A DNA stretch of 64,000 bases from Arthrobacter sp. 135MFCol5.1 (GTDB lineage Bacteria > Actinomycetota > Actinomycetes > Actinomycetales > Micrococcaceae): contig NZ_KB895452.1 in the NCBI RefSeq assembly GCF_000374865.1, positions 496,001 through 560,000 on the forward strand, given 5' to 3'. Position numbers and translations under genes: made by a program. Below are positions 1 to 64,000 of this stretch, piece after piece. Positions within the stretch are counted from its first letter, which is position 1. Each line of letters opens with the position of its first letter. Under the pieces are notes generated by a model. The model searched no databases and was not told the origin of the DNA. It saw nothing but the letters and a program-made list of their open reading frames with translations.

Positions 1-243
1 GCCAAGCGGCCGATCATGCCGCTCGGTGGGTTCGCTGGATCCGACCCGTCCCCCACCCTCCAAGCCTTCAAGGACAAGGTCGCTGGCGGACAAATTTGCT
101 ACTTTCTTCCCCAGGATGAGTTTCTGGCAACCCAGCCAAAGGCAAGCACCGTCGCTGAAATTACCGACTGGGTAAAAACCCACTTTCAGCTTGAGATGGT
201 AGGCGGGCAAGGCATCTACGACTTATCAAAACCGATTTCGTGA
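1..243 (+). CDS. Glycosyltransferase family 39-like protein, C-terminal fragment (5' truncated by window)
   Basis: The frame is open from base 1 and stops at TGA 241-243, so only the last 80 codons are visible. The residues MPLGGFAGSDPSPTL, a YF motif and the closing IYDLS resemble the soluble C-terminal domain found after the membrane part of large actinobacterial ArnT/YkcB-like mannosyltransferases, which use polyprenyl-phosphate sugars at the membrane. That assignment rests on remembered family sequence; the catalytic N-terminus is outside the window. It is convergent with rpsI, and the terminator at 323-359 lies between them. Confidence 0.55.
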   Translation, partial: AKRPIMPLGGFAGSDPSPTLQAFKDKVAGGQICYFLPQDEFLATQPKASTVAEITDWVKTHFQLEMVGGQGIYDLSKPIS

Positions 244-322
244 GCCCAGGGGGCCTCTGCGGACACTCGTGTAGCGGCTATTAGAGGCGCGTCCGACGAT
301 TCCCCTGAGGGAATTACCGCAC

Positions 323-359
323 GCAAAAAGCCCGCCCCACCAAAAGGTGGGACGGGCTT
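323..359 (-). terminator. Intrinsic terminator of the rplM-rpsI operon
   Basis: A 14-bp stem (328-341 with 346-359, loop 342-345) carries one G-U-type position when read on the minus strand. It is followed on that strand by a run of five T (323-329 region). It sits just after the rpsI stop codon. Confidence 0.85.
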
Positions 360-373
360 CTGTGCAAGCGGAT

Positions 374-877
374 TTAGCGCTTGGAGTACTGCTGGGCCTT
401 GCGGGCCTTCTTGAGACCGGCCTTCTTACGCTCGATGACACGGGCGTCGCGGGACAGGTAACCGGCCTTCTTCAGGGTCGGGCGGTTGTTCTCGACGTCG
501 ATCTCGTTCAGCGAACGAGCGATGCCGAGACGCAGGGCGCCTGCCTGGCCGGAGATGCCGCCACCGTGGATACGGGCGATGACGTCGTAGGCGCCTTCGA
601 GATCAAGGATCTTGAAGGGCTCGTTGACGTCCTGCTGGTGCAGCTTGTTCGGGAAGTAGTTCGCCAGCTCGCGGCCGTTGATGGTCCACTTGCCGGAGCC
701 GGGCACAACGCGCACGCGTGCAACGGCTTCCTTGCGGCGGCCAACAGCTGCGCCGGCAACCGTCAGGGCCGGGCGTTCCTTCTTGGGAGCAGCTTCGGAA
801 GCTGAGCTCTCAGAGGTGTAGCTGGTCAGGTTTTCCTCGGCCTCGACGGCCTCGGTGGTCTCTTCGTTCTGAGCCAC
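374..877 (-). CDS. rpsI: 30S ribosomal protein S9
   Basis: S9 is a 30S head protein whose C-terminal tail reaches toward the P-site tRNA. The 167-residue product has a recognisable core ([36 protein letters not shown]) and ends in the typical basic tail [11 protein letters not shown]. The first 45 or so residues are an acidic, Ala/Glu/Ser-rich extension common in actinobacterial S9 and absent from the E. coli protein. The start has a good AAGGAG site. It follows rplM by 38 bp in the conserved rplM-rpsI pair. Confidence 0.98.
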
Positions 878-915
878 GATTCTCCTTGTATAGATAAGTT
901 GTTTGGTGGCCAGGA

Positions 916-1359
916 CTACTGGGCGACCTGGGTGATTTCGAAAGTCTTGGGCTGCTGGGCGGCGTGCGGGTGCTCAGCACCGCGGTACACCTTCAGCTTG
1001 CCCAGCTGCTGTGCAGCGAGGGAGTTTTTGGGGAGCATGCCCTTGATGGCCTTCTCAACGGCGCGGACCGGGTTGGATTCCAGCAGTTCCGCGTAGTTGA
1101 CGGAGGTCAGGCCGCCCGGGTAGCCGGAGTGGCGGTATGCGCGCTTCTGCTCCAGCTTGGCGCCGGTGAGGGCAACCTTTTCAGCGTTGATGATGATGAC
1201 GAAGTCGCCCATGTCCATGTGGGACGCGAAAGTGGCCTTGTGCTTGCCGCGCAGCAGGATTGCGGTCTGGCTTGCAAGACGACCAAGGACAACGTCGGTG
1301 GCGTCAATGACGTGCCACTGGCGGTTGATATCGCCGGGCTTCGGGGTGTACGTACGCAC
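916..1359 (-). CDS. rplM: 50S ribosomal protein L13
   Basis: L13 is an early assembly protein of the 50S subunit. I place the start at the GTG at 1359 ([10 protein letters not shown]...), giving 147 residues, the usual actinobacterial length. The open frame continues 19 codons upstream to an ATG at 1416, but that extension is not family-like and a purine-rich CGAGG lies about 9 nt before the GTG. Core motifs [16 protein letters not shown] and [26 protein letters not shown] are present. It is co-transcribed with rpsI. Confidence 0.95.
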
Positions 1360-1565
1360 GGTGTTTGCCTCGTTCTTGTTCTGGCGTTCTTGTTTAGGTG
1401 TCGCTAGCTCGCGCACCTACTGTCTGCGCGCTACCGGAACAGAGGTGAGGGCTCCATGTAACCAGTCATCCTGAAGTTCCGAATGTGCACGTTGAGTAGT
1501 TATCCTGCAACCGGATTCTCAAGCGGGCACGCACCATCGGAATAGGACACGCACAACGACTACCT

Positions 1566-1595
1566 AGATTAGCGCGTCAGGTGGTTCAGGGTCAA
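1566..1595 (-). promoter_or_regulatory. Candidate promoter of rplM-rpsI
   Basis: On the minus strand there is TTGACC (1590-1595), an 18-bp spacer and TAATCT (1566-1571), a good match to the housekeeping sigma consensus. It predicts a leader of about 200 nt before the rplM GTG. The -10 box is shared with a TAGATT read on the plus strand (1565-1570). Inferred from sequence only. Confidence 0.5.
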
Positions 1596-2318
1596 AATGA
1601 GGTAGCGGAGGTTGGCTCGTCATGCGCCAACCCAACCAATGCAGGGGGCGCAGTGGTATCAGCAGAGGGCGGAGGGTCGGCCGGTTGGCTCCTTGTCGTT
1701 GTCATCGGCCTGCTGGGATGTTTCCTCTCCCCCATGGCTGAGATCCTGATTGCGCGGACGCTGCCGCGGCTGGGTGCCCTGCCGGCGCCGCGGGTTCGGA
1801 TGACGACGGCGGCCGTCACCGGCGCCGCGTGCGCCGCCTTCGTCCTGCGCTTTGGCAATATACCGGGCCTGCCGGCCCTAATCCTCCTGGCAGTGCTAGG
1901 CGTTCAACTTTCAAGGGTGGACATCGCCCTGCATTTATTGCCCAACCAGCTCGTATTTATTCTCTTAGTCGCCGGCATTGTCCTGTTGGCAGCTCCGCTG
2001 ATATTTGGTCAGCAAGCTGACGATTTCATCAGAGCTCTCGTTGGCGCGGTCATTTTGTTCGCTGCCTACCTTATTTTGGCGTTGATTTCGCCTGGCGGCA
2101 TCGGAATGGGCGATGTGAAGCTGGCCGCGCCCGTCGGCCTTTACCTGGGGTACCTAGGTTGGAGCCAGCTGCTCTACGGTGGCCTCCTGGGCTTTATCGT
2201 GAATGGAATCACAACAGCAATGCTCCTCGGTGGAAAACGCCGGAATATGGCCAAGGAAGTGCCACACGGCCCCGCCATGCTTGGCGCCTTGGCCGTCACT
2301 GCCCTGCTCATCCAGTAG
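1581..2318 (+). CDS. Type IV prepilin peptidase (A24 family), TadV/CpaA-like
   Basis: Membrane aspartyl protease that trims the leader of Flp prepilins and TadE-like pseudopilins at the Gly/X site. The 245-residue protein is almost entirely hydrophobic. The two catalytic Asp are visible: D114 in SRVDIALHLLPNQ and D178 in the GxGD motif GGIGMGDVKL. The N-terminal Cys-rich methylase domain of PilD is absent. The GTG start lacks a clear ribosome-binding site, but a -10 like TAGATT ends 10 bp upstream, which would fit a leaderless mRNA; an internal GTG near codon 25 is possible. It is the only prepilin peptidase in the window, so it probably serves both Tad loci. Confidence 0.9.
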   Translation: MVQGQNEVAEVGSSCANPTNAGGAVVSAEGGGSAGWLLVVVIGLLGCFLSPMAEILIARTLPRLGALPAPRVRMTTAAVTGAACAAFVLRFGNIPGLPALILLAVLGVQLSRVDIALHLLPNQLVFILLVAGIVLLAAPLIFGQQADDFIRALVGAVILFAAYLILALISPGGIGMGDVKLAAPVGLYLGYLGWSQLLYGGLLGFIVNGITTAMLLGGKRRNMAKEVPHGPAMLGALAVTALLIQ

Positions 2319-2596
2319 CACGGACTGCAGCCGAGCGACACCTTGCGCTCGGGTTGAAGCGCGCCCATCCAAGTAGTCAATGGAACAGGCTGATCGCGCC
2401 CTAGGTACCTTTCCGAGTATTCGAGTACGTCCTTTCAGCGCGCCGCCTAAAAGTCGAGTACCACTACGCATTGTTGCCCACCGGCGTAAATGACAATCTC
2501 TTCTTAGCGAAGTCCAGCCGCTAAGGATTTATGGGGGCAGCTGGAAATTCGTTGAAATCAAAATCACTTCAATTTCACCGAATTAAGGAAAATACA
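2319..2596 (+). other. Intergenic region upstream of flp1
   Basis: This 278 bp stretch has no credible gene. It contains the octamer TCGAGTAC twice (2421-2428 and 2454-2461, 33 bp apart) plus a third partial CGAGTA (2414-2419). The last 60 bp are AT-rich and lead to an AAGGAA ribosome-binding site at 2585-2590. No convincing -35/-10 pair was identified, but a separate pilin promoter here is plausible. Confidence 0.4.
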
Positions 2597-2797
2597 ATGA
2601 CTTCTCTTATGGTCTCGATGATGGCTTTCGTCGCCGGCGTCAAGGATCGCTTCTCCTCCGAAAAGGGCGCGACTGCCACTGAGTACTCGCTGCTCGTGGC
2701 CTTCATCGCTCTGATCATCATCGTCGGCGTCACCGCCTTTGGCGGAGCCCTCAACACCTGGTTCACCAGCCTCGGCACCAAGGTCGGCACCTGGTAG
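2597..2797 (+). CDS. flp: Flp-family type IVc major pilin 1
   Basis: 66-residue prepilin. The start is the ATG at 2597 with AAGGAA 7 bp upstream; the frame is open further 5' but that extension is not pilin-like. A short leader ends in EKG, followed by the Flp processing motif G/ATATEY (cleavage after Gly24, Glu at +5, Tyr at +6) and a hydrophobic helix LLVAFIALIIIVGVTAF. Mature pilin would be about 42 residues. It differs from flp2 at only 9 positions. A strong hairpin follows at 2813-2850. Confidence 0.93.
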   Translation: MTSLMVSMMAFVAGVKDRFSSEKGATATEYSLLVAFIALIIIVGVTAFGGALNTWFTSLGTKVGTW

Positions 2798-2812
2798 GTG
2801 GCACCCTCCCGA

Positions 2813-2850
2813 GTGCGCCGCGTCCTTGCAGTCCAGCAGGCGCGGCGCAC
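2813..2850 (+). terminator. Hairpin after flp1 (no T-run)
   Basis: Perfect 10-bp GC-rich stem (2813-2822 with 2841-2850), with partial pairing inside the 18-nt loop. No T-tract follows, so it is more likely an RNA-stabilising or attenuating element than a full terminator. Confidence 0.5.
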
Positions 2851-2950
2851 TTCGTGGCAGCGGCAAAGCTTCCAAAGCTGCCAGTCAGTGATCGCCTGGG
2901 GCGACCAGCCGGCGCATCAGCGACCGAGCCAAATCAAGTTAGGAACAGAA

Positions 2951-3151
2951 ATGACTTCATTCATGGTCTCCGTACTCGCCTTCGTGGCGGGCTGCAAGGA
3001 GCGCATCTCCTCGGAAAAGGGTGCAACCGCGACAGAATACTCGCTCCTCGTGGCCTTCATCGCACTCATCATCATCATTGGCGTCACTGCCTTCGGCACG
3101 GCGCTCAACACCTGGTTTACCAGCCTGGGCACGACAGTCGGCACCTGGTAG
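2951..3151 (+). CDS. flp: Flp-family type IVc pilin 2
   Basis: 66-residue prepilin, a near copy of flp1 (57 of 66 positions identical by direct comparison). Six of the nine differences lie in the leader, and most of the mature helix and the C-terminus LNTWFTSLGT.VGTW are kept. Processing motif G/ATATEY is intact. Start chosen at ATG 2951 with AGGAACAG upstream. Likely a tandem duplication product that contributes a second major or minor pilin of the locus 1 fibre. Confidence 0.93.
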   Translation: MTSFMVSVLAFVAGCKERISSEKGATATEYSLLVAFIALIIIIGVTAFGTALNTWFTSLGTTVGTW

Positions 3152-3160
3152 CCAGCCCAC

Positions 3161-3199
3161 TTTCGGTTGTGCCGCGCACTAACCGCGGCACAACCGAAA
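3161..3199 (+). terminator. Long perfect hairpin after flp2
   Basis: A perfect 16-bp stem (3161-3176 with 3184-3199) closes a 7-nt loop, immediately after flp2 and before tadE. It is followed by A and C, not T. It probably blocks 3' exonucleases or partly attenuates, giving more pilin than assembly protein. Confidence 0.55.
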
Positions 3200-3224
3200 A
3201 ACGCAATCAACCTCGGGGGATCCG

Positions 3225-3617
3225 TTGAAAAAGATCCGCAAAGCAAACACGGAACACAAGAGCCGCGGCGCAGTAGCTGTGGAGTTTGCACTGGTGGCTC
3301 CCATCCTTCTGTCCGTAGTCGTAGGAATCGTCGAGTTCGCGAACGCCTACAACGCCCAAATTTCCGTGACCCAGGCAGCCAGGGAGGCCGCTCGGACCAT
3401 GGCCGTCAAGAACAGCCAGACCGATGCGAAAGCCGCAGCAGTCGCCGGTGCCCCCGGAGTCAACTCCGCAGCTTTCGCCTACACCTTCAGCCCCGCGGCT
3501 TGCGCGCCAGACACCACGGAAAAGGTAACCATCACCTATTCCGCGACGACTCTGACAGGGCTTTTTGGTAGTTCCGTAACCGTCACCGGAGTGGGAGCAA
3601 TGCGATGCAACGGCTGA
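3225..3617 (+). CDS. TadE-like pseudopilin
   Basis: 130 residues, TTG start preceded by GGGGA. The N-terminus SRGAVAVEFALVAPILLSVV carries a prepilin-like processing site (Gly15, Glu20 at +5, Phe at +6) and one membrane helix, followed by an Ala-rich helical region and an extracytoplasmic domain with two Cys. In Tad systems TadE is a minor pseudopilin matured by the same peptidase as Flp. It overlaps tadG by 13 bp, implying translational coupling. Confidence 0.88.
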   Translation: MKKIRKANTEHKSRGAVAVEFALVAPILLSVVVGIVEFANAYNAQISVTQAAREAARTMAVKNSQTDAKAAAVAGAPGVNSAAFAYTFSPAACAPDTTEKVTITYSATTLTGLFGSSVTVTGVGAMRCNG

Positions 3618-4621
3618 CGCGGCGAACCACCGACCGCGACCGCGAGCGCGGGGCCGCTGGCGTCATGGTTGCCGTCATGATGGTGGTGCTCATCGGTGCA
3701 GGCGCCCTGGCTGTCGATACCGGACAAATCTACGCAGAGCGGGCCCAGTTGCAGAATGCTGCAGACGCGGGAGCGCTTGCAGGCGCGGACATGTGCTCCG
3801 CTACCGGCGGCTGCACCCAGGCCGCCGTGAATAGCGTTGCCTCGACCCTGGCGAACAACAACTCCAACGACAACAAATCCACGGTTGAGTCAGTCGATCT
3901 CTCGGTCCCGGGCCAAGTGTCTGTGACTACGTCCACGAAGGACGGTGTCACCAACGCCGGTTTCCTGACCAAGATGTTCGCAAGCGCCTTGAACGCACCG
4001 CCGGCCAAAGTGGGTGCTACGGCCACGGCGAAGTGGTTGTACCCCACGAAGGGAGTTACCGTTCTCCCGCTGACTTTTGCCCCCTGTGAATTCAAGGATG
4101 ACGGTCTGCCTCACAAAATCCTCATCCAGGGTGGCGCGCAGGACTGCAATGGGCAGAATCCTTCAAATCAGATCATCCCCGGCGGCTTCGCCTGGCTCAA
4201 GCCAGACGGAAACACTGGCTGCAAGGTTACAGCCGAAGTTGGACAGTGGAGCATGACGAGCACAGGTGCCTCAGTCCCAACGGGATGCATCGATCTCTTC
4301 AACCCGACACTCAATCCATCACTGCCGAATTCCACGGTGGCGCTTCCGGTTTACAAGTACACGTGCGCCGGGATGTCAACGGCACAATTCGGTTCATGCA
4401 GCGGCAGTTCCGTGCAGTACTTCATCGAAAAGTGGGCCGGCTTCAAGATTCAGGCATGGAACCTCGGCGGCCAGGCCAAATACGACCCAACCAACGTGTT
4501 CACGTCAAGCGAGAAGGGCCTGTACGGAACCTTCGTCGGTTATTCCGCAGATCCCAGCCTCTTCACCGGAGGCACAACAACGTCCACAGGCAACGTCGTT
4601 GTCCTTGGGCTGATCAAATAA
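3605..4621 (+). CDS. TadG-like pilus assembly protein
   Basis: 338 residues. One N-terminal membrane helix (VMVAVMMVVLIGAGALAVDTG) follows RERGAAG, then the family signature YAERAQLQNAADAGALAGA and a Cys-containing extracytoplasmic domain. It matches the short actinobacterial TadE/TadG-like proteins rather than the von Willebrand A-domain TadG. The Gly is in the pseudopilin position but residue +5 is Met, so cleavage by the prepilin peptidase is doubtful. It may anchor or cap the pilus at the membrane. Confidence 0.82.
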   Translation: MQRLTRRTTDRDRERGAAGVMVAVMMVVLIGAGALAVDTGQIYAERAQLQNAADAGALAGADMCSATGGCTQAAVNSVASTLANNNSNDNKSTVESVDLSVPGQVSVTTSTKDGVTNAGFLTKMFASALNAPPAKVGATATAKWLYPTKGVTVLPLTFAPCEFKDDGLPHKILIQGGAQDCNGQNPSNQIIPGGFAWLKPDGNTGCKVTAEVGQWSMTSTGASVPTGCIDLFNPTLNPSLPNSTVALPVYKYTCAGMSTAQFGSCSGSSVQYFIEKWAGFKIQAWNLGGQAKYDPTNVFTSSEKGLYGTFVGYSADPSLFTGGTTTSTGNVVVLGLIK

Positions 4622-4643
4622 AAATCACCTAAAGGGGAAGAAA

Positions 4644-5423
4644 GTGAAAGCACGCCTACTGGGAGGCATCGCCGCGCTAGTCATCGCGATAACCGGCACC
4701 GTCCTTCTTATTACATACGTACAGAGCGCGGATGCCCGTGCCATGGCCGGAACCGAAACATCTGAAGTGTTTGTGGTTCAGTCCGCCGTTCCAGCGGGGA
4801 CAGCAGTCGGCGATTTGGGAGGGTCGGTGGCTAAGAAGCCGCTCCCCAAGTCAGCGCTCACTGCTGACAGCGTGACTGATCTGAACTCCTTGGGCTCGAA
4901 GGTTACAGCCGTTGCCCTGGTTCCCGGTGAGCAACTGTTGTCGAGCCGGCTGGTAGAGAAAGAATCATTCCTTGGACCGTCACGAGTCGCCGTTCCCGAT
5001 GGAATGCAGGAGATCTCCCTCAAGCTCCCCATCGAACGCGTAGTTGGCGGAAAGATCTCCGCCGGCGACACGGTGGGCATCTTCATCTCCCTCACCGAAT
5101 CATCCACCAACGGGGCAGGGCAGGCGGCTACGCAGTCTGCGGGCACCCAGCTGACCTTCCACAAAGTACTTGTCACTGCCACCCAGTTGAGCAACGGCAG
5201 CCCGGCCCAGCAGGATTCGACCCAAAAGTCGGAAGGATCACTCAACTCCGGGAGCAATGCTCAAAGCGACGGAAACTACCTGATCACAGTCGCCCGCAAC
5301 TCGGTTGACGCCGAACGCCTCGTTTACGCAGCAGAATTCGGCAAGATCTACATGTCGAAAGAGCCCACCGGGGCTACGGAAGGCACCACCGGTGTCGTGG
5401 ACAAGACGAAGGTATTCCGATGA
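4644..5423 (+). CDS. cpaB: Flp pilus assembly protein CpaB/RcpC (SAF domain)
   Basis: 259 residues, GTG start with AAGGGGAAG upstream. A single N-terminal transmembrane segment is followed by a SAF-like domain (VVQSAVPAGTAVGDL) and an RcpC/CpaB domain (GMQEISLKLPIERVVGGKISAGDTVGIFIS). In Gram-negative bacteria CpaB works with the outer-membrane secretin; here no secretin exists, so it may act as a periplasmic or cell-wall guide. Its stop overlaps the tadZ start (ATGA). Confidence 0.88.
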   Translation: MKARLLGGIAALVIAITGTVLLITYVQSADARAMAGTETSEVFVVQSAVPAGTAVGDLGGSVAKKPLPKSALTADSVTDLNSLGSKVTAVALVPGEQLLSSRLVEKESFLGPSRVAVPDGMQEISLKLPIERVVGGKISAGDTVGIFISLTESSTNGAGQAATQSAGTQLTFHKVLVTATQLSNGSPAQQDSTQKSEGSLNSGSNAQSDGNYLITVARNSVDAERLVYAAEFGKIYMSKEPTGATEGTTGVVDKTKVFR

Positions 5424-6625
5424 GCCGCTTTGTCCTGATCACTCCAAACACGGAGTTCGAGCGCAAAGTACGTCTGGCCACGGCAGCCATGCCGGGAACC
5501 CTTCAATACTTCCAGGCTGACTATCTTCCCCAAGGTCCCGAAGAAGTCCTGACGCAGCTCCTCGGCGAACCGCCGGAAGTTTTCGTCCTCGGGCCCGGTC
5601 TCCCGGCCGACGAGACCTTGAAGTTCGCCGCAGTCATGGATCTGCAGTATCCGGAGATCAGCATGATCCTGGTGACCGATGAATCTTCCGAAGTGGCAAT
5701 CCAGGCCATGCGGGCGGGTATCCGGGATCTCTTGGATCCGGCCGCAGAAGTTGACCACATCCGAATCATCGTCGAGCGGGCAAGCCTTGCCTCCGCCGGA
5801 CGGCGGCGCGGCCTGTCCCCAAGCAGCTCCGAACATCATGAGCACGCCGCGGGGGGCCGGATCATCGCCGTCATCTCACCCAAGGGAGGAGTAGGCAAAA
5901 CGACCGTGGCGACGAACCTGGCCGTGGGGCTGGGAAAGATCGCCCCAATGGGGGTGGTCATCGTGGACCTGGACCTGCAGTTTGGAGACGTCGCCAGCGG
6001 GCTGATGCTGGAACCTGACCACACAATCACGGACGCCGTTGTTGGTGCCGCGAGCCAGGACTCCATGGTCCTCAAGACGTATTTGACCGTGCACCCTGCC
6101 GGCATCTATGCCTTGTGCGCCCCAAAGAACCCGGTGGAAATGGACCGGATCACGGGAGAAAACGTCAGCCACCTGCTTAGCCAGCTGCGGCAGGAGTTCC
6201 AGTACGTCGTCGTGGATACGGCGCCGGGGCTCGGCGAACATGTACTGGCGACTCTTGACCTGGCTTCGGACGCCGTTTGGATCTGCGGCATGGATGTTCC
6301 GAGCATCCGGGGCCTTCGCTCCGGAAACCAGATTCTCTCCGAACTGAACCTCTTGCCGGAAGTCCGCCACGTGGTCCTCAACATGGCGGACCGCCGCAGC
6401 GGGCTGACGCTCCAGGATGTTGAAGCCACCATCGGGGCCCCGGTGGATGTGGTGCTCCCCCGCTCGCGGACGCTTCCGTTCTCAACCAATAAGGGGATCC
6501 CGCTCCTGCAGGATGGCAGCCGGGATCCCGCGCAAAAAGGTCTCCGACAACTGGTGAAGCGGTTCGAACCCAACTGGGAAGCAAGACCCCACAAGAAGTT
6601 GCACAGAAGGGCGGTAGTCCAGTGA
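5420..6625 (+). CDS. tadZ: Tad pilus localisation ATPase TadZ/CpaE
   Basis: 401 residues. The N-terminal 120 residues form an atypical receiver-like domain in which the phospho-acceptor Asp position is Gly (VFVLGPGLP). A MinD/ParA ATPase follows, with deviant Walker A KGGVGKTT at 155-162 and switch sequence VDLDLQFGDVASG. Members of this family mark the pole or assembly site and recruit the TadA motor. It is translationally coupled on both sides (overlaps cpaB and tadA by 4 bp). Confidence 0.92.
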   Translation: MSRFVLITPNTEFERKVRLATAAMPGTLQYFQADYLPQGPEEVLTQLLGEPPEVFVLGPGLPADETLKFAAVMDLQYPEISMILVTDESSEVAIQAMRAGIRDLLDPAAEVDHIRIIVERASLASAGRRRGLSPSSSEHHEHAAGGRIIAVISPKGGVGKTTVATNLAVGLGKIAPMGVVIVDLDLQFGDVASGLMLEPDHTITDAVVGAASQDSMVLKTYLTVHPAGIYALCAPKNPVEMDRITGENVSHLLSQLRQEFQYVVVDTAPGLGEHVLATLDLASDAVWICGMDVPSIRGLRSGNQILSELNLLPEVRHVVLNMADRRSGLTLQDVEATIGAPVDVVLPRSRTLPFSTNKGIPLLQDGSRDPAQKGLRQLVKRFEPNWEARPHKKLHRRAVVQ

Positions 6626-8103
6626 ACCTCTCACGCAGGCTTGAAAAGGCACGCGGCACCGAGCCGAGCTTGGCAGTCGTCGAAGAAAAGCATGATCCGT
6701 TCGTGTTGGCCAAGGACGCTGCTGAACCAGCCACGTTGGGCCGCATCCACGACGTCAAGACCGCCGAAACAGCGCAAGCGGCCGAAGTCATCGAGCTGAG
6801 CCCCACTGCGGCTGCGGCGAGTGGCGCGCTGAGCGCACTCAAAGAGCGCGCCAGTACGGCCCTCTACGAGCGGCTTGGTGCCCGCATCACTGACTCTTCC
6901 CTCGAAGAGAGCGAGCTCCACCAATTCGTCAAGGACGAGTTGAAGCTCGTCGTCGACGAGGAACAGGTTCCGCTGACTTCGTCCGAGCGCCAACGCCTTA
7001 TCCGCGAAATCATTGATGACGTCCTTGGCCATGGTCCGATCCAGCGGTTCCTGGACGATCCGTCCGTCACCGAAGTGATGGTCAATCGTTTCGACCAGGT
7101 TTATGTGGAACGGGCCGGCAAGTTGACGTTGACAGACACCAAGTTCGCCTCCGACGACGCACTGAGGAGGGTGATCGAGCGCATTGTGTCGAAGGTTGGA
7201 CGCCGCATCGACGAGTCCTCTCCTCTCGTGGATGCACGTCTCGCGGACGGATCGCGCGTTAACGCCATCATCCCGCCGCTTGCTGTCAACGGCCCCGCGC
7301 TGACTATCCGAAAGTTCGGCGGTGACGCCCTGACGGTACAAAAGCTCATTGCCTTCGGCAGCCTCTCCCCGGAGATGGCCGAATTGCTTCAAGCCTGCGT
7401 CCTGGCCAGGATGAACATCATCGTTTCCGGCGGTACAGGCACCGGCAAGACGACGCTTCTCAATGCGTTGTCTTCCTTCATTCCCGCATCGGACCGCATC
7501 GTCACGATTGAGGACGCGGTGGAACTCCAGCTTCAGCAGGACCATGTGGTGAGGCTGGAAAGCCGGCCGGCGAACATTGAAGGAAAAGGCGAGATCGCCA
7601 TTCGCGACCTCGTACGAAACTCGCTCCGCATGCGGCCCGATCGCATAGTGGTCGGCGAAGTCCGCGGCGGCGAATGTCTTGACATGTTGCAGGCCATGAA
7701 CACCGGCCACGACGGCTCCCTCTCCACCGTCCACGCCAATTCCCCCCGCGATGCCATAGCCCGCCTTGAGACCCTGGTATTGATGGCCGGGATGGATCTG
7801 CCGCTCCGCGCTGTACGCGAGCAGGTGGCCTCCGCGGTGAACCTTATTGTTCATATCTCCAGGCTGAGGGACGGCACCCGACGCGTGACGCACATCACCG
7901 AGGTTCAGGGCATGGAGGGCGATATCGTCACCCTCCAGGATGCGTTTATCTTCGATTTTGCTGCGGGAGTCGACTCGAACGGAAGGTTCCTTGGTAAGCC
8001 AGTGCCAACTGGTGTTCGGCCACGGTTCACGGACCGGTTCGCGGACCTTGGCATCCACGTTTCGCCGCACATCTTTGGCGCTGAAACGGGCCGAGGTAGA
8101 TAG
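6622..8103 (+). CDS. tadA: Tad pilus secretion ATPase TadA/CpaF
   Basis: 493 residues, GTG start overlapping the tadZ stop. Hexameric VirB11-like ATPase that powers Flp pilus extension (and in some systems retraction). Walker [10 protein letters not shown] is at about 270-278, followed by the Asp/Glu boxes and [29 protein letters not shown] region typical of the family. The N-terminal 80 residues are low-complexity and not conserved with the locus 2 copy. Core catalytic sequence is intact. Confidence 0.95.
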
Positions 8104-8105
8104 CC

Positions 8106-9056
8106 ATGACGCCGTCTGTGCCAGTTGCCCTCTTCATGACGGGCCTGTTCCTGGTCTACACGTCGCTCGCCCTGCTTTTCGTATTCGTTTGGAAGGGACG
8201 CCCAGGCGTCCCCCTTTCCAGGCGACGCCCCGAGATCGCGCAACAATCCTCCAACCTGACACGCCTGACCAATCAAGCCGTCGGCGCCCTGAACCGCGGC
8301 CTGAAGAAGCGCCCAACGTCGATCTTCAACCGCGAAAAGTTGGAGCAGGCAGGCCTTAACAAAGAGCCTGGGGATTACCTCCTGATCGCCGGAACAGTCA
8401 CTTTGGTGTCAACGGTGGCGGCATTCCTCCTCGGCGGCATCGGCATGAGCATCCTGGCCCTGGTTGTCACGCCTTTCCTCCTTTATCTGGGCCTAAACTT
8501 CCTTATCTCCCGGCGCAGAAAGGCCTTCGACGCACAGGTTCCGGACACGCTGCAAATGTTCTCCGGCGGTCTCCGGGCGGGCCACAGCCTCTTGAGGGCT
8601 ATCGACGCAGCAGCGCAGGAAAATGATGGACCGATGGCGGCGGAGCTCACCCGAATCGTCAACGAAACCAGGATCGGGCGCGATTTGGGTGAATCGATGG
8701 CGGATGTCTCCCGGAGGACAGCAAGCGAGGACTTTTACTGGATAGCACAAGCCATTGAGATCCACCGCGAAGTTGGTGGGGACCTGGCAGAAGTCCTGGA
8801 CCACGTGGGTGAGACCATCCGCGACCGAAACCAAGTTAAAGGCCAGGTCAGGGCACTCAGCGCAGAAGGGCGTATCTCGGCATTGGTCCTCATGGCCCTG
8901 CCGATCCTGATGTTCATCGGCCTCGTGCTGTTCAACCCAACCTACTCGCGGGTGTTTACCACGACATTCGTCGGATTCGCGATGTTGGGTGCGGCGATCA
9001 TCCTCTTGTCCGTTGGCGGGCTCTGGCTCAGCCGCATCATCAAACCGAAGTACTAG
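8106..9056 (+). CDS. tadB: Tad inner-membrane platform protein TadB
   Basis: 316 residues with a membrane helix at the N-terminus, two central helices, a cytoplasmic T2SS-F (GspF) domain (DTLQMFSGGLRAGHSLLRAIDAAA ... EVGGDLAEVLDHVGETIRDR) and C-terminal helices. It forms the membrane platform with TadC on which the TadA motor acts. Starts 2 bp after tadA, so it is in the same operon. Confidence 0.92.
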   Translation: MTPSVPVALFMTGLFLVYTSLALLFVFVWKGRPGVPLSRRRPEIAQQSSNLTRLTNQAVGALNRGLKKRPTSIFNREKLEQAGLNKEPGDYLLIAGTVTLVSTVAAFLLGGIGMSILALVVTPFLLYLGLNFLISRRRKAFDAQVPDTLQMFSGGLRAGHSLLRAIDAAAQENDGPMAAELTRIVNETRIGRDLGESMADVSRRTASEDFYWIAQAIEIHREVGGDLAEVLDHVGETIRDRNQVKGQVRALSAEGRISALVLMALPILMFIGLVLFNPTYSRVFTTTFVGFAMLGAAIILLSVGGLWLSRIIKPKY

Positions 9057-9065
9057 GGGGATGAC

Positions 9066-9941
9066 ATGCAACCCATCGCATTAGCAGCAGTATTGGCCAT
9101 CGTCGTGCCGATTTCGGGCATGGTTTGGTTGTCGTTCACAGGCGACCGGGCTGCCCTGCGTCGCATCAAGGCCAACCTGGGCGGCCGTTCCGCGCAGGCA
9201 TCACAGTCACTCAACATCAGCCAACAATTCTCGAGCCTGTCCAAGCGGATTACACCCCGCGGCTACGAGGGCTGGCTTGACAAACAATTGTCGGGCGCGG
9301 GTCGACCAAAACAATGGCCGCTGTCCCGGATCCTTATGATCAAGCCAATGCTGGCTTTCGGCGGCGCCCTCCTGGGCCTTCTGGTCTTCATGGGCGCACC
9401 CTCGGCCGGGAGGTTCTTCATTGCCTTTGTGATTGTCGCACTGGCCTATTTCCTTCCAGACATCCTCTTGCGGAACTTTGCCCAAAAGCGCCGGGAAGCA
9501 ATCAGGTTGGAGCTCCCGAATGCCTTGGATCAAATGCTGATTTCGGTTCAGGCGGGCCTCGGATTCGAAACCGCCATGGGACGTGCCGGTGAGAATGGCA
9601 GGGGGCCTCTTGCGGATGAACTAATCAGGACTCTTCAAGACATTCAGGTAGGACGCTCCCGCAAGGAGGCGTACCTGGCTCTCTCGGAACGAGTTGACGT
9701 TCCCGCAGTGCGGACGTTCGTTCGGGCCGTGGTACAGGCCGATACCTACGGCATTGCCATCGCCGGCGTGTTGAAGGCACAGGCGAAAGACATGCGCATT
9801 AAACGCAGGCAGATGGCCGAAGAACACGCCATGAAGATGCCGGTCAAGATGCTCTTCCCGCTGATCTTCTTCATCCTGCCGACGCTCTTCATCATTTTGC
9901 TGGGGCCTGCTGTCCTTCAGATCATGGCAGTTTTCTCTTAG
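9066..9941 (+). CDS. tadC: Tad inner-membrane platform protein TadC
   Basis: 291 residues, T2SS-F domain protein with motif NALDQMLISVQAGLGFETAMGRAGENGRGPLADEL and flanking helices. Start ATG 9066 with AGGGGG 5 bp upstream. It partners TadB. Located 9 bp after tadB and 9 bp before flp3, so co-transcribed. Confidence 0.92.
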   Translation: MQPIALAAVLAIVVPISGMVWLSFTGDRAALRRIKANLGGRSAQASQSLNISQQFSSLSKRITPRGYEGWLDKQLSGAGRPKQWPLSRILMIKPMLAFGGALLGLLVFMGAPSAGRFFIAFVIVALAYFLPDILLRNFAQKRREAIRLELPNALDQMLISVQAGLGFETAMGRAGENGRGPLADELIRTLQDIQVGRSRKEAYLALSERVDVPAVRTFVRAVVQADTYGIAIAGVLKAQAKDMRIKRRQMAEEHAMKMPVKMLFPLIFFILPTLFIILLGPAVLQIMAVFS

Positions 9942-9950
9942 GGGGCAGCC

Positions 9951-10166
9951 ATGTTGAATTGGTTCCTTGGTTTTATAACCCGACGCGCCGAAGCTCTGCG
10001 TACGTTGATGATGGACCAGCGCGGAGCGACAGCCACCGAATACGGGATATTGGTCGCATTCCTTGCAATGGCTCTGGTTATCGGCATCACCGCTTTTGGC
10101 CAGGCCCTGAACCTCCACTACCAGAACCTCGCGACAACATTGAGCTCGGCTCTGGGAATCCCCTGA
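9951..10166 (+). CDS. flp: Flp-family pilin 3, terminal gene of Tad locus 1
   Basis: 71 residues with leader ending DQRG and processing motif G/ATATEY, then the hydrophobic helix ILVAFLAMALVIGITAFGQAL. RBS AGGGGG upstream. The C-terminus (HYQNLATTLSSALGIP) differs from flp1/flp2, suggesting a minor or alternative pilin. It is the last gene before a strong intrinsic terminator, so it belongs to locus 1 transcriptionally, although it is also next to locus 2. Confidence 0.9.
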   Translation: MLNWFLGFITRRAEALRTLMMDQRGATATEYGILVAFLAMALVIGITAFGQALNLHYQNLATTLSSALGIP

Positions 10167-10201
10167 TCCCTCCACCAACAGCGCAGCTTGCGCCCATAGT
10201 C

Positions 10202-10241
10202 CGGACCCCCTCGGCACCCAGAACCGAGGGGGTCCGTTTTT
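10202..10241 (+). terminator. Intrinsic terminator of Tad locus 1
   Basis: Perfect 13-bp stem (10202-10214 with 10224-10236), 9-nt loop, followed by TTTTT (10237-10241). It separates the two Tad transcripts. Confidence 0.88.
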
Positions 10242-10290
10242 GTGTGTTGACGTCCCTGAATCCCACCGCCAACCGAGTAAAAGCCCAGCA

Positions 10291-10332
10291 TTTGCGCAGG
10301 ACGCAGGCAACAGGGAAAGGCTTTGCGCAGGA
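10291..10332 (+). repeat. Direct repeat TTTGCGCAGGA upstream of flp4
   Basis: Two exact 11-bp copies (10291-10301 and 10322-10332) start 31 bp apart, about three helical turns. They lie between the locus 1 terminator and flp4 (start 10427) and could be tandem sites for a regulator of locus 2. A weak promoter-like pair, GTCAAG plus TAACTT with 17-bp spacing, lies just downstream (about 10348-10376). Confidence 0.4.
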
Positions 10333-10426
10333 TGTTGCAAGATCCGGTCAAGACGGCAAAACCCGTTGCTAACTTCAATTCAGTGCTGGTGCAGGGCCAG
10401 CCAATCCGTCTCGCTCAGGAGTCAAA

Positions 10427-10666
10427 ATGCTTTCTCTCTACACCAACCTCATGATCCGCCTTCGCAGCGAAGAGAAGGGCGCCACCGCAGTTGAATATGG
10501 CATCATGGTCGCCCTTATTGCAGTCGTCATCATCGCCGCCGTCGGACTTCTTGGCGGGTCCCTGAACACCATGTTTGAACAGGTCAAGTGCCAGGTCGGT
10601 GGCGGTACTTGGACGGCGGTTGCGCAGACGGCAACTACTTCCGCTGGCGGAACCTGCGCCCCATAA
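10427..10666 (+). CDS. flp: Flp-family pilin 4, first gene of Tad locus 2
   Basis: 79-residue prepilin with leader ending EEKG and processing motif G/ATAVEY, then helix GIMVALIAVVIIAAVGLLGG. Unlike the locus 1 pilins it has an extended tail with two Cys (C55 in VKCQVGGGTW and C77 in GGTCAP) that could form a disulfide loop outside the cell. RBS CAGGAG upstream. It is likely the major pilin of the second system. Confidence 0.92.
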   Translation: MLSLYTNLMIRLRSEEKGATAVEYGIMVALIAVVIIAAVGLLGGSLNTMFEQVKCQVGGGTWTAVAQTATTSAGGTCAP

Positions 10667-10702
10667 GCAGGGTCCGTCTGGGCTCACGACCAAGGTGTGC
10701 TT

Positions 10703-10729
10703 GTGGCGGCGGCAAGGGGCCGCCGCCAC
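10703..10729 (+). terminator. Hairpin after flp4, attenuator-like
   Basis: Perfect 11-bp GC stem (10703-10713 with 10719-10729) with a 5-nt loop, followed by TTTCGTT. The T-run is weak, so partial read-through into tadE is expected. The position matches the hairpins after flp1 and flp2. Confidence 0.55.
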
Positions 10730-10767
10730 TTTCGTTCCCCTCACCCGAATAACCGGAAGGCACCACC

Positions 10768-11157
10768 ATGTCCCGAGAATCCGAGCGTGGCGCTGCTGCC
10801 GTCGAGTTCGCGATCGTGGTGCCTGTCCTCGTCATGTTGCTGCTGGGGATTATGGAGTTCAGCCGGGTTTACAACGCCCAGGCTGAGCTTTCAGCAGCGG
10901 CGCGCGAGGGCGTGCGTGTGTTGGCAGTGACCGGCAATCAAACAACGGCGCGGTCCGCAGCGAAGAACACCGCGGTTTCCTTGAAGCCGGCCTTGAAAGA
11001 CACCAACATCAGCTTTGGCACACCATGCCCTTCAACGGTCAGCGCTGGAACCAGTCCCCAAGCCACGGTCACGATCACCTACTCCTTGTCCACCTTGACG
11101 GGAATAGCGGGACCATTCACGATGACCGGCAAGGGAACAATGCTATGCGGCGGCTGA
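10768..11157 (+). CDS. TadE-like pseudopilin (locus 2)
   Basis: 129 residues. The very short leader MSRESERG precedes AAAVEFAIVVPVLVMLLLG, giving a prepilin-like cleavage site with Glu13 at +5 and Phe at +6. The sequence FSRVYNAQAELSAAAREGVRVLA matches the TadE signature. It ends TMLCGG, paralleling AMRCNG in locus 1, which supports descent of the two loci from a common arrangement. It overlaps tadG. Confidence 0.9.
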   Translation: MSRESERGAAAVEFAIVVPVLVMLLLGIMEFSRVYNAQAELSAAAREGVRVLAVTGNQTTARSAAKNTAVSLKPALKDTNISFGTPCPSTVSAGTSPQATVTITYSLSTLTGIAGPFTMTGKGTMLCGG

Positions 11158-12176
11158 AGCCGACCATGGGAAAGAACGACGGCGAGCGCGGCGCCGTGAC
11201 CGTCATCGTGGCGCTGACGCTGGTGGTCTTTCTTGGCTTTGGCGCCATGGCCGTGGACGTGGCGATGATGTACTCGGAACGAACCCAACTTCGCAACGGA
11301 GCGGATGCAGCGGCCCTTGCCATCGCCCAGAAGTGCGCCAAAAATCCCAGTGACGCGGACTGTTCCAGCACGTCGTCCCTGGCAAAAACATTGGCGAACA
11401 ACAACGCCAACGATAGCCTCAGCAACCTCAAGTCCGTAGTCCTGGACAAGACCAACCGCAAGGTGACAGTTACTGTGGGTTCGCAGGAAGCAGGCCACAC
11501 GGCAAACCAAGTGTCCCTCTTCTTCGCCCGCGCCCTGGGTATAAATACCGCCGAGGTCAATGCCCCGGCTGCCGTCCAATGGGGCAGTCCAACCAAGGGT
11601 TTGGCCGCCTTCCCGATCACTATTTCAATCTGCCAGGTCCGCGGACAATACGGGGTCATGCAACTCCTGCAGATGCACGGAAGCGGAGCCAACCCCGGGT
11701 GTAACTATGGGCCGTCCGGCGCCGCCGTGGAAGGCGGCTTTGGCGGTCTCAAGCAGGACCCCTCTGTATGTGGCGCCACCATCGACATCTCGAAAAGCAC
11801 CGCTGGCGGTGACACCGGCAACAATCCCCCGTCCTACTGCGACAGTCTTCTGAATTCATGGGCGGCCGACATAACGGCTGGAAAGGACGTCATTGTGCTG
11901 ATCCCCATCTTCAACGCAGTCACCGGTACCGGCAATAATGCCGTTTTCGGTCTCACAACCTTCGCCGCTTTCAAGGTTGCGGGCTGGAAGTTTGGGCCCA
12001 CCGGCCTGCCCTACACCTTCCACAACAGGACGCCGGACGTACCGGCTGCGCTGCAATGCCGCGAACCATGCAAAGGAATCATCGGCACGTTCGTCAAATA
12101 CGTGTCGCTGGCCAACGGCTACACCCTGGGCCCGGTGAATCCGGACGGCGCTACCATCGTCGCCCTCAGCAGCTAG
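11145..12176 (+). CDS. TadG-like pilus assembly protein (locus 2)
   Basis: 343 residues from the ATG at 11145, which has AAGGGAAC upstream and overlaps the tadE stop by 13 bp exactly as in locus 1. The open frame extends a further 40 codons 5', but that part is the tadE gene in another frame. N-terminal helix VIVALTLVVFLGFGAMAVDV and signature YSERTQLRNGADAAALAIA are present. Position +5 after Gly16 is Ile, so peptidase processing is unlikely. The extracytoplasmic part contains several Cys. Confidence 0.85.
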   Translation: MRRLKPTMGKNDGERGAVTVIVALTLVVFLGFGAMAVDVAMMYSERTQLRNGADAAALAIAQKCAKNPSDADCSSTSSLAKTLANNNANDSLSNLKSVVLDKTNRKVTVTVGSQEAGHTANQVSLFFARALGINTAEVNAPAAVQWGSPTKGLAAFPITISICQVRGQYGVMQLLQMHGSGANPGCNYGPSGAAVEGGFGGLKQDPSVCGATIDISKSTAGGDTGNNPPSYCDSLLNSWAADITAGKDVIVLIPIFNAVTGTGNNAVFGLTTFAAFKVAGWKFGPTGLPYTFHNRTPDVPAALQCREPCKGIIGTFVKYVSLANGYTLGPVNPDGATIVALSS

Positions 12177-12218
12177 CCCCCACCATCAAGTGGTTCGTGA
12201 AAGCAACAGGAGCAGTCA

Positions 12219-12968
12219 GTGAAGTCACGTATGTTAGCCGGTTTATCAGCAGTGGTGCTGGCCATCATCGGAGCGGTCCTCATGATCACGTACGCGCAGG
12301 GCGCCGATACCCGCGCCATGAAGGACATGGATCCCACCGGGGTTCTCGTGGTGACCAAGGCCGTACCGGCCGGCTCCTCCCTCGATATCGTAAAGGCGTC
12401 AGTTGCGGTGCAGCAGGTGCCCGCAACGGCCGTTTCGAAGACTGCCCTCAAGAACCTCGACGATTCGGCCGGCAAGGTGGCCGCCGTGGACCTCGTCCCC
12501 GGCGAGCAGCTTCTCGCCGAGCGGCTCGTGGACCCACAAGACGCCAAGTCCAGCGGGTCCGTCAAAGTGCCCGCGGGCATGCAGGAAGTCACCTTTGAAC
12601 TGGAAGCCAAGCGGGTGGTGGGCGGCAGGATTGAAGCGGGCGATCACATAGGGATCGGGTTCAGCTTCGGCGCAGGAGCGGACAAGACGAAGCCCGGAGA
12701 GGCCACCACCCAGCTCACCCTCCGAAAAATCCTGGTCACCGCCGTCCAGCGTGCCCCGCAACCAAGCGCAAAGCCCACAGACGGCACCAACCCGCAGGAC
12801 ACCACCCTCCCGCAGGGGTCGTTCATGGTCACCGTTGCCGTCAGCGATATCGACGCCACCAAGATCATCTATTCCTCAAACAACGGCGATCTCTGGCTCA
12901 CCAAGGAACCCCTCGACGCCCAGGACAACGGCGGCTTCATCGCCAGGAAGGACACGGTGTACAAGTGA
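12219..12968 (+). CDS. cpaB: Flp pilus assembly protein CpaB/RcpC (locus 2)
   Basis: 249 residues, GTG start. N-terminal helix, SAF-like region (VVTKAVPAGSSLDI) and RcpC domain (GMQEVTFELEAKRVVGGRIEAGDHIGIGFS) align along the whole length with the locus 1 copy. The low-complexity insert before the C-terminal domain differs. Its stop overlaps the tadZ GTG start. Confidence 0.88.
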   Translation: MKSRMLAGLSAVVLAIIGAVLMITYAQGADTRAMKDMDPTGVLVVTKAVPAGSSLDIVKASVAVQQVPATAVSKTALKNLDDSAGKVAAVDLVPGEQLLAERLVDPQDAKSSGSVKVPAGMQEVTFELEAKRVVGGRIEAGDHIGIGFSFGAGADKTKPGEATTQLTLRKILVTAVQRAPQPSAKPTDGTNPQDTTLPQGSFMVTVAVSDIDATKIIYSSNNGDLWLTKEPLDAQDNGGFIARKDTVYK

Positions 12969-14157
12969 GCCGCTTCGTCCTCCTCTCCCCCAACGGCGAC
13001 TTCGACCAGAAACTGCGCGCCGCCGTCGCCAACGGCCTGCGCGGCACCATCCAGACCATCTCGAGCGACATCCTCCCCGCAGGCCCGGCGGAACTGTTCG
13101 CCCTCCTGAACCAGGAGCAGCCCGAGGTGCTCATCATCGGCCCGGATGTCCCGTACGAGGAAGCGCTCCGGTTCGCCAAGGTCTTCGACGTCCAGCTGCC
13201 CGGCCTCAGCCTGGTCCTGGTCAGCGACGTTGACCCCGCCGGCTTGCTGCACGCCATGCGGGCCGGTATCCGCGACATCCTCAGCCCCCAGGCGGACGCC
13301 GCCGAAATCCGGGTACTGCTGGAACGCGCCTGCCAGTCGTTCGCCACCCGGCACCGCGGCCCCGAGGCGCAGCAGCCGGGAGACGGCAAGGGCCTGGTCA
13401 TCGGTGTCTTCTCCCCCAAGGGCGGAGTCGGCAAGACCACCCTGGCCACCAACATTGCCATCGGCCTGGGCCAGGTGGCGCCCATGAGCGTAGTCATCGT
13501 GGACCTTGACCTGCAGTTCGGCGACGTCGCCTCCGGCCTGTACCTCAACCCCGAACACACCGTCACCGATGCCGTCACCCCGGCCGCCGCCCAGGACTCC
13601 CTGGTCCTCAAGGCCTTCCTCACCGTTCACCCGGCCGGCATCTACGCGCTGTGCGCCCCGCCCAACCCGGTGGATGCGGACCACATCACCCCGGAGCAGG
13701 TCAGCCACCTGCTGGACCAGCTGGCCCAGGAATTCCAGTACGTGGTGCTTGACACTGCCCCCGGCATGCCGGAAATCGGGCTGGCCGCCATGGAAAAATG
13801 CACTGACGTGGTCTGGGTCAGTGCCATGGACATCCCCAGCCTTCGCGGCCTCCGTTCCGGCCTGGAAGTCCTCCGCCAACTGGACATCATGCCCGAGTCC
13901 CGCCACGTGGTCCTGAACATGGCCGACGCCAAAGCGGGCCTGAACGTCCGGGACGTCGAATCCACCATCGGCGCCCCCGTGGACGTCAGCGTCCCCCGCT
14001 CCCGGGCCGTGGCACTGTCCACCAACCGCGGCATCCCCGTCCTCCAGGACTCCAAGAAGGACCCGGCCGTCAAGAGCCTCCGCCAACTGGTCCAGCGCTT
14101 CAACCCGGCCTGGCGCACGCAGGCCCAGCGGAAGCTTCACCGAAGGGTGGTTATCTG

Positions 14158-14158
<1 letters not shown>
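12965..14158 (+). CDS. tadZ: Tad pilus localisation ATPase TadZ/CpaE (locus 2)
   Basis: 397 residues, GTG start overlapping cpaB. N-terminal pseudo-receiver (VLIIGPDVP, with Gly at the usual phospho-Asp position) and a MinD-like ATPase with KGGVGKTT at 152-159. Highly similar to the locus 1 protein in the ATPase half. Codons end almost always in G or C, more so than in locus 1. Confidence 0.92.
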
Positions 14159-15656
<1,498 letters not shown>

Positions 15657-15660
<4 letters not shown>

Positions 15661-16589
15661 TCATCGGCATTGGAGCCGTCATCCTGCTGGCGGCCATCTG
15701 CCTGCTCGGCGTCGCAGTCCTCCTGCCGGGCGCCCCCTCGGTGCCGCTGGACCGCCGTCGTCCCTTTGAACCCCAGCCGCCGTCCTCCCTGACGCGCCTG
15801 GCCCTCTCGGGGGTCAAGTCCTTCGAACGGCTGCTCGCCGGCCGGCACGTGAAACTCTTCTCCCGGGCGGAACTGGAGAACGCGGGACTGCGGCTGAGCC
15901 AGGCGGAGTTCTTCCTGCTGGTGGGGATCGGAGCCTGCGTGGGAATGCTGGTGGGCATTGTCACCGTGGGACCTCTGGCAGGGCTGCTCCTTGCGTTCCT
16001 GGCACCGTTCGCCGGCAAGCTTGTTCTCGGGTTCCTGGCCGGAAAGCGCCGCGCCGCGTTCGACGGCCAGCTCGGCGACACCCTGCAACTTCTCTCCGGC
16101 GGCCTGCGCGCCGGACACAGCATCCTGCGCGCCATCGACGCCGCGGCCATGGAATCGCAAAAACCCACCTCGGAAGAGATGCGCCGCGTGATCACCGAAA
16201 CCAGCTTGGGCCGCGACCTTCTGGCAGCCCTGAACGACACCGCGGAACGGATGAAGAACGAGGACTTCGTGTGGATCTCGCAAGCCATCCAGATCAACCG
16301 CGAGGTAGGCGGCAACCTGGCCGAAGTGCTGGACCAGGTTAACGAGACCATCCGCGAGCGCGCGGAGATCAAAGGCCACATCAAGGCACTGGCCGCCGAA
16401 GGCAAGTTTTCGGCCTACATCCTGATCGCCATGCCGTTCGGCATCGTGGCCATGCTGCTGGCCGTCAGCCCCAACTACATGAATTCAATGTTCACCCACC
16501 CCCTGGGCTGGGCGATGATCGGTGCCTCGTTCGTCCTGATGACCATCGGCGCGCTGTGGATGCGCAAGATTATCGACCTGAAGTTCTGA
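15657..16589 (+). CDS. tadB: Tad inner-membrane platform protein TadB (locus 2)
   Basis: 310 residues with N-terminal helix, two central helices, GspF domain (LGDTLQLLSGGLRAGHSILRAIDAAA, EVGGNLAEVLDQVNETIRER) and two C-terminal helices. It overlaps the tadA stop by 4 bp. Platform partner of TadC. Confidence 0.92.
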
Positions 16590-16596
16590 GGAAGCC

Positions 16597-17484
16597 ATGA
16601 ACCTGACCGTCGTGCTCTCGATCCTGTTGGTCTGCCTGCCCCTGGCCGCCTTGGCCTGGTCCGTCCTGACCGTGGACAAGCAAGGCCGGATCGCCGCCGC
16701 CGAACTGCTCTCGCGTGGTGCACCGCCCGCTGCGGCCGCCCCCGCCGGCACAGGGCCGGGACTTCTCGAGGCGTTGGGCAGGCGCCTGACTCCCCCCGCC
16801 TACGTCGCCTTCCTTGACCGGCTCCTGGCCCTGGCCGGCCGGCCCGCCTCCATGCCGCTCGGAAAGGTGCTGGGGTCCAAGCTCGGACTTGGCGTGGCCG
16901 GCGCGGCCGTTGGCCTTTACCTGACCTCGATCGGCAGCTCACCGATAATGAAGCTTGCCGGCCTTTTCGTCCTGGTTCTTGGCTACTTCATCCCGGACCT
17001 CCTGCTGTACAGCAAAGGCCAGGAACGGCAGAAGGCCATGCAGCTGGAACTTGCCAACACCTTGGACCAGATGCTCATTTCGGTGGAAGCCGGGCTGGGC
17101 TTCGAGGGCGCCATGGCACGGGCCGGTGAGAACGGCAAGGGCCCCCTTGCCGAGGAACTGGTGCGCACCCTGCAGGACATGCAGGTGGGGCGCAGCCGCC
17201 GGGAGTCCTACATCGCCCTGGCGGAGCGGACCAGCATTCCCGAACTGCGCAGCTTCGTGCAGGCCGTGGTCCAGGCCGACACGTATGGAATCGCCATCAG
17301 CCGGGTATTGCGCGTCCAAGCCAAGGTCATGCGCGTCAAGCGGCGCCAGCGGGCCGAGGAAAAGGCCATGAAACTGCCCGTCATGATCCTTTTCCCGCTG
17401 TTGTTCTTTATATTTCCGGTGCTCTTTATTGCCATTCTGGGACCGGCGGTCATTAACACCATCGCCACCTTTACTGGCCAGTAG
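16597..17484 (+). CDS. tadC: Tad inner-membrane platform protein TadC (locus 2)
   Basis: 295 residues, RBS GAGGAAG upstream. GspF-domain protein with NTLDQMLISVEAGLGFEGAMARAGENG, nearly identical in this motif to the locus 1 TadC. It is the last recognisable Tad gene; no pilin gene and no clear terminator follow it directly. Confidence 0.92.
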   Translation: MNLTVVLSILLVCLPLAALAWSVLTVDKQGRIAAAELLSRGAPPAAAAPAGTGPGLLEALGRRLTPPAYVAFLDRLLALAGRPASMPLGKVLGSKLGLGVAGAAVGLYLTSIGSSPIMKLAGLFVLVLGYFIPDLLLYSKGQERQKAMQLELANTLDQMLISVEAGLGFEGAMARAGENGKGPLAEELVRTLQDMQVGRSRRESYIALAERTSIPELRSFVQAVVQADTYGIAISRVLRVQAKVMRVKRRQRAEEKAMKLPVMILFPLLFFIFPVLFIAILGPAVINTIATFTGQ

Positions 17485-17577
17485 GGTGCCTCAGCATGGC
17501 GGCAAGGTTGCCTCAAGGTTTACACAGAATCATCCGAAACAGGTCATCGAAGGATTTCCAGGAAGTAGCCTTGGACA

Positions 17578-18054
17578 ATGCACAATCCCGATCCCGGCTC
17601 CAGCGGAAACAGCCCCGCTGCGGATTTTCCGCCGGCCGGGATCGCGCCGCCGCCCATTCCAGCCGCAGGTGCGGACCATTCGTTGAAGGCGGCCGCTCTC
17701 TTGCCTCTCATTGATGCATCCGTCCTGGATGAACTCGACGACGAACTCGCAGGGTCCGGGCTGGCCCGGCGCTTCGCCCGGGATTACGCCGCCATGTGGG
17801 ACACACGCCTGGCCCGGCTGGGAACAGCCGTGGACAGCCAGGACGAGGCCTCAGCCCTGGACGCGGTAATCAGCCTCAAAATCAGTTCCGCAATGGTGGG
17901 CGGTATTCGGCTGGCCAAGCTCGCCGAGGTCCTCGAAGCCCTGATCCGGCAAGGCGACTTCGTCCAGGGGCAGGCCATGATGGCCGGCGTTGCCCACGAC
18001 GGCGCGCGGACGGTGTCCGAACTCCAGTCAACCTTCATCCTCGAGCAGGGGTAG
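17578..18054 (+). CDS. HPt-like protein lacking the phospho-accepting His
   Basis: 158 residues. The first 40 are Pro/Ala-rich. The rest is helical and resembles a histidine phosphotransfer (HPt) four-helix bundle: in the HPt core HxLKxxSAxxG the matching stretch here reads ISLKISSAMVGG, so the His position is Ile98 (codon ATC at 17869). The downstream helix RLAKLAEVLEALI fits the fold. It would therefore be a non-catalytic binding or decoy version. It follows locus 2 by 93 bp and is convergent, with 8 bp between, with the response regulator gene, suggesting a role in the same regulation. The fold assignment is by eye. Confidence 0.6.
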   Translation: MHNPDPGSSGNSPAADFPPAGIAPPPIPAAGADHSLKAAALLPLIDASVLDELDDELAGSGLARRFARDYAAMWDTRLARLGTAVDSQDEASALDAVISLKISSAMVGGIRLAKLAEVLEALIRQGDFVQGQAMMAGVAHDGARTVSELQSTFILEQG

Positions 18055-18062
18055 CTGTCCGG

Positions 18063-18875
18063 TCAGGCGTCGTCGGGCCGCCGGGGCGCAAGCCTGTATC
18101 CCACCCCGCGGACCGTCTGCAGCCAGCGGGGCGCGAGCTGGTCCTCCTTGAGCTTGCGCCGCAGGTTTCCCACATGGACTTCGACGGCCCGCTCGTCCGC
18201 TTCGCTGATGTAGGTGTCATGGTCGTAGAACTCCCCGCGGACCGCCCGCACCAGGTCAGCCCTGGTACACACGGCGCCGCCACCTTTCAGCAGCACATGG
18301 AGCAGGTCGAATTCGCTGCGCGTCAGGCCCAGCGGCTCCCCCCTGACTTCCACGGTGCGCGTCCGGTGGTTCAGGCGAAGCCCGTTGTGCTGCAGGATTC
18401 CGGACTCGGCGGGCGCGGCGGCAGGAGCCGCTGCTTGGCCCCATGCGGCAGGAGCCGCGGCTTGGCCCCACGCGGCAGGTGACGGGCGCAGCCCGTTGGC
18501 CTCCTGGCGTGGCCTGCGCATCATCGCCGCCACCCGGGCACGGAGCTCCCTGGGCCTGAACGGCTTGGCGATGTAGTCATCAGCCCCGGTGTTCAAGGCT
18601 GACAAGAGGTCCGGTTCCTCAGTCCTCCCCGTCAACATCACCACGTAGGCGTTGCTGAACGTCCGGATCCGCCGCAAGACCTCGAACCCGTCAATGTCCG
18701 GCAGGCCGATATCGAGAGTCACAACACTGGCCTGCTTGCTGCGGACCACCTCTACCCCGGACCGCCCATCATCAGCTGTATGCACCTCAAAGCCCGCTTG
18801 GGTCAAAACACCTTCAAGGAGGTTCCGCACATCGGCGTCATCTTCGATGACAACAGCTACACCAAGATCGTCCAT
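18063..18875 (-). CDS. OmpR/PhoB-family response regulator
   Basis: 270 residues from the ATG at 18875 (AGGGATAG upstream); an open 22-codon extension is not family-like. The receiver domain (1-115) has the acidic pair E11/D12, phospho-acceptor D55 (VVTLDIGLPD), T82 and K104 (YIAKPF). The C-terminal winged helix has LTRSEFDLLHVLL and RWLQTVRGVGYRL. Between them is an Ala/Pro/Gln-rich linker containing a 9-residue tandem repeat. Its partner is the divergent histidine kinase. The proximity to Tad locus 2 suggests, but does not prove, pilus control. Confidence 0.93.
   Translation of the reverse strand: MDDLGVAVVIEDDADVRNLLEGVLTQAGFEVHTADDGRSGVEVVRSKQASVVTLDIGLPDIDGFEVLRRIRTFSNAYVVMLTGRTEEPDLLSALNTGADDYIAKPFRPRELRARVAAMMRRPRQEANGLRPSPAAWGQAAAPAAWGQAAAPAAAPAESGILQHNGLRLNHRTRTVEVRGEPLGLTRSEFDLLHVLLKGGGAVCTRADLVRAVRGEFYDHDTYISEADERAVEVHVGNLRRKLKEDQLAPRWLQTVRGVGYRLAPRRPDDA
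18421..18474 (+). repeat. 27-bp in-frame tandem repeat in the response-regulator linker
   Basis: Two adjacent 27-bp units (18421-18447 and 18448-18474) differ at two positions. They encode two copies of a nine-residue Ala/Trp/Gly/Gln unit (AWGQAAAPA phase) in the interdomain linker. Confidence 0.85.
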
Positions 18876-18994
18876 TGCTATCCCTGCGCCAGGCGGAGAT
18901 GGCCCCCCATTGGCCCAGCGCCAATGCCATACCCGCTCCAACCATTTATACGCTACTAGTAAGCCCTGCTGATGACATCCGCAACGGCCCTAAA

Positions 18995-19025
18995 AATTGA
19001 AAAGTCAATTATTATGACAAGATAT
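18995..19025 (+). promoter_or_regulatory. Candidate promoter and operator for the histidine kinase gene
   Basis: In an AT-rich patch of the divergent intergenic region, TTGAAA (18997-19002) and AGATAT (19020-19025) are 17 bp apart. The inverted repeat AATTGA-N4-TCAATT (18995-19010) overlaps the -35 and is a likely protein-binding site. Placement is inferred. Confidence 0.4.
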
Positions 19026-19127
19026 GTGCAATATGGGCGGAAAGGGGTACCTGCCCGGCATGGGAGCAGTAAAGAAGGCCTCCCGGGCACTTTGCTTTCC
19101 ACAGGTAAAGGGGTACGAGTCAGAAAC

Positions 19128-20795
19128 ATGGCTGAGCCATTGTTCCACCGGGGACCCGGCCGCATCTTCCGCAGGCTGGGAACCCGCGCCCAAGTGGCGT
19201 TGTGCCAACTCCCCATCACGGTCATTGTGGCCATCATTGCCGTAGCCACACCCTTCGCCTGGCCCTCGCTCACGCACAGCCCCCTGTACCTGGCCGGCAT
19301 TGCGTTGCACGGAATCCTGTTCCTCGCCTGTTTCCTGGTCCCCTGGGAACGCCTGGCGCACCGGGCCTACCTGATCATCCCGGTACTGGACTTCGCGGCC
19401 ATCGGGTTCCTTCGCAACGGTGCCGCACCGCTGCTGCCTGGCCTGGCCGTGCTGGTGGTCTTCCCGGTGATCTGGCTGTCCGCCTCCGGAATGCTGTCCC
19501 GGACCAGCCTGGCGCTCAGCTTTGTGGGCCCTTTCCTGGTCATGGTCCCTCCAACCGCTGCCCACCTCCCGTCCGTCACGGCCTCGGACCTCACCACCGT
19601 GGTCCTCTTCCCCCTCATGATGCTCGCGGTTTCGCTGGCCATCCGCTTCGCAAGCGTGAACCTGCGGCTGCAGCAACGCGAACTCGCCGAAAAGGACCGG
19701 GAACTCCGTGACCTGCTGGCCGCAAGCCGGGAACGGGAGAAGCTGCTGGAGACGGTGCTGGACGCCACCGACGTTGGCATTGCCGCCGTCGACCGCTCAG
19801 GCCACTTCCTGGTCTCCAACAGCCGGCAGCGCAACTTCCGCCGGGTCACCGGCGCCGACGACGACGTCCCCGGCCAGGGTCACCAGCTGATCTACGGCCA
19901 GGACCGGCGGACCCTGCTTCCCCCGGACCGGCGGCCCATCAGCCGGGCGATGGCCGGGGAATCCTTCGCCGACTACCTGGTGTGGGCGGGCGAGGGCCCG
20001 GAACAGCGGGCCGTCTCCACCGCGGCCCGGCCGCTGGTGAGCGAGGACGGCAGGCTCACCGGCGCCGTGGTGGTGTACAGCGATGTGACGGGCTGGGTGG
20101 AATCGCTGGCGGCGAACCAGGACCTGATCTCCAACGTGTCGCATGAATTCAAGAACCCGCTGAACTCGATCATCGGCAACGTGGACCTGGTGCTCGACGA
20201 CGTCGCCGATCTGCCGCCGCATGCAGCCAAACGCCTGCTGGTGGTGCAGCGCAACGCGGAGCGGATGATCGACCTCGTGGCTGACCTGACGGCCTCGGCA
20301 TCCACCACCATGAACGTCCACCCGAAACGGACCGACCTCGCCAGCCTGGTTGAAACCAGCCTCGGCTCCGCGCAGGCGTCGGCGCAGCGGTCACACGTGG
20401 AAATCGCCGCCGACGTCCCCTCGCCGCTCTGGGCCTACGCGGATCCGCTCCGGATCGGCCAGGTACTGGACAACCTGGTGTCCAACGCCATCAAATACTC
20501 GCCCGACGGCGGCACGGTGAGCATCAGCGCCGAAGCGGACGCCCAGTGGGTCTCACTCAGCGTCAAGGACACCGGCATGGGGATGTCAGCGGAGGACGCC
20601 ACCAGGGTGTTCAACAGATTCTTCCGCGCCGAATCCGCGCGGCTTGCCGCCATACCCGGCGCCGGTCTGGGCCTGTCCATCACCAGGATGATCGTGGAGC
20701 GGCATGGCGGCACCATCACGTGCCAGAGCGGCGAGGGCCAAGGCAGCACCTTCACGGTGACGTTGCCGGCCGAGGGCCCACCGCCGGCGTTCTAA
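19128..20795 (+). CDS. Membrane sensor histidine kinase
   Basis: 555 residues from the ATG at 19128; the frame is open 52 codons further 5', through the putative promoter, so that extension is unlikely. About six N-terminal transmembrane helices (residues 20-175) are followed by a coiled coil, a PAS-like domain, HisKA with H339 in NVSHEFKNPLNS, and HATPase_c with N-box (NLVSNAIKYSP), G1 (DTGMGM) and G2 (GAGLGLSI). The membrane-embedded sensor with no large external loop points to a membrane or intracellular stimulus. Divergent from the response regulator; its stop overlaps the truA stop by a few bases. Confidence 0.93.
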   Translation: MAEPLFHRGPGRIFRRLGTRAQVALCQLPITVIVAIIAVATPFAWPSLTHSPLYLAGIALHGILFLACFLVPWERLAHRAYLIIPVLDFAAIGFLRNGAAPLLPGLAVLVVFPVIWLSASGMLSRTSLALSFVGPFLVMVPPTAAHLPSVTASDLTTVVLFPLMMLAVSLAIRFASVNLRLQQRELAEKDRELRDLLAASREREKLLETVLDATDVGIAAVDRSGHFLVSNSRQRNFRRVTGADDDVPGQGHQLIYGQDRRTLLPPDRRPISRAMAGESFADYLVWAGEGPEQRAVSTAARPLVSEDGRLTGAVVVYSDVTGWVESLAANQDLISNVSHEFKNPLNSIIGNVDLVLDDVADLPPHAAKRLLVVQRNAERMIDLVADLTASASTTMNVHPKRTDLASLVETSLGSAQASAQRSHVEIAADVPSPLWAYADPLRIGQVLDNLVSNAIKYSPDGGTVSISAEADAQWVSLSVKDTGMGMSAEDATRVFNRFFRAESARLAAIPGAGLGLSITRMIVERHGGTITCQSGEGQGSTFTVTLPAEGPPPAF

Positions 20796-21685
20796 TGTTG
20801 GCGCAGGGCCCGTGTCTGTTCGGCGCGGGCCAGCAGTTCGTGGTCGGACGGGTAAGCCACTTCCTCCAGCACCAGCGGGTGCGGGGCGGCCAGGACTGAC
20901 TTGGCGTCCCGTTTCTGCAGGAGCAGCCGCTCGTGCAGCCAGCCAGGTTCCACGGTGCCCTCCCCCACGTAAAGAGCCGAACCCACCAAGGCCCGGACCA
21001 TGTTGTGGCAGAACGCATCGGCCTGGACGGTAGCCACGATGACGCCGTCGTCACCGCGCGCGAACTCAAAGCGCTGCAGTTCCCGGATGGTGGTGGCCCC
21101 TTCGCGCGGCTTGCAGAACGAGAGAAAGTTTTGCAGGCCCAGCAGCTGCGAGGCACCCTGGTTGAGCAGGCCGACATCCAGCGGATTCTTGTGCCACAGC
21201 GTGAAGTACCGTGCCAACGGGTCCCAGAGGGCTGGTCCGTCCGCGATCCGGTAGCTGTAGCGGCGCCAGAGGGCCGAAAAACGGGCGTCGAAGCCCACAG
21301 GCGCCAACGCGATGTTATGGACTTCGACGGCGCCGTGGAGGTCGCCCAGGGCACGGTTCAGTGCGCCTCGGAGCCGGCGCAGCAGGGCGACGGCGGGATC
21401 AAGTTCGTGCCCGCGCGGCAATGCCAGCCATTCAGCTTCAGTGAGGTCCAGGTGGACCACCTGGCCGCGGGCGTGGACGCCGGCATCGGTGCGGCCGGCC
21501 ACGGTGACCCGGACCGCGCGGCGCACCACCAGCTCGATCGCTTCCTCAAGGACTCCCTGGACGGTCCGCAGGCCCGGCTGCAACGCCCACCCGCTGAAGG
21601 GGCCGCCGTCGTACGAAAGATCAAGCCGGAGACGCAAAAACCCGCCGCCCCCTAAGACGGGGGCCGCGGGTTTTTGGTGGTTCAC
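20792..21685 (-). CDS. truA: tRNA pseudouridine synthase A
   Basis: Makes pseudouridine at positions 38-40 of the tRNA anticodon arm. The catalytic Asp lies in GRTDAGVHA (residues 64-72 of the 297-residue version). The first 16 codons of this version coincide with the rplQ terminator hairpin; a TTG at codon 17 (about 21637) would give a protein starting at the conserved RLRLDLSYDGGPFSGW. The start is therefore uncertain. It follows rplQ and overlaps the histidine kinase stop. Confidence 0.93.
   Translation of the reverse strand: MNHQKPAAPVLGGGGFLRLRLDLSYDGGPFSGWALQPGLRTVQGVLEEAIELVVRRAVRVTVAGRTDAGVHARGQVVHLDLTEAEWLALPRGHELDPAVALLRRLRGALNRALGDLHGAVEVHNIALAPVGFDARFSALWRRYSYRIADGPALWDPLARYFTLWHKNPLDVGLLNQGASQLLGLQNFLSFCKPREGATTIRELQRFEFARGDDGVIVATVQADAFCHNMVRALVGSALYVGEGTVEPGWLHERLLLQKRDAKSVLAAPHPLVLEEVAYPSDHELLARAEQTRALRQH
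21636..21675 (-). terminator. Bidirectional intrinsic terminator after rplQ, inside the truA 5' region
   Basis: A 12-bp stem with one mismatch (21641-21652 with 21659-21670, 6-nt loop) is flanked by AAAAA and TTTTT, so it has a U-tract on both strands. On the minus strand it ends the rplQ transcript or attenuates truA. Confidence 0.85.
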
Positions 21686-21717
21686 AGACCTAAGTCTATG
21701 CGAAGCAGGTCAGCGAA

Positions 21718-22305
21718 TTACTTCGCGTCCTTCTCCTCGGCTGCGGGAGCTTCGGCGGCTTCCTCAGCGGCCGGAGCCTCTTCGGTTGCAGCTTCTTCAG
21801 CAGCAGGTGCCTCTTCGGTTGCAGCAGCTTCCTCAGCGGCCGGAGCCTCTTCGGCAGCCGGAGCAGCAGCAGCAGCAGCTTCCTTCTTGTCGGCGTCGCG
21901 CTTGGCGGCAGAGGTAGCCTCGGCTACGACGGCCTGCTTGGCGGAAACCGGCTCCAGGACCAGCTCGATGACAGCCATGGGAGCGTTGTCGCCCTTGCGG
22001 TTGCCGATCTTGGTGATGCGGGTGTAGCCGCCGTCGCGGTTCTCCACGGCCTGGGCGATGTCGGTGAACAGCTCATGGACGACGCCCTTGTTGCTGATCA
22101 GGCCGAGAACCCGGCGGCGGGAGGCGAGGTCGCCACGCTTGGCGAAAGTCACCAGGCGCTCTGCGTACGGCTTCAGGCGCTTGGCCTTGGTCACCGTGGT
22201 GGTGATCCGCTTGTGCTCGAACAGGGATGCTGCCAGGTTCGCGAGCATGAGGCGCTCGTGAGCCGGGCCGCCTCCGAGGCGCGGACCCTTAGTGGGGGTA
22301 GGCAT
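21718..22305 (-). CDS. rplQ: 50S ribosomal protein L17
   Basis: Core L17 (first 125 residues; [53 protein letters not shown]) followed by a 60-70 residue Ala/Glu-rich low-complexity tail. The total of 195 residues compares with about 125 for E. coli L17. Long acidic tails on L17 occur in actinobacteria; their function is not known to me. The tail is encoded by imperfect repeats of GCAGC/GCCGGAGCC type codons. Last gene of the alpha operon before the terminator. Confidence 0.97.
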
Positions 22306-22372
22306 AATTGTTTCTCCTCATGTGGAAGCCGTGGACGGCACACCATGGTGCTGCCCGCGGCCAAGGTCTGGT

Positions 22373-23383
22373 TTAGAGTTCGTCGTCGCCGAACGCGGCG
22401 TCGTCCTCTTCGATTGCTGCGGCGCGTGCTGCGAGGTCAAAACCGGGAGGCGAGTCCTTGAGGGACAGGCCCAGTTCAACCAGCTTTGCCTTGACCTCGT
22501 CAATGGACTTTGCACCGAAGTTGCGGATGTCCATCAGGTCGGCCTCGGAGCGGGCAACGAGTTCACCCACGGTGTGGATGCCCTCACGCTTGAGGCAGTT
22601 GTAGGAACGGACGGTGAGGTCCAGATCCTCGATCGGCAGTGCCATGTCGGCTGCCAGGGCAGCGTCGGTGGGCGACGGGCCGATCTCGATACCTTCAGCT
22701 GCGGTGTTCAGCTCACGGGCCAGACCGAACAGTTCCACCAGGGTGGTGCCTGCGGAAGCGACGGCATCGCGCGGGGCGATGGCCTGCTTGGTCTCGACGT
22801 CGACAATCAGCTTGTCGAAGTCGGTGCGCTGCTCAACACGGGTTGCTTCCACGCGGAAAGTAACCTTCAGGACCGGCGAGTAGATGGAGTCGACCGGGAT
22901 ACGGCCGATCTCTGCGTCGCCGGACTTGTTCTGAGCTGCCGAAACGTAGCCGCGGCCGCGCTCGATGGTCAGTTCGAGTTCGAACTTGCCCTTCGAGTTC
23001 AGCGTGGCGATGTGCAGATCCGGGTTGTGGAATTCGACGCCGGCCGGCGGAGCGATGTCCGCGGCGGTGACGACTCCGGGGCCCTGCTTGCGCAGGTAAG
23101 CCACGACGGGCTCGTCGTGCTCGGAGGAAACCGACAGGCTCTTGATGTTAAGGATGATCTCGGTGACATCTTCCTTGACACCCGGAACCGTGGTGAACTC
23201 GTGCAGCACACCATCGATCCGGATGCTGGTTACGGCAGCACCGGGGATGGAGGAGAGCAGGGTACGGCGGAGGGAGTTTCCGAGGGTGTAGCCGAAGCCC
23301 GGTTCCAGCGGTTCGATGATGAACCGCGAACGGTTTTCGGAGACTACCTCTTCGGAGAGGGTGGGGCGCTGTGCAATGAGCAC
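22373..23383 (-). CDS. rpoA: DNA-directed RNA polymerase alpha subunit
   Basis: 336 residues, GTG start with AAAGGA 7 bp upstream. The N-terminal assembly domain contains [20 protein letters not shown]; the C-terminal domain has the [17 protein letters not shown] and [16 protein letters not shown] helices that contact UP elements and activators. A copy of the motif TCATATAGCGG lies 24 bp before the start. The rpsK-rpoA-rplQ order is the conserved alpha operon. Confidence 0.99.
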
Positions 23384-23406
23384 TTAGGTTTCCTTTCGGC
23401 GAGCAT

Positions 23407-23417
23407 CCGCTATATGA
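23407..23417 (-). promoter_or_regulatory. Motif TCATATAGCGG, rpoA copy
   Basis: Exact 11-bp match to the rpoB leader copies, placed 24 bp before the rpoA GTG and thus within the rpsK-rpoA transcript. Confidence 0.5.
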
Positions 23418-23513
23418 CGCAACACAGGTGGTGGAAATTCGGTCTGAAGACTTAACGCGCTGGGCTTGCCCGGGCCATCACTGGTCCGGGCAAGCTCCTG
23501 CTGCGGAAAAGAA

Positions 23514-23915
23514 TTAGACGCGGCGGCGCTTCGGCGGGCGGCAGCCGTTGTGCGCTGCGGGGGTGACGTCCTGGATGGAGCCAACCTCGAGGCCTGCGGC
23601 CTGCAGCGAACGGATTGCGGTTTCGCGCCCGGAACCCGGTCCCTTGACGAAAACGTCAACCTTGCGCATGCCGTGCTCCTGCGCACGCTTGGCAGCGGCT
23701 TCGGCAGCCATCTGGGCAGCGAACGGGGTGGACTTGCGCGAGCCCTTGAAGCCAACCTCGCCAGAGGAAGCCCAGGAAATAACAGCACCGGAGGGATCCG
23801 TGATGGAAACGATGGTGTTGTTAAAGGTGCTCTTGATGTGCGCCTGGCCAAGCGCGATATTCTTCTTGTCCTTCTTACGCGGCTTGCGAACCGCGCCACG
23901 AGTCTTCGGGGGCAT
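23514..23915 (-). CDS. rpsK: 30S ribosomal protein S11
   Basis: 133 residues; platform protein of the 30S subunit that shapes the mRNA exit region with S7. Sequence [21 protein letters not shown] and C-terminal [12 protein letters not shown] are diagnostic. RBS TAGGAG. It is 130 bp upstream of rpoA, a longer gap than usual in this operon. Confidence 0.98.
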
Positions 23916-23969
23916 TTTTTCTCCTACAGAAAGTTATTGGGGAAAGTCCGTAAATCCCGAGCGGGGATT

Positions 23970-24344
23970 TTAACGGGCCTTCTTCTTGCCGGCGACGGTA
24001 CGCTTCGGGCCCTTGCGGGTACGTGCGTTGGTCTTCGTACGCTGACCGCGTACGGGCAGGCCCTTGCGGTGGCGCAGGCCTTCGTAGCTGCCGATTTCAA
24101 CCTTGCGGCGGATATCTGCTGCTACTTCGCGGCGAAGGTCACCCTCAACCTTGTAGTTGCCTTCAATGTAGTCACGCAGCTCAACCAGCTGGGCGTCAGT
24201 CAAGTCCTTGACGCGAACGTCAGCGCTGATGCCCGTGGCAGTCAGGGTTTCGTGTGCACGGGTCTTGCCCACGCCGTAGATGTAAGTAAGCGCAATTTCC
24301 AGCCGCTTTTCGCGGGGAATGTCTACGCCAGCGAGACGAGCCAT
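23970..24344 (-). CDS. rpsM: 30S ribosomal protein S13
   Basis: 124 residues; 30S head protein forming inter-subunit bridges and contacting P-site tRNA with its basic tail. [26 protein letters not shown] and [25 protein letters not shown] are typical. RBS AAGGAG upstream. Confidence 0.98.
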
Positions 24345-24528
24345 AGTGGCAGTACTCCTTGATAAACCGGAGGTCGTAGGCAGTACACCCGCACATTCCG
24401 TACGGCCCCAGCCTCCGACCGGGGGTTAGCTGTCCGGACTCTTTCGAGCTCAATGTTCCAGATCAGCTTGTGCTGCCTTTATTTACTTGCGTGGGTTAGC
24501 AACCCAGGATTTCCTTCAGGGAAGGAAA

Positions 24529-24642
24529 TTAGCCCTGGCGCTGCTTGTGGCGCGGGTTCTCGCAGATCACCATGACCCGGCCGTTACGGCGGATCACTTT
24601 GCACTTTTCGCAGATCTGCTTGACGCTCGGCTTGACCTTCAT
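24529..24642 (-). CDS. rpmJ: 50S ribosomal protein L36
   Basis: A 37-codon gene. The product starts [20 protein letters not shown] and continues [17 protein letters not shown]. The four metal ligands (Cys11, Cys14, Cys27, His32) are intact, so this is the zinc-binding (C+) form. Located between infA and rpsM as in most actinobacteria. Confidence 0.97.
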
Positions 24643-24712
24643 GGCGTTCCTTTGCGTGTAACAGTTGGTCAGCTGGAGCAGCAGTCAGCATGCGCTGCAG
24701 CTGCCCAGCAAT

Positions 24713-24934
24713 TTACTTGTAGCGGTAGACGATACGACCACGGGTGAGGTCGTACGGGCTCAGCTCCACCACTACGCGGTCCTCGGGGAGGATCCGGATG
24801 TAGTGCTGACGCATCTTTCCAGAGATGTGTGCCAGAACGATGTGCTTGTTGGTGAGCTCAACGCGAAACATCGCGTTAGGCAGCGCCTCGGTCACAACGC
24901 CTTCGATCTCAATGACCCCGTCCTTCTTGGCCAT
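24713..24934 (-). CDS. infA: Translation initiation factor IF-1
   Basis: 73 residues, S1/OB-fold protein that occupies the A site during initiation. [14 protein letters not shown] and [18 protein letters not shown] are diagnostic. The reading frame is open for about 300 codons further 5', but a purine-rich GCGGAGGGT immediately precedes the ATG at 24934, which fixes the start. First gene of the infA-rpmJ-rpsM-rpsK-rpoA-rplQ block. Confidence 0.98.
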
Positions 24935-25061
24935 ACCCTCCGCTAACTGTTGTTGCCGCAGCCCCGCCGGATTGCACCGGACATGACTACGAACGTTTTT
25001 GTTGGATCGATTGCCATCTCCAAGCCCAAAAGGGCGCGGCAGTCCAGACAACCAACAGACA

Positions 25062-25090
25062 ACATTACGCCATCTGGCGGCGAAAGTTAA
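25062..25090 (-). promoter_or_regulatory. Candidate infA promoter
   Basis: On the minus strand TTAACT (25085-25090), a 17-bp spacer and TAATGT (25062-25067) lie about 120 bp before infA and just upstream of (outside) the P1 peptidase stop region. Consensus match is moderate. Confidence 0.4.
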
Positions 25091-25101
25091 ATCCAGCCAT
25101 G

Positions 25102-26076
25102 CTAGCGCATCCGGTCGCCGTATGCACCATACGCACCCGCAGGAGTGGTCACGGCCTCCGCGCTGGCCACGCCGTCCAGAACGGCCAGGCGGACGACGTC
25201 GGCTGCCGCGCTTTGCAGCGAAATGAGGCTGGTTTGCCGGGCGGCTTCGTCCGTGCGGTCCAGCGCCAGGGCGCCGGACGCGAGGCAGAATACGGTATCC
25301 CCGTCGGCGAGGGTGTGGCTCGGATTCAGGGCCCGGGCAATCCCGGCGTGTGAGGCAGATGCCGTGCGCTTGCACTCCGCCGCATCCAGCACGGCATTGG
25401 TGGCCACGACGACCAGGGTGGTGTTCAACGGCGCCGGACGTCCCGGCTTGTCCTCCCGGTGATGGAGCCTGTCGGAATCCAGGGTTCGGTTCTCGACAAG
25501 CCCACCCACGGGGAGCCCGAGTGCGTTGACTATGGCCAGCGCACCCACAACTACGCCGTTCTCCAGCATGACCGATGCTGTTCCCACGCCACCTTTGAAC
25601 TGTCCCCTGCCGATGAGGGCTCCGGTGCCGGCACCGACGTTGCCGCGCTCGACGTCGTGCCCCTCCGGTTGTGCCGACGCGGCGGCGGCTGCCGCGAAGC
25701 CCATGTCCGGCGTCGGCCGTGCGGCGAAGTCGCCACCCCTGCCAAGGTCGAAGATCGCGGCTGCCGGAACGATGGGCACGACTCCCCCGGGCACGGCGAA
25801 CCCGCGGCCGTTGGCCTCGCACCAGGCTTGGGCGCCGGCGGCGGCGGCAAGCCCGTAGGCGCTGCCACCGGCCAAGACCACCGCATCCACGGTGCTGACC
25901 AGCGTGGTGGGGTCGAGCGCATCCGTTTCGTGGGTGGCGGGGCCGCCGCCCTGGACGTCCACCGACCCCTTGGTGCCCGGCGGCGGCAGGACCACCGTGA
26001 CTCCGGTCAGCCAGCCATCGCCGGTCCGCTGGTGGTGGCCTACCCGGATGCCCGGGACGTCTGCAATGGTTCCCAT
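25102..26076 (-). CDS. P1-family (S58) peptidase, DmpA-like aminopeptidase
   Basis: 324 residues from ATG 26076 ([14 protein letters not shown]); 15 upstream in-frame codons are probably untranslated. Members cleave themselves into two chains and act as N-terminal nucleophile aminopeptidases on small peptides, amides or esters. Motifs seen: [25 protein letters not shown] and KGGVGTASV, the last lying at the family's self-processing region, and [16 protein letters not shown]. No signal peptide, so cytoplasmic. It lies between infA and a divergent sugar importer and has no obvious functional link to either. Confidence 0.88.
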
Positions 26077-26214
26077 GCCCCTATTCTGCACGTCGCGGGC
26101 GCGCCCCTGCCGCAAGGGCAAACTTTATGCGAGACTGCATCCAACACAGCGTTAACGGGCGACTAAGCCTCGGATAACAGTCCTTCGAGAAGGGCAAATG
26201 CGGGCTTCAGCCCA

Positions 26215-26245
26215 CTGACGGTCTGGTGTAGTTAGTCCCTAGATT
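26215..26245 (+). promoter_or_regulatory. Candidate promoter of the sugar ABC importer operon
   Basis: CTGACG (26215-26220), 19-bp spacer and TAGATT (26240-26245) precede the first permease gene by about 50 bp. An 8-bp palindrome CGTTAACG lies about 60 bp further upstream and could be half of a LacI-type operator. Weak evidence. Confidence 0.3.
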
Positions 26246-26292
26246 CAGCCAGTGCCCGCCACGAGCAGGCTCCCGACCCGGGAGAGACACGC

Positions 26293-27252
26293 ATGACCCG
26301 TCAACTCGCCCCGCATCCGTCCGCCAAGCCCAAGCGGCCGCCAGGACCCGCAGCGAAGATTCCGCACCGGCGGTGGACCGCAAGGAACCGCCGGGACTTC
26401 TTTGTTTTCCTTGCCATGGCGCTGCCCAACCTGGTGCTGATCGCCGTCTTCACCTACCGTCCGCTGATCAGCAACATGTATTACTCCACGCTGGACTGGA
26501 CGCTGGGTTCCCCCACCGCCACCGTCGTGGGCCTGGCCAACTACGCCACCTTCTTCACCAGCAATGACGCCCCCAAGGTCCTGGGGACCACCGCCGTGTT
26601 CACCGTGGTGACGGTGGGCGGATCCATGCTGCTGGGCCTGCTGGTGGCGGTGGCGCTGAACGGGAAGATCCGTGGCACCACGTTTGCCCGGTCCGCCGTG
26701 TTTGCGCCCTACGTGCTCTCCGGCGTGGGCGTGGGCCTGGTGTGGCTGTTCATCTTCGACCCCGGCTACGGCGTCCTCGCCTGGCTGCTGCGCGGCATCG
26801 GCCAGCAGAGCCCGCAGTGGATCAACGACCCCCAGTTGTCGCTGGTCATGGTGATCCTGGTGTACGTCTGGAAGAACCTTGGCTATTGCGCCGTGGTGTA
26901 CCTTGCCGGGCTGCAGTCCCTGCCGAAAGACGTCATGGAAGCCGCGTCCCTCGACGGTGCGAACGGGTTCCGGCGTTTCCTGAGCATCTCGCTGCCGCTG
27001 CTGTCCCCCACCACGTTCTTCCTCCTCATCACCACCATGCTCAGCTCGTTGCAGGCCTTTGACCTCATCCGCATCATGACGCCGCTGGGCACCGGCACCA
27101 GCACCCTGATCTACGAGGCTTACCTCCAAGCGTTCGGGGCGTACAACCGGGCCGGCTATTCAGCAGCCATTTCCGTGGTGCTGTTTGCCATCCTCCTGGT
27201 GATCACCGTGCTGCAGCTGCGCTTCGTGGAACGAAAGGTGCACTACTCGTGA
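26293..27252 (+). CDS. CUT1-family carbohydrate ABC transporter permease (MalF-like)
   Basis: 319 residues, six predicted-looking transmembrane helices after a basic, Pro-rich N-terminus. The cytoplasmic EAA loop that docks the ATPase reads EAASLDGANGFRRFLSISLPLLSP. RBS GGGAGA upstream. First gene of a permease-permease-binding protein operon; overlaps the next gene by 4 bp. Substrate cannot be told from sequence; the CUT1 class takes up oligosaccharides, glycerol phosphate or polyols. Confidence 0.93.
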   Translation: MTRQLAPHPSAKPKRPPGPAAKIPHRRWTARNRRDFFVFLAMALPNLVLIAVFTYRPLISNMYYSTLDWTLGSPTATVVGLANYATFFTSNDAPKVLGTTAVFTVVTVGGSMLLGLLVAVALNGKIRGTTFARSAVFAPYVLSGVGVGLVWLFIFDPGYGVLAWLLRGIGQQSPQWINDPQLSLVMVILVYVWKNLGYCAVVYLAGLQSLPKDVMEAASLDGANGFRRFLSISLPLLSPTTFFLLITTMLSSLQAFDLIRIMTPLGTGTSTLIYEAYLQAFGAYNRAGYSAAISVVLFAILLVITVLQLRFVERKVHYS

Positions 27253-28169
27253 CGTCCCTATCACCGGTCAACCCGGACCCGGCGGCCCCGGCGGTGTCGA
27301 CGCCGGATCCGGCCCTCCGCCCCGACCGTCCCTTTTCGCGCCGAAACCTTGTCCAGACGATTGTTGGCGGCTACCTGCCGCTGCTCATTGCCACGCTGGT
27401 GGTGTTCCTGCCCCTGCTCTGGATGGTCCTCAGCTCCTTCAAGTCCTCCGGCGAGATTGTCACCACGGACCTGAAGATCCTCCCGGAGAGCCTGAACCTG
27501 GAGAACTATCGGACCGCCATGACCACCGTCCCGTTTGGACAGTTCTTCCTGAACAGCACCATCGTTACCCTGGCGGGGGCCACCATCAAGGTGCTGCTCG
27601 CGATCCTGACGGCGTACGCGCTGGTCTTTGTCCGCTTCCCGTTCCGGAACTTCATCTTCCTGTTGATCCTGGTGGCCCTCATGGTGCCGCCGCAGGTCTC
27701 CATCCTGCCCAACTTCATCCTGATCGCCGGGATAGGCGGAAAGAACACCCTGTGGGGCATCATCCTGCCGGGCCTCGGCACCGCGTTCGGTACCTTCCTG
27801 CTGCGCCAACACTTCCGGACCCTGCCCGCCTCCATCCTGGAATCGGCGGAAATGGACGGGGCCGGGCACTGGCGCCGGCTGTGGCAGATCGTGGTTCCGG
27901 TCTCGGTCCCCTCCATTGCCACGGTGGCACTGGTGACCATCGTGACCGAATGGAACGACTACATCTGGCCGCTGATCATCACAGACCGGCCGGAGACCAT
28001 GACCCTCCCGGTGGGCCTGACGCTGTTGCAAAACAGTGAGAGCAACGCCGCCGGCTGGGGCGTGCTCATGGCCGGCGCCGTCCTGGTCATCGTGCCCATC
28101 CTGATCATCTTCGCGGCCCTGCAGCGCTACATCGTGGCGGGCCTCACCCAAGGCAGCGTGACCGGCTAA
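27249..28169 (+). CDS. CUT1-family carbohydrate ABC transporter permease (MalG-like)
   Basis: 306 residues, GTG start overlapping the first permease. Six helices with EAA-like loop SILESAEMDGAGHWRRLWQIVVPVSVP, and the conserved TEWNDYIWPL segment of MalG-type subunits. Forms the heterodimeric channel with the preceding gene. No ATPase gene is nearby; a shared MsiK-type ATPase encoded elsewhere is the usual partner in actinobacteria. Confidence 0.93.
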   Translation: MTSLSPVNPDPAAPAVSTPDPALRPDRPFSRRNLVQTIVGGYLPLLIATLVVFLPLLWMVLSSFKSSGEIVTTDLKILPESLNLENYRTAMTTVPFGQFFLNSTIVTLAGATIKVLLAILTAYALVFVRFPFRNFIFLLILVALMVPPQVSILPNFILIAGIGGKNTLWGIILPGLGTAFGTFLLRQHFRTLPASILESAEMDGAGHWRRLWQIVVPVSVPSIATVALVTIVTEWNDYIWPLIITDRPETMTLPVGLTLLQNSESNAAGWGVLMAGAVLVIVPILIIFAALQRYIVAGLTQGSVTG

Positions 28170-28227
28170 GCTGCCGGCCGCCGTCGAACTTCCACCTTCC
28201 ACAAGGCAACAACCGAAAGGAACTCTC

Positions 28228-29577
28228 ATGGCATTGCATCTGGACCGGAGGCATTTCCTGGGCCTGGCAGGGGCTACCGCCTCCGCGGCCGCCCTGGCAG
28301 CATGCGGCGGACCCTCAACCACCGGCGGCGGCCAGGCCACGTCCCAAGCGGCCGACATCGACTTCAGCGGGGTAAAGCCTGCGGCCAAGATCGACTTCTG
28401 GTCCAGCCACCCTGGCCAGTCCCAGGACGTCGAAAAGAGCCTGATTGACAAATTCCACGCCCAGAACCCGGACATCACGGTCAACCTGGTTACGGCCGGC
28501 GCCAACTATGAGGAGATCGCCCAGAAATTCCAGACCGCGCAGGCGGCCAAGTCGGGCCTCCCCGGCGTCGTGGTCCTGTCCGACGTCTGGTGGTTCCGCT
28601 ATTACACCAACGGCAGCATCATCCCCGTCGACAGCCTCACCAAGCAGCTGGACATGAAGATGGACGATTTCCAGAAGTCCTTGGTGGACGACTACAAATA
28701 CGACGGCAAGCAGTGGGCCCTCCCCTACGGCCGCTCAACGCCCCTGTTCTACTACAACAAGGATCACTTCGCCGCCGCGGGCCTGCCCGACCGCGCCCCC
28801 AAGACCTGGGACGAGTTCGGGGAATGGGCACCCAAGCTGAAGGCGAGCTCCGGCGCCCAGTACGCCTACATTTACCCGGCCCTGGCCGGCTATGCGGGGT
28901 GGACGCTGCAGAACATGCTGTGGGGCTGGGGCGGCGGCTGGTCCAACGAATGGGACATCACGTGCGACTCAACCGAGTCCGTGGCGGCGCTGCAGTGGGC
29001 CCAGGACTCGATCTACAAGGACAAGTGGGCTGGCGTCTCCTCCAAGGAAGCCGCTGACGATTTCTCCGCCGGCCTGACCTCCACCACCATTTCCTCCACC
29101 GGCTCGCTGCTGGGAATCCTGAAGTCCGCCAAGTTCAATGTGGGCGTAGGCTTCCTGCCGGGCGGCCCGAAGGCGCAGTCCAACGTATGCCCCACCGGCG
29201 GCGCCGGCCTGGGCATCCCGAGCGGGATCACCAAGGAGGAACAGCTGGCCGCGGGTACGTTCCTGAAGTTCATCACGCAGCCGGAGAGCACCGCGGAGTT
29301 CTCTGCCGCCACCGGCTACATGCCCACCCGCAAGTCTGCCGACATGACGGCGGTCCTGGCCAAGACGCCGCAGATCAAGACGGCCATGGACCAACTGGCC
29401 GTCACCAAGGTCCAGGACAACGCCCGGGTGTTCCTGCCGGGCGCAGACCAGGAGATGGCCAAGGCTGCCGCGAAGATCCTCACCCAGCAGGGCGACGTCA
29501 AGTCCTCCATGACGGACCTGAAGAGCACCCTGCAGGGGATCTACGACCGGGATGTGAAGCCGAAGCTGAAGGCTTAG
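28228..29577 (+). CDS. Extracellular sugar-binding lipoprotein of ABC transporter
   Basis: 449 residues. The N-terminus has a twin-arginine pair (LDRRHFLGLAG) and a lipobox LAAC with Cys26 as the lipidation site, suggesting Tat export followed by lipoprotein processing. The mature part has the family-1 binding-protein pattern (IDFWSSHPGQSQDVEKSLIDKF, YGRSTPLFYYNKDHF, YMPTRKSADM). RBS AAAGGAAC. Last gene of the importer operon, followed by a strong terminator. Confidence 0.93.
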   Translation: MALHLDRRHFLGLAGATASAAALAACGGPSTTGGGQATSQAADIDFSGVKPAAKIDFWSSHPGQSQDVEKSLIDKFHAQNPDITVNLVTAGANYEEIAQKFQTAQAAKSGLPGVVVLSDVWWFRYYTNGSIIPVDSLTKQLDMKMDDFQKSLVDDYKYDGKQWALPYGRSTPLFYYNKDHFAAAGLPDRAPKTWDEFGEWAPKLKASSGAQYAYIYPALAGYAGWTLQNMLWGWGGGWSNEWDITCDSTESVAALQWAQDSIYKDKWAGVSSKEAADDFSAGLTSTTISSTGSLLGILKSAKFNVGVGFLPGGPKAQSNVCPTGGAGLGIPSGITKEEQLAAGTFLKFITQPESTAEFSAATGYMPTRKSADMTAVLAKTPQIKTAMDQLAVTKVQDNARVFLPGADQEMAKAAAKILTQQGDVKSSMTDLKSTLQGIYDRDVKPKLKA

Positions 29578-29585
29578 CGCTTTTC

Positions 29586-29642
29586 GACACGCGAAAGCCC
29601 TGGCGAACCCCGTTTATGGGTTCGCCAGGGCTTTTGCGTGTC
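29586..29642 (+). terminator. Bidirectional terminator between the sugar importer and map
   Basis: A long stem (29594-29610 with 29618-29634, 7-nt loop) ends in TTTT; the outer bases GACACGC/GCGTGTC (29586-29592, 29636-29642) extend it. It separates the convergent binding-protein and map genes. Confidence 0.88.
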
Positions 29643-29683
29643 GCTGAAGAAAACACGCGTCGTACCGCTCTTGGCGGTTTGGC

Positions 29684-30511
29684 CTAAGGGATGGGAACGG
29701 GTGTGACGCCCAGCGGCACCAGGTGCTCCGCGCCGCCGTCGGGGGCCGAAAGCACCCAGATGCCCTTCTCATGCACAGCAACCGAATGCTCCCACTGGCA
29801 GGACCGCTTGCCGTCGGTGGTGACCACGGTCCAGTCGTCCTCCAGGACCGCGGTGTCGATGCCGCCACGGACCAGCATGGGTTCGATGGCAAGGCACAGG
29901 CCCGGCTTGATCTTCGGTCCCCGGTGGTTGGTGCGGTAGTTCAGCACGTCCGGGGCCATGTGCATCTCGGAGCCAATCCCGTGGCCCACGTAGTCCTCCA
30001 GGATGCCCAGGGGCTTGCCCGGAACGGAAGAGACATAATCGTCGATGGCGGCACCGATATCGCCCACATGGCTTCCCGTGGCCAGCGCCGCGATGCCACG
30101 CCACATGGCTGCCTCGGTGACGTCGGAGAGCCGCTGGTCTTCGGGATCCGCTGTGCCCACGATCACGGACCGCGCGGAATCGGAGTGCCAGCCGTCGACG
30201 ATGGCACCGCCGTCGATGGAAATGATGTCACCGTCCTGCAGGACCCGGCTGCCCGGGATACCGTGGACCACTTCCTCGTTCACGGACGTGCAGATGGTGG
30301 CCGGGAAGCCGTGGTAGCCCAGGAAGTTGGATTTCGCGCCCGCTTCGTTGAGGACCGCTGCAAAGACGTCGTCCAGGTGCTTGGTGGTGACACCGGGCAC
30401 CGCGGCGGCGACGGCGGCGTCCAGCGCGCGGCTGAGGACCAGTCCTGCTTCATGCATGGTGCGCATCTGGGCGTTGTTCTTGAATTCGATGCGGGGTTGG
30501 CCGAAGGCCAT
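29684..30511 (-). CDS. map: Methionine aminopeptidase
   Basis: 275 residues from ATG 30511 (AAAGGA 7 bp upstream), rather than an ATG five codons earlier. Removes the initiator Met. Metal ligands are visible in SIDGGAIVDGWHSDSAR (two Asp), the His of DYVGHGIGSEMH, Glu of AIEPMLVRG and Glu of CQWEHSVAV. Type I enzyme without the N-terminal SH3-binding extension. Downstream of adk in a secY-adk-map arrangement. Confidence 0.96.
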   Translation of the reverse strand: MAFGQPRIEFKNNAQMRTMHEAGLVLSRALDAAVAAAVPGVTTKHLDDVFAAVLNEAGAKSNFLGYHGFPATICTSVNEEVVHGIPGSRVLQDGDIISIDGGAIVDGWHSDSARSVIVGTADPEDQRLSDVTEAAMWRGIAALATGSHVGDIGAAIDDYVSSVPGKPLGILEDYVGHGIGSEMHMAPDVLNYRTNHRGPKIKPGLCLAIEPMLVRGGIDTAVLEDDWTVVTTDGKRSCQWEHSVAVHEKGIWVLSAPDGGAEHLVPLGVTPVPIP

Positions 30512-30583
30512 GGTGTGTCCTTTCAAATGGCTGAGGCTCCTCCCGGATTCCGGGAGGAGCCTCGATAACCGTGGCGCCTTGGG

Positions 30584-31162
30584 TCAGGCTGCCTGTGCGG
30601 CCTTGATGGCCTGCATCACGCGGTTGGTTACTTCGTCGATGGGACCGATCCCGTCCACCTGGGTCAGGATGCCACGCTCGGCATACTTGGCCACGACTGC
30701 CTCCGTCTGCTCGTGGTAGAGGTCAAGGCGGTGGCGGATGACGGCTTCGTTGTCGTCGCTCCGGCCCGTTTCCTTGGCCCGGCCCAGGAGGCGGTGAACC
30801 AGTTCCTCGTCGTCGGCCGTCAGCTGCAGCACCACGTCGAGCTTCTCGTCGCCGTCGGCGAGGATCTCGTCAAGGTAGTCCACCTGCGCGGTGGTGCGCG
30901 GGTAGCCGTCCAGCAGGAAGCCGTTTTCGACGTCGGATTCGCCCAGGCGGTCGCGGACCATCTTGTTGGTCACGCTGTCCGGCACGAAGTCACCGTTGTC
31001 CATGTACTTCTTCGCCTCGATGCCGAGCGGGGTTTCGCCCTTCACGTTGGCGCGGAAGATGTCGCCGGTGGAGATGGCCACAACGCCAAGGCGTTCTGAA
31101 ATCCGCTCCGCCTGCGTTCCTTTTCCGGAACCGGGAGGTCCAATAATCAGCATTCTCGTCAT
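30584..31162 (-). CDS. adk: Adenylate kinase, short form
   Basis: 192 residues. Interconverts 2 ADP and ATP + AMP. P-loop GPPGSGKGTQ at 8-17, NMP-binding RANVKGETPLG, and DGYPRTTAQVDYLDE. The LID is reduced to the short GRAKETGRSDDNEAVIRHR loop with no zinc Cys, as in most actinobacteria. The ATG overlaps the secY stop. Confidence 0.97.
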   Translation of the reverse strand: MTRMLIIGPPGSGKGTQAERISERLGVVAISTGDIFRANVKGETPLGIEAKKYMDNGDFVPDSVTNKMVRDRLGESDVENGFLLDGYPRTTAQVDYLDEILADGDEKLDVVLQLTADDEELVHRLLGRAKETGRSDDNEAVIRHRLDLYHEQTEAVVAKYAERGILTQVDGIGPIDEVTNRVMQAIKAAQAA

Positions 31163-32469
31163 CGCAAAAGCCCTTCGTAGTGACGTTGTTGTAGCTGCGC
31201 ATCAATCTGCTTGACGGTCTCCAGGCCAACGCCCACCATGATCAGGATCGAGGTGCCACCGAACGGGAAGTTCTGGTTTGCGTTGATCAGTACCAGTGCC
31301 ACCAGTGGAATCAGTGCCACGAAACCCAGGTAGAGGGCGCCGGGCAGCGTGATCCGCGAGAGCACGTACTGCAGGTAGTCCGCGGTCGGCCGGCCGGCGC
31401 GGATACCTGGAATGAAGCCGCCGTACTTCTTCATGTTGTCCGAGACTTCTTCAGGGTTGAAGGTAATCGCGACGTAGAAGTAGGTGAAGAACACGATCAG
31501 GAGGAAGTAAACCGCCATGTAGATCGGGTGGTCACCGCGGGTCAGGTTGTTGTTGATCCATTCAACCCACGGCTGGAGCTGCTCGCCGTTCCGGGGCTGG
31601 TTGAACTGTGCGATCAGCCCTGGAATGTAAAGCATGGAGGAAGCGAAGATCACCGGAATGACGCCGGCCATGTTCACTTTGATGGGAATGTAGGTGCTGG
31701 TTCCGCCCACGGTCCGGCGGCCGATCATCCGCTTGGCGTACTGGACCGGAACGCGCCGCTGGGACTGTTCCACGAAGACCACCAGGGCAACCGTGAGAAG
31801 GCCCACCACCAGGACGAGGAAGAAAGTCCCCGGTCCCTGGGAGGTCCAGATCGCGCCGAGCGAGGTGGGGAACTGCGCTGCGATGGAGGTGAAGATCAGC
31901 AGCGACATGCCGTTGCCCACACCCTTTTCGGTGACGAGCTCGCCCATCCACATGATCAGGCCGGTGCCGGCCGTGAGGGTGATGATGATCAGGATGGTGG
32001 TGATGATGCTCGTGTCCGGGATCACCGGGAGCTGGCAGCCCGGCAGAAGCTGGCCGGAGCGGGCCAGGGACACCAAAGTGGTGGCGTTGAGCAGGCCCAG
32101 GGCGATGGTGAGGTAGCGGGTGTACTGGGTCAGCTTGGACTGGCCCGATGCGCCCTCGTCGTAGAGCTGCTGGAACCGGGGAATGACCACCCGGAGCAGC
32201 TGGACGATGATGCTGGCCGTGATGTACGGCATGATGCCCAGGGCGAAGATGGACACCTGGAGCAACGCGCCGCCGCTGAAAAGGTTGACGAGCTGGTACA
32301 GCCCGCCGGCAGTCTGACCGTTATGCAAGCATTGCTGGACATTCTGGTAGTTCACACCGGGCGAGGGAATGAAAGCACCCAAGCGGAAGATGGTGATGAT
32401 TCCCAGCGTGAACAACAACTTGCGTCGCAGATCAGGCGTGCGAAAGGCCCGGCCAAATGCGCTAAGCAA
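31159..32469 (-). CDS. secY: Preprotein translocase subunit SecY
   Basis: 436 residues; ten-helix channel of the Sec translocon. I place the start at the TTG at 32469 (LLSAFGRAFRTPDLRRKLLF), because a perfect AGGAGGA (32473-32479) lies just upstream and the length then equals that of the family; the frame is open 19 codons further 5'. The cytoplasmic loop with MIGRRTVGGTSTYIPIKVN and the motif FNPEEVSDNMKKYGGFIPGIRAG are present. Coupled to adk by a 4-bp overlap. Confidence 0.96.
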   Translation of the reverse strand: MLSAFGRAFRTPDLRRKLLFTLGIITIFRLGAFIPSPGVNYQNVQQCLHNGQTAGGLYQLVNLFSGGALLQVSIFALGIMPYITASIIVQLLRVVIPRFQQLYDEGASGQSKLTQYTRYLTIALGLLNATTLVSLARSGQLLPGCQLPVIPDTSIITTILIIITLTAGTGLIMWMGELVTEKGVGNGMSLLIFTSIAAQFPTSLGAIWTSQGPGTFFLVLVVGLLTVALVVFVEQSQRRVPVQYAKRMIGRRTVGGTSTYIPIKVNMAGVIPVIFASSMLYIPGLIAQFNQPRNGEQLQPWVEWINNNLTRGDHPIYMAVYFLLIVFFTYFYVAITFNPEEVSDNMKKYGGFIPGIRAGRPTADYLQYVLSRITLPGALYLGFVALIPLVALVLINANQNFPFGGTSILIMVGVGLETVKQIDAQLQQRHYEGLLR

Positions 32470-32529
32470 GCGTCCTCCTGTGGTGTCAATAAGAGTGGGG
32501 TTGCGGAACTTGATAAATCCCGACATCCG

Positions 32530-32560
32530 AGTCTAACGGTTGGATGCGCGATGCGAACAA
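32530..32560 (-). promoter_or_regulatory. Candidate secY promoter
   Basis: TTGTTC (32555-32560), a 19-bp spacer and TAGACT (32530-32535) on the minus strand, about 60 bp before the secY TTG and downstream of the rplO terminator. It would let secY-adk-map be expressed apart from the spc operon. Confidence 0.4.
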
Positions 32561-32618
32561 TCCATCCCCGCCGGGGTGCGCCGGAAGGCAGGAAAAATTC
32601 GCCCGGCGGATATGGAAA

Positions 32619-32660
32619 ACTCCCGGTATCCGGGGCCAAAGCCCGCGGATACCGGGAGTT
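32619..32660 (-). terminator. Intrinsic terminator after rplO
   Basis: A perfect 14-bp stem (32619-32632 with 32647-32660) is followed on the minus strand by TTTT (32615-32619 region). It ends or attenuates the spc operon before secY. Confidence 0.75.
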
Positions 32661-32679
32661 CAACAGCTGGCGCCGTCCC

Positions 32680-33165
32680 TTAGAGGGCGGTGGTGCTTCC
32701 GCCTGCTGCGGCAATCTTTTCTGCGGCGCTGGCCGAGAATGCGTGGGCGGTGACGTCAACCTTGACGGTGATGTCGCCGGTGCCCAGCACCTTGACGGGC
32801 TGGTTCTTGCGAACGGCACCCTTTTCGACCAGGTTCTCCACGGTGACTGCGCCACCTTCCGGGAACAGCTCGTTGAGCTTGTCCAGGTTTACAACCTGGA
32901 ACTCAACCCGGAACGGGTTCTTGAAGCCGCGCAGCTTCGGCAGGCGCATGTGCAGCGGCAACTGGCCGCCGGCAAAGCCAGCCTTCACCTGGTAGCGGGC
33001 AGCCGTACCCTTGGTACCGCGGCCGGCGGTCTTACCCTTGGATGCCTCACCACGACCAACACGGGTCTTGGCGGTCTTGGCACCCGGAGCGGGACGCAGG
33101 TGGTGAACCTTCAGGGCGTTCTGCTTCTCAGCAGCCTGTGCCTTATCAGCAGTGTTCTCTGCCAT
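32680..33165 (-). CDS. rplO: 50S ribosomal protein L15
   Basis: 161 residues. Glycine-rich core [19 protein letters not shown] and [17 protein letters not shown] are diagnostic. Late-assembly 50S protein. Starts immediately after the rpmD stop; last gene of the spc block before the terminator at 32619-32660. Confidence 0.97.
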
Positions 33166-33372
33166 TTACTTCGCCTCCTCTACCTTTACCAGGTGCGGAA
33201 CCGTGTTGATCATCCCGACGGTCACGGCGTCGGCGGTGCGGACAACGGTGTGTCCGATCCGCTTCAGGCCGAGCGACCGCAGGGTGTCGCGCTGGTTCTG
33301 CTTGCCGCCAATGGCGGACTTGATCTGAGTGATCTCCAACTGAGCGTCGGAGGGGACCAGGTTCTTAGCCAT
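33166..33372 (-). CDS. rpmD: 50S ribosomal protein L30
   Basis: 68 residues. [30 protein letters not shown] is the L30 signature. Located between rpsE and rplO with no spacing to rplO. Confidence 0.96.
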
Positions 33373-33374
33373 GA

Positions 33375-34091
33375 CTAGGCACCTGCCTTCGGGGCGAGAA
33401 GGGCCTTCACCAGTGCCTGGGGAGCAACCTCGTCCAGCGGCAGGCCGCGGCGTGCTGCCACGGATGCCGGCTCTTCGAGGCGCTTCAGGGCATCAACGGT
33501 CGCGTGAACGATGTTGATGGCGTTGGAGGAACCGAGCGACTTGGAGAGTATGTCGTGGATACCCACGCACTCCAGTACTGCACGGACCGGACCACCGGCG
33601 ATAACACCGGTACCGGCGGAGGCCGGACGCAGCATTACGACGCCGGCAGCGGCTTCACCCTGAACACGGTGCGGGATGGTGCTGCCGACGCGGGGAACGC
33701 GGAAGAAGGACTTCTTGGCCTCTTCAACGCCCTTGGCGATAGCAGCGGGAACTTCCTTGGCCTTGCCGTAGCCGACGCCGACCATGCCGTTACCGTCACC
33801 AACGACCACCAGGGCGGTGAAGCTGAAGCGACGACCACCCTTGACGACCTTGGAAACGCGGTTGATGGTGACAACGCGCTCTACGAACTGGTTCTTTTCG
33901 GCTTCACGGCCACCGTCGCGGCCGCCACGGCCACCGCGGTCGCCGCGGCCCTGGCCACGGTCTCCACGCTCGCCGCGACGGGCGCCACCACGGCGGTCCT
34001 CGGCAGCGGGGGCAGTGGTCTCAGCAGCTGCGGCTTCGGGCGCCTTCTGATCTGCAGACACAGTGTCCTTTTCCTTGTTTGCTTCGGTCAC
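33375..34091 (-). CDS. rpsE: 30S ribosomal protein S5
   Basis: 238 residues, GTG start overlapping the rplR stop. The canonical S5 core ([40 protein letters not shown]) begins near residue 65; the N-terminal part is an Ala/Glu segment followed by an RG/RGG-rich stretch. S5 at the mRNA entrance contributes to decoding fidelity and helicase activity. The RGG extension is much longer than in E. coli S5 (167 residues). Confidence 0.97.
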
Positions 34092-34471
34092 AGTGACAGC
34101 CCACCTTCGCGTGCACCGTCGGCGACGGCGGCGATCCGGCCGTGGTACTTGTTACCACCACGGTCGAATACGACAGCCTCGACACCGGCAGCCTTGGCAC
34201 GTTCGGCAACGAGCTCGCCGACGCGCTTGGCCTTGGCAGTCTTGTCACCGTCGAATGCACGAAGGTCAGCTTCCAGAGTGGACGCGCTTGCTACGGTCTG
34301 GCCAATGCTGTCATCGACAACCTGGACAAATACGTGGCGTGCGGAGCGGTTGACCACCAAACGGGGGCGGGCAGCCGTACCGGCAATGCGCTTGCGGATA
34401 CGAAGCTGGCGGCGGCTGCGTGCAGCTGCCTTGCTCTTGTTCGTACGCTTCTTGTTAATGGCGATGGCCAT
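34088..34471 (-). CDS. rplR: 50S ribosomal protein L18
   Basis: 127 residues; binds 5S rRNA with L5. [32 protein letters not shown] and C-terminal [23 protein letters not shown] are typical. Two bp after rplF and overlapping rpsE by 4 bp. Confidence 0.97.
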
Positions 34472-34473
34472 GG

Positions 34474-35010
34474 TTACTTACCAGCCTTTCCGACCTTGCG
34501 GCGGATGACTTCGCCGGCGTAACGGATGCCCTTGCCCTTGTAGGGGTCAGGCTTGCGCAGCTTGCGAATGTTGGCAGCAACTTCGCCGACCTGCTGCTTG
34601 TTGATGCCTGAGACAGAGAGCTTGGTCGGACCCTCTACTGCAAAGGTGATGCCGGCCGGAGCGGAAACGCTGACCGGGTGGCTGAAGCCGAGAGCGAACT
34701 CAAGGTCAGATCCCTTGGCCTGAACGCGGTAACCGGTACCGACGATTTCAAGCTTCTTCTCGTAGCCTGCGGTGACGCCCTGGATCATGTTGGCGATCAG
34801 GGTGCGGGTCAGGCCGTGGAGTGAACGGGAGGCGCGCTCATCGTTCGGGCGGGTAACGGTCAGGGTGTTCTCGTCCAGGGCAACCTCGATGGGGCTGGCC
34901 ACAGTGTGGCTAAGCTCCCCCTTGGAACCCTTGACGCTGACGACAGAGCCGTCAACCTTGACCTCAACGCCGGCAGGAACGGTGATGGGGAGACGTCCAA
35001 TACGTGACAT
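34474..35010 (-). CDS. rplF: 50S ribosomal protein L6
   Basis: 178 residues; near the factor-binding region of the 50S subunit. [22 protein letters not shown] and the C-terminal signature [22 protein letters not shown] are present. RBS AAGGAAGAGA. Confidence 0.97.
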
Positions 35011-35028
35011 TATTCTCTTCCTTTCCCG

Positions 35029-35427
35029 TTACCAGACGTACGCGAGGACTTCGCCGCCCACGCCCTTCTTGCCGGCCTGCTTGTCAGTCAGGAGGCCGGA
35101 AGAGGTGGACAGGATTGCGATACCCAGGCCACCGAGCACGTGCGGGAGGTTGGTGGACTTCGCGTAAACGCGGAGACCCGGCTTGGAGATCCGGCGTACA
35201 CCGGCGATGGAACGCTCGCGGTTCGGACCGAACTTGAGTTCGAGGGTCAGCTTCTTGCCAACCTCTGCGTCCTCTTCCTTCCAGCCGGCGATGAAACCTT
35301 CGGCCTTGAGGATGTCGGCAACGCGTGCCTTGAGCTTGCTGTACGGCATAGTCACGGAGTCGTGGTACGCCGAGTTTGCGTTACGCAGGCGCGTAAGCAT
35401 ATCTGCGACAGGATCTGTCATTGTCAT
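35029..35427 (-). CDS. rpsH: 30S ribosomal protein S8
   Basis: 132 residues; central-domain assembly protein and, in E. coli, translational repressor of the spc operon. [16 protein letters not shown] and C-terminal [33 protein letters not shown] are diagnostic. It directly follows rplE: the rpsN gene that lies between them in many bacteria is absent. Confidence 0.98.
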
Positions 35428-35509
35428 GTGGGCTCATGCCCTTCCTCATAACGGTTTCCGCCGTTCCGTCCCCTGGGGAGCGGAGCAGCCGGACCTTTTA
35501 CGTAGTTAA

Positions 35510-36091
35510 TTAAGCTTCGGTTTTGAACGGGAAACCAAGCGCCTTGAGCAGCGCACGGCCTTCGTCGTCGGTCTTCGCAGTGGTGACAACCGTGATGTCC
35601 ATACCGCGGACGCGGTCGATCTTGTCCTGGTCGATTTCGTGGAACATAACCTGCTCGGTAAGACCGAAGGTGTAGTTGCCATTGCCATCGAACTGCTTGC
35701 CACTGAGGCCGCGGAAGTCGCGGATACGGGGCAGGGCCAGGCTGACCAGGCGGTCCACGAATTCCCACATGCGGTCGCCACGCAGGGTTGCGTGTGCACC
35801 GATGGGCATGCCTTCGCGCAGCTTGAACTGTGCGATCGACTTGCGGGCCTTGGTAACCTGCGGCTTCTGGCCGGTGATCTGGGTGAGGTCGCGGACAGCG
35901 CCGTCGATCAGCTTGGAGTCCTTGGCGGCATCTCCAACACCCATGTTCACAACAACCTTCACCAGACGGGGTACCTGGTTCACGTTCGAGTACTTGAATT
36001 CATCCTGCAGCGCAGCCTTGATGGATTCGGCGTACTTGGTCTTCAGACGAGGAACGATCTTCGTTGCCGGGGTCTCGATAGTCTCGGTCAT
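35510..36091 (-). CDS. rplE: 50S ribosomal protein L5
   Basis: 193 residues; binds 5S rRNA and touches the P-site t[36 protein letters not shown] and [20 protein letters not shown] are the family signatures. The ATG overlaps the rplX TAA by one base. Confidence 0.98.
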
Positions 36092-36453
36092 TAGATGTCC
36101 TTCCCGGTGCTCTTGGACACGCGGATGCGGACGGTCTTCTTGACGCCGTTCTTCTCCACAGTGTCGAGGCGGAAGCCCACGCGGGTCGGCTTCTTGGTCG
36201 ACGGGTCAACCAGGGCCACGTTGGAAACGTGAATCGGGGCCTCTACAACCTCGATGCCGCCGGTCTTGGTGCCGCGCTGCGACTGTCCAACCCGAGTGTG
36301 CTTGGTGACGCGGTTAACGCCCTCAACCAGCACGCGGTTGGTGTCGGTGAAAACGCGCAGAACCTTGCCCTGCTTGCCACGGTCGCCGCCGCGCTCAGCC
36401 TTGGCGCCAGTGATGACCTGAACCAGGTCACCCTTCTTGATCTTTGCAGCCAT
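36091..36453 (-). CDS. rplX: 50S ribosomal protein L24
   Basis: 120 residues; initiator of 50S assembly with a KOW motif ([29 protein letters not shown]). Three bp after rplN. Confidence 0.97.
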
Positions 36454-36456
36454 GGA

Positions 36457-36825
36457 CTAGAGCACCTCCGGAGCCAGAGAAACGATCTTCATGAACTTCT
36501 TGTCACGCAGTTCACGACCAACCGGTCCGAAGATACGGGTACCGCGGGGGTCACCGTCGTTCTTCAGGATCACAGCTGCGTTCTCGTCAAACTTGATGTA
36601 GGAACCATCCGCACGGCGGCGTTCCTTCTTGGTACGGACGATGACGGCCTTGACCACATCGCCCTTTTTTACGTTGCCGCCCGGGATTGCATCCTTGACG
36701 GTGGCGACGATGACGTCGCCGATGCCTGCGTAGCGACGGCCGGATCCACCGAGAACGCGAATGGTAAGGATTTCCTTAGCACCCGTGTTGTCGGCGACCT
36801 TCAGTCGCGACTCCTGCTGAATCAC
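36457..36825 (-). CDS. rplN: 50S ribosomal protein L14
   Basis: 122 residues, GTG start with AAGGAG 7 bp upstream. [46 protein letters not shown] is diagnostic. It is the first gene of the spc block, separated from rpsQ by 483 bp that hold a terminator and a promoter candidate. Confidence 0.98.
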
Positions 36826-37072
36826 TATTTACTCCTTGCGTCGCGCCGGTTCTCAGGCCGTGGTCTTGCTACGGAATGAGCCTTGCGGAACGGTTGATCG
36901 GGGTGTCTCTTGACCTGCCTGGATTTTGCCAGACCAGGCCTAAACGCCCGTGCCAGAAGCAGTTGCTCCCATCCGGTCCGGGACGGATCCCGGGCGCACA
37001 GGGGCACTATGCTGTGGCACGCTTGTTTACGAGGTTGATGACGGCGCACAGAAGGCGCCATACAAACTCAAT

Positions 37073-37081
37073 ATCCTAGCA
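37073..37081 (-). promoter_or_regulatory. Candidate spc-operon promoter (extended -10)
   Basis: TG-C-TAGGAT on the minus strand fits an extended -10 element, which can work without a -35. It lies in the gap upstream of rplN where a promoter is expected once S10 transcription ends. Confidence 0.4.
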
Positions 37082-37261
37082 CGTTTTCCGCCAGTCCCCA
37101 TATCACCCGTCGCATCCGCACCGCAAGACGGACGACGGCGTCACGCACGGCAGCCTTTCGGCCCACCCATGGTGCCTGTCCCCCGCCGGCCCAGGCGCCG
37201 GCGTCGTCCGCGGCGTCCGAAGGGTGCCTGGCGTGACACTGCCGGCCCTTTAAACGAGGAA

Positions 37262-37290
37262 GCCCCCACTCCCGGAAGGGAGCAGGGGCA
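37262..37290 (-). terminator. Probable terminator after rpsQ
   Basis: Imperfect stem of about 12 bp with a TTCC loop, followed on the minus strand by TTCCTCGTTT. Weak T-tract, so termination may be partial. Confidence 0.45.
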
Positions 37291-37308
37291 ACAGCTAAGC
37301 AGCAGGTG

Positions 37309-37614
37309 CTACTTGGCCTTCTCGAGGATTTCCACGAGCCGCCAGTTCTTGGTGGCGGACAGCGGACGGGTCTCGGCGATGACAACGAGGTCGCCGATAC
37401 CGGCGGTGTTCTCTTCGTCGTGTGCCTTGACCTTGGAGGTACGGCGGATAACCTTGCCGTACAGGGCGTGCTTTACGCGGTCCTCAACCTCAACAACGAT
37501 GGTCTTTTCCATCTTGTCGGAGACCACGTAGCCGCGACGCGTCTTGCGGTAACCGCGCTCCCCAGCCTTGGCGGCGGTAGCAGTTTCCGTCACGTTCTCG
37601 TCCTTTTCACTCAC
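37309..37614 (-). CDS. rpsQ: 30S ribosomal protein S17
   Basis: 101 residues; binds 16S rRNA helix 11. Core [38 protein letters not shown] is diagnostic. A 20-residue acidic N-terminal extension precedes it. Overlaps rpmC by 4 bp and ends the S10 block. Confidence 0.97.
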
Positions 37615-37940
37615 TTGGCATCCTCCTCGGTCTCAACCGTTTCAGCCTTTTCGGCCTTCTTGGTTGCAGCCTTCTTGGACTTCTTTTCTTCCTTGGCTTC
37701 CACAACCGGTGCGGCAACCTCGGCACGAATGCCCAGCTCGCGTTCGCGGAGAACGGTGTAGATGCGGGCAATGTCCTTCTTTACTGCACGCAGGCGACCG
37801 TGGTTCTCCAGCTGTCCGGTGGCGGACTGGAAGCGCAGGTTGAACAGCTCTTCCTTGGCCTTGCGGAGTTCTTCAACGAGACGCTCGTTGTCGAAACCGT
37901 CCAGCTGTGCGGGAGCCAGATCCTTGGATCCTACTGCCAT
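37611..37940 (-). CDS. rpmC: 50S ribosomal protein L29
   Basis: 109 residues. The two-helix L29 core ([47 protein letters not shown]) is followed by a charged Lys/Glu/Ala tail of about 35 residues that is absent in the 63-residue E. coli protein. L29 sits by the peptide exit tunnel, where trigger factor and SRP dock. Confidence 0.97.
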
Positions 37941-37942
37941 TT

Positions 37943-38359
37943 CTACTCACCACCTTCGCGACGCACAATGCGTGCCTTCAACGGCAGCTTGTGGATTGCC
38001 AGGCGCAGGGCCTCGCGAGCTACCTCTTCATTGACACCGGAGAGTTCGAACAGAACCCGGCCCGGCTTGACGTTGGCGACCCACCATTCCGGCGAACCCT
38101 TACCGGAACCCATGCGGGTTTCGGCAGGCTTCTTGGTCAGGGGACGGTCCGGGTAGATGTTGATCCAGACCTTACCGCCACGCTTGATGTGGCGGGTCAT
38201 CGCGATACGGGCAGATTCGATCTGGCGGTTGGTGACGTATGCCGGGCTCAGAGCCTGGATACCCCACTCACCGAACGAGACCTCGGTGCCGCCCGTTGCA
38301 GCGCCGGAACGACCCGGGTGGTGCTGCTTACGGTGCTTGACTCGACGTGGGATAAGCAT
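37943..38359 (-). CDS. rplP: 50S ribosomal protein L16
   Basis: 138 residues; organises the A-site region of the 50S subunit. [47 protein letters not shown] and [17 protein letters not shown] are typical. Adjacent to rpsC with no gap. Confidence 0.98.
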
Positions 38360-39190
38360 TTAAGCCTGTCCTCCTTCTGCTGCTGCAGGTGCAGCTTCAG
38401 CTGCCGGAGCTTCAGCAGCAGGAGCTGCGTCAGCGGCCGGGCGGTCGTTGCGACGGCGGCGGTCACCGCGGTCGGCGCCACCCGGACGGCCGGGACGGTC
38501 GCCACGGTTGCCGCGGGACGGTGCCGAGGCAGCCTGGGCGGCCAGTTCCTTGGCAGTGACGTCGCCCTTGTAGATCCAGACCTTCACACCAATGCGGCCG
38601 AAGGTGGTCTTGGCTTCGTAGAAGCCGTAGTCGATGTTCGCGCGGAGGGTGTGCAGGGGCACACGGCCTTCGCGGTAGAACTCCGAGCGGGACATTTCAG
38701 CGCCACCGAGGCGGCCCGAGCAGGCGATACGGATGCCCTTGGCACCTGCACGCTGTGCGGACTGCATGGCCTTCTTCATCGCACGGCGGAATGCCACGCG
38801 GGAAGTCAGCTGCTCTGCAACGCCCTGGGCCACAAGCTGGGCCTCCATCTCGGGGTTCTTGACCTCGAGGATGTTCAGCTGGACCTGCTTGCCGGTGAGC
38901 TTTTCGAGCTCGCCGCGGATGCGGTCTGCTTCTGCTCCACGGCGGCCGATGACGATGCCGGGACGGGCCGTGTGGATATCCACGCGGACACGGTCACGGG
39001 TGCGCTCGATCTCGACCTTGGCGATACCGGCGCGCTCCATGCCCGTGGACATGAGCTGGCGGATGCGGATGTCTTCGCGAACGAAGTCCTTGTACCGCTG
39101 GCCGGCCTTGGTGCTGTCAGCGAACCAGTGCGATACGTGATCGGTGGTGATGCCGAGTCGGAACCCGTGCGGGTTTACTTTCTGTCCCAC
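38360..39190 (-). CDS. rpsC: 30S ribosomal protein S3
   Basis: 276 residues; KH-domain protein at the mRNA entry channel. [24 protein letters not shown] and [17 protein letters not shown] are diagnostic. The last 60-65 residues form an RG/RRR- and Ala/Glu-rich tail ([20 protein letters not shown]...), longer than in E. coli S3. Adjacent to rplV. Confidence 0.98.
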
Positions 39191-39556
39191 TTAGCGAGCC
39201 TCCTCTTTCTCCGGGGTAGCGACTACCACGGTGATGTGGCTGGTGCGCTTCTTGATCTGAAATGCACGACCCTGGGCACGCGGCTGGAACCGCTTCATGG
39301 TCGGGCCTTCATCAACAAACGCTTCGCTGATGATGAGGTCACCTTCGTCAAACGCCACGCCGTCGCGGTCCGCGAGGACCCGGGCGTTGGAGATTGCCGA
39401 CTGAACTACCTTGAATACCGGCTCCGAAGCTGCCTGGGGGGCAAACTTCAGAATTGCCAGAGCCTCATTCGCTTGCAATCCACGAACAAGGTTGACGACG
39501 CGCCGGGCCTTCATAGGCGTTACGCGGATGTGGCGCGCAATTGCCTTGGCTTCCAT
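39191..39556 (-). CDS. rplV: 50S ribosomal protein L22
   Basis: 121 residues; its beta-hairpin lines the nascent-peptide tunnel. [30 protein letters not shown] and [29 protein letters not shown] are diagnostic, with no change in the hairpin region obvious by eye. Confidence 0.98.
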
Positions 39557-39594
39557 TGCTTTCCTTCTCTCGTCTTTGACGTAAACGCAGGCGC

Positions 39595-39876
39595 CTAGCG
39601 GCGCTTGCCCTTACGGTCGTCCTTGACATGGCCGCGGAATGTCCGCGTGGGAGCGAATTCGCCGAGCTTGTGCCCGACCATCGACTCAGTGACAAACACC
39701 GGGATGTGCTTGCGTCCGTCGTGTACGGCGATCGTGTGCCCGAGCATGTCGGGGATGATCATCGAACGGCGGGACCAGGTCTTGATGACGTTCTTGGTGC
39801 CCTTTTCGTTTTCCCTGGCGACCTTCACAAAGAGGTGCTGGTCAACGAAAGGACCTTTTTTCAGGCTGCGTGGCAT
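39595..39876 (-). CDS. rpsS: 30S ribosomal protein S19
   Basis: 93 residues; 30S head protein. [19 protein letters not shown] and [31 protein letters not shown] are diagnostic. Lies between rplB and rplV as expected. Confidence 0.98.
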
Positions 39877-39888
39877 GTGTCCAGGCTC

Positions 39889-40728
39889 CTATCGCTTGTT
39901 CTTGCCAGTACGACGGCGACGCACAATAAGCTTGTCGCTCTCTTTGTTCGGGCGGCGGGTGCGGCCTTCACGCTTACCGTTCGGGTTGACGGGGTTACGT
40001 CCACCGGACGTCTTACCCTCACCACCACCGTGCGGGTGGTCAACCGGGTTCATGGCGACACCACGGACGGTCGGGCGGACGCCCTTCCACCGCATACGGC
40101 CGGCCTTGCCCCAGTTGATGTTCGACTGCTCGGCGTTGCCGACCTCGCCGACGGTTGCGCGGCAGCGCACGTCAACGTTGCGGATTTCGCCGGAAGGCAG
40201 GCGCAGCTGGGCGAAACGGCCTTCTTTGGCAACGAGCTGGATGGATGCACCGGCGGAGCGGCCCATCTTGGCGCCGCCGCCCGGGCGCAGTTCAACTGCG
40301 TGGATGACGGTACCCACCGGGATGTTGAGCAGGGGCAGGTTGTTACCGGGCTTGATGTCTGCACCGGCACCTGCCTCCACAACGTCACCCTGGGAGAGCT
40401 TGTTGGGGGCGATGATGTAACGCTTGGTGCCATCAACGTAGTGCAGGAGGGCGATGCGAGCCGTGCGGTTCGGATCGTACTCGATTTCGGCAACGCGGGC
40501 GTTGACGCCGTCCTTGTCGTGGCGACGGAAGTCGATCAGACGGTACTGGCGCTTGTGTCCACCACCCTTGTGGCGGGTGGTGATCTTACCGGTGTTGTTA
40601 CGGCCGCCCTTCTTGGGCAGCGGACGTACCAACGACTTTTCCGGCGTCGACCGCGTGATTTCGATAAAGTCCGCTACGCTCGAGCCACGACGGCCCGGGG
40701 TAGTCGGCTTGTACTTACGGATTCCCAT
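39889..40728 (-). CDS. rplB: 50S ribosomal protein L2
   Basis: 279 residues; needed for subunit association and peptidyl-transferase assembly. [44 protein letters not shown] and [25 protein letters not shown] (containing the conserved His) are diagnostic. Confidence 0.98.
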
Positions 40729-40757
40729 AATTTATTTCCTCGTTAAAGTGGTCTCCG

Positions 40758-41063
40758 CTACGCGAGCGGACCGCCGAAGATGTCGATGGTGCCTTCTTTG
40801 AGGGTGACAATCGCACGCTTGGTGTTCTTGCGGGTACCCCATCCGAATTTGGTGCGCTTGCGCTTACCGGCACGGTTGATGGTGTTGATCGATTCGACCT
40901 TGACGGAGAAGATCTTCTCCACGGCCAGCTTGATCTCGGTCTTGTTCGAACGGGGGTCCACCAGGAAGGTGTACTTGCCCTCGTCGATCAGGCCGTAGCT
41001 CTTTTCCGACACGACGGGTGCAAGCACGACGTCGCGGGGATCCTTGATGGTGGCTGCACTCAC
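40758..41063 (-). CDS. rplW: 50S ribosomal protein L23
   Basis: 101 residues; main docking site of trigger factor and SRP at the exit tunnel. [40 protein letters not shown] is diagnostic. Overlaps the end of rplD by 4 bp. Confidence 0.98.
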
Positions 41064-41680
41064 TTGGCATCCTCCTCGTTCTTAGCTGCCTTGGCGGCTA
41101 CGAATGCTTCGTAGGCTGCCTTGGTGAAGACAACGTCATCGGAGACGAGAACGTCGTAGGTGTTCAGCTGGTCTGCGTACAGAACGTGAACGCCGGCGAG
41201 GTTGCGCACGGACAGTGCGGCAACGTCGTTGTCGCGCTCGATGACGACCAGCAGGTTCTTGCGGTCGGAAACACCGCGGAGCGTTGCCAGTGCGGTCTTG
41301 GCGGAAGGCTTGGTGCCTTCAACCAGTTCAGCGACAACGTGGATGCGTCCGTTGCGGGCCCGGTCGGAGAGTGCGCCGCGCAGTGCAGCAGCAATCATCT
41401 TCTTGGGGGTCCGCTGGCTGTAGTCACGCGGGGTGGGACCGTGGACAACGCCACCGCCGGTCATGTGGGGAGCACGGATGGAACCCTGACGGGCGCGGCC
41501 GGTGCCCTTCTGCTTGAACGGCTTGCGTCCTGCACCGGAAACTTCAGCGCGGGTCTTGGTCTTGTGGGTTCCCTGGCGGGCAGCAGCGAGCTGGGCAACG
41601 ACAACCTGGTGCAGCAGCGGCACGTTGGTCTGAACGTCGAAGATCTCTGCAGGCAGGTCAACCTGGACAGTGTTAGCCAT
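41060..41680 (-). CDS. rplD: 50S ribosomal protein L4
   Basis: 206 residues; exit-tunnel protein and, in E. coli, autogenous repressor of the S10 operon. [48 protein letters not shown] is the conserved tunnel-loop region, seen without an obvious change. Confidence 0.98.
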
Positions 41681-41684
41681 TGAA

Positions 41685-42335
41685 CTAGGCTCCCTTCACG
41701 GCGGTACGTACGAGGACGACCTGGCCGCGGGCACCGGGAACGGCACCCTTGATCAGGAGCAGCGACTTCTCGACGTCAACCGCGTGAACGGTGAGGTTCA
41801 GCGTGGTGTGACGAACGGCGCCCATGCGGCCGGCCATTTTCATGCCCTTGAAGACGCGGCTCGGGGTGGATGCGCCACCGATTGAACCGGGCTTACGGTG
41901 GTTCTTGTGGGCACCGTGGGAAGCTCCAACGCCGTGGAAGCCGTGACGCTTCATAACACCGGCGAAGCCCTTACCCTTGGTGGTGCCGATGACGTCGATC
42001 TTCTGGCCGGCTTCGAAGACCTCTACGGAGAGCTCCTGGCCCAGCTCGTACTCGGCAGCATCTGCGGTACGGAGTTCGACGACGTGGCGGCGAGGCGTGA
42101 CGCCTGCCTTTTCAAAGTGACCAGCCAGCGGCTTGGTGACCTTGCGGGGATCGATCTGGCCGTAGCCGATCTGGACGGCGACGTAGCCATCGGCCTCAGC
42201 GTTGCGCAGCTGGGTGATGACGTTCGAATCTGCCTGGACCACAGTGACGGGGATGAGCTTGTTGTTCTCGTCCCAGACCTGGGTCATGCCGAGCTTCGTG
42301 CCCAGCAGGCCCTTTACGTTACGGGTTGCGGTCAT
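41685..42335 (-). CDS. rplC: 50S ribosomal protein L3
   Basis: 216 residues; early 50S assembly protein near the peptidyl-transferase centre. [25 protein letters not shown] and [36 protein letters not shown] are diagnostic. Second gene of the S10 operon. Confidence 0.98.
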
Positions 42336-42352
42336 AGTTTCTCAGCACCTCC

Positions 42353-42661
42353 CTACAGCTTGATTTCGATGTTCACGTCAGCCGGCAGGTCGAGACGCAT
42401 GAGCGAGTCGACGGCCTTCGGCGTGGGATCGATGATGTCGATAAGACGCTTGTGCGTGCGCATTTCAAAGTGCTCGCGGCTGTCCTTGTACTTGTGCGGA
42501 GAGCGAATCACGCAGTACACGTTCTTCTCCGTCGGCAGCGGCACGGGGCCGACTACCGTTGCGCCTGCGCGCGTGACCGTCTCAACGATCTTCCGTGCTG
42601 AAACGTCAATGACCTCGTGGTCGTATGACTTCAGCCGGATGCGGATTTTTTGTCCCGCCAT
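42353..42661 (-). CDS. rpsJ: 30S ribosomal protein S10
   Basis: 102 residues; 30S head protein, also NusE in antitermination complexes. [34 protein letters not shown] and [22 protein letters not shown] are diagnostic. First gene of the S10 block, preceded by a long leader. Confidence 0.98.
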
Positions 42662-43062
42662 GTCGCCTGACTCTCTTTCAGTCTGTGCTTCCCCGGTTTA
42701 GGGCTGCCCTGTTCACTTACCTGTTGTATGGCTGCCGAAGCATTTGAGGTCGTAACCACCATCCGCCGCACAAACTGAATCCGGATAAATCCGGGTTCCT
42801 CACCTTGCCGGCGTAACCGACCCCCGCGGTCGGGCGTGTCGCGCTGGGCGCGCATATGAATCCGCAGTTCCATGGGGGTGGGTTATGTTTGGTCTTCAGC
42901 TTGGACCCTGCACCCGGCATTATCCGGATCGGGACGCGAAGAAGCGCTTGAACAACTCATCTAGTATGCCGGAAAACCCTGCCAGATGCGAATCGCCGCT
43001 TTTCAGCCCCATGAACTGCCATTGCCGTGGACCGGAAGCCACTGGATGATAGGGGCATGACC
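42662..43062 (-). other. S10-operon leader and divergent intergenic region
   Basis: About 400 bp with no credible gene. On the minus strand a -10-like GATAAT (42919-42924) would give a leader of about 250 nt before rpsJ; no good -35 is at the right distance. Imperfect direct repeats of ATCCGG (around 42777-42795 and 42922-42928) occur. A long leader fits translational or attenuation control, but no specific structure was established. The promoter of the divergent GH1 gene is not evident. Confidence 0.35.
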
Positions 43063-44493
43063 ATGGAAGGCACGGAATCGGTGACCGAACTGGCCGGGCG
43101 GGTGCCGCCGTCGTTCACCCTGGGTGTTGCGGCTGCGGCGTTCCAGATCGAAGGCTCCCTCAAGGCGGATGGCCGGGGACCCTCCGGGTGGGACGCCTTC
43201 GCCGAAAAGCCCGGGGCAATCCTGGACGGCCACTCCCCCGCCGTCGCCTGCGACCACTACAACAGGTTGCCCGAAGATGTGGCGCTGCTCAAGGAGCTCG
43301 GCGTTGGCTCGTACCGCTTCTCGCTTTCCTGGCCCCGCATCCAGCCCGACGGCCAGGGCAGCTTCAACGCCCAGGGACTGGATTTCTACGACCGGCTGAT
43401 CGACGAACTCCTCGAGGCCGGCATCTCCCCCATGGCCACTCTCTACCACTGGGACACTCCTTTGCCGCTGGAGCACCGGGGCGGCTGGCTGAACCGGGAC
43501 ACGGCGCATCGCTTCGCCGAGTACGCCAGGGCGGCCGGCGAGCGGTTCGGGGACCGGGTGCCGCAGTGGGTCACCCTCAATGAGCCCGTATCGGTAACCC
43601 TGAACGGTTATGCCTTAGGGGTGCATGCACCTGGACGCCGCCTGATGTTCGATGCCTTGCCCGCCATCCACAACCAGCTCCTGGCGCACGGATTGGGGGT
43701 CCAGGCGCTGCGGGCCGCCGGAGTTGTTGGCGGCATCGGACTGACGAACCTGCACTCACCGGTCAGGCCAGCGTCCCGGAAGATCGGCGATCGGATGGTC
43801 GCCCACCTGTACGACCTGCTGATGAACCGGCTGTATGCCGACCCCGTCCTGCTGGGCCGCTACCCGTCCCTGCCGTTGTATGCCAGGCCGTGGTTGCGTT
43901 CTATCGGCAGGATCTCCGACGCAGACCTGAAGACCATCCACCAGCCGCTGGATTTCTATGGGCTCAACTACTATTTCCCGGTCAAGGTGGCGCTGGGGCC
44001 CGGCATTACGCCCCTGCCGGCGGACATGCACCAGGAACTGGCCAAGCTTCCCTTCCACGAAGTGGGGTATCCGGAGTACGGCAGCACCGGTTTCGGCTGG
44101 CCGGTGGCGCCACACCATTTGGGGATCCTGCTGCAGGAAATGCGGGACCGTTACGGCGATGCCCTGCCGCCGGTGTACATCACCGAGGGCGGGGCCAGCT
44201 TCCCCGAGCCCGACCGCGTGTCCGAGACTTTGGACGACGCCGACCGGGTGGACTACTTGGCGACGCACCTGGGAACTGCGCTGGAGGCCACGGCGCCCGG
44301 CGGTATTGCCGAGGGCGTGGACCTGCGCGGCTACTACGTGTGGACCCTGATGGACAACTTCGAGTGGGCAGCCGGCTACTCGCAGCGCTTCGGCCTGGTG
44401 CATGTGGACTTTGAGACCCTTGAACGGACCCCCAAAAAGTCCTTCTACTGGTACCAGGCCCTCTCGCGGGCCCGGGCACGCCGGGACAGCTAG
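43063..44493 (+). CDS. Glycoside hydrolase family 1 beta-glucosidase
   Basis: 476 residues from the ATG at 43063 (AGGGGC 8 bp upstream); an ATG two codons earlier and a GTG at 43027 are possible but spaced less well. Retaining enzyme hydrolysing beta-glucosides. Acid/base Glu174 lies in WVTLNEPVS and nucleophile Glu375 in YITEGGAS (the common signature is TENG; here TEGG). SYRFSLSWPRI, YHWDTP and WTLMDNFEWAAGYSQRFGLVHVD are also present. No signal peptide, so it acts on imported sugars. Monocistronic and convergent with mntH. Confidence 0.94.
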   Translation: MEGTESVTELAGRVPPSFTLGVAAAAFQIEGSLKADGRGPSGWDAFAEKPGAILDGHSPAVACDHYNRLPEDVALLKELGVGSYRFSLSWPRIQPDGQGSFNAQGLDFYDRLIDELLEAGISPMATLYHWDTPLPLEHRGGWLNRDTAHRFAEYARAAGERFGDRVPQWVTLNEPVSVTLNGYALGVHAPGRRLMFDALPAIHNQLLAHGLGVQALRAAGVVGGIGLTNLHSPVRPASRKIGDRMVAHLYDLLMNRLYADPVLLGRYPSLPLYARPWLRSIGRISDADLKTIHQPLDFYGLNYYFPVKVALGPGITPLPADMHQELAKLPFHEVGYPEYGSTGFGWPVAPHHLGILLQEMRDRYGDALPPVYITEGGASFPEPDRVSETLDDADRVDYLATHLGTALEATAPGGIAEGVDLRGYYVWTLMDNFEWAAGYSQRFGLVHVDFETLERTPKKSFYWYQALSRARARRDS

Positions 44494-44514
44494 CGCAGGG
44501 CTGCCGGCGCCGGC

Positions 44515-45765
44515 TCAGCTATGTCCGGACACCGTGAGGACGATTAGGACACAGTTCAGTCCGACGATCAGCGCGGCACTGGTCCAACCGGCAAGCCGCA
44601 GCGGCTTGGAATCCACATGGATGCCCATCACTTCGCGGCTGCCGGTGAGCCGGATCAGGGGGATCAGCGCGAATGGAATCCCGAAGCTGAGGAGCACCTG
44701 GCTCAAGACGAGGGCAAGCGTCGGCTCTATCCCGGCACCCAGGACCACCAGTGCCGGGATCAAGGTGATGATCCGCCGGACCAGGAGGGGCACCCTCACC
44801 TTCAGGAGGCCGCCCATGATCGTGGCTCCGGCGTAGCAGCCAACCGAGGTGGAGGCCAGGCCGGAGGCAAGGAGGCCTACGGCAAAGACGACGCCGATCA
44901 CCGGCCCGAGTGCCGACGTCACAGCAGCATGCGCCCCGGCAATGGTGTCGGTTCCTTCCACCCCGCGGAGGCTGGTGGCGGCCAGCAGCAGCATGGCGAT
45001 GTTGACGATTCCGGCAAGAAGCAGGGCACCGGCGACGTCAACGCGCGTTGCCCGGATGAGCCTGGACCGGACCCCGGGATCAGGCGAGAAGCCATGCCGG
45101 TCCCGTGCCAGGGCCGAGTGCAGGTAGATCGCGTGCGGCATGACCGTTGCCCCGAGCATGCTGGCGGCCAGCAGAACCGTGTCAGTCCCCTCGAACCGCG
45201 GGACAAGGCCGGCCAGCGCACCGCCCGCGTCAGGCGGGCTGACGAACAGCCCCGAGACGAACCCCACCGCTATCACGCCCAGGAGCGTCAGGATGGCGAT
45301 CTCGAAGGACTTCTGGCTGCGGTGCGATTGAAGGGCCAGCAACAGCATGGAGGCAACACCAATGATGAATCCACCGGCCAGCAGGGGCACTCCGAAAAGG
45401 AGGTTCAGCGCGACAGCGCCACCGATCACTTCGGCCATGTCCGTAGCCCCGGCCACAAGCTCTGCCTGGGCCCAGTAGGCGCGGCGGCGCCGGGTACCCA
45501 GGCGCTTGCCCAGGATCTCCGGCAGGCTCATGCCGGTGGCGAGACCAAGCTTCGCGGATTGGTACTGGATCAGCACCGCCATGGCGTTGGCGGCCACGAG
45601 GACCCACACCAGCAGGTACCCGAAGTTGGCCCCGGCCGTCAGGTTTGCGGCGACATTGCCCGGGTCCACGTACGCGATAGCCGCCACAAAGGCGGGTCCG
45701 AGCAGCAGGAGCCGGGACCAGGCCTTGGGGCCTGCAGGTCCGGCCGTCAGTGTGGGAGCAGCCAT
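44515..45765 (-). CDS. mntH: Nramp-family divalent metal (Mn2+) transporter
   Basis: 416 residues, about 11 transmembrane helices. Proton-coupled uptake of Mn2+ (and Fe2+). The metal-binding motifs DPGN (34-37) in helix 1 and MPH in VMPHAIYLHSA in helix 6 are intact. An imperfect palindrome of MntR/DtxR type lies 49 bp upstream in the probable promoter, predicting repression by Mn2+. Convergent with the GH1 gene. Confidence 0.93.
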   Translation of the reverse strand: MAAPTLTAGPAGPKAWSRLLLLGPAFVAAIAYVDPGNVAANLTAGANFGYLLVWVLVAANAMAVLIQYQSAKLGLATGMSLPEILGKRLGTRRRRAYWAQAELVAGATDMAEVIGGAVALNLLFGVPLLAGGFIIGVASMLLLALQSHRSQKSFEIAILTLLGVIAVGFVSGLFVSPPDAGGALAGLVPRFEGTDTVLLAASMLGATVMPHAIYLHSALARDRHGFSPDPGVRSRLIRATRVDVAGALLLAGIVNIAMLLLAATSLRGVEGTDTIAGAHAAVTSALGPVIGVVFAVGLLASGLASTSVGCYAGATIMGGLLKVRVPLLVRRIITLIPALVVLGAGIEPTLALVLSQVLLSFGIPFALIPLIRLTGSREVMGIHVDSKPLRLAGWTSAALIVGLNCVLIVLTVSGHS

Positions 45766-45806
45766 TACGTGTCCTCATCGTTGCGGGCATCTACAAGACG
45801 AGGATA

Positions 45807-45829
45807 GCGCGAATTTAGGTATACCGAAA
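45807..45829 (-). promoter_or_regulatory. Candidate MntR (DtxR-family) operator in the mntH promoter
   Basis: TTTAGGTATACCGAAA (45814-45829) is a palindrome with one mismatched pair around TATA. On the minus strand a -35-like TTTCGG and -10-like TATCCT 17 bp apart overlap it, so binding would block RNA polymerase. Assignment to MntR is inferred from the transporter type. Confidence 0.5.
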
Positions 45830-45870
45830 AGTAGGGCTACGGTGTACCAGCGAATCTTGTCCGCACGGTG

Positions 45871-45996
45871 TTACTGGTTCTTGTTGGACCTGTTGATCCG
45901 TTTGGCGCGATCGATCTCGTGCCGGAAATACCTTTTGGCCCAAAACGCCCCGGCGACGACGACAACCGCGATGATCAGGAAAATAAGCCACCCCAT
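45871..45996 (-). CDS. Small single-pass membrane protein, 41 residues
   Basis: ATG at 45996 with an excellent AAAGGAG 6 bp upstream; stop TAA at 45871-45873. The product begins MGWLIFLIIAVVVVAGAFWA, one transmembrane helix, followed by a strongly basic tail KRYFRHEIDRAKRINRSNKNQ on the predicted cytoplasmic side. It starts 29 bp after the stop of the giant membrane protein gene and is probably in its operon. Function unknown. Confidence 0.75.
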   Translation of the reverse strand: MGWLIFLIIAVVVVAGAFWAKRYFRHEIDRAKRINRSNKNQ

Positions 45997-46025
45997 GATG
46001 GACTCCTTTCAGTGCTGAAACAGTA

Positions 46026-49000
46026 TCAGGGCGCGTTCCCGGCCTTGTCCTCACCAGCGTTGCCACGGTTGAGGCGCCAGACCGCAAAAGCAATAAGGCC
46101 GACGGCCACCACGGTCAGGAGCGCAAACGTGTACTGCCGCATTGCCCAAAGGACGCAGACGGCAATCCCAGCGGCGCCCCACCTGACAAAGAGCCTGTCA
46201 CCAAGGACCAGCCCGGCGACCAGAAGCACGGCGAGCCACACCAGTACCCACAACTGCTGTGAGGCTTCACCCCCGAACACCGTGCCCGCCCCTGACAGGC
46301 TGAGCAGCGCCGCGGCGGCACACACATAGCGCCGGCCGATGGTGCGACTGTTCGCCAGGTATCGCAGGCCAGCCAGCACGGAGGCCAGCAGCGTGTACCA
46401 CTGCGCCACCCAGAAGGGGTCCGCGTGGGAATCGGCTGGCCACGGCAGGAGTCCTTGAACCGCGCTGAACTCGAACAGGGCGGCCCGCTGGACAGCAGCC
46501 ACGATCGCGAATGCCGCCAGCTCCGCTGCAGGCCGGCGCATGCGGGGTGTCGCTTCGGCGACAGCAACAGCGGCAGCGGCAACGAGGACGCCCACACCGG
46601 TCCAGGAAGTTCCATCACGATAGAGGCCCGCAAGCGCTGCCAGGAGAAGGCCGGCAAAAGCGCCGCCGGCCAAGGACCAGCGCCGGAACGGATCATCCGT
46701 TAGGACCCTGGACCGTGCCCGGCGCACGGCGTAGAGCCCCGCTGCCGCCACGCCTGGCCCTGCCAGCCATGGCAGGTACTGTGCCCACTCCCCCGGGCCA
46801 TTGCCCTCGGATTCTCCCAGCCAGGCGGCCGCCAGCATGAAGGCTCCGCCGAGCACGGCGGCCGCAGCCGGCGGATAGAGGAGCGGCCTCGCTTCCACAT
46901 GGGACGCCGTCAGCAGGACCGTTGCAACGGCAAGCACGGAAGCGCCCGGAACCCAGTGGGAAGCCTGGGGCGACACAGCCAACGCCGCAGCGGTGAATGT
47001 TCCTGCTGCGGCGAGCCACAGGCGGCGCTCCGGGCCCGTAGAGACACTGCGGCGCTGCCACTCCGGACCGGCGGCGGCTGCCGTAAGGCCCAGGAGCAGA
47101 AGCACAACGGCAGTCCCGGTGAAGCTGACGGCAGCCACGTCCCCGAAAGCAACCACCGGGCTGAGGGACAATACGCCGAAGAGCAGCCCGTAAACGCCGA
47201 AGTACAGCGCACCCCGGGCAACGAACAGCCTGCGGGCCACGGCGGCCGACACCACCAGCAGCCCGAGCTCTAGAAGCAACACCCACCGGCCCGCGCCGTC
47301 CACCCCGGTTCCGCCGCCCGGCAGCGGAGCACCAAGGGTCGGGCCAAGCCGCAACGCCCCGTGCTGCACGGCGTACACCAGGGGCAGCAGAGCCTGGCCT
47401 GCAAGGGTGATCCACACGGCGGCCTGCTGGAAGGGCACGGCAGCGAGCCGGAAACGCATCAACCAGCGAATGACATGCTGGGCAGCAAGGACGAGCGCAA
47501 ACGTTACGGAAACAGCGGTGGGTGACGCCGTCACGTCGTCGCTGAGCACCAAGGCAAGGACGGCAGTCAGGACGCGCGCGGCAACGAAGTACCACCCTTT
47601 GCTCCGAGGCCGAGGCACCGCTGCCACCATGACGCCGGCAAACACCGCGAAGACACCCAGCAGAACCTCCATTGCCCGGGCATTTCCGAGCGACAGGCCC
47701 GCGAGAACAATGAAGGACACAGGGGCAAAGACTCCAGCGGCCGGCTCCGTCCGCAGGACGTAGGCAGTCAGTGCGGCGGAAACTGCAGCTCCGGACACGG
47801 CAGCAAGGTGCTGCCAGCTCCCGGATGCCTGGAGCGCCAGGACAGCACAGGCGGCGAGCTGCAGCACGATGACACCGGCAGCGTCGAAAACTACGCCCGA
47901 CGGGGCCCGTCGCAGGATCTTCGCGCCCAACGGCAGGGACATCTGGGCAAAGAGGGCGGCGACGAGAACGGTGGCCGGATGCAGCGCCTCCCCTCCGACA
48001 ACGAGGCTGCCGGTGCTGTGCTGCAACTGGGAGGACGCCGTCAACACCAAAACGGTTCCTGTCGCCCGGGCGGCCCACCAATAAGCCCACCTGTGCCCCA
48101 GCGCCGGGAGCCTGGATGCAGAAGCCACCAGGTACGCCAGCAACAGCAAGAGGACCACGTTCCCGGCCCCCTCCGTCAGCCTGCCAAACGCGAACGCCGC
48201 AAGCATCGCGCCCACCACCGGCGCCAGTACCTCTCCGGCGCCGGGCCGCCAGTTGCGCCAGTCCGCAGGTTTGCCGGTCAGCAAGAAGCCGGTCACGAGA
48301 GCAGCCGTGAGCAGGATCAGCGCTGACGCCCACACCAGCCCCTGGGACCCGAGGCCCGCGACTGACGAGAGGCTGGCGATGCTCCCGAGGCCGAGGAGCG
48401 TGAAGCCGACCAGGCTCATGCTGGGCGCCAGGGCCCTCATTCCGAAACGCTGCATCGCCGCAGAGAGAAGTTGCTGCACAGCCGCCGCGATCAGCAACGT
48501 GAACCACACGGCCCGGTTCTGCCCGGCGCCTTCGGTCAGGGCTGCTGCCAGCGCAGGAGCCAGCACCGTGCAGGCCAGGCGCGCGTTGAGCACCATGCGG
48601 TGCCGCAGTGCCCCGTCCGCCACGTAGGCCCGGACTGCCCAAAAGACGCAGGCCAGGAACAGCATCAGCGCAAACACGCCCTCACCGAGGTGATGGCTGA
48701 CGAGGGCTGCCAGCAACAGTGCCGGGAGTGGCACGATCTCCGCGCGGCCGCGAAGCCTGGCAGCCAGCGCGAAGCCTGTGACAAGGCTCAGCAGGACTGG
48801 AAGCCACAGTGGCACAGGACTTGCAGATATCCGGGCCGGCAGGAAGAAGCCCGCGACGACGACGGCCAGCGCGTAGCCGGCCGTGGCCGCGAACTGGATG
48901 CCGAACGTGACGAGCGCGTCACGCCGCCAGCGTGCCGTGCCCGCCTGCGGGCCGGCGTCGACCGTCCGTTGGTGCCCGCCGGACCCGCTTGCTGCCCGCG

Positions 49001-50228
49001 TGATCCAGCCTTCAAGGTGTCCGCCCATGAATGCCACTGCCACTGCCTGGGCGCCAACCACAACGGCAAGGGTGAACAGGGCGACCGTCCCGCGTCCTGA
49101 CACGTGCCAGATCCCCACCGTCGCCGCGATTGTCAGAGCCACCCTCGCGGCCCTGAAATACGCCACCCGCAGACCAGCCGTCGTCACTGCAAACACGGCG
49201 AAGTATGCCCCGCAGGCGCCGACGACCAGCGCATACTCGGCCTTGGTCAATCCCGGGCCACCGGGCAGGAACGGCGAAAACGTGGCCGCAACCGCGACAC
49301 CTGGCACCACATAGGGGTGCAGTGCGGCAAGCGGCCCGGCGAAAATAGGCGGCAGCCAAGACGGGCGCCGATGCGACAACAACGTGAAGGCCACGGCCAC
49401 GCTGATCATGGCCGCGAAATACCAAACGAGTGCTCCTCCGAGGACAGCAACCCCCGACCACGCCGTCGACACCACAAACGTCAACGAGAGGTAGGTCAGG
49501 ACTTTACTGTCCAGCCTGATGGCGGCCGCCACATAAGCGGCGGTCCCCAGCAGGGACGTCAGCAACCAGGTGGCCGGCCCGTTGTGCCAGGCAAAGTTGT
49601 ACAGTGCCAGGCCCGAAACCGGCACCAGCGCCAGCCCGGTGCCGGTGAAGGCAACGGCGGCCGGCCTCAACCGGGCGATCTTTGCATGCAGCCCGAAGCC
49701 CAGACAGTAGAACGTTGCGGTGACGGCTCCAACACCTGCGAAGCGCAGCATCGGGGGCAAACTGCTCCCGACGAAGAGTGCCGCAGCCGCCACCAGGAGC
49801 ATACTTGCGACGTAGAGCGTGATGTTGATGTTCTGCCGGTCCCGGCGTTCCCGGCGCGCCTGGCGCTCGGCCGGCGTGACGGCACGCGGCAAGGCACGGG
49901 CACCCGATGGGACTGGCGCGGGGGGCCGCGGCGGTACCGCCCGTCCGGGGCCGGAGACGATTCCCAACCGGTCGGCGTCGGCGTGCCGGGTCAGTGCGGA
50001 GGATGCCGGTGCGGGCTGCCCGAAAGCGGCTGCCGCGGCGAGCGTTCCGGCAACTGGCGGAAGCACAGGAGGAGCCGCGTCCACAGAGACCCGCGCCGGG
50101 TTCACTTCCTGCGCCGCGGGTTGGTCCGCACTGGCCGGACGCCGCATTTGGTCTACTTGAGCCATTGCGTCCAGCCACCCCTGCAGATGACCGGCGCGGT
50201 ACCCTGCGGCATACGACTCGTCCCTCAT
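46026..50228 (-). CDS. Giant polytopic membrane protein, function unknown
   Basis: About 1400 residues from ATG 50228 (AGAAGG 6 bp upstream; a TTG start 15 codons earlier is less likely). The first 35 residues (YAAGYRAGHLQGWLDAMAQ) look like a soluble motif. Residues 50-140 are Pro/Ala-rich and disordered, ending in a basic RRERRDRQNINITLYVASM segment. The remainder is several dozen hydrophobic helices with very short loops. It is reminiscent of the large SCO7613-type actinobacterial membrane proteins, but I do not recognise a catalytic motif. Followed by the 41-residue membrane protein gene. No function is assigned. Confidence 0.8.
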   Translation of the reverse strand: MRDESYAAGYRAGHLQGWLDAMAQVDQMRRPASADQPAAQEVNPARVSVDAAPPVLPPVAGTLAAAAAFGQPAPASSALTRHADADRLGIVSGPGRAVPPRPPAPVPSGARALPRAVTPAERQARRERRDRQNINITLYVASMLLVAAAALFVGSSLPPMLRFAGVGAVTATFYCLGFGLHAKIARLRPAAVAFTGTGLALVPVSGLALYNFAWHNGPATWLLTSLLGTAAYVAAAIRLDSKVLTYLSLTFVVSTAWSGVAVLGGALVWYFAAMISVAVAFTLLSHRRPSWLPPIFAGPLAALHPYVVPGVAVAATFSPFLPGGPGLTKAEYALVVGACGAYFAVFAVTTAGLRVAYFRAARVALTIAATVGIWHVSGRGTVALFTLAVVVGAQAVAVAFMGGHLEGWITRAASGSGGHQRTVDAGPQAGTARWRRDALVTFGIQFAATAGYALAVVVAGFFLPARISASPVPLWLPVLLSLVTGFALAARLRGRAEIVPLPALLLAALVSHHLGEGVFALMLFLACVFWAVRAYVADGALRHRMVLNARLACTVLAPALAAALTEGAGQNRAVWFTLLIAAAVQQLLSAAMQRFGMRALAPSMSLVGFTLLGLGSIASLSSVAGLGSQGLVWASALILLTAALVTGFLLTGKPADWRNWRPGAGEVLAPVVGAMLAAFAFGRLTEGAGNVVLLLLLAYLVASASRLPALGHRWAYWWAARATGTVLVLTASSQLQHSTGSLVVGGEALHPATVLVAALFAQMSLPLGAKILRRAPSGVVFDAAGVIVLQLAACAVLALQASGSWQHLAAVSGAAVSAALTAYVLRTEPAAGVFAPVSFIVLAGLSLGNARAMEVLLGVFAVFAGVMVAAVPRPRSKGWYFVAARVLTAVLALVLSDDVTASPTAVSVTFALVLAAQHVIRWLMRFRLAAVPFQQAAVWITLAGQALLPLVYAVQHGALRLGPTLGAPLPGGGTGVDGAGRWVLLLELGLLVVSAAVARRLFVARGALYFGVYGLLFGVLSLSPVVAFGDVAAVSFTGTAVVLLLLGLTAAAAGPEWQRRSVSTGPERRLWLAAAGTFTAAALAVSPQASHWVPGASVLAVATVLLTASHVEARPLLYPPAAAAVLGGAFMLAAAWLGESEGNGPGEWAQYLPWLAGPGVAAAGLYAVRRARSRVLTDDPFRRWSLAGGAFAGLLLAALAGLYRDGTSWTGVGVLVAAAAVAVAEATPRMRRPAAELAAFAIVAAVQRAALFEFSAVQGLLPWPADSHADPFWVAQWYTLLASVLAGLRYLANSRTIGRRYVCAAAALLSLSGAGTVFGGEASQQLWVLVWLAVLLVAGLVLGDRLFVRWGAAGIAVCVLWAMRQYTFALLTVVAVGLIAFAVWRLNRGNAGEDKAGNAP

Positions 50229-50294
50229 GTCGGGCCTTCTTCCATAAGACAACGGTCCCCATTTATTTATCAAACGACTGGATAAATGGTAGCA

Positions 50295-50328
50295 AAAGAA
50301 AACCCCGCTGCACTGGGCAGCGGGGTTT
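50295..50328 (-). terminator. Intrinsic terminator after tuf
   Basis: Perfect 12-bp stem (50300-50311 with 50317-50328), 5-nt loop, followed on the minus strand by a T-rich tail (TTTTCTTTT type). It lies downstream of tuf and upstream of the giant membrane protein gene. Confidence 0.88.
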
Positions 50329-50377
50329 CCTGTGGATTACCGAATCAAGGATTCGGATGGTCCGTGATCAGCAGAAA

Positions 50378-51568
50378 CTACTTGATGATCTTGGTGACAC
50401 GTCCCGAACCAACGGTGCGGCCGCCTTCACGGATTGCGAAGCCGAGGCCCTCTTCCATTGCGATGGGCTGGATGAGCGCAACGGTCATCTCAGTGTTGTC
50501 GCCGGGCATAACCATTTCCGTGCCCTCGGGCAGGGTGATAACGCCGGTTACGTCCGTGGTGCGGAAGTAGAACTGCGGGCGGTAGTTGGAGTAGAACGGG
50601 TTGTGACGTCCGCCTTCGTCCTTGGAGAGGATGTAGACGTTGGCCTCGAAGTCGGTGTGCGGGGTGATGGAACCCGGCTTGACGACAACCTGGCCACGCT
50701 CGACATCGTCGCGCTTCAGACCGCGGAGCAGGAGGCCACAGTTCTCGCCGGCCCATGCTTCGTCGAGCTGCTTGTGGAACATCTCGATACCGGTAACCGT
50801 GGTCTTCTGGACCGGGCGGATGCCGACGATCTCGACCTCGGAGTTGATGGCGAGGGTTCCACGCTCGGCGCGGCCCGTAACAACGGTGCCACGACCGGTG
50901 ATGGTGAAGACGTCTTCGATCGGCATCAGGAACGGCTTGTCGCGGTCACGTACGGGGTCCGGAACGGACTCGTCGACTGCAGCCATCAGGTCCTCAACGG
51001 ACTTGACCCACTCGGGGTCGCCTTCCAGGGCCTTCAGGCCGGAGACGCGGACAACCGGAGCGTTGTCGCCATCGAAGCCCTGCGAGCTCAGGAGCTCGCG
51101 AACTTCCATTTCGACGAGGTCGAGGAGCTCTTCGTCGTCAACCATGTCGGCCTTGTTCAGCGCGACCAGCAGGTAGGGAACACCAACCTGGCGGGCCAGC
51201 AGAACGTGCTCGCGGGTCTGAGCCATCGGGCCGTCGGTGGCGGCAACCACGAGGATTGCGCCGTCCATCTGGGCAGCACCGGTGATCATGTTCTTGATGT
51301 AGTCAGCGTGGCCGGGGGCGTCAACGTGTGCGTAGTGACGCTTCTCGGTCTGGTACTCCACGTGGGAGATGTTGATGGTAATACCGCGCTGACGCTCTTC
51401 GGGTGCAGAGTCGATCGACGCGAAGTCACGCTTCTCGTTGAGAGTCGGGTACTTGTCGTACAGCACCTTGGAAATGGCGGCCGTCAGCGTCGTCTTACCG
51501 TGGTCAACGTGACCAATGGTGCCGATGTTGACGTGCGGCTTAGTCCGCTCGAACTTTGCCTTTGCCAC
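50378..51568 (-). CDS. tuf: Translation elongation factor Tu
   Basis: 396 residues; GTPase that delivers aminoacyl-tRNA. G1 GHVDHGKT at 19-26, [16 protein letters not shown] and the domain 2/3 sequences are all standard. Last gene of the str block, 265 bp after fusA, so an additional tuf promoter is likely, but no clear one was found. The only tuf copy in the window. Confidence 0.99.
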
Positions 51569-51833
51569 AGGTTCCTCCTAGAACGTTTTCAAATGACATA
51601 CCCTCCTGCCGCTCTTGTCGCGGCAGAAACTCAGGTAAGTCTACTTGGGGGGCTTTGGATTGGTGAAATTGCAGATTCAGGAACTAATACTAGTCCCTAG
51701 AGCCTGTTCGTGCAGATGGCCGGGAACCGGCTTGACCGGACGAATCCGACCGTGCCCCGGCCACCTGCACCGGCTGTGCTTTCCGTAACCGGCAAGCGCA
51801 CCCGAGTTTTTTCGCTGCGAAAAGTCCGAAGGA

Positions 51834-53948
51834 CTACTCGCCGCGGGTCTTCTGGATGATCTCGTCGGCAACTGCCTTCGGGACCTCGGCGTAGCTGTTG
51901 AACGTCATGGAGTACACAGCACGGCCCTGGGTCTTCGAGCGCAGGTCACCGATGTAGCCGAACATGCCGGACAGCGGAACGTGCGCACGGATGACCTTGA
52001 CGCCCTGTGCATCTTCCATGGACTGCATCTGGCCACGGCGGGAGTTGAGGTCACCGATAACTTCACCCATGTATTCCTCAGGGGTGCGGACCTCGACATC
52101 CATCAGCGGTTCAAGCAGAACCGGGTTCGCCTTGCGCGCAGCTTCCTTGAAAGCCATGCGGCCGGCGATCTTGAACGCCATTTCCGAAGAGTCAACATCG
52201 TGGTACGCGCCGTCAATCAGCGTGGCCTTGATGCCGACAACCGGGTAGCCGGCCAGGACGCCGTCGTTCAGCGCATCCTGGATGCCCGCGTCAACGGACG
52301 GGATGTACTCGCGGGGAACGCGGCCACCGGTGACCTTGTTCTCAAACTCGTACAGCTCGCCCTCGGCGGTGTCCAGCGGCTCGATCGCGATCTGGATCTT
52401 TGCGAACTGGCCCGAACCACCGGTCTGCTTCTTGTGCGTGTAGTCGTGGCGTTCGACGGCGCGCTTGATGGTTTCGCGGTAAGCAACCTGGGGCTTGCCC
52501 ACGTTGGCCTCGACCTTGAATTCGCGGCGCATGCGGTCCACCAGGATGTCCAGGTGGAGCTCGCCCATGCCGGCGATGATGGTCTGGCCGGTGTCTTCGT
52601 TGAGGGACACCTGGAAGGTGGGGTCCTCAGCGGAGAGCTTCTGGATGGCCGTGGAGAGCTTCTCCTGGTCACCCTTGGTGTTCGGCTCGATGGCAACCGA
52701 GATCACGGGCTCCGGGAAGCTCATGGACTCGAGCACGATCTGGTTGTTGGCATCGCACAGGGTGTCGCCCGTGGTGGTGTCCTTCAGACCGATGGCTGCA
52801 TAGATGTGGCCGGCGGTAGCGCCCTCGACGGGCATTTCCTTGTTGGCGTGCATCTGGAACAGCTTGCCGATGCGCTCCTTCTTGCCCTTGGTGGAGTTGA
52901 CCACCTGGGCGCCTGCTTCCACGTGACCGGAGTACACGCGGATGAAGGTGAGCTGGCCGAAGAAGGGGTGGGCCGCAATCTTGAAGGCCAGAGCCGAGAA
53001 GGGCTCTTCCGAGGAAGGCTTGCGGGTCAGTTCCTTCTCTTCGTCGCGAGGATCGTGGCCGACCATCGGGGGGACGTCGAGCGGGTTCGGCAGGTAGTCC
53101 ACCACGGCATCGAGCATCGGCTGGACGCCGCGGTTCTTGAAGGCGGAGCCACAGAAGATCGGGTACAGCTCGGAGTTGATGGTCATCTTGCGGATGCCGG
53201 CCTTGAGCTCGTCGATCGAGATCTCTTCGCCCTCGAGGTACTTCTCCATGAGTTCCTCAGAGGACTCGGCGACCGTCTCAACGAGGTTCGCGCGGTACTC
53301 TTCAGCCTTTTCCTGCAGGTCGGCAGGGATCTCGCGGATTTCGTACTTGGCACCCATGGTCACGTCGCCCTTGGCGTCGCCCGGCCAAACCAGGGCACGC
53401 ATGTAAAGCAGGTCGACGACGCCGATGAAGTCGTTCTCGGCACCGATGGGCAGCTGCATGACCAGCGGCTTGGCACCGAGGCGGCTGATGATGGTGTCTA
53501 CGGTGAAGTAGAAGTCAGCACCGAGCTTGTCCATCTTGTTGACGAAGCAAATACGCGGAACGTTGTACTTGTCAGCCTGGCGCCAAACGGTTTCCGACTG
53601 CGGCTCAACGCCTTCCTTGCCATCGAAGACGGCAACTGCACCGTCGAGGACGCGCAGGGAGCGCTCAACCTCAACCGTGAAGTCAACGTGGCCGGGGGTG
53701 TCGATGATGTTGATCTGGTTGTTCTCCCAGAAGCAGGTCACGGCGGCAGACGTGATGGTGATGCCGCGTTCCTTTTCCTGTTCCATCCAGTCAGTGGTCG
53801 AAGCGCCGTCGTGCGTTTCGCCGATCTTGTGGTTCACACCCGTGTAGAACAGGATGCGCTCGGTTGTGGTGGTCTTGCCGGCATCAATGTGGGCCATGAT
53901 GCCGATGTTGCGGACCTTACTAAGGTCGGTAAGCACGTCCTGTGCCAC
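51834..53948 (-). CDS. fusA: Translation elongation factor G
   Basis: 704 residues; GTPase of translocation and, with RRF, ribosome recycling. G1 AHIDAGKT at 19-26, [19 protein letters not shown], and domain IV/V sequences ([25 protein letters not shown]) are present. 69 bp after rpsG in the str operon. Confidence 0.99.
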
Positions 53949-54017
53949 GGGGTCTCCTTTTGGGATGGACTACACGTTCGCCGCCGGCTCTGTTGAGCCG
54001 GCGGCGCCCGGGGAGTA

Positions 54018-54488
54018 TTACCAGCGGTAGTGTGCGAAGGCCTTGTTGGACTCGGCCATCTTGTGGGTGTCTTCGCGACGCTTCACAGCGGCACCGAGAC
54101 CGTTGGACGCATCCAGGATTTCGTTCTGGAGGCGCTCGGTCATCGTCTTTTCACGGCGGGCCTTGGAGTAGCCAACCAGCCAGCGCAGGGCGAGTGCGGT
54201 GGAGCGGCCCGGCTTGACCTCAACCGGGACCTGGTAGGTGGCGCCACCGACGCGGCGGGAGCGAACTTCAAGCGAAGGCTTGACGTTGTCCATGGCCTTC
54301 TTCAGCGCTGCGACGGGGTCGCCACCGGACTTGGCGCGTGCGCCTTCGAGGGCTCCGTAGACGATGCGCTCTGCAGTGGACTTCTTGCCGTCAACAAGCA
54401 CCTTGTTGATGAGCTGGGTTACCAGCGGGGAGCCGTAAACCGGATCCGAAACGAGCGGCCGCTTGGGGGCCGGACCCTTGCGAGGCAT
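54018..54488 (-). CDS. rpsG: 30S ribosomal protein S7
   Basis: 156 residues; nucleates the 30S head. [44 protein letters not shown] is diagnostic. One bp after rpsL. Confidence 0.99.
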
Positions 54489-54489
54489 A

Positions 54490-54864
54490 TTACTTCTTCT
54501 CCATCTTTGCGCCGTAGCGGCTGCGGGCCTGCTTACGGTTCTTCACGCCCTGGGTATCAAGGGCGCCACGGACGATCTTGTAGCGGACACCGGGGAGGTC
54601 CTTAACACGACCACCGCGGACGAGCACAATGGAGTGCTCCTGCAGGTTGTGGCCAACACCGGGGATGTAGGCGGTAACTTCCACGCCGCCGTTGAGGCGA
54701 ACACGCGCCACCTTACGCAGAGCCGAGTTCGGCTTCTTCGGGGTGGTGGTGTAAACGCGGGTGCAAACACCGCGGCGCATGGGGCTGCCCTTAAGCGCGG
54801 GAGCCTTGGTCTTTGAGACCTTAGGCGTGCGGCCCTTGCGGACCAGCTGGTTAATCGTAGGCAC
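54490..54864 (-). CDS. rpsL: 30S ribosomal protein S12
   Basis: 124 residues; decoding-centre protein. [18 protein letters not shown] (Lys43 position) and [13 protein letters not shown] (Lys88 position) are the wild-type sequences, so the classical streptomycin-resistance substitutions are not present. First gene of the str operon. Confidence 0.99.
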
Positions 54865-55146
54865 TCTCGTGTTCTCCGTTTTATCCGGAGTGGCTGTTTC
54901 CGGCCACTCTCTTGTTGCGTTGCCCCGCCGCCCGAGCCCTGAAGAGGATCTTCATGGCGGCGAAGGCGAAGCCTTTAATAGTCGGATCGCATACCGGGAA
55001 GGAGCTTGCGATCCCATCAGTCCCTAGGCATGCAAAAATGTGGCATACGTTGCACAAGAACCCTGCAAACCGGAAACGTCGCTCTGGCCCAGCCTTTCAG
55101 CTGATACCGGCGCACTCATCCACTGCCACAATAACAATTGGTAACC

Positions 55147-55155
55147 AGTCTACCA
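55147..55155 (-). promoter_or_regulatory. Candidate str-operon (rpsL) promoter, extended -10
   Basis: TG-G-TAGACT on the minus strand, just downstream of the rpoC terminator hairpin and upstream of rpsL. Similar extended -10 boxes occur before rplN. Confidence 0.4.
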
Positions 55156-55189
55156 CGGACAGTGTCCAGGCCTTAATCGACGGGTTAAA

Positions 55190-55227
55190 GGGGGATGGTC
55201 CCCCACCGTGCGGTGCGGGACCATCCC
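55190..55227 (-). terminator. Hairpin after rpoC
   Basis: An 11-bp arm (GGGATGGTCCC at about 55192-55202 with GGGACCATCCC at 55217-55227) closes a loop that itself pairs (CACCG/CGGTG). The minus-strand tail is only CTTTAA, so termination may be partial. Confidence 0.6.
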
Positions 55228-55252
55228 TTTCGGCTAAGCCGGCTTCTGCTGG

Positions 55253-58200
55253 TTAGCGGAAGTCGTTGCCGAGGTCGTAGTCATCCAGCGGGATGGCGTG
55301 GAACTCGGGAGCTCCGTCACCGCCCAGGGTGTCGTACGAGAAATCGCTGAATGCGCTGGGGCCGGTGAACAGGTTGGCCTTCGCTTCTTCAGTGGGCTCG
55401 ACCGTGACCTCCGTGTAGCGCGGGAGGCCCGTGCCGGCGGGGATCAGCTTACCGATGATGACGTTCTCCTTCAGGCCAAGCAGCGGATCGCTCTTGCCTT
55501 CCATGGCCGCCTGCGTCAGGACGCGGGTGGTCTCCTGGAAGGAAGCGGCCGAGAGCCAGGACTCGGTGGCCAGCGACGCCTTGGTGATGCCCATGAGCTC
55601 AGGACGTCCGGAAGCCGGAGTCTTGCCCTCGGACACAACGCGGCGGTTGGCCTCCTCGAACCGGCTCCGCTCGGCGAGCTCGCCGGGCAGCAAGTCCGAT
55701 TCACCGGACTCGATGACCGTGACGCGCCGCAGCATCTGGCGGACGATAACCTCGACGTGCTTGTCGTGGATACCGATGCCCTGGCTGCGGTAGACGCCCT
55801 GGACCTCGTCCACCAGGAACTTCTGGGCGGCACGCGGACCCATGATGCGCAGGACCTGCTTGGGGTCCACGGGACCGTTGATCAGCTTCTGGCCAACGGT
55901 GACGTGGTCACCGTCTTCGATGAGCAGGCGTGAACGGCGCAGGACCGGGTAAGCGATCTCTTCCGTTCCGTCATCCGGGGTGATGACCAGGCGCATCTGG
56001 CGCTCGGACTCTTCGATGGTGATGCGGCCGGCTGCTTCGGCAATCGGCGCGACACCCTTCGGAGTACGGGCTTCGAAGAGCTCCTGGATACGGGGCAGAC
56101 CCTGGGTGATGTCGTCGCCACCGCCGGCGGAAACTGCACCACCGGTGTGGAACGTACGCATGGTCAGCTGGGTACCGGGCTCACCGATGGACTGTGCGGC
56201 AATGATGCCCACGGCCTCGCCGATGTCCACGGTCTTGCCGGTGGCCAGCGAACGGCCGTAGCACAGGGCGCAGGTGCCGACGCTGGACTCACAGGTGAGG
56301 ACCGAGCGGACCTTGACCTCGGTGATGCCTGCCTTGAAGAGTTCCGCGATGACGACGTCGCCGCAGTCGGTGCCGGCGGCTGCGAGGACATTGCCCTCGG
56401 AGTCCACGACGTCGACGGCCAGCGTACGGGCGTAGGCGCTGTTCTCGACGTTCTCGTCCAGGACGAGCTCACCGTTGGAATCGGCGACGGCGATGGGCGT
56501 GACCAAGCCGCGCTCGGTGCCGCAGTCTTCTTCACGGACGATGACGTCCTGCGAGACGTCCACCAGGCGACGGGTCAGGTAACCCGAGTTGGCGGTACGC
56601 AGGGCGGTATCGGCCAGGCCCTTACGGGCACCGTGCGTGGCGATGAAGTATTCCAGCACCGACAGGCCCTCACGGTAGGAGGACTTGATGGGGCGCGGGA
56701 TGATCTCGCCCTTCGGGTTGGCCACCAGGCCACGGATACCCGCGATCTGGCGGACCTGCATCCAGTTACCACGTGCACCGGAGGACACCATGCGGTTGAT
56801 GGTGTTCATCGGTGACAGGCTCTCGCGCATCACCGAGGCGATGTCGTTGGTGGCCTTGTTCCAGATCTCGATCAGTTCCTGGCGACGCTCGTCGTCGTCG
56901 ATCAGGCCCTTGTCGTACTGGCCCTGGATCTTGGCGGCCCGTTCCTCGTAACCGGCAAGGATTTCCGGCTTGGCAGCCGGGACCTCGATGTCGGAGATGG
57001 CAACCGTGACGCCTGAGCGGGTGGCCCAGTAGAAACCGGCGTCCTTCAGGTTGTCCAGCGTTGCCGCGGTGACCACCTTCGGGTAGCGCTCGGCGAGGTC
57101 GTTGACGATCCGGGACAGCTCGCCCTTGTCGGCAACAGCCTCGACCCAGGGGTAGTCCTCGGGCAGGGTCTCGTTGAAGAGGACCTGGCCCAGGGAGGTC
57201 TGGACGAGAGCGGGCTGACCCTGCTCCCAGCCTTCCGGAGCTTCCCAGCCGGCGTAGGGCACGAAGCCTTCGAGCCGGATCTTGACCTGCGAGTTCAGGT
57301 GCAGCTCGCGGGCGTCGAACGCCATGATGGCTTCCGAAACCGAACCGAAGATGCGGCCTTCGCCGGCTGAACCCTTGCGCTTGGTGGTCAGGTGGTAGAG
57401 GCCGATGATCATATCCTGCGAGGGCAGGGTGACCGGGCGTCCGTCGGAGGGCTTCAGGATGTTGTTCGAGGACAGCATCAGGATGCGGGCCTCAGCCTGC
57501 GCTTCGGGGCTCAGCGGCAGGTGGACTGCCATCTGGTCACCGTCGAAGTCTGCGTTGAACGCGCCACAAACCAGCGGGTGCAGCTGGATTGCCTTGCCTT
57601 CAACAAGCTGCGGCTCGAACGCCTGGATGCCCAGGCGGTGCAGGGTAGGTGCACGGTTGAGCAGCACCGGGTGTTCGGTGATGATCTCTTCGAGAACGTC
57701 CCAGACCTGCGGGCGGTAGCGCTCCACCATCCGCTTGGCCGACTTGATGTTCTGGGCGTGGTTGAGGTCAACCAGGCGCTTCATCACGAACGGCTTGAAG
57801 AGCTCCAGGGCCATCTGCTTGGGCAGGCCGCACTGGTGCAGCTTCAGCTGCGGGCCGACGACGATGACCGAACGGCCGGAGTAGTCGACGCGCTTGCCGA
57901 GGAGGTTCTGGCGGAAACGGCCCTGCTTGCCCTTGAGCATGTCGCTCAAGGACTTCAGCGGACGGTTGCCCGGTCCGGTGACCGGACGGCCGCGGCGGCC
58001 GTTGTCGAAGAGGCTGTCAACAGCTTCCTGAAGCATGCGCTTCTCGTTGTTGACGATGATCTCCGGAGCACCAAGGTCAAGCAGGCGCTTGAGGCGGTTG
58101 TTCCGGTTGATCACGCGGCGGTAGAGGTCGTTCAGGTCGGAGGTCGCGAAGCGGCCACCGTCCAGCTGGACCATCGGGCGCAGTTCCGGCGGGATCACCG

Positions 58201-59152
58201 GGACGGCGTCGAGCACCATGCCGAGCGGGCTGTTGTTGGTGGTCAGGAACGCGTTGACCACCTTCAGGCGCTTGAGGGCGCGGGTCTTGCGCTGGCCCTT
58301 GCCGTTGGCGATGATGTCGCGCAGCAGGTCGGACTCAGCCTGCATGTCGAAGTTCTCAAGACGCTTCTTGATGGCCTCGGCACCCATGGAGCCTTCGAAG
58401 TACATGCCGTAGCGGTCGCGCAGTTCGCGGTACAGGCCTTCGTCACCTTCGAGGTCCGCGACCTTGAGGTTCTTGAAGCGGTCCCAGACCTGCTCGAGGC
58501 GCTCGATGTCGGCGTCGGCGCGCTTGCGCACGTTGGCCATCTGGCGGTCGGCGGAGTCGCGGGCCTTCTTCTTGTCAGCTGCCTTGGCGCCTTCGCCCTC
58601 GAGGCGTGCGATTTCGCCTTCGAGGTCGCGGGCGATCGCGGCGATGTCGGCGTCGCGGTTGTCGATCAGCTGCTTCTTCTCGATGTCGTGCTCAACCTGC
58701 AGGTTGGGCAGTTCCTCGTGGCGGGCGGCCTCGTCGACGCTGGTGATCATGTAGGCGGCGAAGTAGATGACCTTTTCGAGGTCCTTCGGAGCCAGGTCAA
58801 GGAGGTAGCCCAGGCGGGACGGAACACCCTTGAAGTACCAGATGTGCGTGACGGGAGCGGCCAGCTCGATGTGGCCCATGCGCTCACGGCGGACCTTGGC
58901 GCGGGTGACTTCGACGCCACAGCGCTCACAGATGATGCCCTTGAAGCGCACGCGCTTGTACTTGCCGCAGTAGCACTCCCAGTCCCGGGACGGGCCGAAG
59001 ATCTTCTCGCAGAAGAGGCCGTCCTTCTCGGGCTTGAGCGTGCGGTAGTTGATGGTTTCCGGCTTCTTAACCTCGCCGTACGACCAGCCGCGGATGTCTT
59101 CCGCGGTGGCGAGGCCGATCTGCATGAGGCCGAAGGAGGATTCGCTGGACAT
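55253..59152 (-). CDS. rpoC: DNA-directed RNA polymerase beta' subunit
   Basis: 1299 residues, standard actinobacterial length. N-terminal zinc site C60, C62, C75, C78; catalytic Mg-binding [12 protein letters not shown] at roughly residue 540; second zinc site [13 protein letters not shown]; trigger loop region with [16 protein letters not shown]. 145 bp after rpoB. Confidence 0.99.
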
Positions 59153-59297
59153 ATGGTCCCTGTTCTCTCTTGTTCTCTAAATTCTGAAGTCTTGACGGCG
59201 CCGGGGTTTCGACAGCTCAACCACCGGGCGCCCTGGGTGCGGGAGGAGGGAGGGGGCGTACGACGGCGGGTGGTCACCCGCCGTCGTCAGCCTCCTG

Positions 59298-62807
<3,510 letters not shown>

Positions 62808-62895
62808 GAGGGATCCTTCCACAGACCTTCAGGCGTTTTCAGATCTCCCCCGCTGTGCACCCTGCGGAGTGACTCCGCAGCGCTACCATCCGGTT

Positions 62896-62906
62896 CCGCT
62901 ATATGA
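62896..62906 (-). promoter_or_regulatory. Motif TCATATAGCGG, rpoB-proximal copy
   Basis: Exact 11-bp match to the copies at 62978-62988 and 23407-23417. It lies about 90 bp before the rpoB start. Function unknown. Confidence 0.5.
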
Positions 62907-62977
62907 CCCGGGACCCGCGCTGACGATGCTGTGACGTTGTCACGGCACGTTTATTGCCAGCTGCCAGGCAAAGCCCA

Positions 62978-62988
62978 CCGCTATATGA
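62978..62988 (-). promoter_or_regulatory. Motif TCATATAGCGG, rpoB-distal copy
   Basis: Exact 11-bp match, 82 bp from the proximal copy and about 170 bp before the rpoB start. Confidence 0.5.
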
Positions 62989-63105
62989 AGGCTGAAGGTA
63001 AACAGGGAAGACGCAAATATCTACGATACGGCAAAACAACCTACGTGTCTACCCCACATCCGGCCGGATTGCAAGCACCTGTTTTCACGCTGTGCACCGG
63101 GCACC

Positions 63106-63579
63106 CTACAGGCGCAGCGTGACGCCTTCCGCCGTGCAGGTTCCCGAGTTGGCGAAGACGGCGTCACGCACGGCGTCCTTGGACTCCTGGGCGGGCGTGC
63201 CGCCGGACTCAGCGGCAGCCGAGTGGTCGATCGCAAGCAGGCTGAGCGAGGCGAAGAGTCCCTCAAGGTCGCCGGAAACCGTGGCTTTGGCATCTTGGGC
63301 CTTCAGGTAGACGTCCTCGTAGCCTTTTGCATCGGTGGGGGAAACGGCAGCATAGTCCGCGAACAATGTGTTGAAGAGCTCACAGGCTTCCTTGGTACCC
63401 GCAGCCGCGTTGCCGGCGCCTGTTGACGTTGCTGACGCACGGGGCGTGCTGCCATCGCTGGACCGGACCGAGGGCGAAGCGGACGGCTGAGTTGAGTCCG
63501 CCGGCGACGGTGTCGATACCGAGCAGCCGGTGAGCGCGGCAACGGCGGCAAGGGCTGCTGCGGCAAATGTCGTCTTCAT
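63106..63579 (-). CDS. Small secreted lipoprotein, function unknown
   Basis: 157 residues. Signal peptide MKTTFAAAALAAVAALTGC with lipobox LTGC (Cys19), then 45 residues rich in Ser/Thr/Pro/Ala (cell-wall spacer) and a mostly helical domain (ACELFNTLFADYAAVSPTDAKGYEDVYLKAQDAK). I do not recognise the domain; two further Cys (in KEACEL and SGTCTA) could form a disulfide. Located upstream of rpoB on the same strand but with a structured leader between. Confidence 0.75.
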   Translation of the reverse strand: MKTTFAAAALAAVAALTGCSVSTPSPADSTQPSASPSVRSSDGSTPRASATSTGAGNAAAGTKEACELFNTLFADYAAVSPTDAKGYEDVYLKAQDAKATVSGDLEGLFASLSLLAIDHSAAAESGGTPAQESKDAVRDAVFANSGTCTAEGVTLRL

Positions 63580-63839
63580 GTTCTCGCTCCGTCCGTCACG
63601 GCCCCGGAACCGGTGTCCCCCTGGAAAGCCTCGCCCACCACCCTACGCAAGCCGCCGCCGTCGTGCACAATGCCGGGATGGGGACCTCTCCCCCGCCTGC
63701 CGCGGCCTCCCGCCCGGAGGGGAGGATTCCTGCCGCAACCGGGACGCCGGAATGCACACAGACGATTCGGCGTTTGAGTATATGGGTGACCAGGCTCACG
63801 ATAGCCTTGGTGGCTTACACCTGAACCGGATTGAAAGTG

Positions 63840-64000
63840 ATGACCATGGGCAACTCTCCTGACAACAGTGACGTTGTCATCCTTGCAGCAGCGCGGACCC
63901 CGCAGGGCCGCATCAACGGCCAACTGTCCAGCCTGACGGCGGTGGACCTCGGCGCCCACGCCATCAGGGCTGCCTTGGCGGCCAGCGGCATTGATGCAGC
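63840..64000 (+). CDS. Thiolase family acetyl-CoA acyltransferase, N-terminal fragment (3' truncated by window)
   Basis: 53 codons are visible: DVVILAAARTPQGRINGQL followed by SSLTAVDLGAHAIRAALAASGIDA. This is the N-terminus of biosynthetic or degradative thiolases; the active-site Cys lies beyond the window. Start at ATG 63840 or ATG 63846, neither with a strong ribosome-binding site. Divergent from the lipoprotein gene; 260 bp between them show no other gene. Confidence 0.85.
   Translation, partial: MTMGNSPDNSDVVILAAARTPQGRINGQLSSLTAVDLGAHAIRAALAASGIDA

Follow-up and report, generated by a model that had tools for sequence, protein, structure and literature searches.

The 11-nt motif TCATATAGCGG is the apical loop of a hairpin in mRNA, the stem of which swaps its bases by compensatory substitutions. 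The hairpin is found class-wide at rpoA in Actinomycetes, and it has been added before rpoB in some families. Our results point to a control element for making RNA polymerase that is apparently unreported. We describe it in the window, by which we mean the whole stretch of 64,000 nt from Arthrobacter sp. 135MFCol5.1 that was analysed, and which contains the following features.

22373-23383, minus strand: rpoA, RNA polymerase alpha subunit, with a GTG start at 23383 (from the translation)
23391-23397, minus strand: Shine-Dalgarno sequence GAAAGGA of rpoA, a few nt 3' of the hairpin (read in the sequence)
23398-23425, minus strand: rpoA-leader RNA hairpin with the loop UCAUAUAGCGGA and the stem GCG(U)/(A)UGC (R2 match, folded)
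23407-23417, minus strand: exact match to TCATATAGCGG, loop positions 1-11 of the rpoA hairpin
59298-62807, minus strand: rpoB, RNA polymerase beta subunit (from the translation)
62805-62820, minus strand: Shine-Dalgarno sequence GGAAGGA and TTG start (62807) of rpoB (read in the sequence; invariant in the genus)
62887-62914, minus strand: rpoB hairpin 2 with the loop UCAUAUAGCGGA and the stem CCGG(G)/(A)CCGG, which has a G.A mismatch beside the loop (R2 match)
62896-62906, minus strand: exact match to TCATATAGCGG, loop of rpoB hairpin 2
62969-62996, minus strand: rpoB hairpin 1 with the loop UCAUAUAGCGGU and the stem AGCCU/GGGCU (R2 match, predicted fold)
62978-62988, minus strand: exact match to TCATATAGCGG, loop of rpoB hairpin 1
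63023-63051, minus strand: putative rpoB promoter TAGACA-17-TATCGT (9/12 in a consensus scan; a conserved block in 23 leaders of the genus)

Our model R2 matches the three hairpins with E-values of 2.6e-5 (rpoA, filters off), 8.5e-8 (rpoB hairpin 1) and 3.5e-6 (rpoB hairpin 2), all three copies being themselves part of the R2 alignment.

A preliminary description of this DNA had reported three exact minus-strand copies of the motif, two in the rpoB leader and one in the rpoA leader, and no other copy in the window. The coordinates of all three are confirmed, and a fourth copy is not found in the 64-kb window even when one mismatch is allowed. All three lie on the sense strand of rpoA or rpoB. 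Shuffling the window gives a mean of 0.25 matches with at most one mismatch, and three or more were reached in none of 100 shuffles. The further statement that the motif occurs only in RNA-polymerase gene leaders holds within the window. At genome scale it is nearly, but not literally, true, because one of the four exact copies in the whole genome (4.45 Mb) lies elsewhere, in an AT-rich stretch near a contig end (L004), and has no stem. At least three copies are present in 36 of the 37 same-genus genomes (G000-G036), the exception being an assembly that is 68% complete (G027). Among the same-genus positions listed, two copies lie about 82-87 bp apart and one tens of kilobases off, and in a few draft assemblies the third copy is on a separate contig. 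The motif read backwards, our control, has 0-1 copies per same-genus genome. The shuffles and the same-genus counts together rule out a chance repeat as the source of the motif. Non-conservation in related leaders and an equal density elsewhere had been proposed as grounds for refutation; the motif proves to be conserved in related leaders, and an equal density elsewhere was not found.

That the flanks of the copies differ and that there is no larger repeat had also been seen correctly, the differing flanks being the two arms of a stem. This stem has 5-7 bp and is free in sequence, and it carries a loop of 12 nt, UCAWAUAGYGGN, in which C2 and G11 can pair on folding, the remainder being the octaloop AWAUAGYG. 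Other families of the order have this 11-mer before rpoA (L020, L021, L022, L026, L027, L029) or rpoB (L024, L025), with flanks that vary between species and are complementary, such as GGTG[..]CACC, GCG[..]CGC and CCGAG[..]CTCGG. For a set of 24 hairpins we find changes on both sides in 6/6 pairs and a covariation of 0.731, compared with 0.203 +/- 0.041 after shuffling (0/500) and no more than 0.268 with slid arms. A set of 82 hairpins has changes on both sides in 7/7 pairs and a covariation of 0.574, against 0.198 +/- 0.020 after shuffling (0/500) and at most 0.24 in the slid controls. G-U pairs are present among the compensatory changes in the larger set, and the motif invariably reads in the sense orientation. 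The covarying stem, G-U pairs included, and the constant orientation identify the element as an RNA hairpin and not a DNA operator. The preliminary proposal of a binding site on DNA or RNA is strongly supported as far as a specific cis element common to the rpoA and rpoB leaders is concerned, and for RNA only. It is highly improbable that the element is a DNA operator or an alternative promoter element, as the TATAG in the loop and the palindromic stems might suggest, given the compensatory changes and the sense orientation, the lack of constant -35 spacing and the promoter-like sequence elsewhere at rpoB.

The loop is kept more strictly than the stem. Loop positions 2, 3, 5, 6, 10 and 11 are invariant in 80/80 rpoA leaders, in which position 4 is A or T, position 7 mostly A or G and position 9 mostly C or T. 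Information amounts to 1.71 bits per nt in loop positions 1-11 and to 0.12 in the 5' flank, which is effectively random. Across the rpoA and phage copies the stem length ranges from 5 to 14 bp on a fixed loop. A new RNA family may be recognised by a stem that covaries and a loop that stays invariant across unrelated lineages. Both are found here, and we regard RNA structure and selection on the hairpin as well supported.

The hairpin is present at the matching position in 80/80 rpoA leaders, which cover many families of the class Actinomycetes and form a sample drawn from the rpoA matches listed and weighted toward rpoA proteins nearer the query. In these leaders the median gap from the stem to the Shine-Dalgarno sequence is 4 nt and that from the stem to the start codon 18 nt. 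Our model R1 matches 179/197 genomes of the class, and the best matches listed sit just upstream of rpoA. Several of the missed genomes have no detectable rpoA in the assembly, and others show the hairpin by eye (L184, L196, L209). Copies with the exact loop precede rpoA in the GTDB genera Streptomyces, Nocardioides, Cutibacterium, Actinomyces, Microbacterium, Nonomuraea, Brevibacterium and Rothia. The hairpin was not found at rpoA in other actinobacterial classes, for which 18 leaders and 16 further loci were searched. At rpoA of the window it is intercistronic in the alpha operon, and rplQ lies downstream of rpoA. As a separate observation, the alpha subunit has a C-terminal tail of about 25 residues (window 22373-22450), which the other actinobacterial classes examined lack.

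The rpoB copies have a narrower distribution. Leader hairpins are found at rpoB in the family of the window (f1) and in f6, f19, f4 and f73, and were not found in the remaining families checked. Hairpin 1 is present in all nine aligned Micrococcaceae leaders, from five genera; hairpin 2 is kept in the genus of the window and is absent or diverged in the other aligned genera of the family. Within the genus, conservation covers the promoter-like sequence, both hairpins and the Shine-Dalgarno block and does not extend to the linkers. Since the putative promoter lies upstream of hairpin 1, both hairpins would be in the 5' UTR. In two rpoB leaders of family f4 (L024 and L402) we noticed a second CATATRGYGG downstream, flanked by GG/CC or GG/CT, in which a G-C pair substitutes for the U1-N12 closing position. 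Two other parts of the leader of the window are conserved. The rpoB initiation region GGTCTGTGGAAGGATCCCTCTTGGTCGCC (62805-62835) is identical in nucleotide sequence throughout the genus and almost identical across the genera of the family, which exceeds what coding need would suggest. A pyrimidine-rich block, TTTGCGTCTTCCC (62990-63020), just past the predicted transcription start, is conserved across genera and can pair with the block GGGGGAGA near the start codon, with slight covariation. A larger common fold of the rpoB leader was rejected, as the predicted long-range helix shows little covariation.

Within its own genome the element is confined to these sites. R1 and R2 model searches and a pattern search showing the flanks return the three hairpins and no fourth, and within the window R2 gives significant matches only before rpoA and rpoB, and none in the rpoA-rplQ gap. 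A wider regulon was rejected: the weaker R2 matches inspected, in this genome and in others, fall within or antisense to coding genes and have no gene in common; the two matches in f67 are antisense to a gatA-like gene by eye. One good copy (E 1.3e-5) does not belong to an RNA polymerase gene and lies on a plasmid-like contig of 71 kb from a Micrococcaceae genome (L397, about 255-282; G454:C13:65054-65081), where it is followed by the SD-like sequence AAAGGA and, about 1 kb downstream, by a ParB-like gene.

Several ways in which such a loop might be used can be set aside. A complementary small RNA is not supported, as no complement of the 11-mer occurs in the genome outside the known copies. 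Neither is tRNA mimicry: tRNA-Glu (L006, by eye) contains TCGTATAGCGG, but not as a hairpin loop. The motif had been said not to fit a -10/-35 promoter at constant spacing, and this is borne out, since its TATAGC has no constant -35 partner; a sigma-70 promoter element is rejected on this ground, the likely rpoB promoter being elsewhere. We also considered that the loop might imitate a single-stranded -10 element and dropped the idea, since C is the usual base (63/80) at the loop position that corresponds to the key T.

The hairpin is also present in at least three phage lineages, among them the isolated Bifidobacterium phages BadAztec1 and BadAargau2. We scanned viral contigs with a pattern of the loop and a GCG/CGC inner stem that left out six outer positions. 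The outer pairing of the 49 contigs that matched is bimodal: 40 pair at 6/6 positions and nine at one to four. This bimodality is the unbiased evidence for the stem in phages, because the phage covariation set was chosen for pairing. The 40 fully paired contigs hold 15 distinct hairpins with stems of 9-14 bp. In annotated contigs the hairpin lies between a capsid-like gene (phrog_13692, of unassigned function and preceded by a head-protease-like gene) and a small gene, with a head-tail adaptor coming next. The geometry is that seen at rpoA: 18-20 nt separate the stem from the following start codon in most of the 40, and the distance from the upstream stop varies; a few phage copies are 68-128 nt from the next start.

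Four more viral copies have other inner stems, namely those of BadAztec1, BadAargau2, L526 and L536. BadAztec1 and BadAargau2 are phages of Bifidobacterium asteroides, and R2 matches BadAztec1 with 1.2e-8 at 3308-3335 of L554. In this reverse-complemented record the copy has a long perfect stem (3301-3342) and occupies the leader that separates the SSB gene from gp16/DNA polymerase; a TATAAT-like sequence lies upstream of it. In L526 the hairpin directly follows a major head gene with relatives in Streptomyces phages. L536, a viral contig with a GC of 0.60, has a copy with a 10-bp stem, TCATATAGCGGG, before a small uncharacterised gene (offset 5620, minus strand). From the G+C content, the loop variant AGTGG and a tail protein similar to that of Arthrobacter phages we infer that the hosts of the uncultured contigs may be freshwater actinobacteria. 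WhiB was of no use as a host marker, as it was found only in L424, where the hairpin-like site looks like a chance match in a coding frame.

The reading that we favour, to which we give a probability of about one half, is that the hairpin is a cis-regulatory RNA and that a host factor binds its loop and sets downstream expression. A loop of fixed sequence on a stem that is free to vary suggests that some molecule, in the simplest case a protein, recognises it; the constant spacing from the downstream start suggests that the downstream initiation region matters; and the host genes concerned, rpoA and rpoB, suggest that the supply of RNA polymerase is the target. The invariant loop would be recognised by a host factor that is itself conserved, probably an RNA-binding protein, and this factor, bound beside the Shine-Dalgarno sequence, would alter the access of ribosomes to the downstream cistron or the fate of that cistron. 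The amount of alpha would be set in this way, and also that of beta and beta-prime where rpoB copies exist; the direction of the effect would, at a guess, be negative. Because the rpoB hairpins are 80-170 nt from the start codon, any effect there would need to be exerted indirectly, by way of the folded leader or of mRNA stability. The coordination of alpha with beta and beta-prime synthesis that the preliminary description had proposed is at most plausible: the rpoA copy is class-wide, the rpoB copies are limited to some families, and the phage copies lie in capsid and replication operons.

Transcription attenuation is a serious rival because terminator-like hairpins occupy the corresponding gaps in related phages that lack our element, although we consider it unlikely on balance. 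RNA polymerase or a Nus-like factor would read the nascent loop, and partial termination or pausing would lower the downstream gene, favouring ribosomal proteins over alpha and capsid over connector. It fits that two unrelated phage lineages have the hairpin directly after the capsid gene, before the next gene, and that phages with the same gene order have an ordinary hairpin and T-run at the corresponding gap, after the capsid gene or before the terminal-protein gene. However, no T-run follows the hairpin at rpoA or in most phages, the loop is more conserved than the stem, which is the reverse of an intrinsic terminator, and the constrained distance is the one to the downstream start. An intrinsic terminator itself was rejected, as a purine-rich Shine-Dalgarno sequence and not a T-run follows the rpoA stems, and a scan of the minus strand gave no terminator-like site where the rpoB hairpins lie.

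A more specific proposal, which we hold to be doubtful, is that RNA polymerase itself, as core or as an alpha-containing intermediate, would bind the hairpin and so gauge and limit its own synthesis throughout the class, and that actinophages would have copied the hairpin to put structural and replication genes under the same sensor. It is also quite doubtful that the hairpin is an element of RNA processing or stability, in which a host endoribonuclease or a protecting protein would read the loop and separate or stabilise the flanking cistrons. RNase III sites in phage T7 and in rplL-rpoB of E. coli offer an analogy. The placement between cistrons, seen in the alpha operon as well as in structural operons of phages, would suit this, as would a variable stem of 5 to 14 bp under a fixed loop, but the spacing to the downstream Shine-Dalgarno sequence is tight, and the copies of rpoB and BadAztec1 are probably in 5' UTRs behind promoter-like sequences of their own and not between co-transcribed genes. 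Still less probable is a ribosomal-protein leader, in which L17 or another ribosomal protein of the alpha operon would bind the hairpin and repress rpoA-rplQ. Such leaders are common in the alpha operon (PMC7247131), where the hairpin lies. Yet it is also found before rpoB and in phages and not before rplQ, and the R1 matches in the genome of the window are the three known hairpins only. We considered the C-terminal extension of L17 as a marker of the ligand and rejected it, as its distribution does not track the hairpin and includes several classes that lack it.

We compared the hairpin with known RNA elements. Rfam 15 gives no family match in the window at the gathering threshold, Lacto-rpoB (RF01709) included; at E<=1 only one unrelated weak match is found in 12 loci, and at E<=0.5 one in 4 phage loci. 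In the open-access literature, which was the scope of our search, the hairpin is not described. The MS2 coat operator is a phage hairpin bound by one protein next to the Shine-Dalgarno sequence. It resembles our hairpin in being small, with specific loop bases, a free stem and an adjoining ribosome-binding site, but the loop is unrelated and the binding protein here is a postulated one. ANTAR-target RNAs consist of two adjacent hairpins with hexanucleotide loops, and rpoA has a single hairpin with a 12-nt (or 8-nt) loop; CsrA/RsmA sites have GGA in a hairpin loop, and here the GG of the loop is followed by T in 24/80, G in 36/80 and A in 20/80. Both were rejected.

The Lacto-rpoB RNA, as its name suggests, lies upstream of rpoB. 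It is a conserved structure of Lactobacillales that is listed as a probable cis-regulator (PMC2864571). It comes from another phylum and gives no Rfam match, and our hairpin is single, small and centred on rpoA. The S4 alpha-operon leader, upstream of rpsM or rpsD, is larger, whereas our hairpin is single and at rpoA itself. In E. coli the S4 leader controls the operon that contains rpoA. It has also been reported for other phyla, and an L17 leader, listed for rplQ alone, has been predicted for Actino- and Proteobacteria (PMC7247131). The latter is likewise an actinobacterial cis RNA element associated with the region of rpoA and rplQ, but our hairpin precedes rpoA and rpoB, and there is no convincing R2 match before rplQ in the genome.

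Outside E. coli it is poorly understood how the level of RNA polymerase is set in bacteria, and control at the RNA level in actinobacteria, which include many antibiotic producers, was not found in the open-access literature searched. A fixed loop in essentially every sampled rpoA leader of the class implies a partner that would be equally conserved and is apparently unreported. The phages that share the loop may provide an independent handle on this partner and on its effect.
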